From Desulfofustis sp. (GTDB lineage: Bacteria > Desulfobacterota > Desulfobulbia > Desulfobulbales > Desulfocapsaceae), in contig JABDQA010000175.1 in the NCBI GenBank assembly GCA_013042475.1, positions 1-32,793 on the forward strand: a stretch of DNA of 32,793 nt. Direction: 5' to 3'. The notes beneath the pieces were generated by a model. The model saw only the letters and a list, made by a program, of their open reading frames with translations, did no database searches and was not told the origin of the DNA. Position numbers and translations under genes: made by a program. Positions 1-32,793 of this stretch are shown piece by piece. Position 1 is the stretch's first letter; every line of letters starts with the position of its first letter.

Positions 1-162
1 AAGACCTCTACAATCACCTATCAAGGTATCAACCAGCCAAGATCGACCGTGCATTACAGAGGCATCGGCTACTCGGAATCGACCGTGAACTTCAGCGGCA
101 CAGGATTCTCCTATTCCTCTTCTTACAGGAAGCGAGTAACGACAATAGGCATCGGCAGATAA
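1..162 (+). CDS. C-terminal end of a 12-residue tandem-repeat protein (partial)
   Basis: The frame is open from the first base and stops with TAA at 160-162, giving the last 53 residues of a protein whose start lies outside the window. Three consecutive 12-residue units are visible: STITYQGINQPR, STVHYRGIGYSE and STVNFSGTGFSY. The pattern is S-T-[IV]-x-[YF]-x-G-x-[GN]. They are followed by a short basic tail ending in GIGR. The 36-bp periodicity also shows in the DNA (tcgaccgtg recurs). Alternating polar and aromatic residues with glycine turns would suit a beta-rich surface or periplasmic repeat protein, but that is inference. I do not recognise the family. Confidence 0.6.
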   Translation, partial: KTSTITYQGINQPRSTVHYRGIGYSESTVNFSGTGFSYSSSYRKRVTTIGIGR

Positions 163-509
163 TATTGGTTCGAGAAAAGCACGACTAGGCGTTCTCTCTG
201 CAATAGTCCTCTTAAAAATTGCAGCGACAACAGACACAGTTGCATTCTTTGTAAAAACAACGTTCTGATCACCTATTGCCCAATAGACTCTCGTTACCTC
301 CCGCACTAATCTCGAAGGTTCCCATCTCCTGATGGACACCTGAGATCAACATTTTCGTCATAGCTCAGGCTCTCTGATAATGGGCCAGGAAAATCTATTG
401 GAAGGGTACAGTCTTAAGGGTTTGTTAGGCGTACAAAGCTCAGGCAAGTAGAAGAACAAGCAGGCTAATTTGCGCAAAAATTATTCTCGGAGTCTGTTAT
501 GATGCATTC
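163..509. other. Intergenic stretch, no gene recognised
   Basis: About 350 bases between the repeat protein and the small membrane protein. Neither strand shows a recognisable coding pattern, tRNA or strong hairpin followed by a T-run. It presumably holds the terminator of the first gene and the promoter of the second, but neither can be pinpointed. Confidence 0.4.
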
Positions 510-728
510 ATGGAAATGATCCGAGATATATGGATGATAACTTTGGGGGTACTGTTTCTGGCTCTTATTGTTATCGCAGCCATTTACAGAAAGGATCTGG
601 AAAATCATCCAGAGATGGGGACGATATTCATGATCCTTGGCTTTATCTCCACGTTTGTCTTCTTCGGTGGAATATTTATCTATCTTGGTAGTGCCCTGGC
701 CCGCTCCATCCTAGGATTATTTACTTAA
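510..728 (+). CDS. Small inner-membrane protein with two predicted helices
   Basis: A 72-residue reading frame. The first hydrophobic stretch is around residues 8-26 (ITLGVLFLALIVIAAIY) and the second around 39-65 (IFMILGFISTFVFFGGIFIYLG). A short charged loop (RKDLENHPEMG) lies between them, so a two-helix hairpin in the inner membrane is likely. Two ATG codons, 510 and 516, are close together. A GGAG-like sequence lies about 15 bases upstream of the first, so the start is only moderately supported. It stands alone, convergent with the phosphatase gene downstream. No family is recognised. The strongly hydrophobic composition with a bounded charged loop argues against a chance frame. Confidence 0.6.
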   Translation: MEMIRDIWMITLGVLFLALIVIAAIYRKDLENHPEMGTIFMILGFISTFVFFGGIFIYLGSALARSILGLFT

Positions 729-928
729 TTGATAGTCAGAATACTTCTCGTGAGTAATAACTATAAAGTACTGAGAAGTTCGAACCTGCACGCGTCATTG
801 TTCCACATTTCCATTACTGACAACGCATTTTATGCACGGCGTTTAGACACCTGAGCGGGAGATGATTCAACCGTTCTCTTTGCACCGGAGAAGAAGTGGG
901 CTGAAAGGCCTGTAAAGGATGTAACCGT

Positions 929-2740
929 TTAAATAGATTGCATTACCACAACGGTCATATCGTCATATTGCTGCAATCCAGATTGATGATCTTTAACAGC
1001 CTTGACTAGGGTTTCACAAATCACTGTAGCTGAAAAATCGAGTACCCCTCCTACCGCATCTGCAATTCCATCATACCCGAAGTTTACATTTTGCTGGTTC
1101 AGGGCATCGGTTATCCCGTCTGAACAAAGCAGAAGCGTACTACCCTTAGAGAGTTCAATCGATTGCTCTTCCAAAATAATCTCCTTGAAAATCCCCAAAG
1201 CCTGACCGCCTGCCTGGGGCAAGCGTCTCACAGAACCATGTTGATCAAAATAGATCGGCACTTCGTGGCCCGCACGCACATATTGAAACTGGTGAGTAAT
1301 CACGTTCAGCACTCCGAATAAGACCGTGACGAACATTCCGTTTTCGTTCATATCCATAAGATGGAGATTGACGCTTCGAAGCACCTTTGTGACGGTTCGG
1401 CCTGGATGGGCTTCAGCCCGCAGCAAGCTCCGGACCATGGCCATGAATAAGGCTGCCGGGACACCTTTGTCTGAGACGTCGCCCACCGCAATGCCAAGTA
1501 AATTTTCTCCAAGCGGGATAAAATCAAAAAAATCTCCGCCCACGGATTTGGCCGGCAGCATGGTAGCACTAAATTCATAGCCCGCCAGCCGGGGGATTGT
1601 CCCCGGCAACATGCTCATTTGAATCTCGCTTGCCACTGTCAACTCATATTCCAGCTTTGAGAGCCTTTCCAGCTGTGCCACCTGCGCGGCAACGCGGCTC
1701 TCCAACTCAGCGTTCCATTCAGTAAGTTCCTTAGCCTGCTCGGCTACTCGGGTTTCGAGTTTTTTATTCCATTCGGCGAGTTCCTTAGCCTGCTCCTCCA
1801 CTTTCAGTTTTTTTTCCTGAAGCTCGTTGAAGAGTCTCACATTTTCAATTGCAATTGCAGCCTCGTCTGCGAAAGTCTCGATTAAGGAGATCTGGTTATC
1901 AGTAAGTGGGTCGATCACCATTCGGCGGATGATAATCACACCAATAGCTATCCCCTGGCGAAGTAATGGGGTTGCAAACGTAGTTCGATGACCAAATTGC
2001 TTCGCAAGAACCGCGCCCAGCGGGAAATCGGCTTTGGCATCCTGGAGGTCATTCACATGGATTGGCAAGCGATCAACAACCGAACGCCCGGCCACCCAAT
2101 CTCGTCTGATGGGACGAAGTGTCCCAATCGGCCACAGGGGATGGGATCCATATTTAGCGACCAGCCGCAGTCCATCACCCTCAGTCTGAAATATTTCCGC
2201 ATCGCTTGCCTCACACAACCGTGCTGCATTCTCAGCGACAGTCTCCAGAATCGACTGGACATCCGTGGGAGAATTGGAAATGGCATGCAGAATCTCACTT
2301 ATCGCCGTCTTTTGCTGCACCACCTCGTGGAGTTTGAGTGATTTCAGTGCGGTTTTTTTCAGAAAATTTTCAGAAACACGTTTTTTTGATGGATAGCTTT
2401 CAAAAGTTATGGACTTGAGCTCATTTTTAGGGAGCACCAGAAAACGGCTAGGCTCTGCTGTCATGATCGAGGTGTGCAGCAATCCTTCCCCCAACCCCGT
2501 CCAACCGAAATGATCTCCAGGATCAAAATATGTCACCACCCGCTCTTTACCGTTTGCATCTATGTCAATTGCTTTTGCTCGCCCTTCGAGAACCAGATAA
2601 AGCGCATCACTGGGATTTCCCTTTTCCAAAACAATAGTTTTGCAGGGCAGAGAATGGGTCTTTGTTTTCTCAGCGAGGGCTTCTGACTCTAGCTCAGTCA
2701 GTCCCAATCCGGTGAGGGCTATTTCAAAATTCGTCGGCAT
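929..2740 (-). CDS. cNMP-binding / GAF / SpoIIE-type PP2C serine phosphatase
   Basis: A 603-residue regulatory phosphatase of the RsbU/SpoIIE class. Residues about 15-125 form a CAP-like cyclic-nucleotide-binding domain (KTIVLEKGNPSDALYLVLEG, FDPGDHFGW). Residues about 160-305 are a GAF domain (TVAENAARLCEASDAEIF and FATPLLRQGIAIGVI). A charged coiled coil spans about 303-375. The PP2C/SpoIIE domain fills 385-603. Metal-binding aspartates are visible at D403 (VGGDFFDF) and D421 (VGDVSDKG), with LLLCSDGITDA and YDDMTVVV near the end. Such proteins usually dephosphorylate an anti-sigma-factor antagonist in response to signals sensed by the N-terminal domains. No STAS or anti-sigma partner is encoded nearby, so the target is unknown. 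The gene is monocistronic on the minus strand. Confidence 0.93.
   Translation of the reverse strand: MPTNFEIALTGLGLTELESEALAEKTKTHSLPCKTIVLEKGNPSDALYLVLEGRAKAIDIDANGKERVVTYFDPGDHFGWTGLGEGLLHTSIMTAEPSRFLVLPKNELKSITFESYPSKKRVSENFLKKTALKSLKLHEVVQQKTAISEILHAISNSPTDVQSILETVAENAARLCEASDAEIFQTEGDGLRLVAKYGSHPLWPIGTLRPIRRDWVAGRSVVDRLPIHVNDLQDAKADFPLGAVLAKQFGHRTTFATPLLRQGIAIGVIIIRRMVIDPLTDNQISLIETFADEAAIAIENVRLFNELQEKKLKVEEQAKELAEWNKKLETRVAEQAKELTEWNAELESRVAAQVAQLERLSKLEYELTVASEIQMSMLPGTIPRLAGYEFSATMLPAKSVGGDFFDFIPLGENLLGIAVGDVSDKGVPAALFMAMVRSLLRAEAHPGRTVTKVLRSVNLHLMDMNENGMFVTVLFGVLNVITHQFQYVRAGHEVPIYFDQHGSVRRLPQAGGQALGIFKEIILEEQSIELSKGSTLLLCSDGITDALNQQNVNFGYDGIADAVGGVLDFSATVICETLVKAVKDHQSGLQQYDDMTVVVMQSI
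1688..1795 (-). repeat. Two 54-bp in-frame tandem repeats in the phosphatase linker
   Basis: Residues 316-333 (EQAKELAEWNKKLETRVA) and 334-351 (EQAKELTEWNAELESRVA) are near-identical 18-residue units, copied back to back within the coiled coil between the GAF and PP2C domains. The 18-residue step equals five helical turns. A recent duplication or deletion would therefore change the length of the signalling helix while nearly keeping its heptad phase. Confidence 0.75.
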
Positions 2741-3240
2741 AGCCGTCTCTCAGTGTCGATCGACCATTGCAAATGAGAAGGTACAAGATTGTAAATGTCG
2801 ATCTATCGGGTAAATCGGCGGGGGCTCTGATTCTTTTCAGATCTGCGGATTGAGGATCGTCCTTATAATTCAATTAATATAGATGATCCCAACAGAACTA
2901 GTGAATTACAATCAAGGTAAATTGAAGGAAGAACCTGTCGCCTCACATCTAAATTTCACCATAAATACCACATTGTGGTACAAGAATATCATCATAGTAT
3001 TGCCAAGTCAAGAATAAATACACTCCATTGTCAGGGACACAAACTACCCATACTAGCAGTTTATGACCCCGAACCAGTGGAAGGCAGAGTGACACTCGCT
3101 ATAAATATTTAATCTGAGATGCCATTTACAATTTTATTACCGCATTGAAGAGTGAAAGAATTGGACGTTTCAAGGGAGAAAAACAATTGGAACACATCAA
3201 TGAAATCCGGGTAATTTACCAAATGGTGGAGAACACATTT
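2741..3240. other. 500-bp intergenic region upstream of the phosphatase gene
   Basis: AT-rich sequence between the start of the phosphatase gene and the end of the oxidoreductase gene, both on the minus strand. It probably contains the phosphatase promoter. No open frame with coding character, RNA gene or convincing terminator hairpin was found. Confidence 0.4.
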
Positions 3241-4182
3241 CTACAACCTGACCACCGCTTTGCCCACGGTTCTGCCTGACTCGAGCTGCTTGTGGGCTTT
3301 CGCCATCTGGGCAAACGGAAAGGTCATCGACACATGAGCTTTGACGACGCCGCTCTCGAGGTATTCTTTCAATGTATTCATGTCGTCTCCATTTGAGGTG
3401 ACCAGTACGAACTCGAGTTTAATGTTACGAGGGTCAGCAGCGGCCTTCAACTCTTCTGAGAATTGATGGGTGGGCAGCGAGACAATGGTGCCGCCGTCTC
3501 TGACTACTTTCAGCGAATTTTCCAGGACCGATCCCCCCATTCCGTCAAGCACGAAATCGATATCAGCCAGCACTTCTTCGAATTTCTGCTCCCGGTAGTC
3601 GATGTGCTGATCTGCACCGAGCGAGAGCACAAAATCACGATTTTTTGCTGAGGATGTGGTAATCACGGTTGCGCCAAGCTGTTTGGCTATCTGAATGGCA
3701 TAGTGACCGACGCCCCCTGAGCCGGCGTGGATCAGGATACGATCGCCCGCCTTAACCCTGGGCCGCAGGACTTGCAGGGCGGTCAGCGCCGCCAGGGTGG
3801 TCGCCGCTGCCTCTTCAAAGGTTGTATTATCCGGCATTTTAGCCAGGTGGCCGGCTGGCGCCGCCACATATTCCGCATAGCCCTTTCCGTGCCCCGGAAA
3901 ATTAACCATCCCGAAGACCTTGTCGCCAACCTCAAACCCAGTTGCGTTGGCTCCGACCTCGGCAACGACGCCGGCAATATCCCATCCGAGAATAACCGGA
4001 CGAATTTCGCCGACGATCATGTCGAGAAGTTCTTCCATGGGCCGCACCTTCACGTCAACCGGGTTGATACTGATCGCTTTGGTTTCTATCAGTACTTCGT
4101 CTGAGCCCAATTTCGGCTTGTCAATGTCACTCAAGACAAGGTTTTCTATTCCACCGGCTTCTTGCAGTACATATGCTTTCAT
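3241..4182 (-). CDS. Zinc-independent MDR-family NADP-dependent oxidoreductase (quinone reductase-like)
   Basis: A 313-residue medium-chain dehydrogenase/reductase. The N-terminal GroES-like domain is marked by GWDIAGVVAEVG (67-78) and GDKVFGM. The Rossmann NADPH-binding motif AGSGGVGHYAIQIAKQLGA covers about 153-171, and the C-terminus GRTVGKAVV is typical of the quinone oxidoreductase branch. The cysteine cluster of the structural zinc site and the catalytic zinc ligands are absent, matching the zinc-free branch that reduces quinones or alpha,beta-unsaturated carbonyls. A GGAG sequence precedes the ATG by about 8 bases. It is probably cytoplasmic and monocistronic, divergent from the TAXI gene with roughly 290 bases between them. 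The exact substrate cannot be read from the sequence. Confidence 0.92.
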   Translation of the reverse strand: MKAYVLQEAGGIENLVLSDIDKPKLGSDEVLIETKAISINPVDVKVRPMEELLDMIVGEIRPVILGWDIAGVVAEVGANATGFEVGDKVFGMVNFPGHGKGYAEYVAAPAGHLAKMPDNTTFEEAAATTLAALTALQVLRPRVKAGDRILIHAGSGGVGHYAIQIAKQLGATVITTSSAKNRDFVLSLGADQHIDYREQKFEEVLADIDFVLDGMGGSVLENSLKVVRDGGTIVSLPTHQFSEELKAAADPRNIKLEFVLVTSNGDDMNTLKEYLESGVVKAHVSMTFPFAQMAKAHKQLESGRTVGKAVVRL

Positions 4183-4463
4183 TTAAATATCTCCATTTGG
4201 TGTCTATGGTATTTGTTAAGGTGCTTGGTGAACAACCGGCCTTCAAGAATAATATCAAACCTGATGTTATATATTATCGACTATAAGGCGGCTTAAGGCA
4301 GATTGCATCCTGCTTGATGCCACATTGTTACATTTACTGGTTTGACTGAATGACTATTTTTTGTTCCAGTTCATTTCTAATTCAAACACTCAGCAATAGA
4401 CAACGAGCACCATTCAGGATTATGCTGGTATTATAAGGGCACCAGTGCAAATTCTTCAGCTTT

Positions 4464-4469
4464 GGAGGG
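4464..4469 (+). promoter_or_regulatory. Ribosome binding site GGAGGG
   Basis: A strong Shine-Dalgarno sequence four bases before ATG 4474. It overlaps the earlier in-frame TTG at 4462 and so rules that codon out as the start of the TAXI protein. Confidence 0.75.
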
Positions 4470-4473
4470 CACC

Positions 4474-5448
4474 ATGATCGCCGAGATTGTCACCCGACAG
4501 GCCAGACCAGTTCTTAGCATATTCTCTCTCTTCGCAGCACTGCTGCTGGTAATCATGTCACCAAATCCAGCGGCTTCGTACGAAATGCTCATAGGAACCG
4601 GACCCTCAGGCTCTTTTTCTTTCCACAGCGGAAAACTGCTGTGCCGCATTTTCACCAAGCATGACCAGGAAATGACCTGCTCACTTTCAGAATCGACCGA
4701 TCCTATCGACAATCTCACCAACGTGCAGGGAGGATCGCTGGATCTGGCCCTGGTCGATTCGCTGCTGCTCGAGGAAGCCGCCGCCGGTAGGGGACCATTT
4801 CAATACCTGGACATCAGTTACGATCGAATTCGCGTGGTAAGCCCACTCTACGAAGTACCACTCACTCTTCTAGTGAGCAATGATGCAGAGCTGTCGACGG
4901 TGGATCAATTGCCCGGCAAAAGGATAAACGTTGGCCCGTTTGGATCACCACAGAATTATCTCTTCAAACTGTTTATGCAGGCTCAGGGATGGACAGAAAA
5001 AATGTTTCCGGTAGTCGCCGAGTTGCCTTCTTCGATGTCCCAGGATACCTTTGCCTTCCGCCAGGGAGACGTTCAAGTCCTCGTCCACAGGGGAGTGCAT
5101 CCCGACAACGTTGTAACACAGCTGATGAAGGATACTCAAGCTTCGCTGATCGGTTTTGCCAATCAGGGCATGGTTGATCTGGTTACCTCGACTCCTTCGC
5201 TCTCGAGACAAGAGATCGGTAAAGCAACCTATCCCTCCCTGACCGGGACACTCTCCACCTTCGGTACGACCATGACCCTGGTGGCGTCGGCGGACACGGA
5301 TGATGAAACAATCCGGTCATTGGTCACCGCCCTGGAGCAGAACACCCAATCGCTTCAGACGATGCATTCCTCTCTCGCCGCTTTTACCGTCGACAAGAAA
5401 CCCGAATGGTTCGGATCGATCAAAGCCCATAGAGCGGTGGCAGAATAG
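4474..5448 (+). CDS. TAXI-family TRAP-type periplasmic solute-binding protein
   Basis: A 324-residue precursor. The start is ATG 4474 because GGAGGG lies just before it. A signal peptide covers about residues 1-34 (hydrophobic core LSIFSLFAALLLVIM, cleavage near NPAAS). The mature part begins YEMLIGTGPSGSFSF, the glycine-rich start of TAXI binding proteins. It continues with the family patterns NVQGGSLDLALVDSLLL and LPGKRINVGPFGSPQ, then an FRQGDVQVLVHRG region. In known systems such proteins deliver carboxylates or amino acids to a TRAP permease. No DctM- or DctQ-like membrane subunit is present in the window, so this is an orphan component. Its 3' end converges with the sulfotransferase gene only two bases away. 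Confidence 0.88.
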   Translation: MIAEIVTRQARPVLSIFSLFAALLLVIMSPNPAASYEMLIGTGPSGSFSFHSGKLLCRIFTKHDQEMTCSLSESTDPIDNLTNVQGGSLDLALVDSLLLEEAAAGRGPFQYLDISYDRIRVVSPLYEVPLTLLVSNDAELSTVDQLPGKRINVGPFGSPQNYLFKLFMQAQGWTEKMFPVVAELPSSMSQDTFAFRQGDVQVLVHRGVHPDNVVTQLMKDTQASLIGFANQGMVDLVTSTPSLSRQEIGKATYPSLTGTLSTFGTTMTLVASADTDDETIRSLVTALEQNTQSLQTMHSSLAAFTVDKKPEWFGSIKAHRAVAE

Positions 5449-5450
5449 CA

Positions 5451-6221
5451 TCAAATACCGAGGATATACTGTCTGGTCTCCTGATAAAAAACGATGTCCT
5501 TATCCAGCAGAGAATGAAGGAGGTCAAGTTCAGCATCGGTGGGCATATATTTACCCATCACATCAGATTTATTTTCCCATACCTGGCATTCTGGAGCATC
5601 AAGCTTTTGGGCGAGCTGGCGGGCGAACAGGTCCATCCGCTCCAGTATGCCAAAGTGAAAATAGTGCTCTTTTAAAAACGACAGTGGATCCTGGTGGTCA
5701 TCCCCACCAGTCACGAATTTCAGGGCGGGATTACTGAACCGTGGTCTGTGGTCGCAAAGATAGCGCACATAATCGGGGAAAGATTTAGTTCCGGCAATTT
5801 CGGCATGCCCCTTGTGATACAATCGGCGCCAGTGAGGTCTGCTGAGATACCCTTTGCGGGAGTAATAATATTCCGACACTACCCTGTCGATCGGGTCCCT
5901 GAGCAGAGTGATGTAGAGCAGCTCCCAACCAGGCAGTTGCGGCATTCCGTAGGGCATATGGCCTGAGATGATGTCACCGTCACGCGCCCTCCTCGACACA
6001 TTTTTCCACACCATCTCAGCGTTGAGGGCCCGATACTTGAGCAGCCCCTGTAAGAGCCTTCTTCTGGCGCGAAATTTTTCTGCCGGGTGGAGGCGCTCCG
6101 GGGAGTCAACAGAGAGTTGAGGGATCCTGAAGTGATGACTCGAGGGCAGGCTTTTCTCCACCATGACGCCAAGCGAGCGGCTGCCTGATTTCGGAATGCG
6201 TATGACAGCGTAGAGTTTCAT
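5451..6221 (-). CDS. Sulfotransferase-family protein
   Basis: A 256-residue PAPS-dependent-type sulfotransferase. The N-terminal 5'-phosphosulfate loop reads RIPKSGSRSL (8-17). The 3'-phosphate motif is LLRDPIDRVVSEYYYSRKG (106-124), with the arginine and serine expected of the family. There is no signal peptide. Such enzymes move sulfate from PAPS to glycans, lipids or small molecules, and the acceptor here is unknown. Its ATG overlaps the TGA of the preceding membrane-protein gene in an ATGA arrangement, so it is the translationally coupled last gene of a three-gene operon. The stop codon lies two bases from the convergent TAXI gene. Confidence 0.85.
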   Translation of the reverse strand: MKLYAVIRIPKSGSRSLGVMVEKSLPSSHHFRIPQLSVDSPERLHPAEKFRARRRLLQGLLKYRALNAEMVWKNVSRRARDGDIISGHMPYGMPQLPGWELLYITLLRDPIDRVVSEYYYSRKGYLSRPHWRRLYHKGHAEIAGTKSFPDYVRYLCDHRPRFSNPALKFVTGGDDHQDPLSFLKEHYFHFGILERMDLFARQLAQKLDAPECQVWENKSDVMGKYMPTDAELDLLHSLLDKDIVFYQETRQYILGI

Positions 6222-6655
6222 GCGCTTACCAATATCAGCATGTCAAGCAGGAATACCAGGCTCCAGCACAAAGTTCTCAGCCAGTTGGTGGTGACCAGGC
6301 GGTTTACATTTTTTTCTTCATAGCCATCGCTCAACCTGCGGTGCAGCGGCACCGAGATAAAAATGGTCACTCCCCAGACAGCACCAATCAATAGAGTTTG
6401 CATAATAGCGGTGCCTCCCGGGGCAGTAACAAGCTGGTGCAGGGCAAGGGCTGCCTGACCCAGCATGAGGGGCCCGACGATAAAGGAAATCCGCGTCGCA
6501 TAGTCTTTATGCAGTTGTGCAAACCTGGCTTGGTCCCAACCGTGCATGCCTGGATAAATGATGATTTGCACCAGCCAGATCAGCACCACCAGGCCTCCGT
6601 TGATCGTAATGTAAAGCAAAGGTATTAGCTGGATAATGGGTTTTGCTGCGAGCAA
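6218..6655 (-). CDS. Four-helix membrane protein, uncharacterised (DUF1772-like type)
   Basis: A 145-residue integral membrane protein with hydrophobic segments near residues 8-33, 55-75, 85-105 and 122-144. Conserved-looking points are WLVQIIIYPGMHGW after the first helix, the central YATRISFIVGPLML, and VPLHRRLSDGYEE followed by RLVTTNWLRTLCW near the end. This layout (W..Q..YP, then P.H..L, then NWLRT) recurs in a widespread uncharacterised bacterial membrane family related to anthrone-oxygenase-like DUF1772 proteins. I recall that resemblance and have not tested it. No ATG is available near the N-terminus, so TTG 6655, four bases after the pterin dehydratase stop, is the best start. It overlaps the sulfotransferase start by four bases. 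Confidence 0.72.
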   Translation of the reverse strand: MLAAKPIIQLIPLLYITINGGLVVLIWLVQIIIYPGMHGWDQARFAQLHKDYATRISFIVGPLMLGQAALALHQLVTAPGGTAIMQTLLIGAVWGVTIFISVPLHRRLSDGYEEKNVNRLVTTNWLRTLCWSLVFLLDMLILVSA

Positions 6656-6659
6656 CCGT

Positions 6660-6953
6660 TCAGCGCCGTGAAGCGATCAACTCCATCTGGCGGGCGACAT
6701 CAAAATCTTTGGTGGTGATTCCCCCCGCATCATGTGTCGTCAACTGCACCGTGACCCGGTTATAGACGTTGCTCCAATCCGGATGGTGATTTTTGCGCTC
6801 GGCTACAAGTGCTGCCTCAGCCATGAAGCCGAATGCCTCCCGGAAATTTCGAAAACTGAAAACCCGCTTCAGGCTATTGTCAACTGCCGTCCACTCGGAA
6901 AGCGAGTCAAGAAATTCATCAATCTCTGCTGCTGTTGCCTTGTCGGTCGTCAT
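6660..6953 (-). CDS. phhB: 4a-hydroxytetrahydrobiopterin dehydratase (PCD/DCoH family)
   Basis: A 97-residue pterin-4a-carbinolamine dehydratase, the usual length for the family. The catalytic signature is KNHHPDWSNVYNRV, containing the two adjacent histidines and the tryptophan, followed by VQLTTHDAGGITTKD with the third conserved histidine. The enzyme dehydrates the carbinolamine formed by pterin-dependent aromatic hydroxylases. ATG 6953 is preferred over an earlier in-frame start at 7001 because AAGGAG sits six bases before it. It is the first gene of an operon with the membrane protein and sulfotransferase. No aromatic amino-acid hydroxylase lies in the window, so it may serve another pterin pathway or a hydroxylase elsewhere. 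Confidence 0.93.
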   Translation of the reverse strand: MTTDKATAAEIDEFLDSLSEWTAVDNSLKRVFSFRNFREAFGFMAEAALVAERKNHHPDWSNVYNRVTVQLTTHDAGGITTKDFDVARQMELIASRR

Positions 6954-6959
6954 GATTTT

Positions 6960-6965
6960 CTCCTT
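6960..6965 (-). promoter_or_regulatory. Ribosome binding site AAGGAG
   Basis: Shine-Dalgarno match on the minus strand, six bases before ATG 6953. It fixes the start of the pterin dehydratase and shortens the longest open frame by 16 codons. Confidence 0.75.
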
Positions 6966-7225
6966 CATGGTTATCGATACAGGTCTGAGAATGATCGACA
7001 ATAATAGAGTAGTTCATCCCGTCGATAAAACCAGTCGTGATCTCAAAAGTCAGATGAGGACGGTCAATCTCTGCCAGCCCCTTTCCTTTGCATTGAGGGA
7101 GATAACCCTTACATTGAGAAATGCTGTGCCAAAGCGATGGCCCTCAGGGAAATCATCACCCCCCTTCCCTTTGCCGGCCCTCGGCGGTTCAGCTCCGATT
7201 CTACATGAGTAATGGGATATTCACC

Positions 7226-7231
7226 AAGGAG
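7226..7231 (+). promoter_or_regulatory. Ribosome binding site AAGGAG
   Basis: Shine-Dalgarno match four bases before ATG 7236. The earlier in-frame ATG at 7212 has no comparable site, so 7236 is taken as the start of the transporter. Confidence 0.7.
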
Positions 7232-7235
7232 AATA

Positions 7236-8729
7236 ATGGTCCCAACACAGCGTGACAGTGCGCGCCGCACCTGGATTATCTGGGCCTCCCTGCTGGCGCT
7301 TTTTCTGGGGGCCCTGGATGCGCTGGTGATGACCGCGGCCATGCCGACCATAATCGCCGAACTCGGCGGCCTCCATCTTTACGCCTGGACCTACACCAGC
7401 TACTTTCTGGCCCGGGCAGTAGCGCTGCCGATTTTCGGCAAACTGTCTGATATGTACTCCACCAGAGGGTTATTCCTGTTCGCCATCGGGCTTTTCCTGG
7501 CCGCCTCGATAGCGGCCGGTTGTTCACCGTCGATGGAATTCCTGGTGGTGACCAGAGTTCTCCAGGGAATTGGCGGCGGCGGCATATTCGCTCTCGTCTA
7601 CGTGGTGCTCACCGATGTCTCGGCTCCCGAACAAAGAGCGAGGACTATCTCTTTTGCCAGCCTGGTGTGGGGCGTATCGAGCCTGATCGGCCCGACCCTG
7701 GGCGGCTTCATCGTGACCTGGTTCTCCTGGCGTTGGATCTTTTTCATCAACATTCCCCTGGGACTTTTCTCCTTTTACGGTATTGCCGTATATTTCCGAG
7801 AATTTCGGGACAAGGCCGCAGGGAAAAAACTGGATCTACTCGGGGCGTTGCTCCTCTCGGGCTTCATCCTCGGCCTGCTATTTTTGATTATGACCGGTGG
7901 ACGGGAACTTCAAGTCTTCTCCCTTCCCTATTTTCTGCTTGGGATCGTCACACTCATTTCAGGTATATGGTTCTACAAGGTTGAAATGCGAACGCAGAAT
8001 CCTATGCTCAATTTAAGCTATTTCAAGGATCCTTCCTATGCCCTGGGAAATGTCCTGGTCTTTTTTTCCAGTTTCGCCATCTTCTCACTTTTTGCCTATG
8101 CGCCCATACTGCTTCAGGGAGCGCTCTCCCAGACCCCGATGCAAGTCGGTTATGCCATGCTTTCCTTGAGTCTCGGCTGGTCGATCGGTGCCTTTGTGAT
8201 AGGTAGAAATGTGATCTGGGTCGGGTACAAGAAGGCAATTTTACTTGGCGCCGTACTCGTGGTTGTCGGCACTGGCCTGACCCTCGGATTCTCTCGCACC
8301 ACTGGCCTTGGTGAGTGTTTTATTGCCTTTTTGATCGTCGGCCTGGGCATGGGGTTCGTCTCTTTGACCACCCTGCTGGTGGTTCAGGACAGTGTGGAAA
8401 GCGCCAATCTGGGCGTGGCAACCTCTTTTCACCAGTTTTCACGAACGATGGGGGGCACGATCGGTGTCGGACTCTGCGGCGGTATTGTCACCGACAGGCT
8501 GATCAGCGAATTGACCGCCGCCGGCCAGAAATTGCCGGCTGAGCTGATCCGCATGCTCAAGGAGAGCATGGCAAATCTGTTTCAGCAGGAGTTTCAGGCC
8601 ATGGTCCCGGATGGCATGCAGCCAATGCTGCAGAATGCGGTACTGACGAGTGTCTACCTGGCTCTGGTGATTGTCTTTGTGGTCTCGCTGCTTAATCTTG
8701 GATTGTCACTGCTGCTCCCGAAAAAGTGA
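7236..8729 (+). CDS. MFS multidrug exporter, DHA2 (EmrB/QacA) type, 14 helices
   Basis: A 497-residue inner-membrane transporter from ATG 7236. Fourteen hydrophobic segments can be counted, the hallmark of the DHA2 family. Family signatures are LGALDALVMTAAMPTI in helix 1, the loop 2-3 motif GKLSDMYSTRG, VLQGIGGGGIFALVYVVLTD in helix 4, and the antiporter motif region SSLIGPTLGGFIVTWFSWRW in helix 5. Later it carries TSFHQFSRTMGGTIGVGLCG, also typical. These proteins expel drugs or other hydrophobic compounds in exchange for protons. There is no adjacent membrane-fusion protein (EmrA) or TetR/MarR regulator, so it probably acts alone. It is divergent from the phhB operon across about 280 bases that show no gene. 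Confidence 0.93.
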   Translation: MVPTQRDSARRTWIIWASLLALFLGALDALVMTAAMPTIIAELGGLHLYAWTYTSYFLARAVALPIFGKLSDMYSTRGLFLFAIGLFLAASIAAGCSPSMEFLVVTRVLQGIGGGGIFALVYVVLTDVSAPEQRARTISFASLVWGVSSLIGPTLGGFIVTWFSWRWIFFINIPLGLFSFYGIAVYFREFRDKAAGKKLDLLGALLLSGFILGLLFLIMTGGRELQVFSLPYFLLGIVTLISGIWFYKVEMRTQNPMLNLSYFKDPSYALGNVLVFFSSFAIFSLFAYAPILLQGALSQTPMQVGYAMLSLSLGWSIGAFVIGRNVIWVGYKKAILLGAVLVVVGTGLTLGFSRTTGLGECFIAFLIVGLGMGFVSLTTLLVVQDSVESANLGVATSFHQFSRTMGGTIGVGLCGGIVTDRLISELTAAGQKLPAELIRMLKESMANLFQQEFQAMVPDGMQPMLQNAVLTSVYLALVIVFVVSLLNLGLSLLLPKK

Positions 8730-8838
8730 GTCGAAAATGGGAACATTTTATGGTCGATGCTACCGAATCCCTTTTCATCCGCACAGAGTGCATTAGTGTC
8801 TAGTAAATTCAAATTCGACGCTAATCAGGAGACTTATC

Positions 8839-9315
8839 ATGAGATCTATCGTTCTTTACCTGGCAGTGGCCGGGGCAGTGGCAACCCTTCTCGGTTGTGC
8901 CCCCTGCGAGGAATGCGGGTCGCTGAAGCGACAAAACGAAATAACCTTTTTCTTTTTGAACAACAAAATCGTTCCAGACTACGACTACTATTACAGCGGC
9001 AGATACCAGTGGCCGTCGGCCATCATGGCTATCGAGCCGAGCTATTCCATCAAATCCAATTTCTGGAAACCAGTTGGTCTAGAGGGTGAAGAGCTTTCAG
9101 AGTGGTTAAAGACAACAACAATCTGGAAGCAATCGAACCGAACCCGCCTCAACGGCGCTGAGATTCTCGATCCAAAAGGTAGCCGGGTTGGAATTTTCTA
9201 TTCCAAATTTGACAACCTGATCACCAAATTCGAAGCCAACAATGTTATCCAGGTCTATCCACCGAGCTACCGAGCCGGAGGAAACGCGAGGGACTCAACT
9301 AGTGACAGGGATTAA
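8839..9315 (+). CDS. Small predicted lipoprotein
   Basis: A 158-residue precursor whose N-terminus MRSIVLYLAVAGAVATLLGC is a lipoprotein signal peptide with lipobox LLGC and lipidation at C20. The mature part has a Cys-rich opening (CAPCEEC), then a tyrosine-rich patch (DYDYYYSGRYQW) and a mixed charged domain ending in a disordered tail. A CAGGAG ribosome site sits 8 bases before the ATG. It lies about 110 bases downstream of the MFS gene on the same strand and could be co-transcribed with it. No family recognised. It is probably anchored in the inner or outer membrane facing the periplasm. Confidence 0.8.
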   Translation: MRSIVLYLAVAGAVATLLGCAPCEECGSLKRQNEITFFFLNNKIVPDYDYYYSGRYQWPSAIMAIEPSYSIKSNFWKPVGLEGEELSEWLKTTTIWKQSNRTRLNGAEILDPKGSRVGIFYSKFDNLITKFEANNVIQVYPPSYRAGGNARDSTSDRD

Positions 9316-9450
9316 AGAGCGATTACCTAAAAGCTATGGAACACACTACTCAATTAGTGAATAGCGATTAAGTATGGATGTCCCCGTAATTCCTAGGATG
9401 AAGAAGCAAACCGCACCTTCGGACATATTGGTTGCACGGTCTGCAGTGAA

Positions 9451-9707
9451 ATGAGTGATTTCCGATTCCACACCACGTCTCGATGAGGATGTTCAGCCGC
9501 TGGCGATCAGAGCACTAATCCGGATCGAACCGCTATATTCGACGGTGGTTGAAAACCATGGCCGCCGCCGATCAGCAGCTGATACAACTGTGCCGGAGGC
9601 CTGACAGTGACGAGATGGTTCAGATCAGTCAGGACTGGACACCGTATCGCTCGGTGGCCGCACGGTTGCTCTACCACTACTACCTGTCCCGCAAGGAGAA
9701 ATCCTAA
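9451..9707 (+). pseudogene. Remnant of a HhH-GPD DNA-3-methyladenine glycosylase (AlkA-like), internally deleted
   Basis: Three coding pieces in different frames can be joined. A start (MSDFRFHTTSR from 9451) is followed after a frameshift near 9482 by DEDVQPLAIRALIRIEPLYS and TVVENHG. Then, in a third frame from about 9558, comes MAAADQQLIQLCRRPDSDEM and DWTPYRSVAARLLYHYYLS, ending with TAA at 9705. The last piece matches the W-x-PYRSVAARLLWHHYL terminus I know from bacterial 3-methyladenine glycosylases of the HhH-GPD superfamily. The first pieces match their N-terminus, which usually reads ENHGPPP. The middle, which carries the helix-hairpin-helix and catalytic aspartate, is missing. The family identity comes from recalled patterns, not a search. 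The end overlaps the convergent AsmA gene by four bases. Confidence 0.62.
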
Positions 9708-12700
9708 AACAACCGCTTCAGCAGATCTCCGGCAGCCTCCTGCAACTTTCTCTGACCGGCCTGATTGACCAGATCGGTAACCGCCCGCTGTACGGTCTGC
9801 GCTGAAATATCAGGGCTCGACAACGTTCCTCCGATGGGTACGTTGATCGTCGTTCCCTGCAGATATTTGTACAGATCACCGCCCACCAATCGTTCGGTGA
9901 CCTCCGCCTGGGCCAGGTAGTCAATAGTGGTATCGAGTCCCAAGCTGCCGCTGATAATCAGCTCGGTGTCGCTCAGATTGGTGCGCAAAGGATTGGTGGC
10001 GATCCGGCCATTCTTCCCCTCGAAGCGTATCTGCCTGCCGCTCAGGTCGATACCGGTTTCCTCGACGCGCAGGACCTGCAGCAGAGAATCTATCAGGGCG
10101 GATGACTCAAGCCGGACTTCGTTAAAATCCATAAAACCCGAGAACTGCAGATCGTTGAGACTGTCTTTGCCGAGCGGCCAGCGAAAGCTCTCGAGATTGA
10201 GATCGACCGTACCGCTCATCTGACTGGCGCCCATGAACAGTGGATGGATGCGGGCCAGTAGCTGATTGGCCATGTCCCGGGTGATCCGCATCTGATCGAG
10301 AACCTGGGAGTTGTCAGGAATGGTCAGCACCGGCGGTTCGCTTCTCAAATCGAGTTGGGGTTTGAGCAGCAGCCCGCCCTCGTTCACCCTGCCCTGCAGT
10401 TCGGCCAGGGCAAGACCGTCATTGACAGTCACCGGGATTTCCAAGGAGCTGAGCTCAACCCCCAGGACCCTGATCAACTCCGCCTGGAATGAGCCGTTAA
10501 AATCGGTATGCCGCCACCACTGTTGGCGCTGTTCGGGAGTTAATATACCTTTCAGCTCAAACGGACGGGCCGATTTTCCTGCCATCTCCAGATCGATCTC
10601 CGAAAAGGTCCTTACCAGCGCTGCGATGCGAGCCAGATCCATGCCGAGGTTTCCTTTGAAACCAAAATCCGCCGCCTTTTCACTGCCGTTGTTCCAGTAA
10701 CCGGCGGCATCGAAATCGAGCAGCGACGAATCAATGTTGAATTGGTTCAGCTCCATGTTTCCGCTGGTCGGATTTCTCAATCCGTCGACCTCTACCCTTA
10801 CCTTTTCGTTGGTAAATGCCTGCAGCTCTTTTTTCGACAGACTGAAGTCAATCAAATCGGCGCTGATTCGATATTTGTGGTCGACCCCCTTTTGTGCCTC
10901 GGCAATCCAGTTCAGATCGACGGTGGCGGCCGTTGAAACGTCAGGCGGAAGAGTGAACCAGTCGGCCACCGCATCGAGTATGGTGGGAAGGTCAAATCGA
11001 GCTTGCCCTGTAGTATTGATCGTGTCGAGTGGTTTGGACCAATCGTCGACGGCCACGCGCTCCAGTGCGACAACTCCATTGGCGGAGTTTATCTGCACCG
11101 GGCTGAACGAGGCTGACTTCTGCACCATGTCGACCGCACCCGAGGCCTCGATCACCAGCTTCTTGTCCCGATAGGTTTTGCCCTCCTGCGTAAAGACAAA
11201 CTCTGCTATCTCAGTGCGCAGAGAAGCAAGCTCGATTTTTTCCGGGGAATAATCCATGGTCAGCGATGATGAGTCCAGACCGCTGAAGTTCATGCCTGCC
11301 GGCAGAAGCTCCAGGGCGTTGCTGAGCTCGGCGAGCCTGGCCAGATTGGTCTGGCCTGTAAAGGCCAGCTCTTTGACCGTGGTGGTCGCCACTTCGAATG
11401 ATGCAGCCTGGACGGAACCGCTGCCGATCCAGCTATCGTAGCTGAATTGAGGTTTGTCGACAGAAATGACAGCACCGTCAACTCCAAGGGCAACTGCACT
11501 GGAACCCTTAACGGTCAGGGTGCTCTCAGGAATCAGCCGTTCTTCTCCCTTCCGCACCGATAGTTTTGAGGATTCGACCAGCACGTCATCGATGAGGAAC
11601 TTTCCGACTGCTCCCGAAATCCTGGCTCGTACCCGTGTATCACCAGCCAGTACAAATGATTCGGGCAGCGCCTTGAGACTTTTGAGCATGACACCCAGAT
11701 CACCGAGACGCACCCTGCTGTCGGTTGAAACCTCGCCGACACTCTGGATCGATGTATCACTGCCAAAAACAAGATCTCTGGCCTTTAGCGATCCCTGTCC
11801 AAGCCAGGCCTGGTAGGCCAGGCTCCCCTGGGCAACTCCGCTGAACTCAAAATCCTGGGAAAGCAGGATATCGGCAACCCCGGATAGTTTTAACGGCTTG
11901 CCGGGAATGATTACGGAGTTGTCCTTTTTAACCATCAGGCTGTCAGCGTCAACCTGTGCCTCCATACCCACGGTGGCATCATCTTTCCGCTGAGCCGCCA
12001 GCGAAACCCCAAGACGTCCTTCCGCCATGTAGTTCTGCAGGGCGATAAATTTGGATATTTCTTTCAGGGCTGCTCCAAGATCTGCCTTGAGCGATACCCG
12101 CATATCGTTGAGATCGCCCTGCCCTTCACCTTCCAGAAATGATGAACGGACCGCGAAGTTATCCAATCGAATGCCCCCCGCACCCTGCACCCCCTCAAGA
12201 CCCAGGGTGAAGGGTTTATCCAGGGATATCTTCTGCCCCTCACGGATGCCGGCCAGTCCCTCGATCAGGGCCTCGCCGCGAAACTTGTTTTCTCCTTCAA
12301 GCGACTGCAGTTGCCCATCCAGTGCCAGCTGTCCACCCGTGATCTGCAGACCTTCCTGAAGGTTCAGAGTGTGGGGTATCTGGCTGGCCACTTTCTCCAG
12401 ATCTACGCGCAGATCGGTTTCGAACTGCAGCGGCCCCTGTGAGGCGAGAGCTGCCTTCAGACTGCCATTGGCCAATGGGGAGGCCAGGGTTAGCGATGAT
12501 ATTTCCAGATTGTCCGTCCCGATGATAGTGGCGAACTCGACCGAGGTCTGTTCCAGGAAAGGACGATCGTCACCCAGTGGACCACCGGAGAGTTTTAGGT
12601 TCTGGAGGTTGATTGAGCCGGTGAGGTTGATGCCATCATTAAGGGAACCATCAAAAGAAACACTGCTTTCAAGTATACCGGTTCCCGAAGGCAGGGCCGT

Positions 12701-13480
12701 AAATAAAGAGGCCAGGCCAAGCAACTGAGAGATGTCCCAGCTCTTGATCTGCAGACTGCCGGACGGACGAACCGTTCCCGGCACCGTATCCATCCCCTGC
12801 AGCATAACCTTCCCATCTCCGGACAGGCTGCCGGTTCCATCTGGAGCTACCAGAGCCAGCGAGTAGGTTATCTTGTCCGCCAAAGAAGCAATATCGATCT
12901 CAAGATTGATATTTTTAACTACAGGTTCGACTTCATTTCCAGTGGTGATGACTTCCAACGAACCCTCTTTGACGATCAGTATCCCACTGATTGGTGGCAA
13001 CGCCAGGGTCTCTTTTTCAGGCGGACTTCCTCCCTCCGATACGGGCGGCGCACCCTTTTCCGCAGCTTGTCCATCCGGCGCTGGAGCAGGTTCTGGGCTG
13101 GTCTCTTCGGGTGGTGGTTGGGGAATCCGAAGCTGAATATCCGGTCTCACAACCGTCACCGTTCCCAGATCACCGCGATCCAGTAGAAAGGAAAACAACC
13201 CTTTGTCGACTATCACCTCGGAGGTATCCAACCGCAGTTCCGCATTCTGACCCTGGAAGCTGAATCCGCCGATGCTCTGAGCCCCGAACCAGCTCAGGGA
13301 CCAGGTTTCGACCTGCACCTCGCCCGGGATGCGCGGCGCTGCCATGCCCAGAACCCGTTCCTTGCCCCACTGGCTCGACAGTATTGTGGGCAGCAGAGCG
13401 ATCACAAGAATTATCAGGCCACCCAGCGCACCAATTGCAATCAGCCAGCCGCTGCGTTTTTTAGGTCTCGATTCAGTCAT
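9704..13480 (-). CDS. Large AsmA-family periplasmic protein
   Basis: A 1258-residue protein with one N-terminal transmembrane anchor (about 13-33, WLIAIGALGGLIILVIALLP) and a long periplasmic body of repeated beta-rich units (LSG..., LEGEN..., I-x-L-x-L). This suits the AsmA/TamB-like, chorein-type hydrophobic-groove architecture linked to lipid transport between inner and outer membranes. A proline/glutamate-rich spacer lies around residues 121-160. The C-terminus has the AsmA-type ending, with a GGDLYKYLQGTTINVPIGGT segment, SSPDISAQTV and a final LLKRLF. An AGGGGGA ribosome site precedes the ATG by about eight bases. It is unusually long for plain AsmA (around 600 residues in E. coli), closer to YhdP/TamB size. 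Monocistronic. Confidence 0.8.
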   Translation of the reverse strand: MTESRPKKRSGWLIAIGALGGLIILVIALLPTILSSQWGKERVLGMAAPRIPGEVQVETWSLSWFGAQSIGGFSFQGQNAELRLDTSEVIVDKGLFSFLLDRGDLGTVTVVRPDIQLRIPQPPPEETSPEPAPAPDGQAAEKGAPPVSEGGSPPEKETLALPPISGILIVKEGSLEVITTGNEVEPVVKNINLEIDIASLADKITYSLALVAPDGTGSLSGDGKVMLQGMDTVPGTVRPSGSLQIKSWDISQLLGLASLFTALPSGTGILESSVSFDGSLNDGINLTGSINLQNLKLSGGPLGDDRPFLEQTSVEFATIIGTDNLEISSLTLASPLANGSLKAALASQGPLQFETDLRVDLEKVASQIPHTLNLQEGLQITGGQLALDGQLQSLEGENKFRGEALIEGLAGIREGQKISLDKPFTLGLEGVQGAGGIRLDNFAVRSSFLEGEGQGDLNDMRVSLKADLGAALKEISKFIALQNYMAEGRLGVSLAAQRKDDATVGMEAQVDADSLMVKKDNSVIIPGKPLKLSGVADILLSQDFEFSGVAQGSLAYQAWLGQGSLKARDLVFGSDTSIQSVGEVSTDSRVRLGDLGVMLKSLKALPESFVLAGDTRVRARISGAVGKFLIDDVLVESSKLSVRKGEERLIPESTLTVKGSSAVALGVDGAVISVDKPQFSYDSWIGSGSVQAASFEVATTTVKELAFTGQTNLARLAELSNALELLPAGMNFSGLDSSSLTMDYSPEKIELASLRTEIAEFVFTQEGKTYRDKKLVIEASGAVDMVQKSASFSPVQINSANGVVALERVAVDDWSKPLDTINTTGQARFDLPTILDAVADWFTLPPDVSTAATVDLNWIAEAQKGVDHKYRISADLIDFSLSKKELQAFTNEKVRVEVDGLRNPTSGNMELNQFNIDSSLLDFDAAGYWNNGSEKAADFGFKGNLGMDLARIAALVRTFSEIDLEMAGKSARPFELKGILTPEQRQQWWRHTDFNGSFQAELIRVLGVELSSLEIPVTVNDGLALAELQGRVNEGGLLLKPQLDLRSEPPVLTIPDNSQVLDQMRITRDMANQLLARIHPLFMGASQMSGTVDLNLESFRWPLGKDSLNDLQFSGFMDFNEVRLESSALIDSLLQVLRVEETGIDLSGRQIRFEGKNGRIATNPLRTNLSDTELIISGSLGLDTTIDYLAQAEVTERLVGGDLYKYLQGTTINVPIGGTLSSPDISAQTVQRAVTDLVNQAGQRKLQEAAGDLLKRLF

Positions 13481-13651
13481 TGATCTTTCCCCCTAGTATC
13501 ACCTCATGAAAGCCTCATACGGACAAAAGTAAAGGAGGCTTGGTGAATTTAATCTGAAGCTATATCCTAAGATAAACCGGTTTGATCGGTAGACAATCCA
13601 TAAGTTACAGACTGGGTAGAAAAGGTTGCATCAGCTTGTTGGGAAAGGTTT

Positions 13652-13843
13652 TCACTGTCCGTATAAATTCAAGCTTGATTGCGGCAAAAATACAAGGCCT
13701 AGAAAACTGATGGGAATCCAGCCGGAAACGATAAGTACAAGCAGAGACCCAAGTAACAGGACGAGCGAACCAATGGCGAAGCCGAGGAGAACGGCGCATG
13801 CATTTTGCGGAATTGCACAGAACACGCTGACCAGGTTCACCAC
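13652..13843 (-). CDS. Possible 63-residue hydrophobic membrane peptide
   Basis: The minus-strand frame is strongly hydrophobic (ACAVLLGFAIGSLVLLLGSL and SGWIPISFLGLVFLP), consistent with one or two membrane helices. GTG codons at 13843 and 13840 follow a GGAG sequence at a plausible distance. A longer version starting at TTG 13882 has no ribosome site. It could be a real small inner-membrane protein or a chance hydrophobic frame. No homologue is recognised, and only composition and the ribosome site support it. Confidence 0.33.
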   Translation of the reverse strand: MVNLVSVFCAIPQNACAVLLGFAIGSLVLLLGSLLVLIVSGWIPISFLGLVFLPQSSLNLYGQ

Positions 13844-13927
13844 GTTCTCCAGGTTGGTCGATCTAAATCCGCCCGCTGGCAATAACCGCTCGGAGACCAG
13901 GTCAACAATAATGGTTTACCTCCTTTT

Positions 13928-13944
13928 GCAGATAAAAAATCTGC
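13928..13944. repeat. Perfect inverted repeat GCAGAT-N5-ATCTGC
   Basis: Six-base arms around an AAAAA loop, 27 bases before a second dyad, upstream of the sulfite-oxidase-like gene. It could be an operator half or a weak hairpin. Function unknown. Confidence 0.4.
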
Positions 13945-13970
13945 TGATTCAATTCAGTCGGCCCAACAGA

Positions 13971-13991
13971 ACCATATCGGATCGATATGGT
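13971..13991. promoter_or_regulatory. Perfect 9-bp dyad ACCATATCG-N3-CGATATGGT, candidate operator
   Basis: A 21-base palindromic site about 140 bases before the sulfite-oxidase-like start codon. Its symmetry and size suit a dimeric repressor or activator, but the cognate regulator is not in the window. Confidence 0.4.
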
Positions 13992-14132
13992 GAAAGAAAT
14001 GGGAAAATCCGGTTATAATAACAATTGAAGTGTGATTTAATCGCATTTTGATGTAATTCTAATTCATGGGATAGTTAGAACAGATAACCCCGACGAAATT
14101 ACCATGGGCAACCGACAGCTGGAGGGATAGAG

Positions 14133-15176
14133 ATGGATGAATTGATGCGTGTAATGACACCGAGGCCCCGAAATGCAGAGACTCCACGATCCTACCTGCG
14201 CTCCTGGATCACCGCCAACAAGATCTTTTTCGATCGCAATCAGGGGGAGATACCAGAAACGGAAATCGATCTGTCTACCTATCGCCTGACCATAGCAGGC
14301 AAGGTCAATATGCCACTCACCATGGATTTTGATAATTTGCTCTCCATGCCCAAGGCGATTGTCGCCAATACCCTTGAATGCTCAGGCAACAGCAGATCAC
14401 TTCTGGAGAAAAAGGCCTCGGGAAATCCCTGGACCATTGGAGGAGTGGGAAACGCGGTCTGGGGCGGCGTCATGCTCAAGGATCTGCTGGAAAAGGCGGG
14501 GGTGGCCTCAGGTGCCGACCACGTTGCCTTTGAAGGCTTTGACAAGCCACTGGGCAAAGCGCAGATCAAGTTCATTCGCAGCATTCCCCTGGACAAAGCG
14601 ATGTCGTCGACCCTGCTCGCCTATGAAATGAATGGCGAGCCACTGCCGCTCAAGCACGGCTTTCCGCTTCGCGCCCTGGCGCTCGGGTGGACTGGTGCTA
14701 ATTGCGTGAAGTGGCTAGAGAAAATCACCCTTCTCGAGAAGCCCTATGAAGGCTTTTACATGGACCAGGCCTACCGGATTCATCAACCCGACCAGGACCC
14801 CAAGACAGGGGAGACCGTGACCGATATCAATATTAAATCAATCATCACCCAACCGGAGCCGGAAACGGTTCTGCCGGCTGGAAATGTGACAATCCTGGGC
14901 GCCGCCTATGCGGGTGAAGCAGATATCGAAAAGGTGGAGGTATCCACCGATGGAGGCGAGTCCTGGCAGACTGCAACCTTTATCGGTCCGCACGAACCAT
15001 ATGCCTGGCGTCATTGGCAATATGTCTGGCAGATCGATCGCCCCGGCAGCTACAGGATCCTTTCCCGAGCCACCGACAGTAGCGGCGAGAAACAACCCAT
15101 GCAGGCCAGCTGGAACAAGCTCGGCTACAACAACAACGGAGTGTTAGAACACGGGGTGTCGGTCCAGATCGGCTGA
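14133..15176 (+). CDS. Sulfite-oxidase-like molybdopterin oxidoreductase
   Basis: A 347-residue protein. Residues about 40-215 form the sulfite oxidase-type molybdopterin-binding domain. The molybdenum-ligating cysteine is C83 in NTLECSGNSR, followed by VGNAVWGGVMLKDLLEKAGV and GEPLPLKHGFPLRALALGW. Residues about 235-345 form the Mo-co dimerisation domain (ILGAAYAGEADIEKVEVSTD, GGESW). The family oxidises sulfite or reduces related oxo substrates. There is no twin-arginine signal and no fused heme b5 domain, so the protein appears cytoplasmic and needs a separate electron partner. None of its immediate neighbours is a cytochrome. GGAGG precedes the ATG by about seven bases. It converges with a rubredoxin gene 34 bases beyond its stop, and the two might be functionally linked, though they are on opposite strands. 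Confidence 0.9.
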   Translation: MDELMRVMTPRPRNAETPRSYLRSWITANKIFFDRNQGEIPETEIDLSTYRLTIAGKVNMPLTMDFDNLLSMPKAIVANTLECSGNSRSLLEKKASGNPWTIGGVGNAVWGGVMLKDLLEKAGVASGADHVAFEGFDKPLGKAQIKFIRSIPLDKAMSSTLLAYEMNGEPLPLKHGFPLRALALGWTGANCVKWLEKITLLEKPYEGFYMDQAYRIHQPDQDPKTGETVTDINIKSIITQPEPETVLPAGNVTILGAAYAGEADIEKVEVSTDGGESWQTATFIGPHEPYAWRHWQYVWQIDRPGSYRILSRATDSSGEKQPMQASWNKLGYNNNGVLEHGVSVQIG

Positions 15177-15210
15177 GAACTGGAAGGCTGGTTCAACCCG
15201 GGTTTGCTTA

Positions 15211-15369
15211 CTACTCTTTCTCGAAATCTTCTTTTGAGGCTCCGCATATGGGGCAGAGCCAATCATCGGGGACGTCTTCCCAGGCGGTGCCTGGCGCCAC
15301 CCCATTATCAGGATCACCCGTCTCAGGATCATACACATAGCCGCACACGATGCATACCCATGTATCCAT
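15211..15369 (-). CDS. Rubredoxin
   Basis: A 52-residue protein, the classic rubredoxin length. It carries two CxxCG-type iron-binding knuckles: [14 protein letters not shown] (C6, C9) and [12 protein letters not shown] (C39, C42). The conserved [15 protein letters not shown] segment lies between them. The four cysteines hold one iron atom for single-electron transfer at low potential, in the cytoplasm. A GAGAGGAA sequence lies before ATG 15369. Rubredoxins in anaerobes donate electrons to oxygen- or peroxide-reducing enzymes or to other oxidoreductases. The partner is not in the window, though the convergent molybdoenzyme next door is a candidate by position only. Confidence 0.95.
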
Positions 15370-15935
15370 AACCTATTCCTCTCTAAATACTCCTCACAGT
15401 TTCCGATGGTGGATTATCCAGATGAACCCACACCTTCACTAAAAATTAAAGCCTGTCCATTAACACGTTTCATTCACAGATAACGGAACAAATCTAACAT
15501 GCGATTAGATTCAATTCCATGAATTTTGAGATTGCTGTCCGGCTCACTATCTGGGGCGCCTCTGAAGCGTAAAGTTGGCGTACCGATTTATTTGAATTAA
15601 ATATGAAGTGATTCCTGCCTTGTTGTCTTGTTATCCGGTGATTCAGGTAGAACCTTGCCATCCGGAAAGATCAATTTTTTCATATCCTCCTCCCAACGCT
15701 CAATCCACAATTACTATCAATTTGAGCCATGCTGGCGAGCAAGTTATTTTTGATCAGACAGATTGATAAGAATTAGATGGGGTGTTTCTACGAGAGTCTC
15801 GTCCCAGTCCAGCCGGGACAAAATTGATTTCAGGTCTTACATGTATGGACATTCTAAATAGGCGGCAGGGTGTGGAGAAAATCCCGATCTAGAATAACAA
15901 AAGCTGCCAAGCTGAGTCCAGCAGGATAACAGACT
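15370..15935. other. 565-bp intergenic region upstream of rubredoxin and phosphatase genes
   Basis: Divergent spacing between the rubredoxin gene and the tyrosine phosphatase gene, expected to hold both promoters. Apart from one short minus-strand frame with a strong ribosome site, listed separately, no gene or RNA was recognised. Confidence 0.45.
15597..15683 (-). CDS. Possible 28-residue small protein
   Basis: ATG 15683 is preceded almost directly by GGGAGGAGG, one of the strongest ribosome-site matches in the window, although only two or three bases separate it from the ATG, which is tight. The peptide begins MKKLIFPDGKVLPESPDNK, is hydrophilic and has no recognised family. It could be a small protein, a leader peptide or the start of a decayed gene. 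Support is limited to the ribosome site. Confidence 0.3.
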   Translation of the reverse strand: MKKLIFPDGKVLPESPDNKTTRQESLHI

Positions 15936-16724
15936 ATGACTGAGAAAGACGAAATTGCGCTCGACAACAGGAGGCTTGAACTTGCCGGAACAGCAAATTT
16001 TAGGGACTTGGGCGGACTTGTTGGTAGTGGACATCAACCGGTGCACCGCGGTCTGATATACCGTTCCGATCACCTTTCCAGATTGACCGACGAGGATCAT
16101 GGTGTGCTGCTGGATTTAGGCCTGAAGACGATCTGCGACCTGCGAAGCGATCGGGAACGGCAGCGGTCACCAGATAGACTGCCGGCTGCAGATTCAATTC
16201 GTTATCTCTTCCTGCCGGTGGAAGATCGAAAATTCGATCCGGCTACCGCCCTGGAGCGGCTGAAAAAAGGAGATCGGGAGTGGCTTTCCCTTGATTTCGT
16301 GATTGGTATGTACCGCCGCTACCTGGATGATTTTGGTCCGGTCTGGGGAAAAGTGCTGACCCTGGCAGCCTCCGATATCAATCTGCCGCTGGTCTTTCAC
16401 TGCACGGGCGGCAAGGATCGGACTGGAATCTGCGCAGCCCTGCTGTTGCTGCTGCTCGGGGTGGATGAAGATGCAGTGCTGGCTGATCATCGTCTTTCAA
16501 CCGTCTACAATGCCGACCGGGTTCAACCCTTGTTCGACAAGCTGGCCGCCCTGGGAATCGACCGTGAGATGGCAGCCCCTTATCTTCAGGCGCCGGTGGA
16601 GCCATTGGCCGCGATGCTTGAATATCTGAAAAACAGATATGGGACGGTCGAAGACTATCTTCTTACCCGGACGGAAATGCAGCGTCCGACTCTGTCAAGA
16701 CTCAGGACTCTTCTGCTGCAGTGA
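15936..16724 (+). CDS. Tyrosine/serine protein phosphatase, Y_phosphatase3 type
   Basis: A 262-residue phosphatase with the active-site loop HCTGGKDRTG (H155-G164). C156 is the nucleophile and R162 the phosphate-binding residue (C-x5-R). The N-terminal part shows the family's opening GTANFRDLGGL and YRSDHLSRL, then LGLKTICDLRSDRE, all typical of the bacterial tyrosine-phosphatase/phosphoinositide-phosphatase-like group (MptpB/LipA relatives). There is no signal peptide, so it is probably cytoplasmic. A weak AGGA lies about ten bases before the ATG. It stands alone, with the peptide transporter 246 bases downstream. Whether the substrate is a phosphoprotein or a phosphoinositide cannot be decided. 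Confidence 0.9.
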   Translation: MTEKDEIALDNRRLELAGTANFRDLGGLVGSGHQPVHRGLIYRSDHLSRLTDEDHGVLLDLGLKTICDLRSDRERQRSPDRLPAADSIRYLFLPVEDRKFDPATALERLKKGDREWLSLDFVIGMYRRYLDDFGPVWGKVLTLAASDINLPLVFHCTGGKDRTGICAALLLLLLGVDEDAVLADHRLSTVYNADRVQPLFDKLAALGIDREMAAPYLQAPVEPLAAMLEYLKNRYGTVEDYLLTRTEMQRPTLSRLRTLLLQ

Positions 16725-16970
16725 GGGATGTGGTGTTCACCGGTTTCTCGCCCGCACCCATTCCGATTGGGATTTTATAACTTATTTCGGGCTATTGATA
16801 AGAAAAAATGCTGAAATAATAAATCCCTACCGTAAAGTACTATTTTGCTGTCAAAGAACAAGACTCACACGTGTCCCGTGTTTAGCGAATGAACCACCCG
16901 CTTAATGCTCTTGGTTTAATAATCAGATTGGCTTTTTAACTCCTCACTAGCAAAATATTGGTAGAGCGCC

Positions 16971-18215
16971 ATGTTTAAATCATTTTTTCCTCATCCTAAA
17001 ATCTTTTTCCCAACCCTGATACTCTGGTCTATTTTTTCAATATCAGTCTGGTATGGATTCAATCAGGAGATAGGTGGCTTAATCGGGTTGAACCTCGAAA
17101 ACACAGAACCGATCATAGGTTTGGGGCACTTCTTTACCGACTCGTTTATTTTACTCTACCTCTATTATGCAGTGTCAGTGTTGATTTTTGCCCTTGTCTG
17201 GATGAAAGTTTCGCCCCACCCCTGGCATTTCTGGTCTATTCTAGGCTCTGCACTAATTCTCTTTTCCACCTATTTTTCAGTTCAGGTTTCGGTGGCCATC
17301 AACAATTGGCGCAGGCCGTTTTTTGATGCCGTGCAGAATGCTCTTTCTGCTGAGTCAACCGTGACGGTAACGACCTTATACGATCTGATTATCATTTTTT
17401 CCCAAATCGCCTTTCTGGCAATTATCGTCTTTGTCGGTACCCGCTTTTTTGTCAGCCATTTCATTTTCCGCTGGCGGACGGCGATGAATGACTATTACAC
17501 CAGACAATGGCGAATCCTTCGTCATATCGAAGGCGCGGCGCAGCGTATTCAGGAGGACACCATGCGCTTTGCCTCGATCATGGAAGGACTGGGCGTTGCC
17601 ATGGTTGATGCAGTCATGACGCTGTTTGCCTTTCTTCCCGTCTTGCTGGCACTGTCACAATATGTCGAAGAGTTGCCTATTGTGGGAGCGATTCCGTATC
17701 CGTTGTTTACCGCTGCTATCGTCTGGTCGCTTCTGGGAACCGGATTATTGGCCGGGGTGGGTATCAAACTGCCAGGGTTGGAGTTTAAAAATCAACGGGT
17801 CGAAGCCGCCTTTCGAAAAGAGTTGGTCTATGGTGAAGATGATGAAGAGAGGGCACAGCCGGCAACGTTGATCGAACTTTTTGGCGATGTGAGAAGGAAT
17901 TATTTCAGGCTCTACTTCCACTACATGTATTTCAATGTAGCCCGAAGCTTGTATCTGCAGGCCGATAATATCTTCGTCTACATCATTCTCGTGCCGACCA
18001 TAGCCGCAGGCAGCATTACCTTCGGAATTCTGCAACAAATTCTGACTGCCTTCAACCAGGTCAGCAATTCGTTTCAATACCTGGTTAACTCGTGGACGAC
18101 CATCGTAGAACTTTTGTCCGTGTACAAGCGACTTGCTTCCTTCGAGAGATCATTGAAGGGCAAGCCGCTGCCGGAAATCGACGCCAAATACCAATTTGGC
18201 GTCAGTGATAAATAG
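16971..18215 (+). CDS. sbmA: SbmA/BacA-family peptide transporter
   Basis: A 414-residue inner-membrane protein of the SbmA/BacA family, close to the E. coli SbmA length (406). The N-terminus MFKSFFPHPKIFF and the diagnostic NNWRRPFFDAVQNAL in the second part of the membrane domain match the family. Later come FRWRTAMNDYYTRQW, EGAAQRIQEDTMRF and PLFTAAIVWSLLGTG. About six to seven helices can be counted and there is no ATPase domain, as expected for the proton-driven SLiPT group. In known bacteria these transporters import antimicrobial peptides, bleomycin-like drugs and cobalamin, and in symbionts they are needed for persistence. It has no obvious ribosome site and no co-directional partner. 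The 3' end faces the histidine kinase gene. Confidence 0.92.
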   Translation: MFKSFFPHPKIFFPTLILWSIFSISVWYGFNQEIGGLIGLNLENTEPIIGLGHFFTDSFILLYLYYAVSVLIFALVWMKVSPHPWHFWSILGSALILFSTYFSVQVSVAINNWRRPFFDAVQNALSAESTVTVTTLYDLIIIFSQIAFLAIIVFVGTRFFVSHFIFRWRTAMNDYYTRQWRILRHIEGAAQRIQEDTMRFASIMEGLGVAMVDAVMTLFAFLPVLLALSQYVEELPIVGAIPYPLFTAAIVWSLLGTGLLAGVGIKLPGLEFKNQRVEAAFRKELVYGEDDEERAQPATLIELFGDVRRNYFRLYFHYMYFNVARSLYLQADNIFVYIILVPTIAAGSITFGILQQILTAFNQVSNSFQYLVNSWTTIVELLSVYKRLASFERSLKGKPLPEIDAKYQFGVSDK

Positions 18216-18381
18216 TCGGACTTCCATGGAAAGCGGCAGAGTTTAATTTCATTTATACTATTAGTTGCTAGTTTTCTTATCGTTGGGGCACAATACCAAA
18301 GGTATCCCTTCCGGTTGATCATCACACTGAGGTTGTCATCGATGAAGCAGAGACACCTTTGATATTGTGTGACCCTTGAGT

Positions 18382-18398
18382 GCCATGGCCGGCATGGC
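18382..18398. repeat. Inverted repeat between convergent sbmA and kinase genes
   Basis: GCCATG-gccgg-CATGGC lies between the convergent stop codons of the transporter and kinase genes. It could be a bidirectional terminator stem, but no T-run follows on either side. Confidence 0.35.
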
Positions 18399-18415
18399 TT
18401 ACGCCAGTGCGACGA

Positions 18416-19999
18416 TTATAAGTGCTTCGAAATGGATACGTTGAAGGTAATTCCCTGATCTTTGCTGACTTCGGGCCAGACCTTGCCTCCGTGTTGATCG
18501 GCGATTTCTTTTACGATGGTGAGTCCCAACCCGGTGCCGGCTATACCTGCTGCCGTCTTCTGTCGTATAAACAGGCCAAAAACATCTTGCGATTCTTCCT
18601 CCGTTAATCCAACTCCGTCATCATTCACAAAGACGACATGGTGCTCTTCTGTCTCTTTGTAGCCAATGACTATCCTGGTCAGGGTTTCTCCGCCGTATTT
18701 CAGCGCGTTATCGACCAGATTCCTCAAGACCCTCAATATCGCGATATGATCAGCCCTAATTTGGGGGAGTGGCCGGCTCTCGTTCAATTCGATCTGCCGG
18801 ATATTAAGAGGCACGGCAAATTCTTCTCTGATCATGACCAGCAGGTCTGAAAGATTGATGGTATCTACGCTCAAAGTTGTCTCCTTGGTGCTCATGTAGA
18901 GATTGATCATCTCCACCAGGGAGGTGATCTGCTCCGATGATCTCAGAATCTGCTGGCAGTACTGTCTTCCTCTCTCGTCAAGCAGTTCGTCACAATTCTT
19001 GGTGAGCAGCCTGGTCAGGCCATATATGGCAATTGACGGATTTTTGAGGTCGTGGGACACTGAATAGGCAAAATGCTTAATTTCCTCAGAACTCAATTCC
19101 AGTGCTTTCTCTGCCTCCAGACGATTGGCGATTTCCCGTTTCAGCGCCTCGTTTGAAGCCATCAACTTCTCAGTTCGTTCCTTGACCATTGCCTCGAGAT
19201 TTTCCCGGTATTTCTGCAACTCCTCCTCTTTTCTTTTCTTGTCGGTAATATCCTCAACCATCTCGATGGCGCCTGTGACGTTGCCTTCCCAGTCTTTGAT
19301 TGGCGAGGATATGATGCGGTAATTTCTGATTTCATCGCCCAGAGGTGTTGCCGTCACTGATTCGTGCACCCCCCCATCCTGCAAAGTCTTCTGAGTGGGG
19401 CAATAGGAACAGATGTCATCGTTTGGAGGATCGTTGAATTCTCGGTAGCACAGCGGCCTTTTCTCAACTTCGATATGTGGAAACCATTGATTCATCTGTT
19501 TGTTGAGGGCTAATATTTCCATTTGAGGACTGATCAGCGATACGCCAATCCCGAGATTATCAACCACACTCTTATATTTCTCTTCACTCTCCACCAACTC
19601 CCTGCTGATAAGCATACTCTTGGTGATATCACGTAGCATCTCTATGACGCCAATCACCACTCCGCGTGCGTCTTTCACTGGGATGATGGTATTCTCGGTA
19701 ATGAAACCAGGGATGATTTCCTTTATAAATGTGGAAATCTCGCCGGTTCTTATCGATTCAGGCGCCATGCAGTCTTCGCAAGGCTTGAGGGCCCGCTGAG
19801 GGCGGCCATGTAACTCAGCCCGAAGTTCGTAGCAATATTTGTTTTTGACCTGTTCTACGGAGACACCGATTTTTTCCTGATAGTAGTGATTCATATTGAG
19901 GATTTTGAGATTTCTATCCAGATAAACTATCCCCATGGGGATATGCTTGAATATAAACTCAAATTCATCTCGATTTTTACCGATTTCAGGGAAACCCAT
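18416..19999 (-). CDS. Cytoplasmic sensor histidine kinase with two cysteine-bearing PAS domains
   Basis: A 527-residue kinase without membrane segments. The first PAS domain covers about residues 12-130 and carries C56 and a CEDC pair (C74, C77). The second covers 138-255 with C184 and DICSYCPTQ (C197, C200). A coiled coil (255-300) leads to the HisKA dimerisation domain with phospho-accepting H316 in FAYSVSHDLKNPSIA. The ATPase domain shows LVDNALKYGG (N box), DDGVGLTEEE (G1) and GTGLGLTIVKEIADQHGG (G2). The cysteine pattern recurs in PAS domains of anaerobic Desulfobacterota and may bind a metal or sense redox state, which is inference. AGGAGGG precedes the ATG. No response regulator is adjacent, so the kinase is an orphan. 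Confidence 0.92.
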   Translation of the reverse strand: MGFPEIGKNRDEFEFIFKHIPMGIVYLDRNLKILNMNHYYQEKIGVSVEQVKNKYCYELRAELHGRPQRALKPCEDCMAPESIRTGEISTFIKEIIPGFITENTIIPVKDARGVVIGVIEMLRDITKSMLISRELVESEEKYKSVVDNLGIGVSLISPQMEILALNKQMNQWFPHIEVEKRPLCYREFNDPPNDDICSYCPTQKTLQDGGVHESVTATPLGDEIRNYRIISSPIKDWEGNVTGAIEMVEDITDKKRKEEELQKYRENLEAMVKERTEKLMASNEALKREIANRLEAEKALELSSEEIKHFAYSVSHDLKNPSIAIYGLTRLLTKNCDELLDERGRQYCQQILRSSEQITSLVEMINLYMSTKETTLSVDTINLSDLLVMIREEFAVPLNIRQIELNESRPLPQIRADHIAILRVLRNLVDNALKYGGETLTRIVIGYKETEEHHVVFVNDDGVGLTEEESQDVFGLFIRQKTAAGIAGTGLGLTIVKEIADQHGGKVWPEVSKDQGITFNVSISKHL

Positions 20000-20436
20000 C
20001 TTGTGGTCCCTCCTGTCTCACACCCGGCCCGCTGCTCCTATTGCACCATTAATACCTTCTCCGGCAGGTTAGTTTGCGGTTAAGAGTGCGGCTTATGTCT
20101 CACAAAAACCTTCTTCTTTATTATACAAACAATTGATCACGGATTTAAATTCCTTCGCCGTGGCAGCAGATAAGGTTGCAGTTTGCGTAGTTAGACGCGA
20201 AATCAGAACAAAGGTCGTAGGCGTGAGACTGGCTGGAATCAACTCAACCAGAACAGAAACTGAAGGAGATCAGGAATAATAAAATAGTAAAAATGACATT
20301 GCTGTGTGAGGGGGCAACCAAATACCCTGGGGAGCAAAAGATACCTTGACCAATCTGCCAGTAATTAGTGGACCTTCTCCATCTGGGCATCTGCATTCCC
20401 CGACCTCTCACACAAGCTTCGAAAGATCAGCAGCTT
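20000..20436. other. Region upstream of the kinase gene, no gene recognised
   Basis: About 440 bases that should hold the kinase promoter on the minus strand. A minus-strand frame of nearly 60 codons is open here but has no start codon or recognisable family pattern, so it is not called. Confidence 0.4.
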
Positions 20437-20613
20437 TCAGTCTTTTTTGTCACGATACGTGTCGCTTGTCGTGATAACCTGGTCTTCGATGCGCATGAAC
20501 GCATCGAAGACGGTTGGATCAAAAGCGACTTCTCTATCTTTTTGCATGATATCTACTGCCGTACCAAGTGAGAAGGCTGGTTTACAATATATCAAAGAAT
20601 CCTTGCCATTCCT
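20437..20613 (-). pseudogene. Fragment of an HD-GYP-type c-di-GMP phosphodiesterase C-terminus
   Basis: A 58-codon open stretch with no start codon, bounded upstream by TAA at 20614-20616 and ending with TGA at 20437-20439. It reads KPAFSLGTAVDIM, then REVAFDPTVFDAFMRIEDQV. HD-GYP phosphodiesterases end with the pattern P-Y...AL-x-I-I...G-x-x-FDP-x-V-x-AF, and the match in order and spacing is good. The upstream catalytic HD and GYP motifs are gone, so this is a decayed remnant. It lies directly after the rhodanese gene on the same strand. A 30-base perfect hairpin (20482-20511) falls inside it. Identification rests on pattern recall. Confidence 0.5.
20482..20511. repeat. Perfect 12-bp inverted repeat with 6-base loop
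   Basis: Arms GTCTTCGATGCG and CGCATCGAAGAC around CATGAA. It lies within the HD-GYP fragment and about 125 bases downstream of the rhodanese stop. It may simply encode FDAFMRIED, or act as a hairpin that stabilises or ends the rhodanese transcript. No T-run follows. Confidence 0.5.
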
Positions 20614-20635
20614 TTAAAGATCAATGATTCGGCTT

Positions 20636-21028
20636 TTATTTTTCCTCCACCGGGAACTGGCTGCGCTGCCATTCGCGCCACCCGCCTTTAAGGGCATATG
20701 CCTTTGCAAAACCGTCTCCTCGCAGTTTTCGTGCCATACTGGCACTCGTCGCTTCGTTCGGTCAGGCGCAGTATGTCACCAGAGTTTTATCCTTGGGCAG
20801 AGATGCAGACCAGTCTTTGTATTCTCCAACCGGCGCCCGCATCGCATTTTTTATTTTGAACTCACTTGAACTCCAATCTTTACCGGTACGCACATCAAGA
20901 ACGACCAGATCAGGCTCCGAGAGCATGGAGCTGAGTGCATCCTTGTCCATGATCAAGTCCTCTGACCAGGCCGCAGATGCCATTCCTAGAGTGAACAACA
21001 GGGTCACCAACAACACAAGATGTCTCAT
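20636..21028 (-). CDS. Secreted selenocysteine-containing rhodanese (UGA recoded)
   Basis: Read straight through, the frame gives 130 residues with one in-frame TGA at codon 89 (20762-20764). A signal peptide covers about 1-20 (LVLLVTLLFTLGMASAA). The rhodanese fold follows: DLVVLDVRTGKDWSSSEFKI, KNAMRAPVGEY and KTLVTYCA, then the TGA, then PNEATSASMARKLRGDGFAK, AYALKGGWREW and the stop at 20636. Cys-containing relatives carry YC-x-C-P-x-EATSA here, so the TGA replaces the catalytic cysteine and forms a C87-A88-U89 pair. The residues after the TGA are conserved family sequence, which would be unexpected if the TGA were a true stop. AAGGAG lies eight bases before the ATG. It is the second gene after the APC-like permease, 15 bases away. 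Likely role: periplasmic sulfur or selenium transfer, or thiol redox chemistry. Confidence 0.88.
20731..20745 (-). promoter_or_regulatory. Bacterial SECIS hairpin for the rhodanese UGA
   Basis: On the minus strand, GTGCC-AGTAT-GGCAC forms a perfect five-pair stem with a five-base loop. The stem starts 16 bases and the loop 21 bases after the TGA. The published bacterial SECIS rules ask for a loop 16-37 bases after the UGA with a G among its first two bases. Both are met (G is the second loop base). It lies inside the coding sequence, as in other bacteria, and would recruit SelB. Confidence 0.8.
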
Positions 21029-21043
21029 GAGGCTTTCTCCTTA

Positions 21044-22297
21044 CTAGTTTATCTTTTTTAATTTTGGAAAAAGTTTAACCATAGCAGGCCAAACCATCAC
21101 CAGCAGTAAGCCACCCGCATATACCAGGAGGCTAAAAACAATCAGATCCCTGCGGTACTCGGCAGTGAACCATATTATAATGCTTGTGATCCCCATTGTA
21201 CAACCGGCAGCTAGGCCAAGAATCGAAAAATGTTTGCTAACCGTAGGCTGGCAGGCCATTGCCAAGCAGCGAACAGCGAGCAACAGCAGCCATAGCAGCA
21301 GGGCGCCACGATAGTAGACGGTGAGTTTAGGGTCACCGGCAAGCCCAGTCATCATCAATATTCCGATGGTCACCGCCATCAGGATGCCGGCCAGGCGTTG
21401 CAGCGTGTCTCCCCCGAATGACGGTAAAAGCTCATGAACAGCAAGATTACGCACAGTTTGCCCCATGTAAATAAACAGTCCGTTGACCGTCGCGGTCGCC
21501 CCGCAAATCACCACAATTCCCATGAGCAGCCTGCCGTTTTGTCCCATCACAGCTCTGGCAGCCGTGAGATGGGGTAGAGTCGATTCGGTGAGTGAGGTTG
21601 TCGGAACGTACGTTCTCGATACCGCACCCCATAACACGAATAGCATAAATATCGTGCTGATTGCCACGATTGCAGGAATAAGTTTATTTTTCTGCTCAGA
21701 ATTAATGATCAGGTCAAATCCCAGGAAGAGCAGCAACGCGCCTGCGGCGGCGGCCAGACTGACATGTTCACCACCCTGGGGCGTGATATCCGTTGCAGGA
21801 GCAGATAACAGCCCGCTGATCAGCAGGATCGAAAAACTCAACAATGTAAAAACCACTAGCAGCATTTGCAGAGTAGTGGCCCATGATACTCGCAGTAAAT
21901 TGCAGATGAGAATCAGACCCAGCAGCAGAAAGGCAAACCCGAAGTTGGGAAACCAGTAAAGGAATATCTCATTGAAGGCATAGCCTGCAATCACAAGGAC
22001 GCTGGTGGCCGCAAGCAGGGTCATCGCCAGGCGGGCTGAGAGCACAAGAGAAGCCCCTGGAAATCTGCCAATGCCCCTGGTCAGCAGAGATAATTCGTTC
22101 TCCTCCCCTGCCACACTCCCGGGGTAAAAGATGGAACACGCGCATATAAAGCAGACCACTGCAGCAGCAGCGACGGACATATAGAAAATAATCCCGTTGT
22201 ATCCGGCACTATTACCGAGCAGGATCAGCGTTTCAGGCGAAAGCATTACACCTATCGGAATACTTGCGGAGATGAGAAAAACCCTCATAATCACCAT
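21044..22297 (-). CDS. APC-superfamily-like permease, operon partner of the selenoprotein
   Basis: A 417-residue integral membrane protein with about twelve hydrophobic segments. The opening (FLISASIPIGVMLSPETLIL) and the central region LLLFLGFDLIINSEQK, RAVMGQNGRLLMGIVVICG and ATATVNGLFIYMGQTVRNLA resemble amino-acid/polyamine/organocation permeases, but sequence signatures are weak and the substrate is unknown. ATG 22297 has no good ribosome site, and ATG 22288 is an alternative. It is the first gene of a two-gene operon with the selenocysteine rhodanese, whose ribosome site lies in the 15-base gap. The pairing suggests uptake of a sulfur or selenium compound handled by the rhodanese, but this is inference from position only. 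Confidence 0.75.
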   Translation of the reverse strand: MVIMRVFLISASIPIGVMLSPETLILLGNSAGYNGIIFYMSVAAAAVVCFICACSIFYPGSVAGEENELSLLTRGIGRFPGASLVLSARLAMTLLAATSVLVIAGYAFNEIFLYWFPNFGFAFLLLGLILICNLLRVSWATTLQMLLVVFTLLSFSILLISGLLSAPATDITPQGGEHVSLAAAAGALLLFLGFDLIINSEQKNKLIPAIVAISTIFMLFVLWGAVSRTYVPTTSLTESTLPHLTAARAVMGQNGRLLMGIVVICGATATVNGLFIYMGQTVRNLAVHELLPSFGGDTLQRLAGILMAVTIGILMMTGLAGDPKLTVYYRGALLLWLLLLAVRCLAMACQPTVSKHFSILGLAAGCTMGITSIIIWFTAEYRRDLIVFSLLVYAGGLLLVMVWPAMVKLFPKLKKIN

Positions 22298-22629
22298 TCG
22301 GATTAGTCGTTTAGCGAGTTACCAATATTGATGTGTATTGTCATTTAGGAAGTAAAGAAGGTCCATTACTAAAAATCTCCAATGATCCATTTGTGATGGC
22401 CAACAAAGATGCGGAGGCTGTTGATTGAACTAGAACCTGGTCTGAAAATTGTTAAGCACTATAGCGCAAAGGATAGTATTTTCTCTGACCTGCACTTCAG
22501 AATGAAGAGTCACCATGTGGAAGTCTCGCAGGAAAAGCCTGGCCTGACGGATTCAGCATAGACCATAGTTTCACAATTCTGACTGGCATCCATATAGATT
22601 TATATTAACAACGATTATACAATGCCATT
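22298..22629. other. Divergent intergenic region with an unsupported 50-codon ORF
   Basis: About 330 bases between the divergent permease and DMT genes, expected to hold both promoters. A plus-strand frame at 22409-22561 would encode a hydrophilic 50-residue peptide beginning MRRLLIELEPGLKIVKHYSA. It has no ribosome site and no recognised family, so it is not called as a gene. Confidence 0.35.
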
Positions 22630-23511
22630 ATGATGAACATACAGGCAAGCGTAGGGTACATGTTCTTATCTGCTCTCTGTTTTGCCTCGATGAGTGGGTG
22701 CGTCAAAGCCGCCCACCTCAGAGGCATACCGGTGCTCGAAATCCTTGCGGCACGCGCCCTCGTCTCTTTAACTCTCAGTTACCTGGATATCAGAAGGAAA
22801 GGCATCAGTCCCTGGGGCCACAACAAGCCCCTGCTCTTCGCTCGAGGAGTTGTTGGAACCATTGCCTTGGTGTGCGTTTTTTATGCCGTGACAATACTCC
22901 CCCTGGCGGAAGCGACACTCATTCAATACCTCTACCCGTTATTCACCTCGCTAATGGCCTATTTTTTGATCAAGGAAAAAATCCACATCTCCACGATGGT
23001 GTGTATTGGCCTGAGCCTCATGGGGTTGCTCATCATGATTCAGCCTAATTTCCTGTTTGGCGCCATATTGCAGGAATCAGAGCCCCTTTCAAAACTAGGT
23101 GTCAGCTTCGCCCTTCTTGGCGCCTTGGGTTCTGGTCTGGCCTATGTGTTTATTCGACAGCTAAGCACCACAGAAAATCCCTCCGTGATCATCTTTTATT
23201 TTCCTTTTGTGGCTTTACCTGTTGCCTGTCTGCTTCTGCGGGATAATTTTATCCTCCCTCAGGACCTGGAAACCTGGATTCTTCTTCTGCTTGTAGGTGT
23301 ATTTACTCAAATCGCCCAATTTTGTCTGACCATGGCAATCAAGCTCGAGAAAGCTGCGAAGGCGACAGCCTTTTCCTATGTCCAGGTGATTTTCTCGACT
23401 CTGATCGGCTGGATCTTTTTCAGCGAAATACCCTCTTCCAAAACCTTTTTAGGTGCACTGTTCATCATTGGCGGGGCATTGGTAAATCTTCGGTCTGCAC
23501 AGCAGAAATGA
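22630..23511 (+). CDS. DMT-superfamily (EamA) metabolite exporter
   Basis: A 293-residue inner-membrane protein of ten helices in two EamA halves. The first half is recognised by LILE-type features (GIPVLEILAARALVSL), ARGVVGTIALVCVFYAVTIL and LAEATLIQYLYPLFTSLMAY, and the repeat half by GSGLAYVFIRQLSTTENPSV and KATAFSYVQVIFSTLIGWIF. Members export amino acids, nucleosides or other small metabolites, or bring in the same. Two ATG codons (22630 and 22633) stand together, and neither has a clear ribosome site. The TVP38 gene starts 87 bases downstream on the same strand, so they may be co-transcribed. Confidence 0.9.
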   Translation: MMNIQASVGYMFLSALCFASMSGCVKAAHLRGIPVLEILAARALVSLTLSYLDIRRKGISPWGHNKPLLFARGVVGTIALVCVFYAVTILPLAEATLIQYLYPLFTSLMAYFLIKEKIHISTMVCIGLSLMGLLIMIQPNFLFGAILQESEPLSKLGVSFALLGALGSGLAYVFIRQLSTTENPSVIIFYFPFVALPVACLLLRDNFILPQDLETWILLLLVGVFTQIAQFCLTMAIKLEKAAKATAFSYVQVIFSTLIGWIFFSEIPSSKTFLGALFIIGGALVNLRSAQQK

Positions 23512-23598
23512 GAGGTAGGCGCGCCGGTTGCCGGTGTTTAACGCGGAACCCGCTCATCCTATTCCTCGCCGATATAATGATTATTATCTCCATCACTG

Positions 23599-24321
23599 GT
23601 GACATTTATGGATAGCGGAAAAGCAAAAAAAATCGGTATCGTCGGGGTGATCATTATCTTGATTGCCCTGTTTCAGGTCTTTGATCTCTCGCAGTTCCTG
23701 TCTCTTGAATATCTGAAATCCTCTCGGGAGACTCTGGCACGCCTCTATGCGGAAAACACTTTTCTGGTGATCGCCGCCTACTTTTTTATTTACGTCCTGG
23801 TGACCTCCCTATCATTACCAGGCGCGGCGGTGATGACCCTCGCAGGGGGCGCCGTTTTCGGGCTGGTCACCGGCACGATTATCGTTTCCTTCGCCAGTAC
23901 TATTGGCGCCACTATGGCCTGCATCGTTTCCAGGTATCTGCTGCAACACTGGGTCCAGTCCCGTTTCGGAGAAAAACTGACCACTATCAACGAAGGACTA
24001 GAGAAGGAAGGGGCTTTCTACCTGTTTACCATGCGGCTGATTCCAGCCTTTCCGTTTTTCCTGATCAACCTGGCCATGGGCTTGAGCAAACTGCCAGTAC
24101 GGACCTTCTACTGGGTATCGCAGCTGGGCATGCTTCCCGGTACCATCGTCTACGTAAACGCGGGAAAGGAATTGGGCAAAATAGACTCTCTGGGTTCCAT
24201 CCTGTCGCCCAGCCTTCTCATCTCATTCGCCCTGCTGGGGGTGCTTCCCATTACTCTGAAGAAACTGATTGCGCTCTATCGACGCAAGCGAGGGGCAGCG
24301 GAAACTCAAGTAAAGGAATGA
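23599..24321 (+). CDS. TVP38/TMEM64-family membrane protein (VTT/SNARE-associated domain)
   Basis: A 240-residue inner-membrane protein with about six hydrophobic segments. The VTT signature is LPGAAVMTLAGGAVFGLVTG, followed by SFASTIGATMACIVSRYLL, then LFTMRLIPAFPFFLINLAMG and FYWVSQLGMLPGTIVYVNAG, which are classic for the DedA/TVP38 group. Relatives are implicated in lipid scrambling or flipping and in envelope maintenance. GTG 23599 is the longest start and ATG 23608 (MDSGKAK) an equally plausible one. The gene lies 135 bases before the DEP/flavoprotein fusion. TVP38 genes are frequently neighbours or fusion partners of mercuric-reductase-like flavoproteins, as I recall from other genomes, so the pair probably cooperates. 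Confidence 0.9.
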   Translation: MTFMDSGKAKKIGIVGVIIILIALFQVFDLSQFLSLEYLKSSRETLARLYAENTFLVIAAYFFIYVLVTSLSLPGAAVMTLAGGAVFGLVTGTIIVSFASTIGATMACIVSRYLLQHWVQSRFGEKLTTINEGLEKEGAFYLFTMRLIPAFPFFLINLAMGLSKLPVRTFYWVSQLGMLPGTIVYVNAGKELGKIDSLGSILSPSLLISFALLGVLPITLKKLIALYRRKRGAAETQVKE

Positions 24322-24456
24322 GGGCAGGGATACAGAAAAGCTATGCCAATGATGAGGAGCCTCTATGATCGCTAAAGATAAATAACAGCTCGATTGATTC
24401 ATGGTCGGCCTACGGAGCTTTGAATCGAAAACAATCCTAAAGAGACGGTTAAGAAT

Positions 24457-26439
24457 ATGGCGGAACACAAAGATGAGCAGGTGGTGCTGAACGGCGATGA
24501 TCTTGAGGAGTTGGTGACATCGTTCAAGCGCAAGGTGGACATCAGCGATCGGAAATATGGGTTTCCCTCAAAACTCTACAGAAATTGCTTTGTGGGTACC
24601 GAGGCGGTGCATCTGCTTATGGATGAGGGCATGGCCACCGATGTCGAGGATGCGGTCCGGATTGGCAACATTATGCTGGAGAGCGGGGTTTTTCACCATG
24701 TTCAGCGGGCTCATGGGTTCAAGAACGAGTATCTCTTCTATCGTTTTGCTGACGATGAAGATCATGGGGAACTAGCCCAGCCTGGCGAAGAAGGTGCTCT
24801 GGTCAAGTGGGCTGATTTTCTCGGGAAGATTGCCTGCCCACCGGGGCAGGAGTGTCTGCAGCCGGAGATCCCTGGTCCCGATGCCGACCTTGCCGACATG
24901 GCCCAGGAAGATCTCGACAAGGTCGGGGTCACGCCCCTTGATAAACATAACGCCACACTTCTTGATAACGTCCACCCGAAAAAGTGGGTGGATCCCGATC
25001 CGAAAGAGACTTACAACCTGGTGGTTATCGGTGCTGGCGCCGGGGGGCTGATCACCGCCGCAGGCGCGGCCGGGGTTGGTGCCCGGGTGGCCATCATCGA
25101 GTCACATCTGCTGGGCGGCGATTGTCTGAATGTGGGCTGCGTCCCTTCCAAGGCCTTACTGCGCTGTGCCAAAACCGCTGCTTCGGTGCGAGATGCGGCC
25201 GAGTATGGCGTCCATATCGATGGCGAGGTATCAGTTGATTTCGGCCAGGTGATGGAGCGTTTGCGCAAGATCAGGGCCGAGATATCCGCAGTGGATTCGG
25301 CCAAACGCTACTCAGAACAGCTCGGGGTGGACGTGTACATCGGCAGGGCCTTGTTAACCGGCCCCAACACGGTGGAAGTGAACGGCAAAACCCTGACCTT
25401 CGCCAAGGCCGTGATAGCCACCGGGGGAACTGCGGCCATTCCTAATATTGCTGGTCTCGCCGAGGCACCCTATCTGACCAACAGCACCATCTTCAATCTC
25501 ACCGCGCTTCCGAACAGGTTCGGGGTAATCGGTGCCGGCCCGATCGGTATGGAGCTTGCCCAGGCATTTCAGCGCCTGGGGTCCCAAGTCACCGTCTTTT
25601 CCCGAAACGACCAGGTGATGCCGAAAGAGGAGCCCGAAGCGGTGGAATTGGTCAAGACGTCCATGCAGAAAGACGGGGTGCATTTTGCTTTTTTCTCCAC
25701 ATTCAAACGGGTCGAAGGGACAGAGCCGGGCGAACCGGTGCGGGTCGTGCTCGACAGGAACGGAGAAGAGGAGTGTCACGAATTTGACGGGCTGCTCATT
25801 GCCACCGGCAGGAAGCCCACGGTTGCCAACCTTGGACTTAAGGCTGCCGGGGTCGACTATGATGTCCGCACCGGGGTGATTGTCAACGAGCAGTTGCAGT
25901 CATCCAATAACAATATCTATGCAGTCGGCGATGTGGCCGGTAAATACCAGTTTACCCATATGGCCGATTTCATGGCCCGCATGGTGATAAAAAACGCTCT
26001 CTTTTTTGGCCGGGACAAGGTCTCTGACCTGTTGGTCCCCTGGGTGACTTACACCGATCCGGAGGTCGCCCACGTCGGCCTCTATGAAAAGGACCTGATC
26101 GAACGAAAAATTGACTATTCGACCTTCACGCGGGAATTCAAACACGTGGACCGCGCCATTGTCGACGGTGAGACCGAAGGGTACGTCAAAATCCACGTGG
26201 CTAAAGGTAAGGATACGATTCTCGGTGCGACCATTGTCTCCAGCCACGCCGGCGATCTGATCAGTGAAATATCGGTGGCCATGCAGAGCGGCATGGGGCT
26301 TGGAAGCCTGGCCTCGGTGATCCATCCCTATCCGACCGTGGCCGAGGCGATTCGCCAGTGCGGTGACGCCTATAACCGCGAACGGCTGACACCGACCATC
26401 AAGTCCATTTTTTATCGATTCATGGCTCTGCGGCGATAG
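24457..26439 (+). CDS. DEP-domain / pyridine nucleotide-disulfide oxidoreductase fusion
   Basis: A 660-residue flavoprotein. Residues about 18-97 look like a DEP domain: FPSKLYRNCFVGTEAVHLLM, DAVRIGNIMLESGVFHHV and EYLFYRF. A linker (100-185) holds a CPPGQEC pair and leads to the class I disulfide reductase: FAD motif NLVVIGAGAGGLITAAGAAG from 187, redox pair GGDCLNVGCVPSK (C223, C228), second dinucleotide motif GVIGAGPIGMELAQAF, AVGDVAG, and the C-terminal HPYPTVAEAI (H623). This is the mercuric reductase/dihydrolipoamide dehydrogenase group. The terminal cysteine pair of MerA is missing, so mercury reduction is not indicated. Substrate unknown. The DEP domain probably directs the enzyme to the membrane or a partner. 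The TVP38 gene lies upstream and the YHS gene 128 bases downstream, all on the plus strand. Confidence 0.9.
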   Translation: MAEHKDEQVVLNGDDLEELVTSFKRKVDISDRKYGFPSKLYRNCFVGTEAVHLLMDEGMATDVEDAVRIGNIMLESGVFHHVQRAHGFKNEYLFYRFADDEDHGELAQPGEEGALVKWADFLGKIACPPGQECLQPEIPGPDADLADMAQEDLDKVGVTPLDKHNATLLDNVHPKKWVDPDPKETYNLVVIGAGAGGLITAAGAAGVGARVAIIESHLLGGDCLNVGCVPSKALLRCAKTAASVRDAAEYGVHIDGEVSVDFGQVMERLRKIRAEISAVDSAKRYSEQLGVDVYIGRALLTGPNTVEVNGKTLTFAKAVIATGGTAAIPNIAGLAEAPYLTNSTIFNLTALPNRFGVIGAGPIGMELAQAFQRLGSQVTVFSRNDQVMPKEEPEAVELVKTSMQKDGVHFAFFSTFKRVEGTEPGEPVRVVLDRNGEEECHEFDGLLIATGRKPTVANLGLKAAGVDYDVRTGVIVNEQLQSSNNNIYAVGDVAGKYQFTHMADFMARMVIKNALFFGRDKVSDLLVPWVTYTDPEVAHVGLYEKDLIERKIDYSTFTREFKHVDRAIVDGETEGYVKIHVAKGKDTILGATIVSSHAGDLISEISVAMQSGMGLGSLASVIHPYPTVAEAIRQCGDAYNRERLTPTIKSIFYRFMALRR

Positions 26440-26567
26440 TGTTGCAGGATGTGGAAATCAAGGAAAAATAAGAATCCCTCCTGGCATCGTGTAGTTATGA
26501 TGGATAGATCGGGTACGAGTAGTGCCGCTCATAGCATGCTATCGTCAGGCCAAAAGGAGAAACACCA

Positions 26568-27032
26568 ATGAATAATGGGCTGAGAACCATTCCGTTTATT
26601 GCAGTTGCAGCGCTATTGCTCGGTCTCGTAAATCCCTCGCTTGGTGAAGCTAAAAACGAGATCTACACCAACTGGCGGGGACTTGCAATCAAGGGCTACG
26701 ATGCCGTGGCCTTTTTTAAGGACAGCACCCCCGTTGAGGGTTCCAAGGAATATGAGCTCACCTGGAAAGAGGTTAAGTGGCGGTTTGCCAGTGCTGAGAA
26801 TCGTGATCTCTTCGAAGCGGATCCAGAAAATTATGCTCCCCAATATGGTGGCTATTGTGCCTGGGCAGTAGCTCAGGGGTCAACCGCGAGCGTAGATCCG
26901 AAAAATGCCTGGGTGATCGTTGCGGGCAAACTCTACCTCAATTACAATAAAGAGATACAGACAAAGTGGGCAAAGGATATTCCAGGCAACATTGCCAAGG
27001 CCGACGCCAATTGGCCGGGAGTGTTGGAATAG
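26568..27032 (+). CDS. Secreted YHS-domain protein
   Basis: A 154-residue precursor with a signal peptide (about 1-27, IPFIAVAALLLGLVNPSLGEA). The YHS-type domain shows GYDAVAFFKDSTPVEGSKEY, WKEVKWRFASAENRDLFEAD and PENYAPQYGGYCAWAVAQG with its characteristic GGYC cysteine. It ends with a tryptophan-rich tail (KLYLNYNKEIQTKW). The fold is thought to bind metals or interact with metal-handling proteins in some relatives. It is periplasmic by its signal. AAAAGGAG stands nine bases before the ATG. Position downstream of the TVP38 and disulfide-reductase genes suggests it belongs to the same redox or metal-stress set, by context only. Confidence 0.9.
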   Translation: MNNGLRTIPFIAVAALLLGLVNPSLGEAKNEIYTNWRGLAIKGYDAVAFFKDSTPVEGSKEYELTWKEVKWRFASAENRDLFEADPENYAPQYGGYCAWAVAQGSTASVDPKNAWVIVAGKLYLNYNKEIQTKWAKDIPGNIAKADANWPGVLE

Positions 27033-27191
27033 CGAGCAATACCCTCCGCTGGCAACCAGATATTCTCAGGACTCTTCCGCCTTATTTTTCATTTCCGGAA
27101 AATACTCCGACTCAGATATCTCGGACTCGCTACAGAAATGCCCTAAAGTAGAGTTTTAAGCCTCAGGGCGATCATTGATCATAAGATTCAG

Positions 27192-27758
27192 ATGAAATTT
27201 TTCTCGGTAGTAATCCTGGCCACAATGCTGGGCAGTTTTTTACTTGTAGGTTGCGGCCTCAACAAAGACTGGCGAACGGCGAGGCGCGACTCCGCAGGAA
27301 TCGCTCCAGATCCTTCAAATGCAAATGAACCAATAGTCCTGGTATTTGGAGCAGACGCCTGGGGATGGCGGGGCTGGTTTGCTATTCATACATGGATTGC
27401 AACTAAGCGCAAAGGAGATGATTTTTACATCGTGTATGATGTTGTCGGCTGGCGAAGTTATAATAATAAATCGGTAGTGAGAATTGCCCGGGACATTCCA
27501 GATCGTTATTGGTATGGGGAAAAACCACGGCTATTGAAATATCACCAAGGGGCTGATACAGAAAAATTAATAGATGCCATTGACAAGGCAGCCAGGGAAT
27601 ATCCCTGGAAAGAAACCTATAATGCATTTCCTGGTCCCAATAGCAATACCTTCGTGGCGTGGATTGCCAAGCGGGTCCCCCAGCTCGATTTACAACTTCC
27701 CTTTTCGGCCATAGGGAAGGGTTATGCGGATCGAGAGCCAGCGCAACAAAAAGGATAA
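27192..27758 (+). CDS. DUF3750-family lipoprotein
   Basis: A 188-residue precursor. The N-terminus MKFFSVVILATMLGSFLLVGC ends in lipobox LVGC with lipidation at C21. The body reads AWGWRGWFAIHTWIATKRKG, YDVVGWRSYNN, DRYWYGEKPRLL and finally FPGPNSNTFVAWIAKRVPQL, which matches the pattern of DUF3750 proteins (GWRG.FA.H.W, WYG, GPNSNTF). The conserved H and N residues hint at an enzyme or peptide-binding domain, but its function is unknown. It follows the YHS gene by about 160 bases and is the last plus-strand gene before a convergent transglycosylase gene. Confidence 0.85.
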   Translation: MKFFSVVILATMLGSFLLVGCGLNKDWRTARRDSAGIAPDPSNANEPIVLVFGADAWGWRGWFAIHTWIATKRKGDDFYIVYDVVGWRSYNNKSVVRIARDIPDRYWYGEKPRLLKYHQGADTEKLIDAIDKAAREYPWKETYNAFPGPNSNTFVAWIAKRVPQLDLQLPFSAIGKGYADREPAQQKG

Positions 27759-27907
27759 ATTACATGTCAATCATATTGTCGTTAAGAATGTCTGACATTA
27801 CAGGACTGATTTAAAATTTTTCTATGCTGCGTATTTTCTGATCCTGACAGTCAAGGCAGACTGAATTGCATCTAGTATTTCGGATCAAAGAAAATGAGGA
27901 AGAAGTT

Positions 27908-29485
27908 TTATCGTCCTACCCCGGGCTGGTTTGGATTTTTTTTGGAAGGCTGTTTGCTTACCTGCAAATCTGAGAGAAGAGAGGAGTTGGGAGTGACTTC
28001 AGCCAAGGAAATATACCGCTCCTTGACTCTATCGGCCTGTTCTTTGGACAACTTATAGGCAATATAATATCGATATATATTGCTCACATACTGAACTGTC
28101 TCTCGTCCGATTTTTTCTGCTGCGATCACTTCAACATTTTTGAACCATACATTGGGATCAAGCGCTCGTTTTTTTGCCTCAGCCCTTAAATTGAGTATTT
28201 TCCTTGGTCCAGCATTATAAGCTGCAAGCGTGAATAAATATTTGTTTAAATGATTAATTTCAGGTCCGCTAAAATATCTGTCCTGGATGAATCTTAGATA
28301 TTTATGGCCGGCGTGTACGTTATCCTCAAGATTATCAATATTAGGAATACCAACGTTCTTATCCGCTGCCGTTTTCGGCAGTATCTGCATAATACCGACA
28401 GCCCCGCAAGAGCTGCGCTTATCATGGTTCAATTCAGATTCCTGATAGGCGACTGCCTTTGTCAGTAAATAATCAAATTCGTATAGGTTTGCATATTTTT
28501 TAAAAAGATCTACAACTGACTGATAACGCTCGATTGACTCAGGCGGAATAGCATTTCTTGCCCATTGGGCATCATGCAAATATTTTTTTATAACAACGTT
28601 GCCAAGCTCAGTACCTTTTTTTGTGGTCTCGACAAAGCCGTTTACAACTTCAGCTAATTGTGGACTGTTCTTCCGGAAAGCCCAGCCGATATCTCCACCT
28701 TCGTTAAGAGCAATATCTTGATAGAGTTTTATGTCCTTGTAAATTTTGCCCCAGAATCTTGCAATATGATCATCAACCACTGTCATACCAATCAAACCGT
28801 TGTTTACCATATGCAGTAGATCAGCATCCTCCAAATGTTCATCTGCCTCAATGATCTTCATAGGCTTCACCCCTTTTTTCTTGAAGATCTCGTTAAGTTC
28901 GAGGGCATGCTTGTATGAACTGGATGACTTGCGAATATAAATGTTTTGGCCAGATAAATCATCTATGGAACTTAGAAATGGGATCCTAGAATTAGTGATG
29001 ACAATTTTTTTAACATCGGTGACAAATGGCCTGCTGAAATCAACCTTCTGTAATCGATCTTCACTAATAGTTAAATTGCCGACGGCAATATCTCCTATTC
29101 CCTCGAGCAGGGCAGGTATAAGCTGGCCATGGTAAACCGGCAGTAAGATGACATCAATTTGGAGTACTTTTCGTTTATTTTCTCGATTAATGAATTTTTC
29201 AAAAGCTTTAAGCAGGTCCGCATTGACTCCTCGATAGTGTCCCCGGTCGATGAAGAATCCCACTTTGTCGTGAACCACAAGAACGCGAACGACGCGTCGC
29301 TCTACCATGCCGTGAAAGTCGCCTTGCCATTTTTTATTTAAGGACAGGTGGCCAAACGCTTCCTGGTCCATTTCAGCATGTACCACCTGCGCACTAAAAG
29401 CTGAGAACAAACCAATCATTACAGCAATTTGCAGATAGCTGATTATTTGGGTTTTGGAGCTGAACCTCGCATAAAGAGCAATCAT
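27908..29485 (-). CDS. mltF: MltF-like membrane-bound lytic murein transglycosylase
   Basis: A 525-residue precursor. A signal peptide ends near VVHA (about 38), with no lipobox. Residues about 60-305 are a periplasmic binding-protein type 3 domain (VGFFIDRGHYRGVNADLLKA, EGIGDIAVGNLTISEDRLQK). Residues about 325-475 are an SLT/lysozyme-like catalytic domain, with catalytic E349 in LTKAVAYQESELNHDKRS, then GAVGIMQILPKTA and LAAYNAGPRKI. This is the MltF two-domain layout, in which the binding domain senses muropeptides and controls cleavage of peptidoglycan without water. A short hydrophilic tail follows. No lipobox is seen, unlike some relatives. Gene and context are AT-rich compared with the left half of the window. 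Confidence 0.9.
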   Translation of the reverse strand: MIALYARFSSKTQIISYLQIAVMIGLFSAFSAQVVHAEMDQEAFGHLSLNKKWQGDFHGMVERRVVRVLVVHDKVGFFIDRGHYRGVNADLLKAFEKFINRENKRKVLQIDVILLPVYHGQLIPALLEGIGDIAVGNLTISEDRLQKVDFSRPFVTDVKKIVITNSRIPFLSSIDDLSGQNIYIRKSSSSYKHALELNEIFKKKGVKPMKIIEADEHLEDADLLHMVNNGLIGMTVVDDHIARFWGKIYKDIKLYQDIALNEGGDIGWAFRKNSPQLAEVVNGFVETTKKGTELGNVVIKKYLHDAQWARNAIPPESIERYQSVVDLFKKYANLYEFDYLLTKAVAYQESELNHDKRSSCGAVGIMQILPKTAADKNVGIPNIDNLEDNVHAGHKYLRFIQDRYFSGPEINHLNKYLFTLAAYNAGPRKILNLRAEAKKRALDPNVWFKNVEVIAAEKIGRETVQYVSNIYRYYIAYKLSKEQADRVKERYISLAEVTPNSSLLSDLQVSKQPSKKNPNQPGVGR

Positions 29486-30146
29486 TTGGGGTACTCCGTG
29501 GTTGCTGCCTTATGGGCTATGCAGTAAGATTTCAGATCTGTAACATATTGACACTACAGGATAGAATTACGTGTAAGAGTTCCAATAAATTTTTTAACAA
29601 GACGTCTGCCAACAACTATTATTGGAACCACACCGCCATCGTGAAGAGACTTTGCCCATCACCTAGACTGTCTATTAATATCAGGCAGTTACGATTATTG
29701 CATCCCCGGTAGGGGAAGAAGCTATTTTAGCCGGCACGAGTATGTTAGGGTAAAGTAGATGTGTAGCAAGAAAAATGCCATCATGATCCATGTGCTAAGA
29801 TATGGAGTTTTATCAATACTGTACGAGTTGAGATGCGTGGGGCTGTTATTCCTCAAATGAGAAAGTTTACAGTTTGTTTGAAAAAAAGAACGGAAAAAAC
29901 GGAATCTTAATCTCAATAACCACTGGTTTGATACCCGCGTTTGGTATTTTTCTTATCTAAGGTTCTATTGGCAAGACGGACCGCTGGAGAGGAACTCAAG
30001 ATAAACAGAAAGCCCCTACCCTGGATTGCTTGATTGTATTTAAAAACTTGCCAGGTATTGTCTATCTCCAGCTCGATTTTACTTCTCTGAACTTGGCTAG
30101 GTTGCTTGTTGGTGGCAATTGCCTTTTGAGAAAGGTCACATTTCTG
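29486..30146. other. 660-bp AT-rich intergenic region
   Basis: Between the MltF gene and the metallophosphoesterase gene, both on the minus strand. It should contain the mltF promoter. A pair of GATACC/GGTATT half-sites near 29930 and several short frames are present, but none has coding character or a ribosome site. Nothing else is recognised. Confidence 0.4.
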
Positions 30147-30980
30147 TCAAGTCAGTTGCGGATTGACCAGCTCAAGAATAGCAATTTCAGGATAGCAATT
30201 AAATCTCACTGGTAAACCTGAACAGCCAATACCTCTACTGATAAACAATTTCGTTTTAGCAGTGGTTATTAGTCCGCTTGAATAATTCTTGTTTTTAACA
30301 GGTAAGATAGGGGGACCGAAAAAGGGTATCACAACTTGTCCACCATGGGTATGGCCACTCATTACCAGAGCTAGTGGCGTATCAAATTGGGTATCTATTG
30401 CGTCTGGGTTATGAGATAAAAGCAGTCTGCAATCCCGTTCATCTGTGCAAGAAAAGGTATTATCTATGTCCAACCGATCATACCAGTAGTCACCTGATCC
30501 ACCGATAATAACCCTCTCTTTACCTTTGTAGATAGGCTTGCATTTGTGTCTTATATCCTGTTCCGATCTTTCCAGCCAATAAAGAGACCTGTTTGAATCA
30601 GCATGATGGTCATGGTTACCTAAAACAGAATACACTCCGTGCTTTGACTTTAGTTTGGATAAAATCGGCCATACTGTATCTACTTGTTCAGTTGTATCAC
30701 CGCCCATCACATAGTCGCCTGTACAAACTATAACGTCAGCCCCTAACGAGTTGGTGGTATGAACAATTTCTTCAACAAAAGATTTCGATACAAAAGAGCC
30801 GAGATGTATATCAGTTAAGTGTGCAAGAGTGAATCCGTTGAAAGAAGGTGGTAAGTCAGCAATGGGAATTTTGTATCTATTGACTAGTACTTTGCGTCTT
30901 TCAATAAATATTGGGTAGAAACCAACCAGAGCGAAGGCGCTGCTATAAAGCGTAGATTTCAGAAACCTTCTTCTTTTCAT
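30147..30980 (-). CDS. Calcineurin-like metallophosphoesterase with Tat-type N-terminus
   Basis: A 277-residue phosphoesterase of the YkuE/YaeI type. The metal-binding set is complete: LAHLTDIHLGSF (D57, H59), VCTGDYVMGGD (D89), VLGNHDHHAD (N122, H123, D124), LLSHNPD and MSGHTHGGQ. The N-terminus MKRRRFLKSTLYSSAFALVG carries a twin-arginine-like RRRFLK motif before a hydrophobic stretch, so it is probably exported by Tat or membrane-anchored facing the periplasm. Relatives act on lipid-linked phosphates such as UDP-diacylglucosamine or phosphatidylglycerol-phosphate analogues, but the substrate here is open. No ribosome site is evident before the ATG. Monocistronic. Confidence 0.9.
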   Translation of the reverse strand: MKRRRFLKSTLYSSAFALVGFYPIFIERRKVLVNRYKIPIADLPPSFNGFTLAHLTDIHLGSFVSKSFVEEIVHTTNSLGADVIVCTGDYVMGGDTTEQVDTVWPILSKLKSKHGVYSVLGNHDHHADSNRSLYWLERSEQDIRHKCKPIYKGKERVIIGGSGDYWYDRLDIDNTFSCTDERDCRLLLSHNPDAIDTQFDTPLALVMSGHTHGGQVVIPFFGPPILPVKNKNYSSGLITTAKTKLFISRGIGCSGLPVRFNCYPEIAILELVNPQLT

Positions 30981-31352
30981 TGTTGTGAATGCATAATATT
31001 GTGCAATTTTAGATGGTTACCTCAAGATCTTGTAGTAACTGGTTACATCATTCCTTCAGGGGGGATAATAAGCATGGTTATCAGGTTGAAAAGCATAATA
31101 GTCTATTAGACATAGTTTAATGGAGAGCTGATTTTCTTTATCTACCATTGAGTTTCACTCATTAAATTAGTCTGGAATTATGGTGGAACATTGAGATTGC
31201 CAGAACGAACTGCCATCACAAATAAGTGTGCTCCGTTATCTTCAAACAAGAAAATCGTTAGGACGCCCCGGTAAGCTCTGACGCCCCTGTTTGCGGACCA
31301 GGAAGAAGCTAGATTCTCGACTCCGATGAGAATTGATCCCAGCTTGAGGAAG
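30981..31352. other. 370-bp intergenic region between phosphoesterase and FmdB-like genes
   Basis: A minus-strand frame of about 60 codons (ending 31178) is open immediately after the FmdB stop and reads RAYRGVLTIFLFEDNGAHLF. It has no usable start codon and no recognised family, so it is noted but not called. Confidence 0.35.
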
Positions 31353-31517
31353 TTAGCTCTTTTTTGATGTTATGGTTTGGAATGATGAAATCTGCCTTTT
31401 TACCCTCTCACTCTTGCATTCCGGACAGGTAATCTTCTTCTTTGTGTAATCCGAAATCTTCATTTCCAGGGAAAAATCGCGGTCACATTTTTCACATTTG
31501 TATTCGTATACCGGCAT
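31353..31517 (-). CDS. FmdB-family zinc-ribbon protein
   Basis: A 54-residue protein. The N-terminus MPVYEYKCEKCDRDFSLEM is the invariant opening of FmdB-family regulators, with the first CxxC (C8, C11). The second, TCPECKSE (C31, C34), completes a single zinc ribbon. The tail KRQISSFQTI also fits, as family members commonly end with variable serine/lysine-rich stretches. AAGGAGG lies six bases before ATG 31517, an excellent ribosome site. Function is unclear; the name comes from a regulator of the formamidase operon. It stands alone on the minus strand. Confidence 0.92.
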   Translation of the reverse strand: MPVYEYKCEKCDRDFSLEMKISDYTKKKITCPECKSERVKRQISSFQTITSKKS

Positions 31518-31742
31518 TGGAAGCCTCCTTCATTAAAGTTGCCTAAAATAAATTTACTTTGTTGCCTTTCTGCCCGTTACTGCTGATGTTTCGATATTTT
31601 AAAACCAAGCCCATGTAGAATAAAGGATCGTTCATCTTACTATAATCCATCATAAATAACTCTCTGATAAATACAATATAGGATGGGAGAGAGCACTGAC
31701 AAGAGTTAGCTGCGTCTAATGGCCCCCATTTGAACCGGACAT

Positions 31743-31768
31743 CTCTAGTCGTTATTTAACGACTAGAG
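31743..31768. repeat. Perfect 11-bp inverted repeat with 4-base loop
   Basis: CTCTAGTCGTT-attt-AACGACTAGAG, the longest perfect dyad in the right end of the window, lies just before the transposase remnant. It may be part of an insertion-sequence end or a terminator for uspA on the minus strand. No T-run accompanies it. Confidence 0.6.
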
Positions 31769-31776
31769 GTGAGCTT

Positions 31777-31942
31777 ATGTCTTTGACTGGTAATCCCCGT
31801 TCCCTAAAGGACAGATTGAAATCATCACTTCAGTCTAGCGCTGGGTAGCATCGAGGAGAAACTGGATATCGTCGAAGAATCGGAACTCTCTGGTTTGTTA
31901 GTTTGAGCAGTTGCGCGCAATCATGGCGTCTCAACGAGCAGC
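31777..31942 (+). pseudogene. Remnant of an IS3/IS66-type transposase OrfA (HTH_Tnp_1)
   Basis: ATG 31777 opens a short frame (MSLTGNPRSLKDRLK) that is cut by TAG at 31846. One base out of frame, the sequence continues as SIEEKLDIVEESELSGLLV, then an in-frame TGA at 31904, then AVARNHGVSTS. Together they match the small HTH protein of IS3/IS66-type elements, whose pattern is EEKL-x-IVEE...G...VARRHGVS-x-SQL. There is one frameshift, one nonsense change and loss of everything after the HTH, so it is inactive. Its 3' end runs into the last codons of uspA. Family assignment is by recalled pattern. Confidence 0.62.
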
Positions 31943-32539
31943 GGAAAATTGAGGCAGAAAGGATACCCGAAAACCGGTCGACTGCTCTTTTTGGGGACCT
32001 GCAATAGGCACAACGGTGACGGGTACTTTTGATCTTTTCATGACTCGTTTAGAGAGGGTTGTCGTAAAGGTGAAAAAAGACTTCTCGTGTGCTCCCAAGA
32101 CAACGAGATCACAGTTCGAGTCAACTGAATGTTTTAAGATCTGCTCTTCGACATTGCCGAACACGACTTTATTTTCAATTTTTAAGCCGAGTTGTTCCGG
32201 ATAAAGTCCATCTTCTGTGCCGAACTGCTGACTGATAAAAGTCTGACTATTTCTACGTACCATCTCCTCGAGTGATTTGTTTCTTTCCCGAAGCAGTATT
32301 TCATGTTTATCCTCTTTGGTGAGGTAAGACATAGCAAAAGTCATGGCTGCATTCTGCGAATATCTATCTATGACATGTAAACAGACGATTTCGGCGTTAA
32401 ACTGCTTGGCTAGATAGAGTACATATTGGTAGGCCCTGGGTGCGGATTCAGTCAGATCCGTAGCGTAGAGAATTCTTTTGATATGGTTTTTGCTGGTCAG
32501 CGTGTCCTGAACCATTTGATTGGTATTGTTTTTACTCAT
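31931..32539 (-). CDS. uspA: Universal stress protein, UspA family
   Basis: A 202-residue cytoplasmic protein from ATG 32539, chosen because AAGGAG lies seven bases upstream; a longer in-frame start at 32680 adds 47 unconserved residues. The fold's first strand reads HIKRILYATDLTESAPRAYQ and continues with LYLAKQFNAEIVCLHVIDRY. The end carries CDLVVLGAHEKSFFTF and RSKVPVTVVPI. The GxxGx(9)GS nucleotide motif is not intact, so it may be a non-ATP-binding type. The C-terminal tail beyond VVPI is long, and its last four residues are encoded by transposase-remnant DNA. A sigma-54 promoter and an upstream dyad precede it, and the end of a Fis-HTH regulator gene lies just beyond. Confidence 0.88.
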   Translation of the reverse strand: MSKNNTNQMVQDTLTSKNHIKRILYATDLTESAPRAYQYVLYLAKQFNAEIVCLHVIDRYSQNAAMTFAMSYLTKEDKHEILLRERNKSLEEMVRRNSQTFISQQFGTEDGLYPEQLGLKIENKVVFGNVEEQILKHSVDSNCDLVVLGAHEKSFFTFTTTLSKRVMKRSKVPVTVVPIAGPQKEQSTGFRVSFLPQFSAAR

Positions 32540-32546
32540 GAGGTGG

Positions 32547-32552
32547 CTCCTT
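32547..32552 (-). promoter_or_regulatory. Ribosome binding site AAGGAG for uspA
   Basis: A minus-strand Shine-Dalgarno match seven bases before ATG 32539. It fixes the uspA start inside a longer open frame that begins at 32680. Confidence 0.75.
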
Positions 32553-32595
32553 GCTTTTGATAGTATTGGTATATGGGTTCTAATAATTTTACATA

Positions 32596-32611
32596 AGCAA
32601 AGAGCGTGCCC
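32596..32611 (-). promoter_or_regulatory. Sigma-54 promoter of uspA
   Basis: On the minus strand, GGGCACG-N4-TTGCT matches the RpoN consensus TGGCACG-N4-TTGCW at all but one base, with the invariant GG and GC separated by the required ten bases. The expected transcript start is near 32585, leaving a leader of about 45 bases before uspA. Confidence 0.75.
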
Positions 32612-32671
32612 GTATTGAAAATACTTTAGATACAGTGTGTTATGGACCATGAGGTTGGAAGAGGGAATGCG

Positions 32672-32702
32672 TTTATGCATTTTTTATGCATTATTGCATA
32701 AA
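32672..32702. promoter_or_regulatory. TTTATGCA...TGCATAAA dyad, candidate activator site
   Basis: Eight-base arms around a 15-base centre that contains a further ATGCAT palindrome. It lies 85-120 bases upstream of the predicted sigma-54 start site, the normal place for an enhancer-binding activator. It also directly follows the regulator stop codon, so a hairpin at the end of that transcript is the alternative. Confidence 0.5.
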
Positions 32703-32703
32703 A

Positions 32704-32793
32704 CTACAGCTTCCTCGAGAGAGTTGATTGATGGACACCTAAGATTTTTGCAGCTTCAACCTGATTTCCACACTCCTCTATTGTTTGTCGGAT
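32704..32793 (-). CDS. C-terminal end of a Fis-type HTH transcriptional regulator (partial)
   Basis: The last 29 residues of a protein that starts beyond the window edge. The sequence IRQTIEECGNQVEAAKILGV followed by HQSTLSRKL is the Fis-like helix-turn-helix (I...L..C.GN...AA..LGI..STL.RKL) that ends sigma-54 enhancer-binding proteins of the NtrC class. Because it is cut, the ATPase and sensor domains cannot be checked. A sigma-54 promoter lies about 95 bases downstream in front of uspA on the same strand, making this regulator the obvious activator candidate. Confidence 0.85.
   Translation of the reverse strand: MRQTIEECGNQVEAAKILGVHQSTLSRKL

Follow-up and report, generated by a model that had tools for sequence, protein, structure and literature searches.

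A probable LYCAU-family rhodanese selenoprotein encoded beside a predicted APC-fold transporter in Desulfofustis sp.

Does a rhodanese gene of Desulfofustis sp. end at an in-frame TGA, or is this codon read as selenocysteine (Sec), and what might the resulting protein do? The window, i.e. the whole stretch of DNA that was analyzed, is 32,793 nucleotides long. The reading frame in question is described by two features:

20636..21028, minus strand: coding sequence of the probable rhodanese_LYCAU selenoprotein (130 aa, Sec at residue 89), ending in TAA
20764-20762, minus strand: in-frame TGA, predicted Sec residue 89

The frame starts with an ATG at 21028 (minus strand), runs through 88 sense codons up to the TGA, and continues for another 41 sense codons before it terminates at the TAA at 20638-20636 (minus strand). 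Its coordinates, the numbering of Sec89 and the motif around the recoded codon, TYCA-U-PNEATS, are all as the initial annotation gave them. It was by reading the raw sequence that this gene, to all appearances a real recoded one, was found; plain ORF calling truncates it to 88 aa. The warning that standard gene callers will misannotate it holds for such plain calling, but annotation with the NCBIfam model NF041203 can recognize the gene, because the family has been specifically catalogued.

The readthrough product matches the Pfam Rhodanese domain PF00581 over residues 30-122 (7e-13), and it is the 41 post-TGA codons that complete this domain. Compared with two same-genus homologs, these codons have a dN of about 0.05-0.07 and a dS of about 1.1, which indicates that they are under purifying selection and not open by chance. 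The expectation that readthrough would restore a complete rhodanese C-terminus is thus borne out. In a whole-genome search of the order, the TGA was found at the identical column in 70 listed homologs from 63 genomes, with the frame continuing behind it, so that the homologs do not end at this codon, an outcome that would have spoken for a stop. Among the named loci with a Y-C-x-x motif, 75 of 77 have the TGA, and the remaining two have one TGT and one TGC; this count leaves out three loci with TGA at both positions of the pair, which are described below.

Downstream of the TGA, the transcript can form a short hairpin:

20731..20745, minus strand: predicted SECIS hairpin GUGCC-AGUAU-GGCAC, whose loop G is the 23rd nucleotide after UGA

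The hairpin starts 17 nt past the UGA. Folding the bases after the TGA had been proposed as a check, but the window hairpin folded alone is unexceptional (z -1.17), and Rfam at gathering thresholds gave no match in the window. As folding of single sequences does not discriminate, the SECIS was judged by comparison. Across 84 distinct Sec sequences, 416 of the 420 stem cells (99%) are paired, compared to 20-49% once the 3' arm is slid as a control, and every one of the 84 has a G at the second loop position. Two-sided compensatory changes occur in five sequences, four of them with T-A replaced by C-G and one with C-G replaced by A-T. The Ser codon within the element is AGT in 80/84 sequences and the Ala codon is GCA in 75/83, while elsewhere in the same genes these codons account for 14% and 20%, respectively; the hairpin-forming codons thus appear frozen beyond the need of the protein. 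In Cys paralogs from the same order the hairpin is without conservation. The comparison identifies the post-TGA hairpin as a bacterial SECIS.

The genome also carries the machinery for Sec insertion, for which the initial annotation had suggested looking. The host has selA (603 bits, beginning ~370 nt from the end of its contig), a tRNA-Sec gene (selC; 75 bits versus a gathering threshold of 47) and selD (360 bits, with an in-frame TGA of its own). For selB, only the C-terminal 249 residues are present as a fragment, because contig C237 begins inside the gene. Within the window itself, ARAGORN found no tRNA. A point that speaks against Sec decoding is that, among the 63 TGA-form genomes, selA was not detected by profile search in nine, also at a relaxed threshold, and seven of these nine gave no match when searched again with a SelA protein query. 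Four selA-less genomes that consist of one or two contigs (G115, G119, G128 and G129) contain tRNA-Sec and full-length selB, and they carry TGA/SECIS selenoprotein genes despite having no detectable selA. An archaeal-type Sec synthase was not found in these four with the SepSecS profile.

Based on the readthrough frame, the selection on the C-terminus, the conserved SECIS and the presence of Sec machinery, the UGA is almost certainly decoded as Sec and the gene is a real selenoprotein. The checks from the initial annotation that were run all favor an exported, Sec-containing rhodanese. That the TGA is a true stop, so that the gene would be a pseudogene or encode a rhodanese cut short at 88 aa, agrees with standard translation, which terminates there, but is highly improbable given the purifying selection on the 41 downstream codons, the conservation of the TGA in the 70 listed homologs, the compensatory changes in the SECIS and the Sec machinery of the genome. 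That a Cys codon was misread in sequencing or assembly, conceivable in a fragmented assembly of 237 contigs and in a family that has Cys forms, can practically be dismissed, as the same TGA is shared by two same-genus genomes (proteins ~75% identical) and by dozens of independent genomes, some of them single-contig.

The protein does not stand alone. It matches the NCBIfam model NF041203 (rhodanese_LYCAU) with 168.8 bits (cut-off 115) over model positions 5-126 of 126. The model is of equivalog type, with the description "rhodanese-related (seleno)protein", and it is matched by 32 of 32 aligned relatives. The C-x-U (or C-x-C) motif that marks membership is present as YCAU at residues 86-89, following a strand at 82-86. 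In passages of a 2026 review (PMC13188914), the family appears as "Rhodanese-like domain-containing protein form 3" with the motif CxU; passages of PMC9312934 list the same example protein as COG0607 form 2, also CxU. Due to the NF041203 match and these two listings, the rhodanese is to be regarded as a further member of the already known LYCAU selenoprotein family. It matches at full length above the cut-off and has the same C-x-U and the same single exported domain, so nothing that defines the family differs. Beyond the remark that rhodanese selenoproteins are known as a class, the family is specifically catalogued, both as NF041203 and in PMC13188914. The passages of PMC13188914 and PMC9312934 contain neither a transporter partner nor the U-x-U variants described below.

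The selenoprotein TsoB, modeled as rhodanese/DsbD fusion-like (NF045694), also has a rhodanese domain with Sec. It differs in being a fusion, with a model of 572 positions, and in its UxxxxU motif (passage of PMC13188914). The window rhodanese reaches 22 bits against the TsoB model, whose cut-off is 805.

As an exported protein, the rhodanese would depend on a signal peptide:

20969..21028, minus strand: putative signal peptide (MRHLVLLVTLLFTLGMASA/A...), assigned by eye; hydrophobic helix at residues 3-18 in the structure model

The N-terminus, MRHLVLLVTLLFTLGMASAA, was judged by eye to be a signal peptide, and a hydrophobic N-terminal segment is common to the whole family in the alignment. 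This agrees with the export claimed in the initial annotation, and we read the rhodanese as a complete, exported (periplasmic) single-domain protein. The E. coli proteins PspE and GlpE, which are likewise single-domain rhodaneses, have the fold in common with it. Each has a single catalytic Cys, and neither is known to have a second chalcogen residue two positions further. PspE is likewise periplasmic (PMC2593051), as is predicted for the window rhodanese.

Which of the two residues of the C-x-U pair occupies the catalytic place? The first of them is encoded as follows:

20768..20770, minus strand: codon of Cys87, which does not vary in alignment A1; three remote relatives have UGA here

The AlphaFold model of the rhodanese has a mean pLDDT of 88.9 and matches known folds with Z 17.4 (3tp9) and Z 15.7 (GlpE, 1gmx). 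Rhodaneses have their catalytic Cys after the central strand. In the model, the strand at 82-86 is directly followed by Cys87, then by the loop A-U-P-N-E and by a helix from residue 93. Because Cys87 lies directly after the strand, where the catalytic Cys of rhodaneses sits, it is likelier to be the catalytic residue, with Sec89 as the second member of the pair. This assignment is made by the strand boundary in the model, the sequence alignment being ambiguous between Cys87 and Sec89; in the alignment with 6mxv, Sec89 pairs gaplessly with the Cys of an FYCGGG segment. It is thus doubtful whether the TGA occupies the place of the catalytic cysteine, as had been stated, since the model puts Cys87 there and Sec89 two residues on. 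The C-x-U pair as such was described correctly and is conserved as C-x-U/C in every aligned member, Cys forms included.

Relatives with Sec or Cys at the TGA column exist; alignment with Cys-containing rhodaneses had been proposed as a check. The UGA is replaced by TGC or TGT in L052, L053, L054, L055, L072 and L141, and the Cys paralogs read YCAC. In L072 (175-570; Desulfatitalea), a TGT stands in place of the TGA and the SECIS hairpin is intact, apparently a recent Sec-to-Cys change. Sec-form and Cys-form rhodaneses of the family were also seen in tandem, in L055 (3679-4581) and likewise in L054 (2850-3595). Three further relatives, all above the NF041203 cut-off, have TGA for the first as well as the second residue of the pair: L125 (6001-6393, YUTU), L126 (2633-3025, YUAU) and L142 (1875-2267, YUTU). 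Each has a single SECIS, located after the second UGA, and they are apparent double-Sec U-x-U rhodaneses. That U-x-U occurs in these three, each with one SECIS, supports the view that the two positions work as a functional pair and suggests that both residues participate in the chemistry.

The hint of the initial annotation that a partner gene deserves attention proved right, and it is its most informative part. Directly upstream of the rhodanese, we find:

21044..22297, minus strand: partner gene encoding a transporter of predicted APC-superfamily fold, 417 aa
21037..21042, minus strand: ribosome-binding site AAGGAG, in the 15-nt intergenic gap

The window transporter has no Pfam or NCBIfam match, and no match to the Pfam amino-acid permeases at E 0.1; 3 of 30 members of the transporter family reach Pfam AA_permease_2. 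Its structure model (pLDDT 92) gives Z 37.0 to AdiC (5j4n), 37 to y+LAT1 and 36 to KimA, and on this basis the protein is predicted to have an APC/LeuT-type fold. With AdiC, ApcT, KimA and LAT1 it shares the fold (Z 34-37 over 375-404 residues), but only about 9-14% identity, and the window protein is without a Pfam match.

Homologs of the transporter lie directly upstream of the rhodanese, and on the same strand, in 50 of 81 loci (80 named loci plus the window). When neighboring ORFs were clustered, the transporter was always upstream. Several of the remaining 31 loci have too little upstream DNA, but many have kilobases of it yet no transporter. Conversely, a search of the order with a transporter profile gave 45 matches at E 3e-32 or better. 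In 40 of these, a TGA rhodanese follows downstream at a distance of 2-110 nt. Two more run up to the edge of their contig, and the last three, which are weaker and remote, have no such linkage. As 40 of the 45 adjoin a TGA rhodanese and only remote matches are unlinked, the subfamily looks dedicated to the rhodanese, its close relatives essentially never being apart from it within the order. The rhodanese, judging from about 30 loci without an adjoining transporter, including several where kilobases of upstream DNA are available, also occurs without the transporter and can apparently work alone. The two genes form an apparent operon, and we consider it likely that their products are functionally coupled. 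No description of this pair was found in the titles, abstracts and passages of the literature that were searched. An uncharacterized selenoprotein family tied to one specific transporter offers a functional lead that can be tested.

How might the rhodanese work? SelB and tRNA-Sec would recode the UGA as Sec with the help of the SECIS hairpin that starts 17 nt downstream. By analogy with other rhodaneses, Cys87 in the active-site loop would carry sulfane sulfur as a persulfide. Sec89, two residues on, would attack this persulfide as the resolving selenol, and the C-x-U pair would then cycle through a selenenylsulfide. The enzyme would serve in the periplasm as a sulfur (or selenium) transferase or reductase of the persulfide/thiosulfate type, and its target is probably the compound that the divergent APC-fold transporter uses as substrate or yields as product. 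The sulfur-transfer chemistry that we infer for Cys87 and Sec89 is tentative, and we would place it well below an even chance. We are somewhat more confident, though still a little short of even, of the broader proposal that the selenoprotein and its APC-fold neighbor without a Pfam match together make up a periplasmic module of two genes in Desulfobacterota that has not been described before, which would capture and move a sulfur or selenium compound whose processing falls to the C-x-U pair (U-x-U in some lineages).

The same selenoprotein might instead use its C-x-U pair for thiol/selenol redox chemistry, as an antioxidant or in the reduction of peroxides or disulfides, without any sulfur transfer. 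The rhodanese fold is also found in proteins that are not sulfurtransferases. A pair conserved throughout the aligned members, Cys forms included, and the three U-x-U members are consistent with such a role, and passages of PMC9312934 expect redox roles for most uncharacterized selenoproteins. Against it stands the rhodanese fold, whose Cys at the position normally used for catalysis suits sulfane-sulfur chemistry. We regard a pure redox role and sulfur transfer as about equally possible, so that each remains a tentative reading. It is rather unlikely that the selenoprotein is a non-enzymatic periplasmic sensor or accessory subunit which gates the APC-fold transporter. In favor of such a role, transporters closely related to this one hardly ever occur apart from the rhodanese, but the roughly 30 rhodanese loci without an adjoining transporter speak against it, as several have kilobases of upstream DNA.

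Two further observations concern other parts of the window. At 26568-27032 (plus strand), a gene matches NF041384 (YHS_seleno_dom) with 167 bits (cut-off 70); as it has no in-frame TGA, it would be the non-Sec form of another selenoprotein family. The stretch 23599-26439 (plus strand) encodes a VTT/DedA-type membrane protein and, behind it, a DEP-domain pyridine nucleotide-disulfide oxidoreductase. Near the rhodanese, homologs of the former are found in 8 and homologs of the latter in 12 of the 81 loci.
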